From the NCBI GenBank assembly GCA_022828595.1, contig JAKGHH010000001.1, forward strand, positions 143,859,017-143,923,016: a DNA stretch of 64,000 nucleotides, given 5' to 3'. Shown one piece after another: positions 1 through 64,000 of the stretch. Each line of letters starts with the position of its first letter. Position 1 is the stretch's first letter. The notes below the pieces were generated by a model. The model was not told the origin of the DNA. It saw only the letters and a program-made list of their open reading frames with translations, and made no database searches. This DNA is from Nelumbo lutea (lineage: Eukaryota > Streptophyta > Magnoliopsida > Proteales > Nelumbonaceae). The position numbers were made by a program, and so were the translations under genes.

Positions 1-48
1 TGCCTATGACTGCGCCGCAGTGTGCTGCCAGGCGGTGTGTCCATAACA
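1..48 (-). mobile_element. LTR terminus of a second, inverted copy of the 16875-20700 family
   Basis: The first 48 bases match, with several changes, the reverse complement of the start of the LTR at 19832. They run from a cctatgac..gcgccgc block to a terminal ccataaca. The LTR of this family begins TGTTATGG, so an element on the minus strand has its 5' LTR edge at about position 48 and the rest of it lies outside the window. It is more diverged from the two LTRs at 16875-20700 than they are from each other, which suggests an older insertion. Seen directly; the family assignment is inferred from the match. Confidence 0.7.
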
Positions 49-59
49 GACCTTTTTTG

Positions 60-262
60 TGTACCACAAATAAATAAAAAAAAAACAAGTCCAATCTCCC
101 AGGTGGCCTCCATGGATAAGTTCTGATTAAGCGCTTTTGCAGGTAATGGGCAATCACTGTATGGATGGTGAATGTGAGTGAAATTTCTATTTTTGTTAGC
201 TTTGCAAGTTTTGTTGTCCCATTTATGTTTTGCTTCACATTCATAATTCTCATCACTTTGTT
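60..262 (+). repeat. Direct duplication, copy 1 (partner 1379-1575)
   Basis: This block shares a series of landmarks with 1379-1575: a taaataaat run, caatctcc, gcaatcactgtatgga, gtgagtgaaatttctatttt, ttgttagctttgcaag and cacattcataattctca. The copies differ by scattered substitutions and indels. No coding content was recognised. It looks like an old local duplication or two copies of a dispersed repeat. Confidence 0.75.
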
Positions 263-1378
263 AAGGTTCAATGAGTTTTTGAAACACTCAAAGTTGGTCA
301 TCCACCAAAACAAGGATCTTTAGAAGAACATATCCACTGCAACGAAAAGGAGAGATTTTCTTTTCCTCTTTTACCGTAACAAGAAAGTATCAGTAACAGG
401 ATTGCTTAAGACTGCTTAACACATGACAACTTCCCAACTTCAAAAATGGCTGCGAAACAAAGGACTCTCATGTGCAACGTCAAGGCAACAAGGTACCTCA
501 TCTTTTCTTTTTCGCTTTTCCCTTTATAAGAAGAGTAATTGAAAAATAAAATTGATTGTTTTCTACACTATATATTAGTTTTGCTGAAAGGCTACATTCT
601 ATTTTTCCCCCTTTTAGTTTATGTGTCATGTGTATCTTCATCTAAACTCAAACCATCCGATTGATCATTTGGTATTTCTTATTTTATTATCTCAATGTAA
701 ACTCCTTCCACACATCCTTGCATTTTTCTTCTTTCAGCGGTGATTTTTTTATTTCTTTCTTTACTCGTTTCCATGACATGGGATGTTCATGTTATTATTT
801 TTTTTCAGAAAATGAATTTTTTTCTAATTTCTTATCTCACAATGCAAACTTCTTCCAAACATTAAATTCATGCATTTCCATATCCTTAAAAAGTTCTTTT
901 GCTATCCATTTCCATGAAACATGATGTGCATGCCATTATTTCTTCTGAAAATTAATGTGTTCTTTTTTGTTTGGATTGAATAAAAGAACGTATTAAATCA
1001 AGAAATTTAATTTGATTCCATTTCTAGGAAACATAGGGTTCAATTATGAGTCTATGATACTGGAAAAACATATAAGCAATCAACCAGTGTCACAAAAGTG
1101 ATAACCAATAAGGTGGTATTCATCAAAATTCACCAGGGGGTTTGATTGGCCAAAGATCTTTTGGAATCATACCTTTCCAGCAAAACAAGATCAAGACTGT
1201 TACTATCAGAGTATTAAATAAAGCACTATGTGCAAAATCTTATATTCGCATTGGTAATTTCATCACCTTCTACATTGCATTAGTCATACACAGTCCTTAT
1301 TGTATATGCAGCATGAAAAGACTAATACTTAGCTAGAATAAATTTGTTTCATTCGAGGATAATGGAACCATTTTCATC

Positions 1379-1575
1379 TACCATAAATAAATGAGAATAA
1401 CTTGTTCAATCTCCTGGGTGAGTGAAATTTCTATTTTGTTTAGCTTTTATAGGACATGACAATCACTGTATGGAAATTGAATGTGAGTGAAATTTCTATT
1501 TTTGTTAGCTTTGCAAGTTTGGTTGTTTCATTTATGTTGTGTTTCACATTCATAATTCTCAGCAATTTCTGTTAA
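1379..1575 (+). repeat. Direct duplication, copy 2 (partner 60-262)
   Basis: Second copy of the block at 60-262 in the same orientation. Inside it the gtgagtgaaatttctatttt motif occurs twice (about 1419 and 1482), so this copy also has a small internal duplication. Confidence 0.75.
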
Positions 1576-3587
1576 TGCATGACAGGTTTTCCACTAATAA
1601 AACAATGCTTCTGGTAGTGGTCACTTGCCAGCATAATTTTCTTCAGTTCTTTCTTTTTTCTGAATCCACATCAATATTATCAGCTACTACATCATATCAA
1701 CCTCAATCCCTTTGTCATTGCTTGATGTGACTTTTATTGTATGTATGATAATTGGGTCTGGACTCTGTAACTTTTCTATTGCATGTATATTAAACATGTG
1801 TACTTGTTTTCTGCTTCTGGACATTAGGTGATTAAGCTCCCAGAAGGCCAGAACCACCATCTCCTTTCCAGAATGTTTCTGTGCAATAGGGTTGAATGTG
1901 ACAAAGGTCTTTACCATTTATTCCACAAAAATCCAGAAATTAATTATAATGGTTCCATGTATCTTCTTTACTTTATCAAAAGGCTATTAAAGAGGGTCTT
2001 GGGAGGGGTATACTGGGTGCGGTCCTAACCTTCTACTCCAAAGGCTATTACCCAATCTTCTTTACTATGTAGAAAGTACAATGATGAAAATAAGAATAAG
2101 GTTTATCCCCATTTACTCTTCTACTCAACTTTTTATTATAAATGACAGTTCTATGACTAAACATAGCCGTTATTGTCCTCTAGTCATTATGTTACTATAA
2201 CTGGTTTGGGGGAATTTCTTCACAGATGTGAATTTTCCAACTGTGACCATGAGGTCACCCGAGGAGATATATTCAAATTGATTGAAGTTGATGGAGCTGC
2301 AATGCATGTGTCTGTTCAAAGATACAAACCTATTCAGGATGCATGCATCTGATTAAATTTTCAGGTCTGTAATGTTATTTACTGAAGCATGTCTAGGAGT
2401 AAATTTTTTATGCACTTTCAACAACATATAGAGTTGATGTATGGATAAACCAGTTTCAAGATGATGACTGAGAATAGGTTTCAATGTTTGGTGGTTAGCA
2501 AATGCGCTGATTGTACACCCAAAACCTTGCAGTATAATTTCTCCCTTATTGATGATATTAAATATTGTTTGATATTACTCCTGTAATTGAATTTCTGTTT
2601 AAATGTTGTTTATTATATATAGTTACATACTGGTCAAGAAAAAGAAAAACAAGATTATCACTCTTATTTCTGCCATTCAAATATGTGTTTAAGTATCTGA
2701 CATTCCTGTCACTAAATTTAGTAGTTTGTATCCTCTTGTCAGTAAATCAGTAAATCACCAATACCATACAAATCTTCTTATGCCCTATGATCACCTCTGA
2801 GGTCTTTCCTTGTATTGAGATTGATACAGCCATATGCATTAGTACAAATATATGTGGTTATTGCTCCTAAGGTGTAAACTAACCAACATAAGACCATACC
2901 TGACAATCTCTGTAATTTTACAGCGCATGTTTGTGCCTAGATATGGGTAGAAGATAAATTGGATTTTGGAACATAGATGGATTTCTATAGAACCAGCAGT
3001 TGTAGCTTAGCAAAACAGAGTTGGATGCATTTCAAGGATACTGGACAGTGGGCTAAAATAAAATGAAATATTTTATCTTCAGGCATGTCTTCAAGGTTAG
3101 ATTTTTATCTACTTGCATTTTAAATAATAAAAAATTCAAGGCACAGATGACTAAGAACTCAGGGAGAAATCCATCTTATACAAAACTTTTGGAAACTCAA
3201 ATTTGCCTTGTGTAGTTTTACTATATACCAACATTGTAATTTGGAGCAAGACTTCAAGAGTATACTTTTTGTCTGTGTAATAAGAATGAATACTGTTTTT
3301 TTTTTTTTTCTTTCCAAAAGAAAAGGAAGAATACTGTGGCTTAATATTGTAGAAACATATCTAAATGGATACTCATTCTTTTTCTATTGATGCAAAGTTG
3401 GGAGTTTGTGGACAACTTGGTAAACCATTTCTGAGAGCAAGCTTATGTCTTAGAGAAGGGTGTAAAATTAGAACATAAATGCATTTTTATTAAATAGAAA
3501 ATGTCATGCAAGAAATAGTTAGATGCAAGCAAGGGGCCAGGGTGAGACTTTGCAAGTAACAAATTTGTAAGAATCATATTGTCTTGA

Positions 3588-4640
3588 CTCGTTACTCTTT
3601 GCTAGAACTAAACAGAATGTATGAAGAATAGATTACCTCCTATATTTTGTTAATACTTAGTGATCTGTTTTAGAAACACAAACCATATAATGAATAAGTT
3701 CCAAGACTGATATAATTTTTTTTGACAGGGTTGAAAAAATTTTCAACCAAGAGTTTGACATCTTTATGAGGTGAATCCAAAGCACCATATATGATATACC
3801 AGTGAAATATCATAGGATGTCTTTGTTTTCTGATGCATATTCAGAAGTTATGATAGACCATACTCTTTCCTCTGAGTTGATACCTTGTCTTTTTTAATAA
3901 AAAATCCGGTGTGTTTTGTTTTCGAAAGTACTGAACAAACACCCCAAAAGAGAGTGCTAAAACCCACATAGCAGTCCCCTATTACAATGCTGTGCAAAAG
4001 AAATTGCCCCTGGTTGACCCTTGTTTAGCTAAAATATCAGCCAAGCCATCGGCTGGCCTTCTAAATGTCAGCCATGTCAGCCACAAAATTATGTCCATAG
4101 TCCATACCCTCAAGTTTCCTTCCTACATCCACTAAACTTCTCTCAATGGCCTTCCATCCACTGTATTTTGTTTTGATGAAATTAGATCCTATTCTGGATG
4201 CGGTGTTGTTGCTAGAGATGTTGTCTTATTTTGGCAGGAGGTCCTGGGAAATTAGTTCCCGTTAAAGTGATGGTTCAGCTGAAATGGTCATTTGGCTGAA
4301 GCTCATACTTAAAGCATGGCGGGATCCTATAGGAGTGTGACAATGGAGCTCTTAGGGACTAGCTTAAATTTTAACCCCTAAGGTTTGGTTGCAACTTCCA
4401 GCTTCCTTTTGCTAAATGATATTGGAGGGTTAAGGTAGTTGCTTTTGCCATTTCCAAATTGAAATATCTGTCTGGTTATGAATTAAACTGTTACTTGAGA
4501 TACATGGATTACTACTTTTCAACCTTTTTCAATAATTTATTAAGATTGTATTTTAATGTTTAATTTAGATGAGAATCATTGTAATTATTTCAATACCACA
4601 TTCCTTTCCTTTCTTTTCTTTTCCTCATAGAAACTTTGTT
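3588..4640 (+). repeat. Tandem segmental duplication, copy A (partner 4950-5747)
   Basis: Collinear matches with 4950-5747 include tagaactaaacaga, the tatattttgtta block, gaggtgaatccaaagca, aagtgatggttcag and gatttggttgcaa. Copy A carries about 300 extra bases (roughly 3845-4150) that are absent from copy B. Both copies have an AG acceptor-like site before the aagtgatggttcag block (ggcag|gaggtcc in A, cgcag|gaagttc in B), so the unit may come from the last intron and 3' end of a former gene. No conserved reading frame identifies that gene. Confidence 0.7.
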
Positions 4641-4949
4641 CTTTATATCTTGGGTGTTGAGCGCTTCAAAATTGTAAGACCTACACCCGGTTTCACTGGA
4701 CCTATCAAAGTGAATAATCTTCTTACAGAGGGAACATTCTGTTCATTGAAAATAAAGGGAAGGTGATTCTTAAAATCTGCTTGCATCCTTCGATTAGAAT
4801 GATAGTCTAGTTTGGACTCTTGATGGTAAATGTAATTTTACCATCAAATCAGCCTAATTTTCTCACTAAGTCATGCAAGCACTTGATGCACCAGTTAGCT
4901 CATCGGGGGTGTAGTCATCTCCTTACTAAACAGAAACTTTGGGTCATTC

Positions 4950-5747
4950 ATACTCTTTGTTAGAACTAAACAGAAACTTTGAAGAACAGATTACCTGCTA
5001 TATTTTGTTATCTTTAATATTCTATTTCTTTCCATATCCATCCATTGCAGAAGTAACTGTTCCAGAAACACCAATCATCCAATGGAGAAGTTTCAAGACT
5101 GAAATTTTTTGACAAGAGTGAAAAATTCTTCTGCCAAGTATTTTGACATCTCTACGAGGTGAATCCAAAGCATCATGCAAGAGAAATAAATATCATGACA
5201 TATATTTGTTTTCTGATGTTTTATCTTTCTGAATACAAAATCAATTCTATTTTCTTATGACAAAATTAGATACCATTCTTGATATGGTGTTGTTAATAGA
5301 GGTGTTGGTTTTTCTTGTTTTCGCAGGAAGTTCTTTGAAATGAATTCCTCTTAAAAAGTGATGGTTCAGATAAAATGCTCCTTGGCTGAAACTCATACAA
5401 AGCATTCCTGGTTCTTACTCGAGTTTGAGAATGGAGCTCTTGGGGGCTGGCATAAGTTCTAATCCCTGAGATTTGGTTGCAATGCTTACCCTCCTTTTTT
5501 TTATGACATTTGGAGGGTTAATGAAGTTCCTTTTCCATTTCCAAATTGAAATGTCTGTCTACTTAGGAATCTAGTATCTGAGTTTAGTTGTAAGCAAAAA
5601 ACTGCTTGTGGTACTGAATTGTTACATGGGTTTCTATTTTTCATCCTTTTATCAAAATTGCATTTTAATGTTTTTTTTGGATGAGAATCAAATAATATGA
5701 GAATGATTTTCTTCTTCCTTTTTTTCCTTCATTGAAACCTTGAGATC
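4950..5747 (+). repeat. Tandem segmental duplication, copy B (partner 3588-4640)
   Basis: Shorter second copy in direct orientation about 1.36 kb downstream of copy A. Similarity ends near 5747 in a gaaacctt block equivalent to 4628 of copy A. Many substitutions and small indels imply an old event. Confidence 0.7.
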
Positions 5748-6199
5748 CAAATTAACCAAGGCCGCCTTTGGTATGAACCATTCAATTGTGGGCTATGGTC
5801 CTCCAAGGTCGCTAATATGATGCCTATGGTCCTTAAAACCTAGGCCCAAGAATAAGGATGGCATCTTGGCAACTTGGGACCTCACCATCCAACTCCAGTC
5901 CTGAGAGCCTAGGATTTTTATTGGAGTTTCCAAGCTGTAGCCCAGGAGGCTGGATTTCACACCACGGCCTGCATAATTATTTTCATTCCACCGCATCAAT
6001 AGTCAAGCATTGATATCTATGTTCAAAATCTTGGGATCCATTTCATAGGTTGGATGGGCATTGTATCTTATATACTATTGTGCTCCGAGCCCATAGAGCA
6101 CCGGTAGAGTCTTTTCATATATTGGCATGGTGTACCTTCTCCTTGCATCTTCATTATACATTCAAAGCCATGAGTCCCATTGGAATGAACAAGAAGAGA
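5748..6199. other. Junction DNA before the gypsy element; no 5' LTR seen
   Basis: About 450 bases between the tandem duplication and the first recognisable gag reading. I see no copy of the LTR at 14382-15274, no primer-binding site and no gene. The gypsy element is therefore truncated on its 5' side, with the break somewhere in or next to this stretch. Confidence 0.6.
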
Positions 6200-6855
6200 A
6201 TTTCTTTTTCACGCAGGTCTTCACCTCCCACTTCGTCATCAGTAAGAGGTGCCCGAGGACCCAAAAAAGCCTTTTCAGCATAGTCTAGAGGGAAGGCAGA
6301 GTCTATCCGGAACTATGTCAAATGGTTCAATGACGCTTGCTTACAGATACCCGATCTAGACCTTGCAGTTCGGCTCACTGCGGCCAAGCGTGGCATCACC
6401 CACAAGGAGTTCAAATGGCACGTGGTTGTCAACCAATTCAAGACCGTTATCGAGTTCATCGAACTCGTAGATCGATTCATAGGGACAGAGGGGGAGATCA
6501 ATCAGAAAGGGCGATCAGGCCCTTGAAAAAAAGAAAAAGGGAACCGGAGCCCTTGGCTCCAAGTGACAACAAGAAGAAGAAGGACCAAGCTCAGGGGGCA
6601 AGGCCGAGTCAGCCTTTCTGAGCTTCGACAGCAGAAAGGGACTACATGCCCATCAACACGAAGCGGGCCGAGATCCTCATGGCAATCAAGGATGCCCCAT
6701 ATATGAAGTGGCCACCTCGGCCTAAGGCCGACCCCAATGTTAGGAATAAAATTTGTATTGTAGTTTTCATAGAGACCACGATCATAGTACCGAAAACTGC
6801 AAGAACCTCTGCGACAAGATAGAAGAACTTATCCGTCACGGATATCTGAGAAATT
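6200..6855 (+). pseudogene. gag remnant of the Tat-like retrotransposon
   Basis: From about 6210 the translation resembles the gag core of plant Tat/Athila elements: FTSHFVISKR, then ESIRNYVKWFNDACLQIPDL from about 6300 in a shifted frame. Farther down, HRDHDHSTENCKNL (about 6770) and EELIRHGYLRNFVQ (about 6820-6860) correspond to the gag C-terminal zinc-knuckle-like region of this clade. Frameshifts and stops (for example near 6283, 6525 and 6621) split it, and the first part of gag is missing. Confidence 0.75.
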
Positions 6856-7611
6856 TTGTACAGCATAATAATAATAATAACGCAGGTCAGCACGGGGAGC
6901 AGAGTAAAGAAGCTCCTGAGTCCAGCAGACAAGCAGAACAATCGTAGAGGTAGCCTCTCGATGAGAGACCAGTCCGGTCATGTAATTGTCGGAGGATCAA
7001 TTGTCGTGGGCTACACTTCGGCAGCAGCTCAGTCATCAGCCCGCGAGGCTGCCAGGGAAGAGCTTAACCCCCCGAAGCGGCCAAGGGTGGAGGAACCGAT
7101 CTTCTTCATAGAAGATGATGCGCAAGGGGTCCATTATCCCCATGACGATGCGCTAGTCATAAAGATAAAGATCAATGACTTCGAGGTTAGGCATGTTCTA
7201 GTCGACTCGGACAGCTCGGCAGACATTCTCTTCAAGGCAGCCTTCGATCATCTACAGCTCCAGGAAAGCAACCTAAAGCCCGCAAACACTCCACTCGTAG
7301 GATTCAGCGGTGAGGAGGTCAGGCCTTTAGGGAGAGTCACTGTACCTGTGGAGGTCGGCACTTGGCCTAGTGTGGTAAGGCTCAACCATGAGTTCCTGGT
7401 GGTCGCGACCCCCTCCCCATACAATGCAATAGTAGTTCAGCCCATCACCTACGCCTTACGAGCAGTAGTCTCCACCTACCACCTGACAATGAAGTTCCCT
7501 ACAGACTTCGGAGTTGGAGTGATGCAAGGTGATCATCTTGAGTCCCGCAAGTGCTACGTAGCCGCCCTCAAAGGAAAAGCCAAGGTAGCAGACGACCTCG
7601 AGCTAGAATGA
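6856..7611 (+). pseudogene. Aspartic protease region of the Tat-like retrotransposon
   Basis: A 251-codon open frame. Residues from about 80 onward resemble the retropepsin domain of Tat-clade gypsy elements: VLVDSDSSADIL (the catalytic Asp motif, usually D-G/T-G-S in functional copies), followed by LVGFSGEEVRPLGRV and FPTDFGVG. The DSDS form departs from the usual D-[TG]-G-S and may be inactivating. Translation stops at 7611, before RT, so the polyprotein is broken. Confidence 0.78.
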
Positions 7612-7749
7612 CCTGCGGAGCAATTTGCGGAGTGAGCCACACCTATCGAAGAGACCATTCCCGTCCCAGCTTCGGCAGAGGACCCAACTCGGGTACTTCA
7701 GATCGATGCTTCTATTGAGGAACCCCTGCGGTCTCAACTCGTAAGTTTA

Positions 7750-9056
7750 TAAATAAAAAAAATTTAGATGTTTTTGCATGGTCAGCGGTAGAAATGCTTG
7801 GCATAGACCCCAACATTATAACTCATAGGCTCAACACTGATCCTGTAGTTAGGCCCGTTAGACAGAAGAAACGCAACCTAGCCCCAGAGCGATAGAGGGC
7901 AGTCAACGATGAGGTTGGGAAGCTCCTTGCAGCCGATTTTATCAGGGAAGTTCATTACCCAAGCTGAGTGGCCAACCTCGTTCTGGTGAAAAAGGCTAAC
8001 GGTAAATGGCGCATGTGCGTCGACTACACCGACCTGAACCGAGCTTGCCCAAAGGACAGCTTCCCACTTCCCAGGATCGACTGTCTAGTGGACGCGACCT
8101 TGGGGCACGAGTTGCTAAGATTCCTGGACGCCTATTCGAGCTACAATCAGATCAGGATGGACCCAACTAATGAAGAGAAAACTACCTTCATAACCGAGTT
8201 TGGCCTGTACTGTTGCAAGGTCATGCCCTTCGGGTTGAAAAATGTTGGGGCCACTTTTCAGAGACTTGTAAACAAAGTTTTAAAGCCACTAATTGGCATA
8301 AAAGTAGAGTGTTATGTAGATGATATGGTCGTCAAAACCCAATTCTCACATGAATTAATACAAGATTTACATTTAGTTTTCAAAATTTTGCATAGATTTA
8401 ATATGAAGCTAAACCCCAACAAGTGTGTCTTCGGTGTCACCTCGGGTAAATTCCTAGGGTACATCGTTAATCAACGAGGCATTGAGGCCAACTCGGACAA
8501 AATTAAAGCCATCCTAGAAGTGAGACCACCCCGAAAACTAAAGGAGGTTCAAAAGCTGAATGATCGGTTAGTCGCTCTGAGCCGCTTTATGTCCAAATCA
8601 GCAGATCGCTACCTGCCCTTCTTTAAGGCCATAAAAAGCAAAGGCTTTGAATGGACCAAAGAGTGCCTGCTCGCGTTCAACGAGCTCAAAAGGCACCTCA
8701 CCAGCATCCCAGTCATAACCCGACCCAAAGTGGGAGATGTTTTAGAGCTATACCTCTCAAAAAGCGACGAGGTGGTCAGCTCGGTACTAATAAGAGAAGT
8801 AGATCGGGTCCAACGACTCGTCTATTATGTCAGTAAAGTGTTGCAGGGAGGAGAAACAAGGTACCCAAAGATAGAAAAGTTAGCCTATGCCCTGGTCATA
8901 GTAGCCCGGAAGCTTCGCCCGTACTTCCAAGCTCACATCATCGTTGTCCTCACCAACAAACCTCTGAGGCAAGTCTTGCTTAAGCCCGAGGTCTCGGGAA
9001 GGCTGACAAAGTGGGCCATCAAGCTCAGCGAATACGAACTCCAGTATAAACCATGA
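7750..9056 (+). pseudogene. Reverse transcriptase and RNase H of the Tat-like retrotransposon
   Basis: The RT homology starts near 7770 (an AWS-A-EMLGIDP block in another frame), is interrupted by a stop at about 7965, and then runs open for 362 codons. Visible RT blocks are WRMCVDYTDLNRACPKDSFP, FLDAYSSYNQI, VMPFGLKNVGATFQRLV and the polymerase active-site YVDD (about 8314). RNase H follows with LELYLSKSD, LVYYVSKVL and YPKIEKLAYALV. The frame ends in TGA at 9056. Copies DNA from element RNA in functional relatives; here it lies between broken protease and integrase regions. Confidence 0.9.
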
Positions 9057-9249
9057 ACTGCTATCAAGGCCCAAGCCTGAGCAGATTTCGTCGCAGAATG
9101 CACCTTCAGCTCCGAAGTCCCTAGACCGGTGGAAACACGAGTCCCCAACGCGAGTGAGCCCGGGGTTCCCAGGCTGGTTGAGCTCGAGCCACATGAAGTA
9201 GCAACCAGTGCGGAGTGCGGCATCTCTCCTAGTTAAGCCAAGCGCGAAC

Positions 9250-9700
9250 TAGGACGAGGAACCCTGGATCCTTCACGTAGATGGCTCGTCAAACCGGCAG
9301 GGCAACGGAGCTGGGATCGTTCTGTACGGGCCAAGCATTGTGAAACTGGAGTACGCACTACGCTTTGAGTTCACGGCATCAAACAACGAAGCAAAGTACG
9401 AGGCGCTGCTAGCCGGGCTGGATCTGGCAAAGGAAGTGAAAGCCAAGCACATCGTCGTCTGCAGTGACTCTTAGCTCGTGGTCAATCAGGTTCTGGGTGA
9501 GTACAAAAGCTCGCGAGCCAACCATGGTACCATACTTAGCCAAAGTAAGAGGGGCTCTGCTCAACTTCCAATCATAATGCATCCAACAAATCCCGAGATC
9601 AGAGAACACTGAGGCTGATGCCCTATTATGGTTAGCCAGCACGGGAGACAACACCATGAGGACTGTGTATATAGAAAACTTGCCTCGGCCTAGCATTCTC
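9250..9700 (+). pseudogene. Second RNase H-like domain of the Tat-like retrotransposon
   Basis: In a plus-strand frame from about 9262 the translation reads WILHVDGSSNRQGNGAGIVL, then LEYALRFEFTASNNEAKYEA and VVCSDS, followed by a TAG (about 9472) where a Q is expected before LVVNQV. This matches the additional archaeal-type RNase H of Tat elements, with D, E and D residues of the active site recognisable. The in-frame stop and a later frameshift make it non-functional. Confidence 0.72.
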
Positions 9701-9879
9701 AGGGGGTAGAGGAGGTCGCTCCTGTCGTTCAAGCAAAGCCGAGATGGATTGATCCGCTCACGAGCTTTCTGCTACATGAGGCCCTCCTTGCAGATCGTAA
9801 TACCACCAAGAGGGTAGAGCGCTAGGCAGCCAGATACGTCATGATAGACGAATGGATGTACCGAAGATCCTACACTCTC

Positions 9880-10830
9880 CCCTGCTTGCGACCTTCTGAA
9901 GCCGAGCTCGTCCTTCGCGATACTCATGAGGGCCTGTGCGGTGGACACCTGGGTGTAGAGCCCTCGCTCAGAAGGCACTACAACAAGGGTATTACTGGCC
10001 AATGATGAAAGCAGATGCAACCAAACTTGTTAAAAAATGCGACAAGTGTCAGAAGCATGCCAACATCCACCACCGACTTGCCACCGACCTAAAGTACATC
10101 ACTAGCCCGTGGACATTTGCACAATGGGGGATTGACTTACTCGGACCATTCCCACTGGCTATAGAACAATGGAGGTTCCTAGTGGTAGCGGTTGACTACT
10201 TCACAAAGTGGGTCGAAGCTTAACCTCTTGCAACAATCACAGTCCGGAATGTGCAGAACTTCTTTTGAAAGAACATAATGTGTCGTTTCGGATTACCTCG
10301 GGTACTGATCTTTGACAATGGTAAGTAGTTTGGAGACATCAAATTCCAAAAACTGGTGCCAAGACATGGGAATTTAGTAGAATTTCACCTCAGTGGCGCA
10401 CCCTCAGGAAAACGGTCAAACGGAAGTCACGAACAAAGCTATGATGACAAGGGACTATGGGCAGACAAGCTAAGGGACTATGGGAAGACGGAGCTGCCCA
10501 GTGTATTATGGGCCTATCGTACACGAAAAAGGCCGCTACAGGAGAGACCCCCTTCAACCTCACCTACGGCACTGAAGTAGGCATTCCGGTAGAGATCGAA
10601 ATCCCCTCGTTGAGACTGGAAGCGTATGATGACCAGGAGAATGAAGATGAGCTACGTACCAACCTCGATTTACTTGACAAAGTACGGGACCTCGCATACA
10701 TCAGGACCGCAACCTACTAGCAAAGGGTAGCTCGGTACTATAACACCAGGGTCAAGAAGCGGGCACTCCGCATCAGTGACCCGGTTCTTCGTAAGGTTAT
10801 GGTGCTTGAGCCCGGTGTTGGTAAGATCGG
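9880..10830 (+). pseudogene. Integrase remnant of the Tat-like retrotransposon
   Basis: The zinc-binding HHCC region is split over two frames: a HEGLCGGHLG block near 9930, then KKCDKCQKHANIHH near 10035. The catalytic core follows with PWTFAQWGIDLLGPFPLA and VAVDYFTKWVEA, then a TAA at about 10221. The GLPRVLIFDNG block (about 10290) and a PQENGQTE-like block (about 10405) are out of frame with it. The C-terminal part shows TGETPFNLTYGTE and LDLLDKVRDLAYIR. The joining enzyme is thus broken in several places. Confidence 0.82.
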
Positions 10831-11289
10831 TCTGAATTGGTAAGGACCTTACTGAGTGAAGCGAGTGCTCGGGGAAGGAACATACGAGCTCGAAACTTTG
10901 GAAGGGAAACGAGTACCTCAGGCATGGAATATTGTCAACTTAAGGCAGTATTACCTATAAACAACCGAGTGGACCACGTGTCACTCTCAGAGCCTAAGGG
11001 CCAAGGTGCCGAGCTAACAAAGACCTCGACGCAATAAAACCCAGTCGCTCCTATGACATGGGCGAACTCCCGGAGCAGACCATGAGTCGCTCTCAGGACT
11101 TAAGGGCCAAAACGCCGAACTAACAGATTCCGGCATAATAACCTAGCCGCCTCTATGACACGAACGAATTCTAAGGGTGGCTGAACCCACTCCCCTCCCG
11201 GACAAGAGGCTAAAAAACCGAGCTGACCAAGGAGCTCGGCACCACAGTACACAATGTGTCGAGGGTACAAGCAAACCAATAGATTCCGC

Positions 11290-11705
11290 AATGCTTAACT
11301 CGCCTTGGCGTATGCCAGAAGACAGTTTGGGCACATGCCTTACTATGCCTTACTATCAGTCACCTCGGTGTATGCCAGTAAATAGTTCAGGCACATGCCT
11401 TACTATGCCTGTCAATCACCTCGGTGTACGCCAGAAGACAGTTCAGGCACATGCCTTACTGTCAGTCACCTCGGTATACGCCAGAAGACAGTTCGGGCTC
11501 CTGCCTTACTATGCCTTACTGTCAGTCACCTCGGTGTACGCCAGAAGACAGTTCGGGCACATGCCTTACTGCCAGTCACCTTGGTATACGCCAAAAGACA
11601 ATTTGGGCACATGCCTTACTATGCCTTACTGTCAATCACATTGGTGTACGCCACAAGACAGTTCGGGCATGTGCCTTACTATGCCCTACTATGTCAATCA
11701 CTTAG
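11290..11705 (+). repeat. Minisatellite in the gypsy 3' region, about 7 imperfect units
   Basis: A unit of about 50 or 60 bases (cctcggtgtacgccagaaga, then cagttcgggcacatgcctta, and an optional actatgcctt block) recurs from about 11296 to 11700. Unit starts are visible near 11361, 11419, 11470, 11530, 11579 and 11638. Spacings of about 58, 51, 60, 49 and 59 reflect presence or absence of the optional block. The overlapping ORFs here in all three plus frames come from the repeat and are not genes. Confidence 0.9.
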
Positions 11706-11874
11706 CACACACAACCATGATAGCTTGGATAAAACAACACTTCGGGAAAGATCAATTTCATTAACAAGTAAGTTTTGTACAACGAGCTTCACAAAAAAAA
11801 AAAGAAAAAACAACTACAAAGACTGAGCTCGCAGGCTCGAAATATAAAGGCCATCACTTCGGGGGATCTTCATC

Positions 11875-13932
11875 TCAGCGCGAGACCTCTTCGGGAACTT
11901 TAGACTGGTCGGGGGCGTCTACTTCCTCATCATCGTACTCCTCTGAATCCAGATCCTCTGTGGCTTGCCGAGCTATCGCATTCGTGATTTGTGAGGTGGT
12001 GATGGCACTTGCGTCGAGCTCGGGGTACATGTGCCTTATCAGCCACCTACTGAGCTTGAACCCCTTGCGGTAGGCCTCCCCTAGAACGACATCAAATTTA
12101 TCAGATTGGATGTACTTCGTGACTGCCTTGACCTTCGTCTCCTCTATCGCCTGAGTAAAGATCTCGGTCTTCTCTCTGATGTCCGCCTTGAGGAACTCCA
12201 CCTTGTGCAGGAGGGCCTCCTTATTCTCCTTAAGGCCATCCGCCTCCGCCCTGAGGGCGTCCAGCTCGCCCCTCAACACACCCTTCTCGTGTGCCAACTC
12301 TGCTTTGAGGCCTCCATCTTGCCCCTCAGCACACCATTCTTGCATGCTAGCTCATCCTTCTCTGTCGTCAGCACCGTAATGACGACCCTCTAGGCCATGG
12401 CACCGCTCTCCAACCGGTGGATCTGCTCGCGAGCTACTCTCAGATCGATATTAGCGACATGGGAAGACTCCTCGGCAGTTAGACCTTGCTTTAGGTTCCT
12501 CTCAGACTGAAGAGCGAGGGCGTGCACGACGCAGTTCGCCTGACAAAGGAAGTTAGTTAGTACCGAAGAAACGTGTATATAAAAGAAAAGGAAAGGAAAG
12601 AGAAGAGAACTTACCACCATAGTGTGGGTGGCAGCCCGGGCTCCGAGCTGAGTAGGGTTGAGCATTTCGGCCCAAACTGAAATTTCCTCGGAGTAAATGG
12701 TCCCCTTGCTCTTCCGAAGACCGCACTGGGGGACTAAGATACTTTGGCCCCCATCTGGGCTCCCCGAGCTGGAGACTGCCGTCTCGGCTGTACGGATGAG
12801 CTCGGCGGAGACCACAGCCGCTACGTCAGCAGCCCCGGTGGCAACCTCGGGCTCAGCTGCTGCCCTCGTAGCAGGTTCCCTTGGTGGTATGGACTCCTCC
12901 AAGTCAATGATCGGAGGAGCCCCAAGGAGCTTAGGCTCGGAAGTTAGAGCCGGTGGAAGCTTGGGCTCAGGATTGGGGGCTGGCGGCGACTCGATACGAG
13001 CTATCTTAGCAGCCCGCTTCTTCCTCCCCTTCATGTGCTTGAAGAGCTGATCTCCCTTGAGCTTATCTGCCTCCATGAGACCTGCAACAGAGCTCGGCAT
13101 TAGCACTCGAGTAAAAGAAAGGAGCAGGCAAGACAACTAAGGTACTAACTACCTACTCGGGCTCAAGCCGACCTGGATGAGCATACTCTCGGTGGTGTAA
13201 TCCTTGTAATTACAACCGGCCTCAACTCATGACTGGAATGTCTCCTTGGTCTTCTTGTCGAGGATGATGTCGGGGTCTTGGATAGCCACCCTCTAGTGAG
13301 TAGGGAAGGGCAACCCCGTAGGGTTCCGGACTACAAAGTAGTCCTACTTCTAGGCCATGATCTTGATAGGAAGCTTATGCATTAACTTAAAGCCCGAGCG
13401 AGGGGACAAGTAGTAACCCTCCTGTGCTTGGGGGACAACGCATGAAGCGCTCTTCTTAATGGTAAAGAGAGAACAAAATATGTCCAAGTTAAGGGGGAGG
13501 ACATACTCATAATAGAGAGAGATGGTCCTGACCACGTTATGGACCAAGTTCGGGTGAAGCTGGTTTATCGTAACATTGAAGTGGTTCAGGACCTCCACTA
13601 TGAGTGGATGGAAGGGAAGGCATAGCCCGGCTATGAGCTGCTCCAGAAGATTATGACTTCATCAGGGCGGTGCTCCCATGGAAAGTTACCCGCAGGTAAA
13701 CTGTAGGTGTACTCCCTGGGCAGGTTGTACTGCCGAATAAGGTGGCGGAGCCTCTCCAGGGTCATGGTGGAGGTCCGAACTTGTCAGGCATCCGACCTCG
13801 ATGAGAGGTGGACGCCAGGTTGCTTGAGGCCACCCGTGCCTCATTGGACTCTACCTCTACGGGGTTACCCTGAGTCGAGGTACCCACCTTGGGTGCCTCA
13901 GGCTCGTCTAATTGGCTATCAAATGAAGACAT
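11875..13932 (-). pseudogene. Antisense extra ORF of the Tat-like element (gypsy-type transposon protein)
   Basis: Lies between integrase and the 3' LTR on the strand opposite to pol, the position of the extra ORF of Tat-clade elements. It starts with ATG at 13932 (MSSFDSQLDEPEAPKVG). The middle (13598-13240) reads FNVTINQLHPNLV, GYYLSPRSGFKLM and YFVVRNPTGLPFPTH, resembling the plant 'putative gypsy type transposon' domain. Two introns can be inferred, about 13082-13150 and 12540-12613, both with GT..AG ends on the minus strand. The 3' part is a Lys/Glu-rich likely coiled coil (KENKEALLHKVEFLKADI). Several stops near 13630-13790 and 13205-13345 show decay. Confidence 0.68.
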
Positions 13933-14360
13933 AACGAAACTGAAGAAGAGCTAGGGTGACTCACCAAGGAGAGATAGACCGGACTAGGAAGAACTAACCC
14001 GAGCTGGAGGCTTTGGACGCAAGCTCAAGACTACGACTGAAGATTTGTGGTGAAGGAAAATGGCCAGGACCCCCACTATTTATAGCCACTATACGTAGGC
14101 ATCAACGGTTGAGATCGAAACGATCTGATGGTCCTCATGAAACCGGCTACGCGACCTTTGAGGCAAAATCAGTTTTAGCGGCGTTTTTTGACGTTCGCGG
14201 AGTGTATAATTCGCGTGATGGACACGAAATCTTAGACCCCTAGCACGGGGTCTATCAGTTTAGGCAAAATCAGTCTATAAGTTGGCGGACAAGAAAGCTT
14301 AGACCCGAGCCAAATCCACCCGGCAGACTGCGGACTCCCCGCGCTGGGTCAGCACCCCTA

Positions 14361-14381
14361 GCACGGGGAGTGGGGGGCAAT
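14361..14381 (+). other. Polypurine tract of the Tat-like element
   Basis: Purine-rich stretch (gcacggggagtggggggcaa) directly before the TG that opens the 3' LTR. It has the position and composition of the primer for plus-strand DNA synthesis. Confidence 0.85.
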
Positions 14382-15274
14382 TGATGTAGGGTGATTTAGC
14401 CCGACCTTGTAGCATGGGACACGTGGACATGACCTGGCATAAGTGACAACTCAGCGCGACTGCCTGGCCACAACTCGGCGTAGGAAGTTCGCCGAGGCCC
14501 AACCAAACGACTCAGCGGGTGTGGCATCTTGGCGAGAGGCGAGGCCCAGCTCGCCCCAAGCCTGAGGATGGAGCGCCCCAAGCTCCCTCCGAAGCAATCC
14601 GAGCTCCTCCTAAGGGGCCCCGAGCTCTCCCTTCCTAAGGAGCACCCCAGCTTCTGGCTAAGTGTCCCGAGGGAGAAACACCTCGGACAACACCTTCGTA
14701 ACTCCTGTTCATACTTGCTCAAGGCCCGCTTCCAGGGCGAGCACCTCGGCGTACCTCGGCACCTCGGTGCAAGGCAACCCAGCTTCAAGTGGTTCGGTGC
14801 AAAGTAGCTCGGCAGTCTGCAGGGAAGATCCGTCTGACATCCGTACCTGCCGGATCTGGTGCCAGTGCCCACATCCCTTGCTAGGCGACATCGTGCTTGC
14901 CGTCTCTGAAAAGAATGGCGCGCCTGACGAGTCCGTACCCTACAGCAACGGCCTGCAGTAGCAGCCTGCACCTGCCACCCCAGTCCTAGTGGTAACGGCT
15001 AGGGCAGTGGCGGTTACGCCTAATGTGACTGAGCTCCAGTATAAAAAGACCCCAACCCTCACGAAGCTAAGGTATTGAAGCTAGCACTTTCAGCACTCTT
15101 AACTCTCAATGTTTTCCTTTAAGTTTTCCTCAGATTTCTAACTTAGCCATCGGAGTGTTCCCGCCAGGAGAACTCCCGGGAACCCTTCACCTTCCTATTT
15201 CCTCTCAGGTGTCGGCCGTCACAGTTAGACGCCAAGTCTCAGCCAGTTACGAGTGCCCATATTGTCCTGCATCA
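14382..15274 (+). repeat. 3' LTR of the Tat-like element (893 bp)
   Basis: Starts TGATGTAG and ends CTGCATCA, an 8-base imperfect inverted terminal repeat, directly after the polypurine tract. A TATA box (TATAAAAA, 15040-15047) lies about 235 bases before the 3' edge, as expected for an LTR promoter. The base composition is rich in ctcgg and gcccg compared with the AT-rich surroundings. The next five bases (atgcc) would be one copy of the target-site duplication; no partner was found because the 5' end is missing. Confidence 0.85.
15040..15047 (+). promoter_or_regulatory. TATA box in the gypsy 3' LTR
   Basis: TATAAAAA inside the LTR, oriented outward toward the ATL pseudogene, which lies on the opposite strand. 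Any transcript from it would be antisense to that pseudogene. Confidence 0.6.
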
Positions 15275-15795
15275 ATGCCCAATCGTACCGGTACAACCTC
15301 TTCCCTTTCTACAGACGTACCTCTACTCTCCATTGTTGATATCTCTCCTCTTGTTGACGATCGCAGCAAGTACACTGGTTATCCTTCTGTCATTCGCCGC
15401 CTGCTCTTCCTCCTCCGCTATATCCACAGAGACGTCACTATGGCAGGGGACACAACCCATGAGCCGACAGCTAAATGTCCGCACTGTGGATGAAACACGT
15501 GCCCACAGTAAAGGAATCACCTTCACGGCCTCCCCCTCGTTGAATTCACTCAGACACTCGACACAGTCGACGGGCTCCTTGGCGCTCCTGTCGTAGGTGA
15601 ACAGCGGCAGAGACTTAACGGTATTTGGGTCGAGACCACGAGGCAAGACACCAACGAGGCTGACCCCGCTCTGCGCTACTGGCCTCGGCTGCGTGAGAAA
15701 TCGAGGGCATTCTCTTCGGCGAAGCGGCGGATGTAGATGGAGAAGAAATCCATGAAGAAGAGAGCGGTGAGGAGCACCACGACGGTTAAGGCCAT
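15275..15795 (-). pseudogene. ATL-type RING-H2 E3 ubiquitin ligase pseudogene
   Basis: Reads on the minus strand from ATG at 15795. Residues 1-39 hold a hydrophobic membrane segment (LTVVVLLTALFFMDFF) followed by SIYIRRFAEENALDFSRSR, the N-terminus typical of ATL ligases, then a TAG at codon 40. In another frame come the ATL GLD motif (RGLDPNTVKSLPLF) and the first RING cysteines (CVECLSEF). The middle of the RING (CGHVFHPQC, about 15475-15500) is in a second frame and the last C-x2-C is back in the first. At least two frameshifts and one stop make it a pseudogene. Its 3' end runs into the LTR edge at 15274, so the retrotransposon probably inserted into it. ATL proteins are membrane-bound ubiquitin ligases, often defence-related. 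Confidence 0.82.
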
Positions 15796-16874
15796 GGAGG
15801 GAACCAAAGACAACGTGAGCAGAGGATCTTCAGATCTTGGCTTTAAGAGAGAGAGAGAGAGAGCTGTGACGATGAAGCTTTGATTTGGAGCGGATCTAGA
15901 TGGGATTTAGGAGAGAATGGCCTACAAAATAGAGAGAGACAGAGACATGATCGAGGGGCGGCAAATGCTGTCTCTGTGTAAACAAAAATTTGAGAGGAAG
16001 CGATAAAGCTGATTCAGTTTGCAATTTGCAGTGCACCCGGTGGAACTGGAGAGGCGTTGTTGTAGAGCTGGAACTGGAACTGAGGCTGGTTCAGCGCTTC
16101 ACTTCCCTACTGTTGAACTGTAACTGGAACTTGGCTTATGCATTTACGACGCCGGTGGAACTGGAGAGGCGTTGCCAGTGAACCGAACGGGTGGGCTTTG
16201 GCTTCGTGGTCCCAGCATTATGAAAGGTAAAAGGAATAAAAGGATGAGATCTCAGACCCACCCACATCCGCTGCCAGTGGCTTCTGCGTTCAGTGAGATC
16301 GCCGGTCACAGGTAGATGCTTCTGGGCTAGGGGTTGGCGGAAAAAAGTATAAGAGGGTGTGTTATAACTTTTTTGTCTTTTTGTATCTGGTTCAACCGGA
16401 TTTTGTAACTAACAGCTAAACGTCTGTTAAAGTTAATAAATTTTAAACACGCCAACGTGGGCGTTTGTGGCGTGTGAGGAGGAATCTGGTGGCAATTGTG
16501 CTTACTTTTCCAGTTCTACAACGGACCTCTTGGATGGAACGCGCAACGGGAAACGTTGCTCCGGTATGTTCTCTCTCTCTGCTTTCTTTTAACTTTTCAG
16601 AGAGAATTTTTATGACTATTACAACTACTATATCGTTCAACACATAAAATATAGAGTAGGAAAATTTACATAAGCGACGAACTTGAAGTTGGAATCGGAG
16701 ATGGAGTTGGAGTTGGAGCTCTTCCATCATCTGCCCGACCGAGTCTATTGGACACAACCAGAGACTCGGAACACCACGACCACGACCGCTGGAACAGACG
16801 GTGGGTTTGCTGGCTTCGTCAGCCCCTGTGAAGGCTGGCAGCTGCACACATCGGCGAATCAGCGGCACCCCTCT
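15796..16874. other. Flank of the ATL pseudogene up to the starch-synthase element
   Basis: Contains a (GA)n run at about 15846-15862, compatible with the former 5' leader of the ATL gene. It also has a 21-base direct repeat (ggtggaactggagaggcgtt plus g) at 16039 and 16154, and a ggagttgga-type run near 16700. Open frames here match nothing I recognise. The last bases before 16875 are cccctct, containing the target-site copy of the next element. Confidence 0.55.
16870..16874 (+). other. Target-site duplication, left copy (CCTCT)
   Basis: CCTCT immediately precedes the LTR start (TGTTATG) at 16875 and recurs at 20701-20705 directly after the 3' LTR. The matching pair defines 16875-20700 as a single inserted element. 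Confidence 0.85.
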
Positions 16875-17624
16875 TGTTATGTCACACCATCCGGCAAGGC
16901 ACTGCGGCGCCGTCATAGGCAGCAGCACACACAGCAGTGGGCACCGCCTGCAGCACTGCACAGCAGCATGCACCGTCGATAGTGCGCAGCACACACCGCA
17001 GGCAGCAGCGCGCACCACACGCACCGCATGGCAGCACGCACCATGCACACGCCTGGCACCGCACGGCAGCGGCACCATGGCGCGCAGCACGAACCGCCAT
17101 GTAGCAGCGCGCACCGCACGCATTGCACCAGCACGCACCGCGCACACCCGTACCGCACGGTAGCAACACCATGAGGCGCGCGCGCACGGCAGCGGCACCT
17201 GAGGCGCGCGTACGCACTACGCGCACGCACCGCGCGGCAGCCAGCAGAGCAGTAGAGCAGGGCCCACACGACAGCTCATAGGGTGGGCCCATCCTTATCT
17301 GGACTCATCAAGCCAACTCGCCGCCAACTTACCTTATCCTTATCTTATCCCTTATCCCTTATCCTTATCTAATCTCATCTTTATCTTATCTTAAGTAAGA
17401 GTGAGTTACCAATAGGAGTAGGTAATTAGGAGTTTGAGTTCAAATTGGAGTTTGAGTTTAATTAGGAATTTTCTTCTGTAATCTCCTATTTAAGGAGCTA
17501 CGAATTGAAATAGAGCATTCAGTTTTCCAGTCAAGAAAAGAGTGAGGAGAGTTTGGGTGGTCTCTTGGACAAATCACTCATTCAGTTTCCGTAATCGGGT
17601 CTGCAAGCAAGGGAAGGCGCACCG
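16875..17624 (+). repeat. 5' LTR, main part
   Basis: Starts TGTTATGTCACACC (one G fewer than the 3' LTR start). The first 400 bases are a GC-rich, internally repetitive tract built of gcagcacgcaccg-like words. A run of cttatc words (17331-17390) and a promoter-like segment with TATTTAA at 17487-17493 follow. Similarity to the 3' LTR stops after caagggaaggcgca (about 17621), where the inverted insert begins. Cys/Arg-rich and Ala/His/Arg-rich ORFs in all frames of the GC-rich part are compositional, not genes. Confidence 0.85.
17487..17493 (+). promoter_or_regulatory. TATA-like box of the 5' LTR
   Basis: TATTTAA in a ctcctatttaaggag context, conserved at 20462-20468 in the 3' LTR. It lies about 135 bases upstream of the left inverted arm, so a transcript starting just after it would run through left arm, loop and right arm in that order. 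Confidence 0.6.
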
Positions 17625-18708
17625 GCAGCGTGCGCGCAGTGCGTACGTGCGCCTCAGGGTGCCGCTGCCGTGCGCGCGCCTCATGGTGTTGCTACCGTGC
17701 GGTACCGGGTGTGTTGCACGGTGCGTGCTGGCGTGCAGTGCGTGTGGTGCGCCGCTGCTACCTGGCGGTTCGTGCTGCGCGCCATGGTGCCGCTGCCGTG
17801 CGTGCCAGGCGTGTGCATGGTGCGTTGCTGCCATGCGGTGGCGTGTGTGTGCGCGCTGCTGCCTGGCGGTGCGTGCTGCGCACTATCGACGGTGCATGCT
17901 GCTGTGCAGTGCTGCCAGGCGGTGCCCACTGCTGTGTGTGCTGCTGCCTATGACGGCGCCGCGGTGCCTTGCCGGATGGTGTGACCATAACATTACACCC
18001 CTCCGGACTACGAGCTTGTCCTCAAGCTCGTGTTCTGGATACATGGCTTGGGATTCTACGAATGGATCCAACGACTGCACACAATTTCTCAGTCCAGCAA
18101 CAGTATGAACAATAGGGACTGCCCTGTCTCTCCGTGCGTCACGCTGGATTATTTGGTGCCGATCCCAGCCACCTTCTTTTGTTTCCCGCTCCCAGGCATA
18201 GCCATGGCTTACAGTGACTAACGCTCTGCTGCACTCAGGCCAGCCGCAAGGACATTGAAGTGTTCCCTACCTCCTGGGTCATATAGTTTGAAGTAGTTTT
18301 GTGAAAGGTCCACATAACAGAAATCACGTACTGGACCACGACCCCGTTGTGCTCTATTGTGGATCATAAGAATGCTGTTACCGGGTATGCTTACAGTAGA
18401 GGACCTCCAGAGCGGCCTTACCGAAGAGGACCATGCGTTTTAAAATATCCTCTCGGCCTTCCCCATATATTTTTTCCTCAATATTACAAAACATAGGATT
18501 GTCCATGAACACAAAATCTTTGTCATCAATATAAGCTTGGAAGAAAATTACCTCTATATCCTGCCCCTCCACCTTACATCTCTTGCGCACTCCTGTTTCT
18601 TGGATTTCTGTATAGTTACCATATGGTGGTGCTACAACCATAACTTTATGTCCACGCTGAGCCAAGGCCTTCGGTAAAGCCCCAGCAACATTGCCAAGCC
18701 CACCTGCC
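17625..18708 (-). repeat. Left arm of the 1.08-kb inverted repeat
   Basis: Reverse complement of about 19114-20195. It contains, in reverse order, GC-rich LTR sequence (about 17625-17995), the LTR start and polypurine region (about 17985-18015), the pol-like tail, and the starch synthase fragment (about 18140-18708). Differences from the right arm are few: one extra base in the ccgggta(a)cagcat region (about 18383), and an A/G change giving Asn in place of Ser in the FVFMD-S/N-PMF stretch. The junction with LTR sequence at 18707-18708 lies at a shared cc. Confidence 0.92.
18140..18708 (-). pseudogene. Antisense copy of the captured starch synthase fragment
   Basis: On the minus strand this reads [56 protein letters not shown] and [17 protein letters not shown], the same starch synthase segment as at 19109-19675. 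An extra base near 18383 shifts the frame in the TRYSIL region, so the downstream half is out of frame in this copy. It is part of the left arm and is antisense to any transcript started in the 5' LTR. Confidence 0.88.
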
Positions 18709-18744
18709 GACCCGTGACGGGATCCTACATGCGGGACCATAACA
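18705..18744 (+). repeat. Remnant of the 3' end of the 5' LTR
   Basis: The block from ccgacccgtgacgggatcct to gaccataaca equals the last bases of the 3' LTR (20663-20700) apart from one substitution (catg / cgtg). It is separated from the rest of the 5' LTR by the 1.08-kb inverted insert. About 40 bases present at this point in the 3' LTR (aggggaagcagggctttcgc and following) are missing here. Confidence 0.85.
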
Positions 18745-18746
18745 AT

Positions 18747-18759
18747 TGGTATCAGAGCC
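18747..18759 (+). other. Primer-binding site, initiator tRNA-Met type
   Basis: TGGTATCAGAGCC starts two bases after the LTR end. This is the standard plant primer-binding sequence complementary to the 3' end of initiator methionine tRNA. It confirms that the LTR boundary at 18744 is the 5' LTR of this element and that the rearrangement lies inside that LTR. Confidence 0.92.
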
Positions 18760-18767
18760 AAAACGTC

Positions 18768-19109
18768 ATGGGCGATATGGAGAAGTTGTCTTCCAAGGTC
18801 CACGAACTGGAACACCAACTTGCAGAAACTAGCATGGAGGTTCGTGAAGTCAGGGAAGACATCCGGGAGATGCAACGCCTGCTGGAAGCATTCCTCTCCA
18901 ACAAGGAAATGAGTTCGGAGGGAATCGCCAACACCAACAGATGCCGTCCGGACTGGGCAGAGGCATGCAACGAACAACAGATCGCTGCCCCTACAGCCGT
19001 AGTTATTTCCAAAGATCAGCGCACGGAGGATGAAACTGTAAAGTCTCCTCTTTTGGTCAGGGACAATGTCACGAACATTATAGAGAACCTGCTGAATGCA
19101 CTCCTTTGA
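18768..19109 (+). CDS. Short gag-like ORF (113 aa)
   Basis: Begins with the first ATG after the primer-binding site ([20 protein letters not shown]) and ends with TGA at 19107-19109. The first 50 residues are charged and heptad-like ([19 protein letters not shown]), as in the N-terminal coiled coil of many plant gypsy gag proteins. No zinc knuckle or nucleocapsid part is present. The frame ends exactly where starch synthase homology begins, so the gag was probably cut by the capture event. It forms most of the loop between the inverted arms. Whether it is translated is unknown. Confidence 0.6.
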
Positions 19110-19801
19110 CGAAGGCAGGTGGGCTTGGCAATGTTGCTGGGGCTTTACCGAAGGCCTTGGCTCAGCGTGGACATAAAGTTATGGTTGTAGCACCACCATA
19201 TGGTAACTATACAGAAATCCAAGAAACAGGAGTGCGCAAGAGATGTAAGGTGGAGGGGCAGGATATAGAGGTAATTTTCTTCCAAGCTTATATTGATGAC
19301 AAAGATTTTGTGTTCATGGACAGTCCTATGTTTTGTAATATTGAGGAAAAAATATATGGGGAAGGCCGAGAGGATATTTTAAAACGCATGGTCCTCTTCG
19401 GTAAGGCCGCTCTGGAGGTCCTCTACTGTAAGCATACCCGGTACAGCATTCTTATGATCCACAATAGAGCACAACGGGGTCGTGGTCCAGTACGTGATTT
19501 CTGTTATGTGGACCTTTCACAAAACTACTTCAAACTATATGACCCAGGAGGTAGGGAACACTTCAATGTCCTTGCGGCTGGCCTGAGTGCAGCAGAGCGT
19601 GTAGTCACTGTAAGCCATGGCTATGCCTGGGAGCGGGAAACAAAAGAAGGTGGCTGGGATCGGCACCAAATAATCCAGCGTGACGCACGGAGAGACAGGG
19701 CAGTCCCTATTGTTCATACTGTTGCTGGACTGAGCAATTGTGTGCAGTCGTTGGATCCATTCGTAGAATCCCAAGCCATGTATCCAGAAACACGAGCTTG
19801 A
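19109..19801 (+). pseudogene. Captured starch synthase (GT5, SSII-like) fragment fused to a pol-like tail
   Basis: An uninterrupted reading frame. It opens with [17 protein letters not shown], the ADP-glucose-binding K-x-G-G-L region at the start of the GT5 catalytic domain. [69 protein letters not shown] and RVVTVSHGYAWERETKEGGW follow. The order and wording fit soluble starch synthase II best, by memory of the family. About 45 residues normally between the KAALEV and TRSIL blocks are missing, no intron is present, and homology stops after GGWDRHQII (about 19675). The tail (DPFVESQAMYP) looks like a gypsy pol C-terminus. It cannot be an active enzyme: the C-terminal Rossmann domain is absent. 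Confidence 0.87.
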
Positions 19802-20195
19802 GGACAAGCTCGTAGTCCGGGAGGGGTGTAATGTTATGGTCACACCATCCGGCAAGGCACCGCGGCGCCGTCATAGGCAGCAGCACACACACAGCAGTGG
19901 GCACCACCTGGCAGCACTGCATAGCAGCATGCACCGTCGATAGTGCGCAGCACGCACCGCCAGGCAGCAGCGCGCACCACACGCACCGCATGGCAGCACG
20001 CACCATGCACACGCCTGGCACCGCACGGCAGCGGCACCATGGCGCGCAGCACGAACCGCCAGGTAGTAGCGCGCACCGCACGCACTGCACGCCAGCACGC
20101 ACCGCGCACACACCCGGTACCGCACGGTAGCAACACCATGAGGCGCGCGCACGGCAGCGGCACCCTGAGGCGCGCGTACGCACTACGCGCACGCA
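19114..20195 (+). repeat. Right arm of the 1.08-kb inverted repeat
   Basis: Sense arm matching the reverse complement of about 17625-18708. The loop between arms (18709-19113, about 405 bases) holds the 5' LTR end, primer-binding site and gag-like ORF. The arm extends from the first starch synthase codons through the polypurine tract and about 360 bases into the 3' LTR. Confidence 0.92.
19812..19831 (+). other. Polypurine tract of the starch-synthase element
   Basis: The gtagtccgggaggggtgtaa stretch directly before the LTR start TGTTATGG at 19832. It has the expected position and is mostly purine in its core. Confidence 0.75.
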
Positions 20196-20700
20196 CTGCG
20201 CGGCAGCCAGCAGCAGCAGTAGAGCAGGGCCCACACGACAGCTCATAGGGGTGGGCCCATCATTATCTGGACTCATCAAGCCAATTCGCCGCCAGCTTAC
20301 CTTATCCTTATCTTATCCCTTATCCCTTATCTCTTATCCTTATCTAATCTCATCTTTATCTTATCTTAAGTAAGAGTGAGTTACCAATAGGAGTAGGTAA
20401 TTAGGAGTTTGAGTTCAAATTGGAGTTTGAGTTTAATTAGGAATTTTCTTCTGTAATCTCCTATTTAAGGAGCTACGAATTGAAATAGAGCATTCAGTTT
20501 TCCAGTCAAGAAAAGAGTGATGAGAGTTTGGGTGGTCTCTTGGACAAACACCCTCTTAGGAGAGTTCGGGTGGTCTCTTGGACAAATCACCCATTCAGTT
20601 TCCGTAATCGGGTCTGCAAGCAAGGGAAGGCGCAAGGGGAAGCAGGGCTTTCGCACCGTGGACCGACCCGTGACGGGATCCTACGTGCGGGACCATAACA
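19832..20700 (+). repeat. 3' LTR (869 bp), complete copy
   Basis: Begins TGTTATGGTC and ends GACCATAACA, a perfect 10-base inverted terminal repeat. It contains the GC-rich tract, cttatc words (about 20303-20372), TATTTAA at 20462 and the end block also seen at 18705-18744. Compared with the 5' LTR it has a tandem duplication of about 45 bases (gagagtttgggtggtctctt twice, 20522 and 20568). It is followed by the CCTCT target-site copy. Confidence 0.9.
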
Positions 20701-22011
20701 CCTCTTCAAACACTGAAGAGTGAAGACGCAGCTGCGCACAGCGGCACCCCATTCTTGCTCCGGTGGCAGCGATGAACCCTCTTCCAACGAAAACAGAGGG
20801 CAGAGGGGAGAGAGAGACAAGAGGTTGAGAATGGAGAGAGACAGAGGCGGAGGAGAGAGAGAGTGGGGGCTCTGGTACGAGGGCAATATTGGATTTTAAA
20901 AAAGTGTATAGGTCACGTGGAGTTACATGTGCATACATTGTGAGAGAACATTAATTAACGTTAACATAGTGTTAGTCAATTGTCAGAAACAAAGAATAGT
21001 GTTAGTTAATTTTCAAACATTAAAGGTATATTTACCTAAATTATAAGATAGTTTAAGAAATTTACACTTAATTTTATTGGGAGATATTCCCAACGAAATT
21101 GAGATCTATTCCACAGATAGATAGGATCTGCTCTTCACAAATGGGCGTCTCACATGCACATCCACCATGTATTGGAAGCATCTCCTGTGAATAATAATTA
21201 ATAAGTACAGGAATATTTCTGATGCATGGTAGAATGTGCATGTGAGGCACTAGGTGTGAGGCACAGATCCGATCTCTTCCACAGGGAGCCTTACATTGAC
21301 CTCACCCTGCATTGAGAACATCTCGCATGAATAACAATGTATAAATACGAGGGATATTCTTAATGCAAGGTGAGATGTGCCTGTAAGATCTTGTGAGGCT
21401 CCCTGTGTGAGGAGGGTTTCGTTCTCAACGTGCATTGAAAACATCTCCTAATTTTATTGAGGGATGTTCCCCAATTCACAGTTGGGATGTTCTGTACTTT
21501 TATTGGGAAACATCTTCCGGTATGTATGACTGTATGAGGGTGGGCTCACGTCACCTTATAAGATCCAGCCTTTAAATTTAGCGTATCATTTAAGGGTGTT
21601 TTTGTCTTTTTAAAATGGGCACACCGTTTGATCAATGATTGGTAGTGTAGCATCAGACAACAAGAGCAAATATATTTCATATTTGTGTTATGATGAATCG
21701 AATTTGAAAAGAAAGACCAGCCCACGAATCAGATGGCTGCTTATAGTCAAACAATAATTAAACCCATGGATTTTGATTATTCTTTTTACCATAAAAAAAT
21801 AAAAAATCGTCAAAAATAGTCAAAAATCAAAATCCATTAATCGATTAAGAATAGAAAGATAAAACCAACGATTGCACACAGGCATCACTGCCGGAAGTTC
21901 CAACTACCAACCATGAGAGTTCGAGCTCTCGAGTAGCAGGAGCCAGGAAGAGAGAAAGCTTTCTTTTGGCCTTCTTGGGGTTTCTTTCGGAGGGAGTTGG
22001 ACACTTGACCA
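20701..22011. other. Flank between the element and the purine permease gene
   Basis: Starts with the right target-site copy CCTCT. Contains a gagaga-rich stretch (20800-20865), the two adjacent stem-loops listed separately, and from about 21540 AT-rich sequence likely to include the promoter and 5' leader of the permease gene. No other gene is seen. Confidence 0.6.
21145..21412. repeat. Two adjacent fold-back (stem-loop) sequences
   Basis: First hairpin: tctcacatgcacatccacca (about 21149) pairs with tggtagaatgtgcatgtgag (about 21226-21245), with further pairing inward. Second hairpin: ccacagggagcc (about 21279) pairs with ggctccctgtg (about 21393), and inward cctcaccctgcat pairs with atgcaaggtgag. 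Both share a gcat..acatctc theme, so they are probably related MITE-like fold-backs. They lie about 600-860 bases upstream of the permease start codon. Confidence 0.75.
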
Positions 22012-24186
22012 ATGGATATCGATTCCTCCCAAAAACAAGGTTAATTTTCCCTTTCTTGTATATTAATCGAATTTTGAACCAATTCAAGCTTCATATCAAA
22101 CTTTCACTCTGATTATTTCCCAATTTTTTATTTTCTTGCAATTTTCTTCTCTCAAGTGCCTGTTTTTTCGTAGATTTTAGCATTTCTCTTCTTCGAATTA
22201 ATTAATTACTTGTTTTAAGTTGTGGGTTGTTTGTATTTTGTTTCCCTCTTCTGAATGCAAATGTAGAAAATTTGGGAAACCATTTCCGGGTTATTTCAAT
22301 CGGTAGCCTTCAGAATTATGTCATCTCTTTTGTGGGCTTGGAGCAATTAGATTCTTGGAATTTATTCTGAATTCTGTCCTGTAAGGTTGTTTTTGTCTTG
22401 TTTGATTGTTTGCTGGTATATAACTTACAGTTTTTGTTTGGGTACTTTGATGGAAATGAACTGTTACTAAGCTGTTTGTAGCAAGTTGTATAAGAAAGAT
22501 TCAAGGCGTTTGTGCCCTTTTATGCTCCTAACCTTGCAGAGACCTACTGCGAACGGAACTGGAAATATAAAAACATATAAACTAGGATTAGCTGTACTGG
22601 AATTCTTATAAGATTGATGTCAAGTACGCCCATATATCCTTTCCAGGTTTGAGTTTACTTTTCTAAGCAAAAGATGCATAATAATAGAAGGAACTTTAAA
22701 AAGATAATTCTAAGACAATTTTTCCTTGATCAATCTTGAAAAATTTCCAATCCTTTTCATCCACCCTCTAGAATTCTGCCTTTGTTGCATTAATAAACTG
22801 AATTACAACCTGGCGGGGCAGAATTTTCTTTTTCTTTTTCTTTTTTCATATGCTAGGCCTTCAAGAGACAGGTTACTGTCAGCCTAAAAGGAGAACATGA
22901 AGCCTGCTTCACTCTTAGACCCTTTCTATTGTTTTTGTTTGTTCACTTACCTAGGTCTTTGCAGGAATTGTGCTAACTAGCTTCTTGTCTTCTTTATCAT
23001 AATAGGCAGTTTGCAGGTTCTGGTTTAATTAATTCATATCTGTTCTGGTAACGCAATAAACTCTTCCTTTTTTTGTTCTAATTTTTTCCATCTGATATGA
23101 GTAGATACTCATATTCAAACTACAACAAGGGAGACATCATCAGGATCCCCCAACTCCTTATGGAGGAAAATTTCCAAGTTTAGTACCATGGCTTGGGAAA
23201 CATACAGAACGAAGCCAGCCTCATACTGGATTTTGCTATTTCTAAGCAGTGGGGCAATGCTTCTGGCTTTTCCTGCTTCCAGCCTCTTATCTCGTCTCTA
23301 TTATGCCAATGGGGGCAAGAGCAAGTGGATCATATCATGGGTGGCAGTTGCAGGGTGGCCTCTGACTACTCTATTCTTGGTTCCTATATACTTTCTCACC
23401 AATACTCAGCCCACTGCTCTTACCTTCAAACTCGCTCTCTCTTATATTTTTTTGGGCTTCTTAAGTGCTGCTGACAACCTCATGTTTGCATGGGCTTATG
23501 CCTACCTCCCGGCATCAACCGCTTCTCTTCTTGCATCATCTTCCCTTGTGTTCTCTGCACTCTTTGGGTATTTTATTGTGAAAAACAAGTTGAACAGCTC
23601 CACCATAAATGCCATTGTGATCATCACTGCTGCCATGGTTATCATTGCCTTGGATTCAGAATCAGATAGGTATAGCTATATCAGTAACAAGCAATATATT
23701 ATGGGATTTATCTGGGACATTTTGGGATCAGCTCTCCATGGACTAATCTTTGCTCTTTCAGAATTAGTTTTTGTGAAATTACTGGGGAGAAGATCCTACC
23801 ATGTTGTTTTGGAGCAGCAGGTCATGGTTTCTCTATTTGCATTTATCTTCACCACAATTGGGGTCATTGTGAATAATGACTTCCAAGGCATGAAATCTGA
23901 AGCTAAAAGTTTCAAGCATGGGGAAACTGCATACTGCATGGTCCTCATCTGGGGTGCTATTACTTTTCAACTGGGGGTGTTAGGTGGCACTGCTGTGCTC
24001 TTTTTGGCCTCTACTGTGCTGGCTGGTGTTCTTAATGCAGTAAGGGTACCTCTCACAAGCATTGCAGCCGTTATCTTGTTTAACGATCCCATGAGTGGTT
24101 TCAAAATACTCTCACTGATAATTACTTTTTGGGGATTTGCATCATACATTTATGGTCATTCCTCTCTGAGTAAAGGGTCCATGTAA
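22012..24186 (+). CDS. Purine permease (PUP family), 2 exons, 370 aa
   Basis: Exon 1 is 22012-22039 (MDIDSSQKQ plus one base), donor gttaat; exon 2 is 23102-24186, acceptor tatgag. The joined frame is intact (1113 bases with stop), and the start is the first ATG of a short exon as in many PUP genes. The product has about ten hydrophobic segments of the drug/metabolite transporter fold, for example SYWILLFLSSGAMLLAFPAS, KWIISWVAVAGWPLTTLFLV, AWAYAYLPASTASLLASSSL and ILSLIITFWGFASYIYG. Family members are proton-coupled importers of adenine, cytokinins and related compounds, mostly at the plasma membrane; the substrate here is unknown. It resembles the PUP10/11-type subgroup. Length fits the family (about 350-390). 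A decayed paralog lies 4.7 kb downstream. The intron (22040-23101) shows no gene. Confidence 0.93.
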
Positions 24187-26505
24187 CAATCAGTTTGTAA
24201 TCTTCCATTGTCTGGTTAAATTTGTTGTAATATATCCAGTTGATACAATACAAATTCATTTTCCTTGTTATTTTGTTTTGCATGCCTTTCTTTGTCCCCA
24301 TTAAATTCTTTTCTAGCTAATTGAAAATCCATATCAGAGAGGAATGCAACAAGTCCCTGATGAGAATAAAATCCATTATGGAGAGAGAAAACTAAATTAT
24401 AATTCAGATGAGATAGAGCCTTCTTTGCTATTGAACGAACAATTCTGTTTTCCCTCTTACAAACAAACCTACTCTTCTCTTGATGTTTTTAGGATTTCCT
24501 CTGTGTCCTCCACAATAATGTGAACCCCCCCCCCCCAAAAAAAAATAAAAAATAAAAAAATAAATAAAAAAGACAAAAGGACAGCTTCAGTGGAACTGTC
24601 GATTTTTGCTACTTTTCCTTGTTCCATTGCCTATGGCATGAGAGAGAACAACCTGAAAGGCTGAAACATCAGATTCTGCTCCAGTAGTCATAAATGCACT
24701 AGTTGTACTTTTGACTGTCTGTAATTGAAGCATTAAGTTGTATTGCTGCATCACAGTTGACCTTAAATTAAATCCTATGTGTGGGAGTAGAATGATTGGG
24801 ATGGCATGCAGCTGGACAAAGGCATTAACTTGAAATGAAGCATCCTTTTACTCTCTTTGGACAATTTGTTCTGATCACTGATCGAAGTGCCAGGGGTGAA
24901 GCAAAACCAAACAGCTAAACAACCAACAAATAGAATCCTTGGATTGGGTCTTCTGATCTTGGAATTGATAGGACATAATGAGACTTTATAGCCAAGGTGT
25001 GAAGACAGTGAGTGATATTCCAAAAGTTTTGTAATGGGGCAAATCCCAAGTTTGGACTTGTTTAATATCATTGCCCCATCTAAATTCTGATAAGTTGCTA
25101 TACTAAAACTTGTGCCGAGTGTTGGTAGACTGTAGACTGCAGAGTGTGGATTATTATCGTGTTTTTAATCCAGTCATAGTTTTACAATGTTCTGCCTATC
25201 TATACAAATCAATGCATCTTAACCATCTAATAGATGGAGTGAACATTGGATTCTTGAGATTTCCCCTAATAAGCAATTTCAGTAACAGGTCTAAGCAATA
25301 GACTCTAATTCTTAGCTTGGATCCTAATTCTTTGCTGGAACATGATAACAAGGTTTTTTTCTATTTAAAACATACTTAAGATCTGAAATTCAAAATAGTT
25401 TCCTGATGCCCCTCTTTTCTTTCTTTTCTTTTTTTTTGAAGAGGGAATTTTTTTATGCTTAGATATTATACATTTTGTGAAAATTTCTTGTAGTTCATTC
25501 TCTTTTCTGTATGATTGAATGCTGTCATGAATAAAATGATTTCATCTTCTTTCATTCATATTTTAGATCAGCAGTTGATCACTAGAGTTCACCATCTAAT
25601 TGGGTTGTAGTTGGGCAGGTTGGGTTGGGTTTAGGCCCAACCCATGACCAAACTCTAAGCCCCTGGGCCACGGGTTGGCCACAAGTTCAATCCGTCAATC
25701 CAAATTTAGCTACCTATCTATCTATCTATCTATATATCCAACCTTGTAGTGGTGGATTTCACAAATCACAAGTAGTGTTGGCCATTCAGAGTTCAAAATT
25801 TTTTTGAATCAAAATCTCACATTCTTACTTACCAAAGTAGGCTTATTTTGTGCATGTGGCAAAAATGTTTTCGGGCCAAAATTGTTTCCATAAATAGAAG
25901 GTAGGAAGAGGAGCTCAGGGGTTCCTTTGGATCAGGTTAGGCTAGGTTCGGGTTATCCAAGGCCTCAAAAGTGTCCAACCACAGTTGGATCAAGTCCAAG
26001 TTTTGAGGCCCAAGCTTAGAGCCCAATCACTTTTTCCTTTATTGCTACTTTTACCCTTGGGTTTTGTATCCTGGTAGGGGCATTTTAGTCCCATAGCAGT
26101 TTGGATAACCTTCTCCTTCACAGTAAAGTGATTTATCCACTTAAGAGAATGAAAATGGTAACACCAATAGGCATGGCAATGGGTGGGGATCATATTCCCT
26201 GTCTTCGACCCCGATCCCTGCTGGGATAAAAGTTATCCTTCATCCCTGATCCTCAACGGAGATGGGTTCTCTGTGAGAATTTGAATCCCTAAAATTTTTA
26301 AATTAACAGTAATTTTTTAAAAATAAATTTTCTAAAATAATGGCCTTTTTATAATCCACTCCCCTTCAGAATTGTTTTATTAATTTCTCAAATGCATTTA
26401 TCCATTATAAACACCATATGGTAAATTGGGAATCTCCCCCCTCCCCCCCCCCTCCATCCCTTCCCCTTTGACACTGATCCAAAGTGTATGATCACATTAA
26501 AAATT

Positions 26506-26690
26506 AGGGAGAATGATCGGTCAGTCCAGGTCAGAATTTTGTAGCCCCACCATATAGGGGGATGAACCCTGACTGTGAATTGATGCTAAATTCACGGGCA
26601 GGATGTGATTTATAGGGGGCTACTAAAAGACTTATAGGAGACTGTCATTCAGAATTCTGCATTGGATTGCAGAATACTTAACCCTAAAAA
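26506..26690 (+). repeat. Dispersed repeat family (gggagaatga type), copy 1
   Basis: Starts gggagaatgatcggtcagtc. Shared landmarks with three other places in the window (27535, 27724, 43929) are: gggagaat plus a gttcag/gtcag block, ccaggtcagaattt, a c-rich then gggg segment, gaattgatg with tcac/caa-gggcag, and an end in cagaattctgcatt. No coding content and no clear terminal inverted repeat. Confidence 0.65.
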
Positions 26691-27534
26691 TTATGAGTGA
26701 CTGAACTAAAAATACCGAACCCCTTTCTAGTGGAAGATCCCTATTAATCCCATCCCTATCACGGCCCCATCAAGGCACATGGCCGGGCACAAGAAATTGC
26801 CATCCGTACTTGCCAAGGATAACCCAAAAGTTTACCCGAGGGAAAGTGATTTTCCACGGGCTCTATATTTTTCTGCAAAATAAAGCGAGGAAAGCCTGAC
26901 ACGGGGGTCAATGTGCATACAAAGTTAGAAACCAACCAGGATGACCTCTCAGATAACCTTGGCGATCGGACTGTGCAAAAAGGTTGCCGTCGAAACCTTT
27001 TCCCAATTCATCTTCATTGGTAAAAATGCTTTTGACATTGTTGGGCTACGCCACTAGTTCAAGAAAGAGCCATAGAACCCTCACTGTTTCTGAGTCAAGC
27101 TCCAGTCTTCTAATCCTGAAAATGCTGTTTGTGATATCATCTCATGAAACTGGGAGGAGACCACAAGAAAAAGCTGGTGACTGGTGGTGACATCTGATTG
27201 ACTTGTAAATTTCTGTAGCCGCTGGCCTAATTGAAGTGGTTCATCACCCATGAAGCAAGAACTAACTGTGTTTTACCTTCCAAGTTGAAAATGCGGGTAC
27301 AGGATCAAGTGCCACTGTGACGGTAGGAAAGGACCACAACGGTACTGTTTGTTTCGTTTTCCTGCATGATGTCTATTCAATTTGCACCCAGCTTTCAGAC
27401 AAGTCAGATTCAAGAGTTAAAGATCAAGACGGAAAAGGTCGCAAGGACGTAAAGGCTGTAATTAGTGGATTTGGCAAATGTCTCCTTCAATTCAATTAAT
27501 CAAAACATTCAACATTATAAAAAGAAAAGGGAGA

Positions 27535-27705
27535 AAGGGAGAATGACTGTTCAACCCATCTCAAAATTCTTTACCCCACCGGTGATGACTTTTGAGTCTT
27601 GACCAATGTCAAATCCATGGGGAAGAAAGGGTTTATATGGGGAGGTTATTAATAGATTATGGGGGGCTGTAATTTCAGATTTCTACTGTTAGTGTAGTGT
27701 ACTTT
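27535..27705 (+). repeat. Dispersed repeat family (gggagaatga type), copy 2
   Basis: Starts gggagaatgactgttcaacc and ends cagatttctactgttagtg. Most diverged of the four copies. Confidence 0.55.
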
Positions 27706-27723
27706 ATCATAAAAAAAATTGTA

Positions 27724-27905
27724 GGGGGAGAATAACCGTTCAGCCCAGGGTCAGAATTCATAGGCCCAAAGTACAATTGGGGTAGCTGTCAAGTTGGAAT
27801 TGATGTCAATCCACAAGTGGGTATAGGTGCATAGAGTGTGAATTTTTGACCTTCTGAATGTTTATTGATTTGCAGTAGAATTCAAAAATCTGCATTAGGC
27901 CTGTC
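27724..27905 (+). repeat. Dispersed repeat family (gggagaatga type), copy 3
   Basis: Starts gggggagaataaccgttcag, continues with cccagggtcagaattcatag, and ends aaaaatctgcattaggcctg. Closest to copy 4 at 43929, with which it shares gaattgatgtcaat, ggtgcatag-gtg and tctgcattaggc. Confidence 0.7.
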
Positions 27906-27948
27906 CATACTTTTCTGAATTGCATGCTTAGTTATTTTTAGAGCAAAG

Positions 27949-28112
27949 TTTACCTGAACGCTTTAGCTGTTCAGTTGAGTGTAGAACCACCATGCCACAA
28001 TTAAATACATGGGGTCTGCATATTTTACAGTGGGGTCCATGAATTTATTATGGGCATTGAACCTCATCATTGGTTCCACAGCCCGTTGAACAGTTAAAAC
28101 GTTCAGCTAATC
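27949..28112. mobile_element. Small MITE, about 160 bp
   Basis: Terminal inverted repeats of about 22 bases: tacctgaacgctttagctgt at the left and aacagttaaaacgttcagct at the right are near reverse complements. No coding capacity. The target duplication is not clear, so superfamily is unassigned. Confidence 0.65.
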
Positions 28113-28924
28113 CGAATTCTTACGGTTATCGGCACCATTGCTCAAGTTCGTGGTTGGTTGGCTTCATGGAAGTCAAATCATCGGAATAACAAGGTAAATA
28201 AATAAAATGATACTCTTTGAATTGATGTAAACTTCAACAGCTTTGGAATAACGTAGAAATTCCTTCTCTATTTTTGGTAGAATAGAATAGAAATTTCTAG
28301 TGTATTATAACTTCAGCTTTCTTCCCACAATGCAAGCTTGGGATTCAAAGATAACAAGCTTGTTTCATTTTTCCATTTATAAAATGCTCTCGAGCTACAA
28401 CTTTCAGTAGGTTTGTATTTGTATTTCTAAACTGAGCCTTAAAAACAAGACCGAGGACAGAGAAGAAAGACAAAATGACTTGCTGATCTTTGATTTATTC
28501 CTATCTTCCTTGTATTTTGTAATGAACTTAGACCTTAGGAGGGGGAGAAGAAACCAGAAAATAGAAAGCAATTTTAGTCCTAGCTCATTTCCTTTGGCCA
28601 CGACTATCCCCTAATTACTTTTTGTTCTACCTTCACTGTAAACCACCCACTTTCACCAATTCAATTGGGTTCCATTTCACCATTTTATGTTCTTTTTTGT
28701 TTTCCCGATTCCTTTCAAGTTTTTGGTTAATTGGTTTCTTTTCACCCTCATTAATTTCTGCGGGATTTATTCTAGGTAGGTTTTTGTCTTCCTCATCCAT
28801 CCAATTCAATTCTCCTTTATCAGCTATTGCAACTTTTGAGTGGTCAGTTTACTATTTCAATATATTCATGCTTCTCATAATCATACACTCTTTTTCCTAA
28901 CTTCTGTTTTCCTCTTCTGGGCAG

Positions 28925-29990
28925 ATGTTTTTGTTCAAATTACTGAAGAGGGGGCATCATCAGGCCCTTCTGTTCCATACTGGAGCAAGTTTTCAAAACA
29001 AAGTTTGACCACATGGGAAACATATAGAAAGAAACCCATGTCATATTGGATTCTGCTACTTCTAAGCAGTGTAGCTTTGCTTGTGGGTTTTCCTGCTGCT
29101 AGCCTCCTATCTTGGGCTCTATTATGCTGCTGGGGGAAGAGCAAGTGGATCATTGCATTGGTGGCAGTTGCAGCATGGCCTCTAACTGCTGCCTTCTTAC
29201 TTCCTTTGTACCTTGGTAACACCAAGCCCACTGCTCTTACTTTCAAATTAACTGTCTTATGTTATATTGGGCTCAAGTGCTGCTGACAACTTCATGTTTG
29301 CATGGGCTTGTGCTTACCTCCCAGCATCAACTGCTTCTCTTCTAGCTTCATCTACTCTTGTGTTTTCAGCAATCTTTGGCTACTTTATAGTGAAAAATAA
29401 ATTGGACAGTTGCAGTCTAAATGCCATTGTAATCATCACTGCTGCTATGGTTATCATTGCATTGGATTCAGATTCAGACAGATGTAGCTATACCAGTAGT
29501 AGCCAATATAACCTGGCAGTTTTCTGGGAGATTATGGGATCTGCACTGAATGGTCTTATCTTTGCTCTTTCAGAGCTACTTTTTGTGTAGTTACAAGGGA
29601 GAAGATCCTTCCATGTTGTGTTGGAGCAGCATATAATGGTTTCTGTGTTTTCCTGTGTTTACTACAATTGCTTTAATTGTAAATGGGGATTTTCAGGGAA
29701 TGAAGTGTGAAGCTAAAAGTTTCAAACATGGAGAAGCCTCATACTACCTGGTTCTCATCTGGGCTTCTATTACTTTTCAGCTAGGGGTTTGGGGGGAACA
29801 GGCCTGCTCTATCTGGCTTCTACTGTGCTGACTGGTATTTTTAATGCAGTAAGGGTACCTCTTACAAGTGTTGCAGCTGTCCTCCTTAATGACCCCATGA
29901 GTGGTTTCAAGATCCTCTCATTGATCATCACTTTCTGGGGATTTTGATCATACATCTATGGTCTTCCTCTCCCATTAAATAATCCACATA
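28925..29990 (+). pseudogene. Second purine permease (PUP) copy, decayed
   Basis: Collinear with exon 2 of the permease at 23102-24186. It follows a ctgggcag acceptor and reads DVFVQITEEGASSGPSVPYW, then TWETYRKKPMSYWILLLLSS and KSKWIIALVAVAAWPLTAAF. Disabling changes include a short deletion near 29265 (frame lost before SAADNFMFAW), a TAG at 29588-29590 (K to stop), further frameshifts around 29650 and 29793, and a TGA at about 29946 in ITFWGF-SYIYG. No equivalent of the 9-codon first exon was recognised. It is a tandem duplicate that has lost function. Confidence 0.9.
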
Positions 29991-30383
29991 GTAATCAATT
30001 AGCATTCCTTAAATTTATGTTTTAAATTTGTTACTGATCTATTTACAATTTGAGGTATGCAGTTTTTTTTTTCTTGTACTGTAATACAGCACCTTTTTGG
30101 TACATAATTCAACATCCAATTGAATTATGATTCCATTGACACATACTTGACACAGAATGATGCATCATACAAGCATTAATCAAGTTATCAACAAGCAGAT
30201 ACTTGGTATAGTTGTTTAAAGTTGAGCTTCTGATAGAATCTTAAGTTTATTTCTTAATATTTATAAACGCATGCTTTTACCTATCATAAGTAGCATGACA
30301 TTTTGGGAATGCATCAGGAACAATTATTTGCCAATTGCAACTCATCAGGCTTTTATGTTGTGTCAATACATGATTCAAAAGCT
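29991..30383. other. Short intergenic gap, includes the chorismate mutase 3' UTR
   Basis: Sequence between the convergent permease pseudogene (plus) and chorismate mutase (minus). Contains the presumed 3' UTR of the latter. Nothing else recognised. Confidence 0.6.
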
Positions 30384-31764
30384 TCAATCAAGGCGATGGA
30401 GGAGATACTCAACTTGAACATCCTTAGTCAGAGGCATCACCCATTCTCCATAAAGGCGAGAAACAATGGATGGGTCAAGCTTGTAGTTTCCCTTGTCCCC
30501 CCTGTCACCTAGGTTCACATCTTGTCCAAAAACCATTGCCTTCTTCTCAACCCTCCTTTTCACCACCTCTTCAACACTCTCAAATGTCAAAAGTTTCATC
30601 AGAGCATCTCTGTCCTGTAGGTATCAAAACAATCATTACCATGTAATAAAGGACTAAACCATTTGATATTCTGCTTAGAAACATAACTGTAATACCTGAG
30701 CACGGATTGCAGGCCCATAGTCCTGTGGAGCATCCCTGAATTTGACTTCAGCTACAAATTTTCCATAATGAATCCTTCTAGAGAGGGCCTGAAGATAACC
30801 ACTTTACCCTTTCATATGTACTCTCATACATGAACTCAATTTTCAGTTCTACTAAGATTACATCCCCATTCTTACCTGCAAACACGAGATATCGCTGGAA
30901 GCAGTGGATCCATAGTTACCATCGTCACCTTGAACAGTAAAAAGTGGAAGGAGTTCCTTCACATACATATTCCATATGGTCTTATTTATGTTAATGGAAG
31001 CAGCTGCAGGATGTAATACCTATGATCAAGAAAAAAAAATCATTTTCAGATTCAGGAATGTTAAAATGGAGATCTGACTTTTAAAGAACAACTGACCTGC
31101 GGGTAGTTATAAGGGGTAACCACTGGTGGGGGTAAAGCATCTGGGAAGAAAGGATTTTCCTCTGGGCTTTCATATCTACCTACCTGTAAAAAATTAAAAA
31201 TAAATAGAAACTCAACACCCTACCAACTTCTCAGAGAAAAAAGTGCCATTAACTCAGAACCCAAAACAGATGTGTAAATACAGAGAGCTAAGACAGGAAT
31301 TACAGTATTTCAACTGAAATTTTATATTGGTATGTCATCAAAGAGATTGGTACACTGAATAAAAAATCAAGGTGAAACAGAAAAGAAGAGAAAATCTCTC
31401 ACTTTGGCTTGAAGCGATTCTGATTCTTTCACGATGAACTCAAGAAGGGATCCGCAACAGCCAGGAATTTGTGCACAAGGCTCATCGTAAACCGGAGAAT
31501 TAAGCGGGAATTTGGCTCTCTCAATGAGATTAAAGACAACGGTATCCTCCTGCCGAATCAGAGACTCTCTCACTGATTCAAGAGTCAACCTATTTGCATT
31601 ATCCGGGGCACCGTTCTTGACAAATCTGCAACGGAAACCCACAAGAATCAAAACCCACGAAAACAAATGAACAACAACCTGAGAAGAAACCCCAAAAAAA
31701 TCTCTAACTTTTCAGTGGCAGAAAGATACCTAAAAAAATCTTCTGAGCAAGCAGGAGTCGCCAT
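30384..31764 (-). CDS. Chorismate mutase, cytosolic type, 6 exons, 270 aa
   Basis: Exons on the minus strand: 31764-31730, 31625-31403, 31183-31097, 31019-30876, 30788-30696, 30614-30384; all introns are GT..AG and the joined frame (813 bases) is open. Converts chorismate to prephenate, the first step of the phenylalanine/tyrosine branch. Recognisable stretches are LTLESVRESLIRQEDTVVF, GSLLEFIVKES, ESPEENPFFPDALPPP, LHPAAASININKTIW, GDDGNYGSTASSDISCLQAL, RRIHYGKFVAEVKF, FESVEEVVKRRVEKKA and LYGEWVMPLTKDVQVEYLL. The start MATPACSEDFF leads straight into the enzyme without a plastid transit peptide. With a length near 265-270, this indicates the CM2-like cytosolic isoform, which in Arabidopsis is not feedback-regulated. 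It looks intact. Confidence 0.95.
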
Positions 31765-33374
31765 GAGAAGACCAGTAAGAAGGCGAAGAGAATAATTTCC
31801 GGTCGCACGCTTTATGAGACGGCCACGTAGTTAAAACAAATGGTATTGCGCATTGTAATTTGTAACCAACGCTTTGCCTTTGTGAATAGTGGAGAACTGT
31901 CAACGAAATACATTCCAACAACTTACCAACATTATCTGACATCCCACAAGGCCACAAAGACGCACCGATCAGGTGATGTTGGTAGGAGTTGGAATATATT
32001 TGTTGGCAGGTGATTCGGATGGTGGAGAACGCCTTCACGTTGTCCACTCAAACCCGCGTGTCTAACATCTAGCCGTCCGATTGATGGGATGGACCCCACG
32101 TAAGATTGTTGAAAATTTTGCTTAATAAGTAAGGACCAAGAGAGGGAAGATGGTAGACGACAATTCTTAGCTTGGACCCTAAATTCTTGGTCGGCCTAAC
32201 GTAAACCAGTTTTTTTTTTTATTAAATTTAAAATATACTCTATCCATTTCTTTTTGGGGCTAATATATTATTGAAGCCCCACATGTGAAAGGCATCTGGA
32301 CTGCTTTATAAACCATTTTATTTGTCAATGATATTCTCTCAAATTTTATACGATTTTGTAAGTGACACACATTGCAATTTAGCTATAGCCTATTCAGATG
32401 CTTCATTAAGAGAATGATTTGAGTGCTTGTAAAGCCAAGTATCATATCAATACAAGGCTCGGTTTGTTTGCAGTTTCAATTTCATTTGTACAGTTGTAAA
32501 TGAATGGAAGGGCAAATAGGATAAGTGTAAATTCCGATTTACTTTTGCTTTAAATCTGGACTTGTCTATTTCGTATGTAACAAGTAAAATGAATGGAAGG
32601 GCAAGTAGGATTATTTATTTGGGAACGAAATAAGAAGCATTAGTCAAGAGAGAGAGAGAGAGAAGAAGAAGAAGCAGCAGCAGCAAAATGATATGATCCA
32701 CTCACTTTATATGAGAGAGAACTCATGTGGGTAAAAGTTGGTGCAAATTTTTTAACAGATTTTGAGATACAAAATTTGTAGTACTAATGAGTGCAAAAAG
32801 ATAAAAAGTAAAATTTTGTTCCGGTTCAGATTAACACTGTAAACAAAGCCTAAAAGATGTGAAAACACATAATATACCATATTTTAATAGTTTATGTAAA
32901 ACGTGAACTGCTACTCATAAAAAAAAAAGAAAAAGAAAAAGAAAATAGAAATGTAAACTATATATATACTGTAAAGTATCAGAAAATAATTAAAACGTAA
33001 TCGAAATTTGAGTTTGCAGGTAAATATGGTGCAGTGGTAAGAGTAATTGTCTTTATCTGGATTTAAACCCGAAGCTTGTGTTTGTTTTGACGGAAAATAA
33101 GTGAGAGACAGAGAAACTAGAAAGTTGTGGAAAAATTCCGTCGAACCAAAAGTGACCTTACGTTTGATGTAAGAGTTAATGTAGGAATTAATGAGATGGT
33201 GGTAGAAGTTAGGAGGCGTTAAATATAAAGTATATATTAATTCATTCCAATATGACCAAAAACCAATGCATGACAAAAGATACTGTCATATACATATTTA
33301 AACCTGGCTGACTGGCTGTCACCAAAATCCTCTCCAAACTGAACCAACTATCAAGAAGACTAAATTACATCTAA
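31765..33374. other. Upstream region of chorismate mutase and intergenic DNA
   Basis: Promoter side of the chorismate mutase gene. Contains a fold-back (31900-32010, listed separately), a poly-T run (32210), an aga/gaa/cag microsatellite (32648-32685) and AT-rich DNA. At about 33025-33075 there is a faint tRNA-like A-box/B-box pair (ggtgcagtggtaagag .. ggatttaaaccc) that I do not call as a SINE. No gene seen. Confidence 0.55.
31900..32010. repeat. Fold-back element in the chorismate mutase promoter
   Basis: aatacattccaacaacttac (about 31906) with caacattatctga pairs with tcaggtgatgttggtaggag and ttggaatatatttgttgg (about 31968-32008). A related sequence is at 52305-52350 (tgatgtcagatggtgttggt, ggctgttggaatgtattt). 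It therefore belongs to a dispersed family and lies about 140-245 bases upstream of the chorismate mutase ATG. Confidence 0.68.
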
Positions 33375-34184
33375 GGGGGCATTCAGTGTTTTGTAAGATG
33401 GATGAGAAATTAATGAGTGTAGTGTGGACTGCATCCATCAATTCATATCATACTACAGTAATAATTGTGGACAAACTGTGTGGATTAGACCAATCTACAT
33501 CCACATTAGTGTTTTGTATGCGTGGTATGAACTAGTCCACACCATATTTTTTGGTTCCATATATTTCAGATACATTTTATGAATGATCTACATAATTAAT
33601 CATAAATATCTAATTTTTGTATTTTATATGATAAATATATTGAAAAATGCATCAATAAATTATTATTAATAAAAAATATTACTTTTAATAAAATAATAGT
33701 AAAATAAATAATAAATAAAAAATATATTTTTTAATATATAAAAACATTATTTTATTGATAAAAACATTAAAAAATAAGAAAAACTAATTAATAGTTTATT
33801 AACAAAAATATTAAAATAATATATTTAAACAAACGATAAAACAAATTATTGCAAGATAAACATAGTATCGAAATGATTTATGCAAACTAATAATCCATTG
33901 ATTCTTGTACTACTTGTAAAACAAGCATAACATCAAAATAGTGATCAATTAGTTTCCTGAAATGTGAAGTAGAGAGCTAAAGATAGGGTTTTCCAAGGAG
34001 CATGTGAAGCAAGACACCCCCCTCTACGAGAAAATGCCATGGCCAATAATATGGAATGTGAACAAGACCAGTCCACGACATAGTATGAACTGGTTCCATC
34101 CACTACCAGCCAAACACCCTGTTCATCCTGTGGCATGGACCGAAGCGATCCACCCATAAGATGAACATGGAACCGAACGCCGCC
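33375..34184. mobile_element. PIF/Harbinger-like MITE, 810 bp
   Basis: Left end GGGGGCATTCAGTG and right end ACCGAACGCCGCC are inverted relatives, and similarity continues inward (gtaagatggatga against tcatcttatgggtgg). Both sides are flanked by TAA (33372-33374 and 34185-34187), a target duplication typical of PIF/Harbinger elements. The interior is AT-rich and non-coding. Confidence 0.7.
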
Positions 34185-34187
34185 TAA

Positions 34188-36360
34188 TTCAAGATCCAGC
34201 TTGATTGTCGTAAACCAATATTACCGTTCATGGGGTTGTTGCATTTTTTGGCAAGAATGGGATCTATCACATGAAACTGGATGGAGACAAGTAAATTTAT
34301 GTATAAACACGACAAAAGTAAGGCTGTGTTTGGTTTGAAAAAAAAAATGTAGGAAAAGGTAGGAAGATCCATACAAACCAATTTTATTTGTACTATTAAG
34401 ATGCATGGGAATGCAAATTCTAGTACTTCAGATTCTATTTTACTTCATCTCACCACAAAGTGCAAACAATGGAAGCGAAGTAAAACCCAAAGCAGAATTT
34501 GCACTCAATCCATTTACGCAGCACAGATGAAATGCACTGCCTACAAACTATGGCTGTATTTGGTATCATTGTCATTTCAAGCTCAAACGTATAGAGAAAT
34601 AATTTCACAAGAATTATGCAGATCTAATGCTTCAAGAAACATAAAACCCAAAAAATTAACCTAAATGTTTGAGTTAAAACAGTTATCCGCCTTTACACTT
34701 CTGTGATGCACAAGTATATATTTATACTGCAGGGTGCCAAGTAAGAGCCAGGTCATTCGATTGTTTCTTCAAATGGATAATTGATGTTTCCCCATTAACC
34801 CTTGGCTTATGTTTCTAGAAATGCTTAATAACTGTTTTAACTCAAAACAGTCTCAACCAAACAGAAAATTAATGTTTAAACTCAATTCCTTATGGAATTG
34901 ATGCGGCGGCGTTTAATACAAACAACCATGGTACAAATCACCAACAATGTCTACACTACAAACAAGTCTGACCAATGCAACACCATGCTCCTATCAAATA
35001 AAGGAATTATCAAACTATTACGCAAAGCAAACAATGTTCAGTGGTCAAACCCAAAAAATAAATGGCAAAGGGGAAAAAGGAACGACAAAATCCTTGGAGC
35101 TAATTTAGATTTCCAGCTACAAAACACAGAAAGCAACCTACCAAGCTGAATTATGGCTCTAATGCCAGTTTTGAGATGAACTAGCAAAGGTGTTATTGCT
35201 CCAATTCAGGGATAACATTTTATTAGGAAACTAATTTAGGCCCCGTTTGGTTCATGGGAATAGAGGTCTCAAATTTGGTTAAATAGAATCAGAATCCTAT
35301 TCCCATTCCTGCTAAAATGACATTCCCTATCATTCAATTCCCATTCCCATTCCTCTCTGAACCAAACAGACGAGAATAGACCATTCTGATTCCAATTCCA
35401 ACTATAAACCAAACGGACCCTTAATCAATCCACAAAACTGAAATGGGAATCGCTCAGTTAGGAAATAGGAGATGAGAATTGACCCAAATGACTTGGTTAT
35501 CACACGGTCCCAACTCCCGAGGGTCGAAGCTCGAAACATAATCAGAAACTTGCCCAGCTCTCCAGCAGAAAGGAAGGGGGACCCTGACAGGCTGACTCGA
35601 TGAGAAGACAACTCTATAATAAATACCTTGAACGGCAGCAAACAGGGCAACATGGGAACCATTAATGTGGGAGAACACCTGAACAGACAACTGTAAATTG
35701 AAAGCAAAAATTAAAAGAATGGCAGAAGACTGCCACAAGAAGATAGCCATTACATAAAGCCCACCTTTCAAGAGCAACAATTTATTTAGGCTGTGAATGC
35801 CATTAACTCAACTGGTGCAGTGCACCATAAACAAACATTCAGGTCACAACAGGTTTTCACCAGTCCAGAGCCCGAGGGCTGAAGCCACTGAACCACCAGC
35901 AATAATTAAAGCCCTACTTGGATATGACATCTGAAACAGAATCCAATTAACCCCTTGTGGTTGAGGCCAATTCTGAAATTCAAAAAATCAAAATATTTGA
36001 TGCATGTAATGCACAGGGAGAAAAATGCAACCTGAGATTTTCACATAATATGAAGTTATGAACTCTATATTTAAGTCGAAAAACATAAAAGAATATGACA
36101 TCATAGAGCATAGCTTATCCTACCGCAGCAGGCCCTGGGCAGTTCCGGTCCCCCATACAAGGGGATCATCAAAGCCGTTGCCTACCATTTCCCCCCTTGT
36201 ACAAAGCTGAAACTAAGTTTTTCTAACTACAATACTACCAGATCATTTTAATAGTTTTGAGTCAACACCACGCAGTGGTACTGAACCAGGAAATTAAAAA
36301 AAAAAAAAAAGTGGTTCTTTGTATAGCTATAATATGTAGCCAGATATATGGCTTAATAGT
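34188..36360. other. Downstream flank of eIF5A, intergenic
   Basis: Contains a MITE-like unit at 35240-35421 and, close to 36360, the presumed eIF5A 3' UTR with an A/T-rich run. Short ORFs (34401-34664, 35402-35780) have no recognisable similarity. No gene called. Confidence 0.55.
35240..35421. mobile_element. MITE-like unit with ccgtttggttcatgg end
   Basis: Left end ggccccgtttggttcatggg, right end ataaaccaaacggaccctta: the outer bases pair as inverted repeats (ccgtttggtt / aaccaaacgg). The interior is repetitive (attcccattcc words). A related end (gggtccgtttggttcatggt) occurs at 47327, where the other terminus is unclear. Confidence 0.65.
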
Positions 36361-39300
36361 TTAATTTTTAGGGCCAATGTCCTTGAGAGCGCAGATCTGC
36401 TCCTCGCCCATTGCAGACATGACCGTCACTACGAGATCCTTTCCTTCAGCAAACCCATCCTTAATCTGTATACAAAAAGTAAAGTAAATATGAAAGTTAA
36501 GAACTTCAGGCCAGCCTTGGTCAATAAAAAATGCATCAGAAATTTCATTGAGTTGGGTTCACGGGTGCTGGCTACGAACCTGGGTCAGCAGATTCTCGTC
36601 AGTGGGAAGCCTCAAATCATCCTTAGTGTTCCCATTTTCAGTCAGAAGGCTCACCTACACAAGCCCAATCAACCACGGTTGGTTTGATAACCAAGAACAT
36701 ATAAACTAAAACCCAAATAGCAGAACTTGCAAATAAGTAACTTACAAAACCATCTTCAGAAATATCAATCAGCTGATAATCAGTACGATTAACATGGGGA
36801 ACCTGCAAAAGACAATATGAATAAACGACTAAACCAATAAGATTCTATAGCATCACTGACAGTGAGAATGATGCCCCTAAAAATGAAAGCCAAGAGGGAA
36901 AAACTTGAAAAGAAAACATGGGCGATGTTTTACATCACAGTTGTGGGACGAAGGCACAATATCTTCAAGCTTCTTGCCGTTAAATATATCAATCCCCACA
37001 AAGTGACACTTGGCATGACCATGCTTCCCTGTTTTGGAGGTAGAGACCTCAACAACCTGCATGCAGAAAAAGAAAATGAGAAAAAGGCCAGGTGTTGGGG
37101 AGGACCATGAAGTTCAATGTTACCCCTTGTACATGAATGGGTTAAAAGTGTTAAAACCATCTACAGCTCCATTTCCCACTATAGCAAGGAACGAAAACAG
37201 TAAGAATCATTACAGGTGTAAAATGTACAGCACGTAACAAGCATACCTACGAGATGAGAGTGTGATTGCTAGCACGACAAATAGACTTCAAAAGCCACAT
37301 GAAGGTGTGTGACATGCACCAAACATCACATTAGAATAAAGTTTATTACAATGGATGGAACAAGTAGACGCATCATACGATGCCCTCAAAGCAAAAGGAC
37401 CGATCACCACATACATCGACATATACAAGTATTGATTGCAATGAAATAATAGATAAAAGCATGCAGTAATCCTGCAGGGACTTCTCAACAGATGCAGAGC
37501 AACCTGAGGAGCTGGATTGCTTCAAATCTGGCTTAGCATACATGGGAGCATCCTTACACGAGATGTAGTAATCCTGCAGGGACTTCTCAACAGATGCTAG
37601 CTGGATTGCTTCAAATCTGGCTTAGCATACATGGGACCACTTCAGGATAAGCAAGAGCATAATAGCCAGGATATAAGCAAGAAATGCCCGCTAACTTCCA
37701 ATTTCTGAAGGCAACCCATCATCTTCACGGTAATTAACAAATGTCAGCTATCTACCCATTTCTGAAGGCAAACCCATCCTCTTCAAGGTAACTTCATAAT
37801 ACCTACAAAGCTAAGATAGAAGTATGACCAGCCCATTCATACACCACTTCGAAATTTCCCAAAAATGAGCACCTCCATGGCTCCACAGTCCACCCCCCCA
37901 CCCACCCACCAAACACCTAATTTGGATCATGTATCTTGCAGACAATTCGTCATAAATCCTCTTATACCTTGCCAAGAAAACTTCCCAATTCCCACTAAAG
38001 GAGATAGAAAACTATCAATAATAAGAAATCCCATAATTAACGAACTTTAACAAGTATTGGCAATAAAAATACCAATATATTTCATTTGCCAAAATACCAG
38101 AAAATCAAGCACATTATGAAGTACTGTTCTGGTGGAAACAGGGAGAACTTCAACTGAAATCCCATAAATCGATGGATAAATGCATAATTTTGTACCTGAG
38201 GCTTGGGATCTAATCCAGCCTTCACCAGGGATTGGGGGAGGGATACTCCCATAGTATAGCCCATTTGCCTACCAAAATACCAATAGCATAGCATCCACGC
38301 CCCGCATATCAACCTCAGGCATAATACATAATTACATACTTGACTAAACACCAGATACAGCATCGATATACTGGATGGCATTAACACAACTAATATCTGA
38401 TGGGATCTTTTAAATACATTCTTTTGGTTGAAAACTTAACTAATGTGTCAAGAGAAAAGCATTAACAAATTCAACTAATGTGCACTTGGCTTTTGCGCCC
38501 AAAGTGCAGGGTACAAAATTTAAACAAAACAAAATCAAAATTAAAAATAGTATTAATTAAAAACTACAAATATAAATTTTAAAAGACTAAATGTTTTAAA
38601 AAGCCTATTGGCTCAAGTTAAAATAAATAAACATAGCATAAAAGAACATATTTAAATTGAAAATGTAAACATAAAATCAAACATGATATAAAACATATTC
38701 AATCACTCATTGGAGAATCTTGCATTCCTACTTCAAATAACTAACGTGATGTTAAACATCCTGCATTCCTATTTCTACAAGATCAACCCTCCACCTCTCT
38801 ACCAAGCCCCTTGAAACAAGTTCATGTGATGCCCTAAATTCTGGTTTGGACTTCCCTCAAGAAGCTTGGTCAAAGGTATAGGAGCAAAGCCCCCAGATCA
38901 GTCATTATGCTTGAAAAGGCGCAGAACTAGGCTGAAGTGCACATATGGGCTCAAGCACAAGGCATATGCATTTTCAAATGGGCAGCACCTAGGCCTAGGT
39001 GAGGGATGCAGCATACCTTTTAAAATTGCTGTAACAATTAGCATCAAAAAATAGATAAGAAAGCACAATATAAGCTCATTAAACAGGTCAGTCCTAACTG
39101 CATCTAGGATATTAGGAAATGGAGAGTCATGTCCCCATTTCCCATGTAGCCAAGCCAAATATCTAGCTATTCAAGCTTGACTCACCAAAACAATGTTAGA
39201 CTCAAGCTTAAACTCGATTCGCACTAGACACTTGAGCTAGACTCCGGCTCAACTCAAAAACTCGTATATTCAAGCTCGGCAAGCTGAAACTATGAGCCAA

Positions 39301-42124
39301 GCTTCCTATAAAAAATAAAAATTACACAAAAATTATTTATTATCATATATATAAAAAATAAAATATTATATATATAAAATATCATTATACATATAATAAA
39401 AAGTATTACTATACATAAAGCTTTATGTATGCATAAGCTGAACTATGAGCCAAGCTTTATGTATGCATAAAGCTCGATTAGGCTCATGAGCCTCAAGTAG
39501 AGCTTCAATGGGCTCGAGCTCGGCTTGAAGCTTGATTTAAACTAAGCCGAATTGAGCTTTTCAAGAGCTGAACTCGAAATAGCTCGTGAAAGATTCATTT
39601 CCACCCTATTCTGTGCTAGTATTTGGAAAAATAGGAGGTTCCTAAATCAATGGCTCTATTTATAAAAAAAAAAAATTATGATTTTTCATTAAAAGATAAA
39701 TACAAGAATAAGCCTCCACAACCCCAACCCCACCCAAAGACAAAAGCACCTAGATACCAACTAAGAAGGTCAAAAGGTACAAGCCATGCACAGAAATACA
39801 TAAAGTTTGCATTCCAATATGGAAGAATTTAATTCAAAAGCACATCCCTCCTCATTGGTGGGTGTGTACTCTTTCCCTTTTTCCTCTATTTAAGCCTATG
39901 GCCTTTTTCACATTGAACAATAATTTCTTTAGTTAAAAACAATCGTAACTGATATAAATATGAAGACTAGAAGTTCTCTTCTAGAACGTAGCCCTTCAGA
40001 ACAGAACATGACATCAACAGTGAAACCAGACCAAACGAGGCCAAATTAAATATAAACATCAAGAAGTGTTCTTCTAGAATGGATCCTTTAGAATAGAACA
40101 CAATTCCAATACCAACACCATGCCCCTTGGAAGAGTCAACACAAAATTGGTCAAGGAAAAGACTTAACCGAGCAAACTTGCAATTCCACAAAGTCCAAGC
40201 AACCTGCCTAACCTCCATGTTAAATGATAGATGACCCAGAACAATTTTCTGGAGTAGAACATATCCTTCATTGACATGTCAAACCATGTCAGCTTTGCAT
40301 TCAAATAACTATATACTTCACCTTAGAAAACATTTTCAGCCCACTGGGACAAGTTTTAAAATTTTAATCATCCACCATCAATCATTTCCTAAAAGACATA
40401 ACTAAAACCCCTGAAGGATAACCACCCAAAAATTAATGTATATCAAGTTACAGTCAGTGCTGCAAGGACATGAACACAAGAATTAAAATCTGACATGTTT
40501 CCAGGAATCTGACTCACAAGAAGAAAATAAAGGACTCAGAGACATCCAATAGAAAAATATAATATATTAAAATAGGCTTTTCTTTTTTGAATTCTGGCAT
40601 TTTACACCTAGGGAAAATGGTTTAGAACTGTGTCTTGGCTACTTAATAACAAAAATAAAGCTCATTTTGTACTTTAGCTGTTCGTTTAAGCCAACTAAGC
40701 AAGGAGAAATTTGGAGAGTCTCAAGAATTCATTAAGTGTCAAAATCCAACAGAGACACTTCATCAATTTGGAGAATCCATGCAACACTGCTTACTACCAA
40801 ATGAGGGTCATATTCAGGAGAGAAATCTTATAATTTACGCCTTCAACAGAGATTTCTCATTGCCCTCAATCCCAAAAGATGGAATGTAAACTTTCAGACT
40901 TTGTCATAGATCTTGGATGAGTTTATCTATACTGTGCAAGAACACACATTAGTCCTAGAAAAAGATAATACATAAAGGTAAGACCATTCTATCAACATGA
41001 CTTCATTTTTTCCCATTTACTCTGAGTTGTCTAATCTGTATCAAATCTAAAACCATCAAACTTGGAGATTTTAGACGAAGTATTAAAACGAGATAAAGTT
41101 AATCTGAGAAACAAAAACGATAGGACTTCTAACAACCAAGGGAACTGGATTAGCCACATCCAGTGCTACTGTGAAGCAAAATCAACTCCTACAAAATAAT
41201 ATCATACTCAATTATGAGTTTCCCTAATAGAAGAACTCAATTTCTTAAGTGAAACAAGACTTTTAAGGTGCCACCAAGATCATAAAACCCTCAATTCAAC
41301 TCAGCCTCAAAACCAACTATTTAGAGTTGGCTCAAGATCATAAAAACCTAACCAACCCAAACATAATCTCCAAAGAACCAAGAAAGGAAACCTAATTCCT
41401 ATAAGAATATTTATATAAAGAAAATTTGTTGCAGATATCTTGGATGTAACATAAATTTACCATACCCCTGAAGATCACTGAGCAATAACCAGGAGGAAAC
41501 AGAAAAAAAAAAAGATATCCCTATTGACCCGCTTGATATAGTAGAGGGATTCCCATATGATATTGTACAGAACCAGAAAAAATTTAAAAACAAATCACAG
41601 AAAACCAACTAAAAATAGGGGGAAAAGTGCATGGGAAAGAAGAAATCATATTAGGTGAAACACCAAAAACTGGAAAAAACAAAATAAAAGAATAACTATC
41701 CGGGAGAAACGCATAATCTAAATGGAACTTAAAAAATTAAAAAGGAACAAAAGGGGGAAAATGAAAAGAAGCATCTATCCATTAATTAAACAGAAATCAA
41801 CCAAAAACACGAAACCAAACTCCAAAAGGAATGAAATCCAGCAGGCAATCAGACGGTAATAAGAACCAAACAAACCACAGCGATCTTGTGGAAACCCATT
41901 ATACAAAATCAAACTTTTTTCCAGATGAAAATTTAAGAACACAACAAGCAAACAAAGACGTGAACAGAGGGATACATACATAAAGGATTGATATTCGATA
42001 CCTTGCATGGCCTGGCCTTGATCACGATGTATCCGTTCTTACGGATGGTTCCAGCTTGCTGAGGGTAGGTCTTGGACGCGCCAGCATCGGCCTTGGACTC
42101 AAAGTGATGGTCGTCGTCCGACAT
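36361..42124 (-). CDS. Translation initiation factor 5A (eIF5A), 5 exons, 160 aa
   Basis: Exons on the minus strand: 42124-42002, 37056-36934, 36802-36746, 36654-36580, 36465-36361; all introns are GT..AG, phase 0, and the frame is open (483 bases). Starts [20 protein letters not shown], the usual plant eIF5A N-terminus. The hypusination loop [12 protein letters not shown] is at the start of exon 2, with the modified lysine at K52 by family alignment. Other blocks are [39 protein letters not shown] and the C-terminal [19 protein letters not shown]. eIF5A helps ribosomes through difficult peptide bonds and in termination, in the cytosol, after deoxyhypusine modification. Length matches the family (159-160). 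Intron 1 is 4,945 bases, unusually long for so small a gene; it contains repeats but no other gene. Confidence 0.97.
37462..37637. repeat. Short tandem duplication inside eIF5A intron 1
   Basis: The segment with gtaatcctgcagggacttct, caacagatgc, ctggattgcttcaaatctgg and cttagcatacatggga occurs at 37466-37544 and again at 37568-37637. The second copy lacks about 20 bases (agagcaacctgaggag). A further small duplication (tttctgaaggcaa) follows at 37703 and 37759. Confidence 0.85.
39160..39600. repeat. Degenerate aagctcgagctt-type repeat inside eIF5A intron 1
   Basis: Rich in words such as caagcttgactc, ctcaagcttaaactcga, agctcggcaagctgaa and gggctcgagctcggcttgaa on both strands, with an AT-rich centre (39305-39420) and a nearly exact 25-30 base repeat around tgagccaagctt (39298, 39446). 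This pattern is seen in many plant non-autonomous elements. Ends not defined. Confidence 0.5.
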
Positions 42125-42256
42125 CGCTCACTCCCACTCTCCTTTCTCTCCCTCTCTTCGCTCTAGCCTGAACACTCTTCTCTCACCTTCTCTCACCCAG
42201 CTGAACGGGAACAAGGAAATCAAAAGAAGAGGAGGACATCAACGAGGCATCTGCAC

Positions 42257-42265
42257 TTTTTATAT
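42257..42265 (-). promoter_or_regulatory. Candidate TATA box of eIF5A
   Basis: On the minus strand TATATAAAA, about 135 bases upstream of the eIF5A ATG and just before a pyrimidine/purine-biased leader. Position and sequence suit a core promoter. Confidence 0.6.
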
Positions 42266-42334
42266 ATGTCTCTCTCACTCTTCCCTATTCTCCTCTGAAA
42301 ATTCTTTCAAAGCTTTAACCCTTCACACTCTCAC

Positions 42335-42370
42335 TAGGGTTTCATTTCATCCTCACTACCTTAACCCTAG
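42335..42370 (-). promoter_or_regulatory. Telo-box-like motifs upstream of eIF5A
   Basis: TAGGGTTT at 42335-42342 reads AAACCCTA on the gene strand, the telo-box known from plant translation-factor and ribosomal-protein promoters. A second aaccctag is at 42363-42370 on the plus strand. They lie about 210-245 bases upstream of the ATG. Confidence 0.55.
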
Positions 42371-42906
42371 TTAAGAACTTTTAATCATGACCCTTAATGC
42401 CTCAGCCCCCTTCAATCAACGGTCCAAATTCCTCGCACAAAAGGGCCTCTAAAAGCATTAGATGCTTCGGGGTTGATAGAATAAACTTTATAGGGGATTA
42501 GGGTGGAGAATTGGTAGACGGGCCGTGCAGGAAAACTGTTTAGATAAACTAAAAATCTATATCTTACACGTGGCATCTAACTTCTCAAATGCATGACAAG
42601 TTTCAGCCCCAATTGACTTCATTCCACGTGGCAAAACAAAGCTGCTTTTAAGTGTTTTTAAATAAAACTTACGCCAACTACACAAGCTCTCCGTCCAAGA
42701 AAATTGACAAAAGATAAGGTTCATTCTAAGCTCTATTAACTAAAAGGACTAAAGAGCGAATTGGAATACGCTAGATGCATGTATCAATTCCCTTTGGACG
42801 CCTGTGCTAAAAAATAAATAAAAATAACAAAAAACATTTGAACGGCTGAAATTGTCCGTTGGTTGGCAGAAAAATAAAATAAAAAATAGAATGACTTATA
42901 AGATTA
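42371..42906. other. Upstream flank of eIF5A, nothing recognised
   Basis: Region beyond the eIF5A promoter, without ORFs of note or recognisable repeats. Confidence 0.5.
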
Positions 42907-42910
42907 TTAA

Positions 42911-43139
42911 GGTTCAGTTTGGGAGGAGTATAAAACATTATATTTTGTATTATTTTGTATGTATTTATATTGTATATATTTATATTTGTATTTATATTTA
43001 TAATTTACATATTTATATTTATATTATACATATTAATATTTGTATTCCTTCTAAAGAGAGAGTTTGGAAAGAGTATAAATGCAAAATATATATATTTACA
43101 CAATACATATTTGCATTTGTACTCTTTCTAAACTAAGCC
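42911..43139. mobile_element. MITE with TTAA flanks, 229 bp
   Basis: Flanked by TTAA at 42907-42910 and 43140-43143. The left end GGTTCAGTTTGGGAGGAGTA and the right end TACTCTTTCTAAACTAAGCC are imperfect inverted repeats of 20 bases. The interior is almost pure A/T with tatatt/atacat words. A relative is at 53957-54050. Confidence 0.8.
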
Positions 43140-43143
43140 TTAA

Positions 43144-43928
43144 TAACAAACCATTTGACCGGTAATGATCAACCAATTTTCACCTTAAGCAGTGAAGGAA
43201 TTCATCACCTCCTTAATGATCTATTCACTAAAAGAGAAATAATAAGTCATTCAATTCAGCTATTTCAGTTGTTATTAGAAGTTCGATATAATCGAATTGA
43301 ATTCGAAGAATTAGAATATGATAATTGATCAAATTAGATATGACCCAATTTAATTTGATAAATATGCGACTTTTCTTCTTTCTATTTTGGTTATGTAAAT
43401 AGAACTTTGAACATCATGGCCCATGACCTGGCTAGCCGGGCCAAAGCTTTTGATGAGAGGAGATTGTGATTCTAATAGTTAACTTTTTTGTTAATTCTAG
43501 ACCTTTCCTTGTTTAACTTTTTTGTTAATTCTAATAGTTAATGTTATGGTTTATCAAAATAACATAATTTATATAAAATATTTAAATAATTTTTATATTT
43601 TTATATAATTAAAACTATTTATATTGTATATAAACTTAAAATAAAATATAAATTGGTCAAATTTAAATCAAATCAAATATTCAATTGAATTCAAAATTCA
43701 AATATTATTTTTTAATATTCTTCTGATATCAAATCAAATTCAAATTTTAAATTTTTAATTCAATTTGAATTTGAATATTACTTGATTCAATTTCAATCTA
43801 TTTACACCTCTATTTGTTATCATGAGAGGCAAATTAGATAGAAATTAGTGTTATTTTGATAGAATAATTATTTAAATAAAACTCTATTTTGACAATGAGG
43901 CAATGTAAAGGGTTGGTAAAAGATTATA
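43144..43928. other. AT-rich DNA, attcaaattc-type repeat
   Basis: Contains a block of aattgaattc/caaattcaaat words (43270-43810) ending near tatttacacctc. It resembles 52025-52205, which ends ccatttacacccctag. Probably two members of a non-autonomous repeat family; no gene. Confidence 0.5.
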
Positions 43929-44115
43929 GGGAGAATGAACCTAGGGTTAGAATTTGTAAGCTTAAAGTACTGTTGGGGTAGGTTTCAGCTAAGAATTGAT
44001 GTCAATTCACGGGCAGACATTGGTGCATAGTGTGAGTTGTTGACATTTTGATTGTTTATAGCTTTGCAACAGTGAAAATCAGAAATTTGCATTAGGCGAT
44101 TCTGTACTTTTCCGA
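43929..44115 (+). repeat. Dispersed repeat family (gggagaatga type), copy 4
   Basis: Starts gggagaatgaacctagggtt and shares with copy 3 at 27724 the blocks gaattgatgtcaattcacgg, ggtgcatagtgtgag and aaatttgcattaggcgattc. It is 16 kb away from the others, on the other side of eIF5A. Confidence 0.7.
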
Positions 44116-46114
44116 AGATATATAAGGCAATATAGGATCTCCTCCCAAACAAAAGATACATTACAAAGACCCCTTGTATTATGGGATCAGTGACAATGAA
44201 CCCCCTTGCACTTTTGTTTGCCACAAGCAAAGACACCCCTCCATCAGTGTTCCGTTAACTTCGAAAAAAATTCTCACCTGAATATTTAAAGTTTTCTAAA
44301 TGCCCAAATTACTATTTTCTAATTTATTTTACCTTTTTCTTTAATTTATGAAATCATTAATTTATTTTACCTTTGATGGACAAAGGAACTCAAAATTGAA
44401 GGTCTAGTTCTTGAACCACCCTCGTGATCACAATGTTGTTTCTTTGGTATGTTCTAGTTGGTAAGAGGCTGATGCTTTGACGCAGCAGCATATCACCACC
44501 ACTCGTGATTGTTGAAAGCGAATGTTTAAGAATCTTTAATCACTAAATTTGAAGGACAAACCCCAGGCTGCAATATTTAATCTTATATTAGAGGAAGCCT
44601 ATGAAGTAACAACAAAGGCAATAACGATGACACACAAATTAGACAAAGTCACTTTGTATTGCAATAAAAATAGTAAGTACATACAAGTACATAAGTTTGT
44701 GTCTAAGTAACCTCATGCTTAACTTCTACATGTTTTTAATTCACTCGACTACCTACCTTCTTTCAAAAAATAGCTTGAGCTTTTGGGGAGTGATACAAGG
44801 AAACATCATAGGTGTTGAAAAATTATACTGATAATTACAATACTGCCATGGATAGTTCCCTACATACAAAATACACATATAGCCCACCCAAGACACACAT
44901 AAAGACGATTGGCATACTTGCGGCAATGGCGTGGTTAAAGGCTTCACTTGTGACAGTCTCCCTCATTTAATTCAATCTATGTCCTCAGAGATCGACTTCA
45001 AGTTGTTCAACTACTTTGTCAACGAGAGAAGATTCTATGGATGCTCCACGAACATCAAACTTCCCAAGGCTCGGGTGGTTGTTGATAGTTTGGGGGTCCT
45101 ACAACTAAAGTTTGGATTAAGTGCTATGCAGGTTGCTTGAAGGTAGAACATTAGAAGGTCCAGCCGGATTGTTGAATTGGTAAGTTGAGTGTTGATTCAG
45201 AACAAAAGAGGATTTTGGATTGTTGGAATGTTGGTTCTCAAAAGGTTTTCCCCAAGGGTGGCTTCACCAGGTGCTAATTAAGGTGGTTGGTTGGAGGCGA
45301 TGAATGAAAGTGGTCCCTATTTGGTTTGGGTTGCACTCACTCTCCGTGATTGGCATGATAGTAGCACGACCGATGTTGGAGTCAGCCTTGGATCTTCTAT
45401 TGGTCATGATTGTTGATAGTGAGATAGGAGACTAGGGGTGCAACTTGGGCGGGCCTAGCTCGAGCCCAAACTGGCCCAACTCAGAATTTTACACAGGCTG
45501 GGCTTGGACTTTTAGTCCTTGGGCCAAAAAGGCAGGCTTTTTATTTTTCAAGCTAGGCACAAGCCTAGCCCTTACGTAGCCTAAACCCGGCCCAAGCCCA
45601 GCCCAACTATATACATTTATAGTTTTATACATACATATGTGTATATATGTAAATGTTATATACATATTTACATATATTTATATATACATATTTGTATATA
45701 TAACATTTGTATATATATATATATATATATATATTCATTTATATATATATAATTTTAAAGTGGGTTCATTGACCAACCCGACCCTGGCCCAAGCCCGAGC
45801 CCAACTCGAGTGCATCAAATTGTAGGTACTAGATTGGCATGTTTTAAAAGTTCGAATACTAAACTATCGCATTTTAAAGTTCGGATACTAAACTGTCGCG
45901 TTTTAAAATTCGGACACCAAAGTGGCATTAGACCCAAAGTACATGTACTAGTCTGGAATTTTCCCTTAGAGTTAGTTACCTTAAGAAAACATATTGATGA
46001 TCTTTAGATTCTATGGTTTTAGTTTAAATGACATGGTTTCAAGCCATTTCCATTCCAATAAAAAATTACATCAACCCAAGTGTATTTACCCCCCCCCCCC
46101 ACCCACTCTTTTTT
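44116..46114. other. Intergenic DNA with a gggcc-type repeat and TA microsatellite
   Basis: 44920-45140 is open for 69 codons but unrecognised. 45430-45810 starts taggggtgcaacttgggcgg and is rich in gcccaa/ttgggc words around an A/T core with a (TA)n run (45709-45734). It looks like a degenerate non-autonomous element related to 52985-53400. A C-run is at 46090-46100. No gene. Confidence 0.5.
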
Positions 46115-46624
46115 TTTAATATGAATAACATTATATTAGAGTGTTTGGTTACAAAGTTCATACCATGGGCCTCATTCTTTTAGAATGAAAAATCAGCCCA
46201 TAACACAAAATTGAAGTTGCTTGCAACATGAAAAATAATTATGCCCCATCTTATTCATTTTCATTCTTTAAAGTAATTATATGCTTTAATATGAATAACA
46301 TTATATTAGAGTGTTTGGTTACAAAGTTCATACCATGGGCCTCATTCTTTTAGAATGAAAAATCAGCCCATAACACAAAATTGAAGTTGCTTGCAACATG
46401 AAAAATAATTATGCCCCATCTTATTCATTTTCATTCTTTAAAGTAATTATATGCTTTAATATGAATAACATTATATTAGAGTGTTTGGTTACAAAGTTCA
46501 TACCATGGGCCTCATTCTTTTAGAATGAAAAATCAGCCCATAACACAAAATTGAAGTTGCTTGCAACATGAAAAATAATTATGCCCCATCTTATTCATTT
46601 TCATTCTTTAAAGTAATTATATGC
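46115..46624 (+). repeat. Tandem array of three 170-bp units, apparently identical
   Basis: The landmark atgaataaca occurs at 46121, 46291 and 46461, exactly 170 bases apart. The units read identically from tttaatatgaataaca to aagtaattatatgc, giving 3 x 170 = 510 bases. No coding content. Identity between copies indicates a recent event or homogenisation, or an assembly artefact. Confidence 0.95.
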
Positions 46625-47545
46625 CAACAGTTATAAACTATCCGTCTAGGTCTACAAAACCACCAGCATAAATGTTTATTGGTGAACTGCCTTGAAAACC
46701 TATTCCAATGACATCGATCACTAGCCATCCACTGGTAAACATCTATGCCAATAATTTTGGAGACCTAGGTCGATGTTGTATGATTACTAGGTCAGGTGTA
46801 TCATATAAATATGTTTTAAAGAAAAAAAGTAATTTAATCATTTTGAACCAAAACAATAATGAAATGACAATTGAAGATAGTATAATTTCTTTCAAAAAAA
46901 CCTAAACCAATTGAGATTTTTCCCTGCTATACAATAAGCATATATTACCAAATAAGAGTAGTCCAGTCACAAAAAGCAACTAGAAGCATTAATGGATTTT
47001 TTTTTCATTATTAGTTATTAGTTACTATTTTGGTTAAGTATTAGTTATTATTTATAATGCATGATCAAACCATTGCCTCTTTATGATTTTACACTCATAA
47101 TAAAATAAAACCGAATTAACATATAGGATATTTTAGCCACAAAGACGTGAAGAAATTCAAAGACAGATTCACACTTAGGTTGTGGACCAAACTGGTTTAG
47201 ATTTACATGAAAGTGTTATTACACTTAGGTTGTGTTTAGTTTGAAGAAAAGGGTAGGGAAAGGTGGGGAAACCTTAGCCAACTTTCCCTTCTCTACCATT
47301 TCCTTTAAATCCCATACTGCTATAGGGTCCGTTTGGTTCATGGTGAAGACCAGAATTGAAATTGGAATTAAAATCCCCTATAATCAGAATAAAAATTACC
47401 TATTCCCAGTGCCTGTTTGGTTTAGACGAGAATCAGAGTTGGATTCTGATCATTAATTTTTGGTTCATTTGGAAGCAATAATTAGAATCAGTTGAAGTTT
47501 TCCAGTTTTTTATTAGATTATTAAATAAAAAACTGGGGGTAATTT
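46625..47545. other. AT-rich intergenic DNA
   Basis: A gggtccgtttggttcatggt terminus at 47327 marks a possible relative of the MITE at 35240. Otherwise nothing recognised. Confidence 0.45.
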
Positions 47546-47549
47546 TTCA

Positions 47550-48050
47550 TAAATTTCTTCAAAATTTTGGAGGCCAATCTTTCAAAAAGTTACCCAAACA
47601 TTTTAAGGCTAATCTTTTACAAATTTCTTTAGAATTTTGGAGGCTAATCTTAAAAAAAAAAATCCTTAGACATTTGGATGCTAAACTTTCATAAATCTTT
47701 TCAGAATTTTGGGAGCTAACTTTTCAGAAAAGTTTTTAGATATTTGGAGGCTAATCCTTCATAATTTCTTTAGAATATTGGGGGATAATCTTTCAAAAAT
47801 TCCTCAAACATTTGGGGGTTAATCTTTCACAAACCTCTTTAGAAATTTGGGGGCTAATCTTTTAGAAAATTCTTTAAATATTTGTGAGCTAATATTTCAT
47901 AAAATTCTTTAGATTTTTATGGGATAATCTTTCAAAAATTATTAAGATATTTGGAGGCTAATCTTTTACAAAACTCTTCAATATTTTTGGGGGATAATCT
48001 TTCAAAAATTCTTCAAAGTTAAATTGTTTTAGAATTTTGGGGGCTTACCT
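47550..48050 (+). repeat. Degenerate minisatellite, ttggaggctaatctttca type
   Basis: A motif close to atttggaggctaatctttca plus a variable aaaattcttcaga spacer recurs about 13-14 times at roughly 35-40 base spacing, with extensive substitutions. Examples are at 47566, 47637, 47741, 47787, 47845 and 47951. No intact ORF. It is older than the 170-bp array nearby. Confidence 0.82.
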
Positions 48051-49365
48051 TGTAACAGAAATTCTTTAACAAATATTCAATTTTGGAAGCATCGTTCTAC
48101 AACTTCACTCCCAAAATGAGGACTAATACCACAGTAGAATAGTTAAAACACCTGACCCAACTTCTACTTAACTATGGCCTTTACCTATTGTTAAGCAAGG
48201 GGATAAAGTGAGACAATGGATTTATACAAGTATATCAACTCGAACAGTCATGCATAAATCCAAGTCAAATCGCACTAGGTCAGACCAATTATCTACTAAT
48301 TATTTACAAATGATTCAAGAATTAGAATATTATAGAATAATAACATTTAAGAACACTGGCGAATAGCAATTAAATGCATGTGCATTAATTAAGGGCAAAA
48401 TGGGAAAAACAAATATAAGACATTTTTAAAAGATGGAGGTCCAAAACACTATAAATAGGCCTCATACCCACTGGAGACCCATTAACACCATATGCATTAA
48501 ACCTGTTAAGGGGAGAGGAGATCCAGATTCTCTTTCTTAGTCTTTCCTCCTCCCTTCATCTCTCTCTTCAACCGACCTAATCACCACCACCAATCTCAAT
48601 TTTTAGAGTCAAACCATTCAACATTGCCTTACTAGAGTTGATCGACTTAGCCCCTGTTTAATATCACTTATAAGAATTAATTCTTTTAAGAGATAGTATT
48701 ACACATTAAGTTGTTTTATGTATTTGGTAAAAAAGTGGGTAAGAAGTAATTTTTATTAAAAGAAGTACTTATCAAAAAGTAATCTGAAGTTGGCTTTTTT
48801 TTTTCAATACTTCTTCAAAAAGTACTTCTCCAATAAAATGGAATGAACCAGTCCCTAATATTTTCTTGTAATACCTAAACTACCCCCACATGATGGTTAT
48901 ACCTCCATCTCCTCTCACTCGAACATATCTACTAGGCAGTGGCGCACCTAGTTATTGGTCCACTGACAGCGATCGGTGGTGAGAAAAAGTGGTCAGCGGA
49001 CATATCGTTTTGCCACTTTCTTCTATTTTCTGAAGTTATTATTTTCATTGAATCATCTTTTTTGTTTTTTGTTTTTTTTTTTAACTTGAACTCCCTGTTG
49101 TTCGCAGATCTGCACTTTGGAAGAGAATAGTCTAACGGCGATAGTCTCACTGTCCAACCACCGGCGACAAGAGGTTAGTTCACCAAACCCCTCTCCTCCA
49201 AGTTTTTTCTTCTTGGTTTTTTTTTTTTTTTTTTTTTTAACTTGAAACTCTCCTGTTTTTTCTTGATTTTTGTATATTTTTTGACAATGTTTGAATTATT
49301 TTTGATGTAAACAATGATGTTGAAATCTAATATGGAGTCTTTGCCGAGAAGACTCCCATAACTTC

Positions 49366-49605
49366 TTACTCTGGTATGGAGTCTATTTTTGTAATCCCAT
49401 CATTGAAGAGAGAGTCTATTTCTGTGAAGCATGGAAAGCCAAGGTTGGTATCAATGAGCGACATCTCAATATGAGGAATAAGAGAATTTAGCACTGATTT
49501 TACGATCTTTGCTGAGAAGCTCAACTGCTTCACCTCCAAGAACGCTTCATCCCTTGGCACATAAACAGTGCTGCTACGTTGCTCTGAATTTGGGTATGCA
49601 TCATT
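49366..49605 (-). pseudogene. Lipoxygenase gene fragment (one exon)
   Basis: On the minus strand the frame reads NSEQRSSTVYVPRDEAFLEV, then KQLSFSAKIVKSVLNSLIP, DTNLGFPCFTEIDSLFNDG and ends in a stop after KIDSIPE at 49366. The VPRDE-F-EVK, FSAKTV-SVL and FP-FTAIDSLFNEG blocks are characteristic of plant 13-lipoxygenases, between the PLAT domain and the catalytic iron-binding part. No adjoining exons or iron ligands are present, so this is a fragment, probably carried by a transposon. Confidence 0.78.
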
Positions 49606-50196
49606 TGTTACATGTTAGACTGAATCTAGAGAAATACTAGAGCAAACAAGTTTCCCTCCATCTACCTTCTTACTTTCGACTTAACATTGATGGTGGAATC
49701 TGTTGGGTTTACTCATACCATTGATTTAAGTATTTAATGAATTACAACTTGTTACTTCTAATACCAAGTTTTCTTGTGAAGCCCTGTTGCGAATTGAAGT
49801 ACTTTGAGCTGTGAGACTAGCAATAGGATGGTGTGGCTATAATAAAAAAAGGGGGTAAGTAGAAGGCCCCTTATTACTGCAAGATTTTCCAAATAAATAT
49901 GCTACAAGAGATTGTTATGTATAGGATTTTAACCATTGTCTTTATGCAATGGTGATTGCATGCTAAACCAACTTCTTTAATATTATAGAGCACCACAAGA
50001 AAAATGCAGAGTTTCATTATTGAAAACATCACATAGTACCAGTAACAAAAGAGTGTATCTAAATGGAGATTTTGTTTCTCTCAAGTAATTGTGATGGCAA
50101 TGCCTATATCATTTGTTACTCTGGTGAGTGGCCCATTGCAACTGGGTGATGTTGCTCACCATGAATGACTGGGCCTATTCCAGCCACTTGAAGTGA

Positions 50197-50388
50197 TCAT
50201 GGCAGGATTCCTCTCAGTGTCTGGTATTCTCTCACTTCGTCCATAGGAGCCATCAACTGTGGCTGATGTATGGTGTTGCCACTTGGATTATTCCACTGAT
50301 TAGCTCTATTGTCACCATATCCACCATAGCCACTGGTTCCACAGTGATCATCAGGTTTTGTGTCTTGATGCCAATACTTGTTGCTCAC
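50197..50388 (-). pseudogene. Protein-like fragment, unidentified (Gly/Asn/Tyr-rich)
   Basis: Minus-strand frame with KYWHQDTKPDDHCGTSGYGG, YGDNRANQWNNPSGN and QPQLMAPMDEV, ending at 50197. A shifted frame continues as RIPDTERNPAMITSSGWNRP and then a stop. The composition looks like the disordered tail of an RNA-binding or similar nuclear protein, but I do not recognise it. Likely a captured gene piece next to the lipoxygenase fragment. Confidence 0.4.
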
Positions 50389-50481
50389 TAGGTGTTGTGT
50401 AAACTTTCAGTTCTTTGGTTTCATTTTTTATGGCATACCTATCTATACAACAATTCGGAGTACTGGAAATCACCTCCTTTC

Positions 50482-50483
<2 letters not shown>

Positions 50484-50523
<40 letters not shown>

Positions 50524-50534
50524 TATTATTATTA

Positions 50535-50570
<36 letters not shown>
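50484..50570 (+). repeat. (ATT)n microsatellite
   Basis: About 87 bases of attatt repeats with two one-base slips. The Tyr-, Ile- and Leu-rich ORFs around it come from this run. Confidence 0.97.
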
Positions 50571-50573
<3 letters not shown>

Positions 50574-50895
50574 TGGGTTCACATAGTGATTCACGTGTGG
50601 ATCCATATGGGTTCTTAGTTGTCATGATGTGGGGTCTGTATGGGCTCCCAGTTGAAATATAGAGTATAACATGTGAAAAGCATTGTATATATGTATGAAT
50701 GAAGTGATGGCTGAAATTGTTATTTGTGTCAATATAAGCATTTATGGGAAAAGTAGCTTACCAAACATCCCCACCCCAATACGTGCTTAAAAACATAATA
50801 AATGATTTGACAAGTGGGTTATCAAATATCCTTAAGTGGTTGTTAAAATAAATACTTCTTTTAACAATTACTTAATCATCAAACAAGGCCTTACA

Positions 50896-53800
50896 CAAAG
50901 AAGTAATCTCGCAAGAAACTTTTGGTGGGGTTTGTGGGGTCACAAAATATGATATTGTTAGGCTCGAGTGAGGTCTGATTGAAGAAAACTTCATGGGCAT
51001 AATACGATGAGGCAAGCTCAGGTTTGGTTATGTAAAACCTTACAAAATGAGGATCTTATAAATGCAAAACGTTTCAGTTTCAATTTCAATTTCAATTTCA
51101 CTAGTGTAAAACTCACGGAGATTGAATTCAAACTTTACTATAGTTTCAAGAGTACACTCGGGGTAAGACACATGACTGCCTCAAGGAAACCCTATTTGTT
51201 TGGTAAATAATGTATTACATATTTTGTTTTAACGTACCCTACTAAGAGTTTGGTCTACCCACCATCAGATCAAAATCTCATTCCACTTGAATAGTTATTT
51301 GTCTCTGAAACAAGAGACTATATATTGAGACCCATCTTATTTGATCAATCCATGTTTTATAATGGAAAAATCAAAAAATCTGTTGATTTGAGATCTCTTT
51401 TTTACTTTTTCATAAAGAAAGCCTTTTTTTGAACTCTTAGCTTAGTGTGCCATGTCACTTCTCTTCCTACCCCTGGCCTATTTCCGAATTGCTCATCTTC
51501 TTCCAGCCAAGCTTCTTGCAAGTCGTTGCAGCATCTTCTTGCAATTGTTGTTGTAACCTTTTGCAGTTGTAGCATCTTCCATATCTTATATCTCAGCCAC
51601 GGAGATAGAAATATGTTGATGATCTAGTATGCAAGCTTTAGAAAATTTTTCTTCATCCTGTAGCGCAAATCCCAACTCATTTGGATTTTTTTGATAGGCG
51701 AAGGAGATAAGTGCAGCCAAGAGCCCCTGACTCTGAGACCATCAAATCAAGTTTTAGTGCAAAGGTTTCCCAAAAATAATACATGATAAGAAGAAGAAGA
51801 AGAAGAAGAAGAAGAGACAGAGGGTTTTATGGACTATGATGCTTAAGTATTTGGCATTTGTTAATAGATTAAAAAATCTACGTGATTGTTTTTTGGGCTT
51901 TGCTTCAATTTTTGAACATGTTGCCTTTTTTATAGGTATTTTTTTTTACAGATCTTTGCATTTGAACGGTGACATTTCCGATTATTCACTCTATTATGTA
52001 TTGCTTTTAAGTTTCTGTTTTCAGGCAAGAATGCATATATTTATCAATCGAATTTGAATAAAACCGAATATTTGATTTCCTAATCGAATTTGAATTCAGT
52101 TTTTATTTTTAAACATCCATTGAATTCAAATCACCATACCTCTAATCGAATTCAAATTCAAAAATTGAATGTTTCATTTCAAATTTGATCCATTTACACC
52201 CCTAGTTCCAAGCCCCTATCAACTAGATCTAATACCACATATCTCATCGAGAGACTGAGAAACCTACCATAAAAGTGGGCCCACCATGTATGAGATGTGT
52301 GATGTCAGATGGTGTTGGTAGGCTGTTGGAATGTATTTTTTGGTTGGTGATCCAGACACATAGGATTTAACCTAATACCAAACCAACCTATGTCACAGTC
52401 TTTCAATTGTATTTTTTGACACATTTTAAAAATTCAAGAGCCATTAATTTAAGTTGGAAATTGATTAATGGTTATTGGGTTGACATCCTTATTCTCCTAT
52501 GCTCTATGTTTATTATGTGTGGGCTTTTTTGAGGAAAAAAAAGGAAGTACAAAGAGCCTTATGACTTTCTTAATTAGGTGTGATCATGGGCCATGTTTGG
52601 CTTAGGCTTATTATAAAGCTTTGTTAAAGTAACTATTTTAAACAAAATTTAAATTAATAAAAATTAGTTTTAAAATTAATAAATTTTCATAGAAAAATTA
52701 ATTCCATAACATTACTATTTTTGTTAATTTTATTTATAATATTACTAATTTAATTGTTCTTTTAATTAATAAAAAAGTATTATCATTATATTAACACATT
52801 TTAATTAATTATTGCAATTTTTAATATGACTTAAATGGATTAATATTAGTAATAACAATTAATAATTATGCTATCTAATTAAGTCAATTAGTATTTGTTA
52901 ACCAAATAAAAAAGTTACCTAATTAAATAGGTAACTTAAAGCATGGGCTAGTTAAATAATTTACACTTACAACAGTTGTATAACATATAGAGCCATGTTG
53001 GTCAAACTAATGTTTGGAGCTTGAGTCCAAACTGACCTCACCCGCAAATTTACATGGGCTGGGCTAGGTTTTTAGTCATTGGATTGGGCCTGGGCCTAAA
53101 TGTTTGGGTTTCTTAATTTTTTGGGGTTGGGCCTAATCCTAGCCATTGGGTAATGTGAGTCCAACCCGATCTTATCCCAACTCTAGCCTTCGAACTATGT
53201 ATATGCATACGGCGCACATATAGACATATTGCATGCATACACATGTGCGTATGCACACATACACACACACACACAAGCATACATGTATGTTTAGGTTAAA
53301 TTTTAGTTTGTGCTTATTTACTAACCCAAGCTTGGCGAGCAAACTTAGAGTAAGCTGCACTCGAGTTGGACAAATCTGGCTTGACCTTGGGCCTTAAATT
53401 TAATTATTGTGAAATAAGGGTTGGGCTTGGGTTAAGTTTAATTCTTGTTATTTTAATTATTGTGAAATTATTTTACCTAATTAAGTAAATAAATGTGAAA
53501 TTATTTTAATTAATCTGATATACTTAAATAATTCTGTAATTTACTTAATTATTTTATTTAAAACAATTATGGTTAATTCACTAATTTAACAGTAATTTAC
53601 TATTAAATTATTGTTTTTTAATTACAAATATTTTACTTTTTCAATAATAAGTAACATAAATTATGGTAGATTTTTACAAAGTTTAGTATTTAATTAACTA
53701 TAATTACTTATTAGTTATCAAGAGTATTTTTAGCATTAATTAATTAATAATAATTAAATATCAACTTTACTTAATTAATTAACTATAATTTTTAATGAAA

Positions 53801-55379
53801 TAATAAATTATTGAGAGTAATTAAATCTATATAATTAATTAATTGTATTTAATTTTGTAATTTTATTATTTATAATTATAATAAGATATTTAATTAATTA
53901 TTAAATTTTTACTTTACTCTTATTATTTTGTCTTTTTGTATTATCTATTTTTCCTTAGGCTCAATTTGGAAAGATTACAAATACAAATACATATAAAAAA
54001 ATACAAGGTTTTGCACTTTACATATTTGTATCTATACTCCTTCTAACAGAGCATTATTAATAGTTTAGATAATTTTTTATTCATCTTATTTTAATATTTA
54101 AGTTTTAACTTAAATTATTTTAAAAAAACTTTACTTAAACTACTTTCACAAAAAGTTTAACTTAAATATTACTATTTTAAAACATTAACGAGAAATTAAA
54201 TGCATGTATTTGTAAGGTGGATAGAGGTAGAAATGGAAACATGGGTGGAACTAGGAACTTTTTTATGAGGGGGCCCAATATCTAAGCGGGTTAGGGGGGA
54301 GGGGCAAAATATACATGAAGAGTAGGGATTTTCTTGACCATAGGGGGGCCATGGCTCCCTTGGATCCCCCCTCGATGGAAATAAACAGAGAGATATAGGG
54401 GGAGGTAACAGACGATATTAGGAGACGTTTTAAGTGGCGGGAAATTTAAGAGAATTTTACGAAAAGAGATGATTTAGGTGAAGAGAGAGAGAGAGAGATT
54501 TTAAGAAAATAAGGGTGTTGAAGTAGCAAGCTAAGAGAGAGAGAGGCCATTTTTGTTTTAATATCAAGTACAAGCTTTATCCTTTAATTTTATTTTACAA
54601 TTTAGTCTAGCCAGGATGTCTTACAAGTTCATAGATTAGTTTGGGTGAATAGATCTCAATAAGATCTTTCTTCTATAATATATTTGCTCCAATTAATAAG
54701 CTGTCCGTATGTTTAGTCTTGATTAATATCAAGTCAAATTAAAAGATGATTCACCTTTGTTTCCTACCATTTCATTAGGCTAATGTGTTTTGCCTTCTTG
54801 TGTTTCACGTGTTGTCACGTGGTAAATCTTGACTAACATATAACATAGGTAAGAAAGGAATGTAGTTGGTAATGTGTTGTGTTCTCTTCTATTTTTTTTA
54901 ATGTTTATCCTGTTTTTCTTAGATTTCTTATATATTGATACACATCTTATTTACTTTTCATAAGTTTCATAAATTATTAGCAGAAATCAATTGGCCCAAT
55001 TTCTTTTTATTTTTTATCTTTTATCTGATACCCCTCACTTTATTATTTGTAAATTATTTTCGTAAATTCATTATCTCTATGACTATTATTTTCATTTATT
55101 TAATACAAACCATTAGAATAGATCAATAAGTCATTTTCTTTCATTTATTAATCCATTCATTAATTATGTAAGTTATTAACTTAAATTAACCACTCATTCT
55201 TTCGTTTCATTCTTCTTGGATTTAGTTATGTATTGATTAATTATACCTTATTGTTTGAAAATTGATTAATACTATTCCTATTGTTTCTGACAATTCACTA
55301 ATACTTTTTTTATTATTAAGAAAACAAAAAGATTATTTTACCTTTTATTCATTTTCAAATTTTTAAAATAAATCAGAAA
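50896..55379. other. AT-rich intergenic DNA with scattered repeats
   Basis: Includes a (GAA)n run (51789-51813), an attcaaattc-type element (52025-52205), a relative of the chorismate mutase promoter fold-back (52200-52370), a gggctgggc-type element (52985-53400) with an (AC)n run at 53257-53275, and a relative of the TTAA MITE (53957-54050, ends ggctcaatttggaaag and actccttctaacagagc). No gene recognised; the missing exons of the RING ligase below were looked for here and not seen. Confidence 0.5.
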
Positions 55380-55826
55380 AAGGAGAGAGAGAATACAAGT
55401 TTATATAATCACTCCCTTCACCACTATTCATTCTCAGCATCATATATGCCCGTTCCTATATCATATCCAAATGAGTTCCAGAGACAATCGATAACAAACC
55501 AAAACAAATAACCATTAATTAAAAGATAACTTGCAATCAAACCACTAAAAGAATGAAGAGAGGCGATGAATATAAGTAAACCCTCAAAAAAAAAAAATTC
55601 GGATTCTGATTAAGACAAAATAAATAAATAAAAGAGTCGACCATACCTGTTGTTGTAGGGTCATAGCGAGTGCGAGGTCTGCATCGACCTGGTTGTGGCT
55701 CGTGAACGGCGTCCTTAAAGTCTGCCGAGATGGAGCCAAATTTGATTCAGTCTTAGCTTTTGCGACAGAATTAGGGCTTTCTTCATTCTTCTTTGCTCCA
55801 TCGCAACCTTCCCTAGAATTTTCCAT
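55380..55826 (-). pseudogene. BIG BROTHER-related RING E3 ligase, first two exons only
   Basis: Exon 1, 55826-55647, is exactly 60 codons: MENSREGCDGAKKNEE through RTPFTSHNQVDADLALAMTL QQQ, donor gtatgg. Exon 2 starts at 55455 after a gatatag acceptor and reads ERAYMMLRMNSGEGSDYINL, with a possible donor (gtattc) near 55397. Joined, this gives the PFT-x-QVDADLALA-TLQ-Q-ERAYMML segment that begins BIG BROTHER-related (BBR) ligases. The acidic middle and the C-terminal RING are not found in the next 5 kb on this strand. It is therefore a truncated copy, or a gene with a very long intron. The family ubiquitinates proteins; targets here are unknown. Confidence 0.7.
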
Positions 55827-56055
55827 GCCTTTGAAAACTGAAACCTAAAAGCGAATAGAAATAATATAAAACAAAACAGTCAAAATCGAGGGATCGAAAG
55901 ATTCGATCGTATCAGATTTACCAAAGGATTAGAGAACGAGGAAGAAAACTAGGAAGAGAATGAAAACAAGTTCGACAATTGTCGTATCACAAGGGTAAGT
56001 TGGATATTTTTAAATTTTTACTCAATATATTCTGAATTATGCAAAAGCGCATATG
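55827..56055. other. Upstream flank of the BBR-like exons
   Basis: Short region that would contain the 5' leader and promoter of the BBR-like exons. No distinct motif. Confidence 0.45.
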
Positions 56056-56059
56056 CTTA

Positions 56060-57428
56060 GTCCATGTTTGGGAGGGTTTATGTTAAAAATAAGTATGTAA
56101 AAATAAATGATTATTTGAATAAGCACGTATTTGCATTTGACATCCAACTCTTTGAAATATCTATTTAAAAAAAAACACTTATTTTATATTAGGTGTTTGG
56201 TGATCTTTTTCTTCGATAAGAACTTATAACCATTTTATCTTTCATTTTTTTTTTAATTTTTAAAATATACCATAAATTCTCAAAAAATTATCTGATGTCA
56301 ACAGCTTCAACCCGACACAGCAGAAGCAGTTGTGGAGGATGGAAAAGAAAGGGAGGTCGGGCTCATCATTAATGGTGAATTGATATCGCCAATCGCTCGA
56401 ACAAGATATGCAACATCGCTGTGCCGCTTTCAATATCTCAATTCTCAAAAATCTGAATCTTTAACTGTAATAATGATAGTGATAATAATTAAAGAACCCA
56501 CTAATTAAAACAACAGAAAAAGCACATAGCTGAACCAGTATAAAAAGCAACTGTTAATTGAATTCCGTAAAAGAACAAACAGGACATAATTTGATTATCG
56601 ATACTCATTGACAATGGGAAATCAACACAGAATTCTGGTCTCATGGACACCTCTTGAGCAAACTGCAAATCCTCATCCATAACCCCAACAATGCCACCAC
56701 CATCACCACCTCCATGATCCTCTCCAAAAGACTCATCTCCATCTCCGCCTCTTCATCTTCCTTTAAACTCTAACTGATTCAAGGCTAATCTCATTAACAA
56801 CCTTATTGGTAGAGAGAATAGAAAGCCCTGATCTGAAGCTACCACTGATTTTTCCAAAACCATTACGAATGCTGAGAAAGAGTTGGTAACTGGCGGAGGA
56901 GCGAGGAAGCACGCCACACCCCATAGCTGTCAGCCAATGGTTTTGCCAAGCTCTGATAAGTTCTCTTTCACTCCCCCTACATGAGAAGAGCTCCTCTTTT
57001 TCTTCTCATGCAACCTTTTTTTTTTCTTTATTTACTGAATCCTCTTCATCCGATTCCTACAAATTGAAGGGATTTGGGAGTGAACTTGAAAGCCAAGACA
57101 TCCTCAAGGCTATGGAATTTCAGAGAGACCGAGAAAAGAAGAAATAGAGAGATCTAGAGAGAGTTCTTACCTTTGAAGGGTATAATTGGAAATTTCAAAA
57201 ATAAACGGGACAGTTTTGATAGAGAAAATTCAAATAAGTGCTTATTGTTTAAGCACTTAAAAAATTCAAAACTTGCACTTCTTTTTTAAGATTTTATTTT
57301 TAAAATAAACACTTATTTATGACTTATCCCAAACATCAATAAATGCTTAATGGTGTGGTCCCGGCCCACAAAACAAGCTTTTATTCGAATAACACTTGTT
57401 TTTAAGTACTTCGAAATTTGGCCTTAAC
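56060..57428. mobile_element. Candidate non-autonomous DNA transposon with captured sequence
   Basis: Ends are weak inverted relatives: ttagtccatgtttgggaggg with ttaaaaataagt on the left, acacttgtttttaagtactt then aaatttggccttaa on the right. Subterminal words caaataagtgcttatt and taagcactta recur. The interior is less AT-rich and on the minus strand has open stretches such as DESFGEDHGGGDGG and EDLQFAQEVSMRPEFCVDFP (about 56590-56740) that look like coding remnants. I cannot identify the source gene. Confidence 0.4.
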
Positions 57429-59950
57429 CCTCATCCATTACTTTATTGTACCATCTGATGATTCAATCTACCATCATGTCATTGATAGAATAAATCAGTT
57501 ACTCTTCCGTCCTCATTTTTTTTTGTGTTTTAAATAGAGTATGATCCATTGCTTTCTATCCACTTAATTTGCACTTTTATTTCATTTTATTAGATAATGT
57601 TGGTCAATGGAACACTTGCATGTATTTGCTCTTGGGTTCCCTAGTATGACTTTGGCCCCATTTATTAGAAATAGGAGAGGGGTGCTTAAGTCCTTCCCTC
57701 TTCCCATTAAAGCCTACCGAGGCTGGTTTAGACCCTTGTCTTTTATAGAATCACTATCAAAATTAAATCTATTTAACTCAAATAATCAGCGGGCCCAGCA
57801 CCTCCTTTTTCCTAATTGATGGGTGAAGACTCTAAATTTATCCCAAGTGGGCATTTTCCAAATACTCACACCATGCAAATTGTTGTATGCTCTAGTTTTC
57901 ATCTCATTATGCATGTTTTGATTGATTTTTATGCCATTTGAATTGGTGAATTTGGATTTTATGCAACGCCTTGCTTGTGCTACTGCTAAATTGTCTTAGG
58001 TTAATATGTTATTGTGAGAGCTTGGGATTTCTCTCTTTTCTACACTGGCTATATGGTGTGATAATATTGCCACAACATTTCTCTCTATTAACCCTCTTTA
58101 CCATTGTAGAACTTGATGCATGAGTGTCAACAGACATAAAATAGAAACTCATCCAACTTTGAATTTGATTATAGGGTCCATATGGCAAAAAGTACAATCA
58201 CAGATTTTTGGTTTAATTTCAGAATCAATCATGCAAGAGTATCACAACCAAAGTTGCATCATTCTTATATCTAGAGGAAAATTTTTATAAATCTAATTTC
58301 TAATGCCTTAAACAAAACTCAATTTAGAGTTATCTTAGTGGAGATATGACCATTTTTATAGAGGGGTGCTTTGTTGGTGACCAGATTTGCTCTCCATAGA
58401 AGACTCCCCACACCAACCCCATAACACATTGCAACCATGCATTGGGAACATCTTGCCATTAATAAGGCATTGCAACCGTGCATTGTGGGATTTCGAAATT
58501 GCATTAATTCCTTATCCCTTAATTAAGTTCTCTATGCCTTTCCTACTTCCCAATATTGAGTTTTTAGAGTAGTTTATAGACTTTATTATTATGGTTCACT
58601 GTAGGTAAATGCTTGGTAGTTATTTAGCTTGAGGGGTCATTCTGAGCAAGTCTATATAAAGCCCTCCAATCTTGTAAATCCAACAATTCAAAATTTAAGT
58701 TTGAATATAATTGAGCCATTGGTTTTCCTAGGAGTTCTTCTCTTATCTCTTTAGTGGATTTCTTAAGAGTGTTGAGCTTTAAGTAATTTAAGCATTGCTC
58801 TTAATTCTTAGGTGGATTCCTTTGAGTGTTGAGCTTCCCTATCTTTGGTGCCTTTCTCCTTAGCCTTTTGGAATTGAAACTAAGCATATTGCCCCTAATT
58901 ATCATTTCACAAGGGAAAAGGTAGCTGCGAAGTTCTTTGTTGTTTTTTTCATTAAGTCCTACGATCAACCAATAGATATCTTGTGAAGTCAATGTCCTTC
59001 ATCGCAAACTTATGATTCATTCTCCCCTATTGCACCCTTAGGGGGGGGGGTATTTAGCGATAAGCCCAATGAGTCAGGTCAAGGCCCACATTCTAGTGCA
59101 AAGCTCATCATATCCCGGACTAACACACACTGACAGTTCTCAATTAGTTATATGATAATGTAAATAGATAATTTTGTTGTATTTATCCTCACAATTAAAA
59201 TTGTAACCATATCTATAGCTAGATTTTCTCAAAAAATCATAACCCTTTTGACCCATTTCTCTTCCTTGCAATGAAAGACAACCCATTTTGATCTCATTTT
59301 CTCTCCAAGATATAGCAATATTGTTGGTATTAGTTACCATCTAACATCCTTTTAAAATGAAACAGCCAGCCTCGCGAAAAAAAAAAAGCCCAGTCTCATG
59401 TTTGAAATCCAAATGTTTTATGATTGTACTATGCAATGACCCTCCCAAAGTTTTAAAACATGATGCACATGTTGTTAATATATTACAAAAACCTATGGAA
59501 AATATCATACATAAATTGAGGTATGTGATAAGTTAATAGTTAAGGGGTATAAAGATGCAATTTTATGTCTTACGACTATGCATATATATAAACAGTGATG
59601 ATTCTCAGGTTTGTATGTCCATATTCTCCAAAATGCCAATAACCATTGGCATCATCTATAAGTCGAAACTGTGGGTATGGAAATGGAAGAACGGCCGATT
59701 CCATTCTCCTCTAATGTTTTGTGATCTACACTCTTTGGCAACGCTTGATAGAAGACTTGGAGGCCCACAGACAATGACACCCACATCAACGTGACCCCAA
59801 CATTTTGAAATGGATCCAAAAATTTCTGAACACCAAATAAGAAAGGTCTTTTAGTGTAAAAATAATTGTACATGGATGATTATGTAAATATAAAAAAAAT
59901 ACCTAGAGCGTTGTTCTCTAAGTATTGACATGCACAATATTTAATATAAT
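57429..59950. other. Intergenic DNA, no gene recognised
   Basis: Mixed-composition sequence with short unmatched ORFs (57607-57819, 59555-59794). A G-run (59041-59050) and an A-run (59379-59388) are the only simple features. Confidence 0.45.
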
Positions 59951-62900
59951 AATCTAATTAACTTTTCCCCTCTTTTCTTTTTAGGGTAAGAAAGTGGGTA
60001 AGGAGGAGTTCAATTACTAAAATTATATGCACCCATAAAGCATGTGATTAACGTGTTTCTTTGTGTGGAATGGAAATGAGTTTTTCTTTCTATAGAAGTG
60101 ATTTCAAAATGGAATATAAATATATACATATTTCATTAGATATAATATTGTCATTTATCAACAATTATCCATAAAGGTAACAAAATAATTGAATATGAAA
60201 TGATATAAAACAAGATAAGAACCCAAAATATTTTAAGGGGCTATCTAAAGTGGATGTTAGATGTAACTTATTATGGCTTTAGATAAAAAAAAAGAAGCTA
60301 TGTAATGTTACAAAATCATAATCTTAAATATAAATATATACATATTTAAGAAGTATTAAATATAATATAATATAATAATTAAGGGGCATATGTAAAATTA
60401 AAAGAATTAGGAGACATATATAATATAAAATAGAAGATAAACAACCATGAAATTGTAAAAATAATGCCACCTATATGATTGGATGTATATAAGGTCTAAT
60501 ACATTGGGAAAATTGAAAAAAGAATGTAATTTGGTAAACACACCAATACTTAAATGTTTCAAAGTTAAAAGCCCATATCAAGATTTAGCGGAAAAGAAGT
60601 ATATAGATATATTGCCTTTATGAATTAATATATTAATAGAAGTAAATGCCTAGGATGTTGGACTATGTCATAAATATACTTCATTATTGGTTATTATAAC
60701 ACTATCAAACTAAATAATTAAGAGATGCTTAGTTTAATAACTTTACAAAATTTAACCTTATGGCTTTCATATATCTACAATTGGAACAAATATAAATGCC
60801 ATTAAGATCATTGAGATATCAGTAGTACAACTTTTAATTTTATAATGAGTGTAAAATGCAATCTTGGTTGTGCCACCATATCCACGAGCAATTTATATAT
60901 CAACTCAATAATCAACATTAATAATGCCACATAACTAGTGTTTTTCTATAATGTTACATTATTCATTAAACTACATATTTACACATGAAAAAAATGAAAT
61001 TTCTAAGAAATAATATACACATTTATATGTAGGTTGAAGGCAATTATTATTATAATGACATATTTAATTTAATTATGAAATGAATTCTTAAATTAATAAT
61101 TTTCAAGTTCTTTATTTTATTCACCTTAAGGGGATATTTGTAGTGTTAGGGTGTGGTTGTTCACCCTATGTGTTTTCATGATAACAAACACATTGAGAGT
61201 ACTAACAATATTAAAAGATAAGTGTGTAGTTACAATAAGAAGATTCTTAAATTGAACTCAAGAATACTTATGAAGTAAAAATTAGTCTGAGATACAAAAG
61301 AATAACTGAGCCAATTGATGGGATGAATTCTCTCCAGAATAAGAAAACAAGAATAATAAGTTACCATGACAATATAAAGAAGAATAAATCATTAAGCTTT
61401 AGTAATTTTTATATGTTTTATATATTAGCATTTGATGTAATCATTTACAATATGCTCAAAACTAGGCTTAGTTGTCACTGACCTTGACTTTACCAAAACC
61501 TTAGAAACCAATGGTTAAATTAGTTTTAGGTGGATATAAGGTTTTTTTCTAAACTTTATATAAGCTAAAATGTAAATTTTATATGTATGGAAGACTAAGA
61601 GTTGATTTCCTAACTCTATCTGCCAATAGTTAAAGTTTTGGAAGTTTGTTCATATCCTATAACTGACTGTCTACAAGGCAATGGCCAATTACATATGATA
61701 GCCAATGTTGGTGTCGTACTAGCTTTAGCCAATAGTGAATTAATGAAAAGTGGTATGTGATTATCCTTAATAACCAAAAACTTAAGTGCATCAAGTAGTC
61801 GGTGTTAGGCAAAGTGTATGCCCTTAGCTTTAACTGATGCGTTTTCATGTGTCATTAGGTTATTCTATTGAATCCCCCTTAGTTCATATTAGTATTATAT
61901 ATGAGACTACATATATTTAAATTATCTCGAATTCTTATGTATCCTCACCCCCACTATTTATCTATATCTATTTAAAAAAATTTTGAATTAAAAAATTTAA
62001 GAATTATTTAAATACTCTAACAATATTATATAATAACTTTAAAATATTTATAAAAACACAAAAAATAATTATAATAGATTTAATAATATTCACATTATTA
62101 ATAATTTCATATTTTTATAAAATTCATCATGGAATTATGTACTAACAGAATAAATTTTGATTTTATGATTCTCTGGATTATTCAATTTAAATGTTATTCA
62201 AATAATAAAAATTAAAAATTAAAAAAAATGAAATACTACTTAAATAATTCAATAACTAATTATCTTAAATAAAAAAAATGTTCAAAATGACTAAACAATT
62301 ATATAACAAAATATTTAATATTATGAATTAACTTTAAAATAAATAAAATTCGAATAAAAAAATATTTTAAATAACGAAATATCTAACATAAATAGATTTT
62401 AGAATAGTTAAAATAATGAAATTATGTAATAAATTTAAAATTTTTATTAAAAGTAGAAAAATACTTATAACATAATATTCAAATTAATAATATAATATTT
62501 TATAAAATTAATAACGTAAATATGTTATAGTATAAATTATAATTTTATGGATTATTAAATTCAATAAATAATTAATATTAGAATTTTAAATAAGTATTTT
62601 ATTGAAATAACTAAATAATATTGTAAATAATTAATTTCACTTATATCGATTAATAATTCTAGAAAATAACTGTCAAAAAATAATATTCATTAATAATTAA
62701 AATCTTAATCTATATTCCTTATATATTTATATATAATAAAATTAATACTATTGTATTTTCAGTAATCATTTATTGTTTTTGTGATAAATATATCAATAAT
62801 TACACACAAATATACTTATGCATTGTTATTTAATAAAAATATTTGAACAATTATTGGAGATTAAACTATTTATTAACCATTTTAATATATTTTTATTATT

Positions 62901-63035
62901 TATTGTATTCCCATTATCAATATATTTTAAAAAATTGTGTATTTTTTGCTACAATTTTTCAGTACTTATTGGAAATTAAGCTATTTTTATTTATTAGAGA
63001 TTACACTATTAATTTAGTTATAATTAAGAGTGTTC
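59951..63035. other. Very AT-rich DNA
   Basis: Long stretches of taat/aaat words with almost no G or C, most extreme at 61960-62800. No ORF of interest, and no clear period or terminal repeats by eye. Confidence 0.6.
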
Positions 63036-63470
63036 ACGACTTGGTTCGGTTCAGTTGTAGGTTGTTTGTCCAACCAAATTGACCTGGTCAAGTTGGGGAA
63101 TTGGTCACTCGAAACCGACTGACCATTAGTGAGAACCAATTCACTAATGGTCAATTTGGGTTAATTTCTGGTTTAGTTGGTCAATTCAAAAGATTTAAAC
63201 TTAAAAATTAAAACAAAGTTTAAAAAATTATATTGACATTATTAAAAAATAAATTTATGATATAAAAATTATATTTAAAAATAAAGTATTAATATATATC
63301 TATGATCGGATCATCCGTTTTTGGTTGGTTTACAAATGGTTTAGGTGAAATTACTCCAACTTGATCGAGTTGGGAAATTGTTGAACCAAATTTAATTGGA
63401 AATACTAGAAAGCTGACCTGGTCAGGTTGGCCAGTTTCATCAGTTTGATGAATAACCCTAGCTAAAATTA
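63036..63470. repeat. ggttcggtt/ttggtcaa-type repeat element
   Basis: Two richer islands (63025-63190 and 63300-63465) with ttggttcggttcag, gacctggtcaagttgg, gacctggtcaggttgg and aaccctagct around an AT-rich core. The two halves share gacctggtca..ttgg and ttgggaaattg blocks. It resembles a degenerate non-autonomous element. No coding content. Confidence 0.5.
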
Positions 63471-64000
63471 TTATTGTTATTTTTGTAGTGTAAAAGAACT
63501 TATTAAAAGTAGTATATAAAATATAAATAATTATAAATTATTTAAAAAAATAAAAAATATAAAACAATTGTATACTTTTGTGTGTTTCTATTATTTAACT
63601 TTATCTTAACAAATCCCCGCTAGTCATCTCAATGGGAATCAATCCAAGGACTTGAAGTCTTAAGGCCTTCTATTACCAATGGGTACGAAGATTCTAAATT
63701 AGATGTTGGGTGGTGCCTCGAAGAAGAAATTACGATGCACTCTATTACTTTTGTATGCACACGTTTCTTATGAAGATACTAGTGTTGCAAATAGTAGGTA
63801 TATTCTTTATTTCTTCTTAAGAAGGCACGACCCCACAAATTTGTCTACCAATTTAAGATATCGGGTCAACACTTAAATATTAAATTCATGGTGACTCAGA
63901 GGTTTTAGACATGATTCTAGTGGAGAAAAGAAAACTGATGATCATGAAGTGAGGTTGAAACTATCCATTTACTTAAAATGGAGAAAATTTACTAATTAAT
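63471..64000. other. Intergenic DNA to the window end
   Basis: AT-rich to 63600, then a more balanced stretch (63610-64000) without a recognisable reading frame. Confidence 0.4.

Follow-up and report, generated by a model that had tools for sequence, protein, structure and literature searches.

The window, a stretch of 64,000 nucleotides from Nelumbo lutea, contains at positions 16875–20700 a single non-autonomous LTR retrotransposon flanked by a perfect 5-bp target-site duplication (CCTCT at 16870–16874 and 20701–20705). The 5′ LTR of this element is divided into two parts. The first, at 16875–17621 on the + strand, begins with TGTTATG and, from its alignment with the 3′ LTR, probably comprises U3, R and the start of U5. 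The second, at 18707–18744 on the + strand, is the resumed end of U5, which terminates with CATAACA and is 97% identical to 20663–20700. Between them lies an inverted insert in U5 (17622–18707, − strand), delimited by a repeat search and by the LTR and arm alignments. The 3′ LTR extends uninterrupted over 869 bp (19832–20700, + strand). With the insert left out, the two LTRs (16875–17621 plus 18707–18744 against 19832–20700) display TG...CA ends and are identical at 768 of 783 aligned bases, the differences amounting to 15 substitutions, 12 of them transitions, and 13 gap events that include the interruption site. A 38-bp segment of the 3′ LTR (20520–20557), part of a near-tandem duplication, is missing from the 5′ LTR between 17544 and 17545, having been either gained by one of the LTRs or lost from the other. 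A motif search located a TATA-like TATTTAA, a putative promoter element, at 17487–17493 (+ strand) in the 5′ LTR, upstream of the inverted insert as the preliminary description had it, and a second copy of the motif starts at 20462 in the 3′ LTR.

The region internal to the LTRs is short (18745–19831, 1,087 nt) and its + strand is filled by two frames, one gag-like and one similar to starch synthase. The primer binding site, TGGTATCAGAGC (18747–18758, + strand), lies two bases past the end of the 5′ LTR and is presumably of the initiator-Met tRNA type. At the other end the purine-rich GGGAGGGG (19819–19826, + strand), a probable polypurine tract, stops 5 nt short of the 3′ LTR and thus does not adjoin it. 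The gag-like leader remnant runs from the first ATG (18768–19109, + strand) within an open frame at 18678–19109; this frame yields 10 weak Pfam matches, all under the cut-offs (best E 1e-4), and its identity as gag is putative. Pfam searches of 4 of the 13 frames of at least 120 residues that overlap the element gave no match to protease, reverse transcriptase, RNase H or integrase. The element is therefore classed as non-autonomous, the internal frames being without a reverse transcriptase or integrase match. Its layout suggests that it is probably Ty3/gypsy-like.

Other features are scattered through the window. Pieces of another LTR retrotransposon are found at 6850–9056 on the + strand, with frames at 7968–9056 for reverse transcriptase (PF00078, E 1.3e-29) and RNase H; the frame at 6850–7611 has no Pfam match and, judged by a motif, looks protease-like. 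No repeat of at least 60 nt common to these pieces and the element at 16875–20700 was listed. Two related purine-transporter-like genes lie on the + strand at 23101–24186 and 28840–29880. The first matches PF16913 with E 2.7e-99 and the piece 28840–29286 of the second matches it below the cut-off (E 0.00048), and the two genes share 80% identity over 97 nt at 23975 and 29784. The first gene, like the starch-synthase piece of the element, is in keeping with a plant source. Tandem repeats comprise an array of 50-, 60- and 110-bp units at 11303–11690, located within two overlapping + strand open frames, a 170-bp unit in three copies that are 100% identical at 46115–46624, which are of very recent origin or else a product of the assembly, and a 35-bp minisatellite of about 13.6 copies with 69% matches at 47540–48013. 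Rfam at gathering scores and ARAGORN returned nothing over the window. A search of a prokaryote genome collection gave 124 pattern matches, none related to the query, a plasmid collection held no match to 17500–20710, and a scan for bacterial promoters and terminators, which is not meaningful for a plant, found 3 where 3.1 were expected and 5 where 3.4 were expected.

The inverted insert constitutes the left arm of a large foldback. The two arms, at 17628–18708 and 19114–20194, are 1,081 nt each and are separated by a loop of 405 nt, most of which is occupied by the gag-like remnant. The right arm (+ strand) was defined by the repeat search and by the arm alignment, in which 1,066 of 1,075 positions are identical, with 9 substitutions and 11 indel events. 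Transitions account for 8 of the 9 substitutions, and 4 of the 9 fall at CpG sites. The three longest ungapped blocks measure 330, 188 and 158 nt at 99–100% identity, the longest of them (18379–18708 with 19114–19443) displaying a single substitution, at 19323, and 754 of the 1,061 21-mers of the right arm are perfectly matched in the left arm. A chance repeat is ruled out, an agreement of this extent being far beyond chance. The left arm is made of the inverted start of the LTR (17628 to about 17992) followed by an inverted starch-synthase piece (about 18022–18708). Read as its reverse complement, in the order 19114 to 20194, the insert begins in the starch-synthase piece, crosses the purine tract and ends 363 nt into the LTR, and the final 363 nt of the right arm (19832–20194) are the beginning of the 3′ LTR. 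This results in LTR sequence making up about one third of each arm, and in the start of the LTR being present three times, each time with about two copies of a unit of about 99 bp (16984–17173, 17669–17881 and 19945–20153). The preliminary description of a 1.08-kb inverted repeat with a loop of about 405 bases is upheld with slightly refined arm ends. Its arrangement of the parts is revised, as the left arm had been placed after the 5′ LTR and is located inside it, with the end of that LTR resuming before the primer binding site, and as the 3′ LTR had been placed after the right arm and shares 19832–20194 with it.

The two junctions of the insert with U5 are of different kinds. At 18707–18708 the insert and the resumed U5 overlap by 2 nt, CC. 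The other junction reads CGCACCG (17618–17624), and 3 extra bases separate it from the arm start at 17628; from its sequence, it could be a slip between two copies of CGCA in U5.

The starch-synthase-like piece in the right arm (19109–19801, + strand) consists of 230 codons and a stop and retains three blocks of the enzyme. The frame 19034–19801 matches the starch synthase catalytic domain PF08323 with E 1.6e-32, and 19109–19801 matches TIGR02095 with E 4.3e-34 and 118 bits, which is below the full-length cut-off of 328. In an alignment to barley starch synthase I (PDB 4hln; whole-sequence E 1.7e-20) the three blocks follow in order. Residues 2–85 of the piece correspond to residues 139–227 of the barley enzyme (47.7 bits) and residues 114–190 to 296–383 (21.3 bits), and the third block, residues 195–218 with 536–559, scores 3.4 bits, which is not significant alone, so that its assignment rests mainly on its order. 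About 40 enzyme residues are absent between blocks 1 and 2 and about 150 between blocks 2 and 3. The frame is open across the right arm and frameshifted in the left-arm copy. The coding portion of the arms had initially been given as 18140–18708 and 19114–19675, which is too short, since the matches extend it to about 18022–18708 and about 19114–19801. The identification of starch synthase in the arms thus holds at the level of domain, family and structure matches, with the reservation that what is present is a piece with two large internal gaps relative to the solved enzyme. Judged by these matches, a cellular coding sequence is captured inside the retrotransposon; the captured fragment is degraded and probably spliced, in which case it would have a cDNA origin, and it may be most similar to the SSII class of starch synthases. 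The window holds no further copy, with 0 shared 21-mers outside about 18000–19900.

The distribution of the insert restricts the time at which it arose. It is confined to the 5′ LTR. The U5 regions of both daughter LTRs are copied from the same strong-stop DNA, and an insert in the U5 of the parent would show in both. Inheritance from a parent element is ruled out by its presence in one LTR only, and for the same reason the insert arose in the last transposition cycle or later. We favour, with a probability of about 0.6, a reading in which the foldback has the structure described above and originated by template switching during that last cycle. The coding region of the retrotransposon would have been replaced by the degraded, probably spliced starch-synthase fragment. 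During production of the present copy, DNA synthesis at the left LTR would then have jumped templates inside U5, run in the opposite orientation over the element's stretch from the starch-synthase piece to U3 and gone back to U5, leaving the 1.08-kb foldback behind. The target-site duplication, the TG...CA ends, the primer binding site and the LTR pair speak for this reading, as do the form of the two junctions and the predicted hairpin energy.

The three copies of the LTR start make the foldback datable. Substitutions private to one copy number 5 for the 5′ LTR and 3 for the 3′ LTR; the left arm has 5, or 4 if a single column at the edge of the junction is dropped. Private indel events, with the alignment ends left out, number 7 in the 5′ LTR, 6 in the left arm and 1 in the 3′ LTR. 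This near-star pattern, from three copies without an outgroup and with few changes, suggests that the left-arm copy is about as old as the LTR pair; the left-arm branch is not shorter than that of the 3′ LTR, a pattern that would place the origin close to the moment of insertion. Similarly, over the LTR start the arms differ at 7 of 360 positions and the LTRs at 8 of 352 (P = 0.80). The main alternative to a switch during reverse transcription is a rearrangement after integration, in which repair of a broken 5′ LTR involved inverted copying of the downstream stretch, with the sister or the same chromosome serving as template through microhomology-mediated template switching. We regard this alternative as possible, with the odds against it. 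The 2-nt overlap at one junction is in keeping with such a repair, as is the closer likeness of the starch-synthase parts of the arms (2 substitutions in 686 positions) than of the LTRs outside the shared part (7 in 429; P = 0.03), whereas the LTR-derived part of the arms has diverged like the LTRs themselves and the three LTR starts are near a star. The contrast in the starch-synthase part is reduced when CpG sites are left out (2 of 686 against 4 of 429, P = 0.21). With all substitutions counted, the arms and the LTRs differ at 9 of 1,075 and 15 of 781 positions (P = 0.06), or by 5 and 8 changes without CpG sites (P = 0.17), and a preliminary comparison that left out the U5 tail and had slightly other denominators gave P = 0.03; all of these P values come from several tests on few changes and are uncorrected. 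The lower divergence of the starch-synthase arms points weakly to a later origin of the foldback or to arm-to-arm conversion.

An assembly artefact, namely a foldback chimera, was also considered and is unlikely. Such a chimera might be suspected from the arm indel events, which exceed the substitutions, and from a number of single-base indels, located in the left arm and the 5′ LTR, that resemble uncorrected read errors; if they are indeed such errors, they would also explain the frameshifts of the left arm. Against it, the arm substitutions are nearly all transitions, close to half of them at CpG sites, the sequence re-enters U5 and the primer binding site precisely, and each of the three LTR-start copies bears private changes. 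Two further points weigh against the favoured reading of a template switch during reverse transcription. The transition-rich divergence of the LTRs (12 of 15) would suit a copy that is old and methylated and may be silent, and the purine tract stands 5 nt away from the 3′ LTR.

Both arms would lie within one transcription unit starting from the 5′ LTR and its TATA-like motif. A transcript of 17515–20550, its start guessed at 28 nt past the motif, was folded in silico with a predicted energy of −2,585.3 kcal/mol and with 1,071 of the 1,081 left-arm bases paired with the right arm. Five controls in which the insert was shuffled base by base, dinucleotides not being kept, folded at −1,022 to −1,056 kcal/mol. 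Transcription from the TATA box of the LTR would yield an RNA that forms a long double-stranded hairpin. The signal AATAAA was not found in 19832–20900, where, of seven signals sought, only the variants AAGAAA and AATAGA occur, and because of this the end of the transcript is not evident. If the LTR promoter were active, the duplex of about 1 kb would be cut into siRNAs by Dicer-like enzymes. The primary targets of these siRNAs would be the LTRs of the element itself, with a host starch synthase coming second, given sufficient identity. Production of siRNAs from the foldback is a tentative prediction of this model and less likely than not, and it is improbable that a host starch synthase is truly affected. 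The two large gaps in the captured piece, together with the share of about one third that the LTR has in the arms, would make the element's own family at least as likely a target as a host gene.

The locus had been proposed to be a hairpin that silences the host starch synthase in trans, a function that would be compatible with either origin of the foldback. The near-perfect predicted hairpin, preceded by an LTR that has a TATA-like motif, and a right-arm frame that stays open over all its codons speak for such a locus, but large parts of the enzyme are absent from the captured piece, the missing AATAAA leaves the transcript without an evident end, and the transition-rich divergence suggests that the element has been methylated; we consider this function improbable. 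A reading that joins the two levels, in which an accident of reverse transcription created a hairpin gene whose LTR part would silence its own family and whose captured part would silence a host starch synthase, is equally speculative, and if true would represent the one-step birth of a dual-target silencing locus. Few cases are known, to our knowledge, of the birth of natural hairpins that silence transposons and genes. An element in which a single LTR carries its own promoter region and captured gene in inverted copy would display a direct route to such a hairpin, through a single template switch within one cycle of transposition.

Natural silencing loci of the inverted-repeat type have been described before. 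The hairpin anatomy attributed to the locus in the preliminary description stands as a predicted fold. The capture itself resembles that of Bs1 of maize, which, like other LTR retrotransposons, carries captured gene fragments, and in which cellular coding sequence likewise lies in the internal region between the primer binding site and the purine tract; unlike the foldback element, Bs1 is not known to have an inverted copy inside an LTR. The soybean I locus, an inverted-repeat chalcone synthase cluster, shares with the present locus inverted copies of a plant metabolic gene and potential double-stranded RNA. In contrast, the copies at the I locus are chromosomal gene copies, and here a gapped gene fragment is joined to LTR sequence inside a retrotransposon. 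Mu killer (Muk) of maize is an inverted duplication of part of MuDR whose hairpin silences the family. The source of Muk is a DNA transposon, and its small RNAs and silencing have been demonstrated, whereas the Nelumbo element is an LTR retrotransposon for which both are hypothetical. Both are inverted, partly duplicated copies of a mobile element, and in both a hairpin transcript would cover the element's own terminal sequence.
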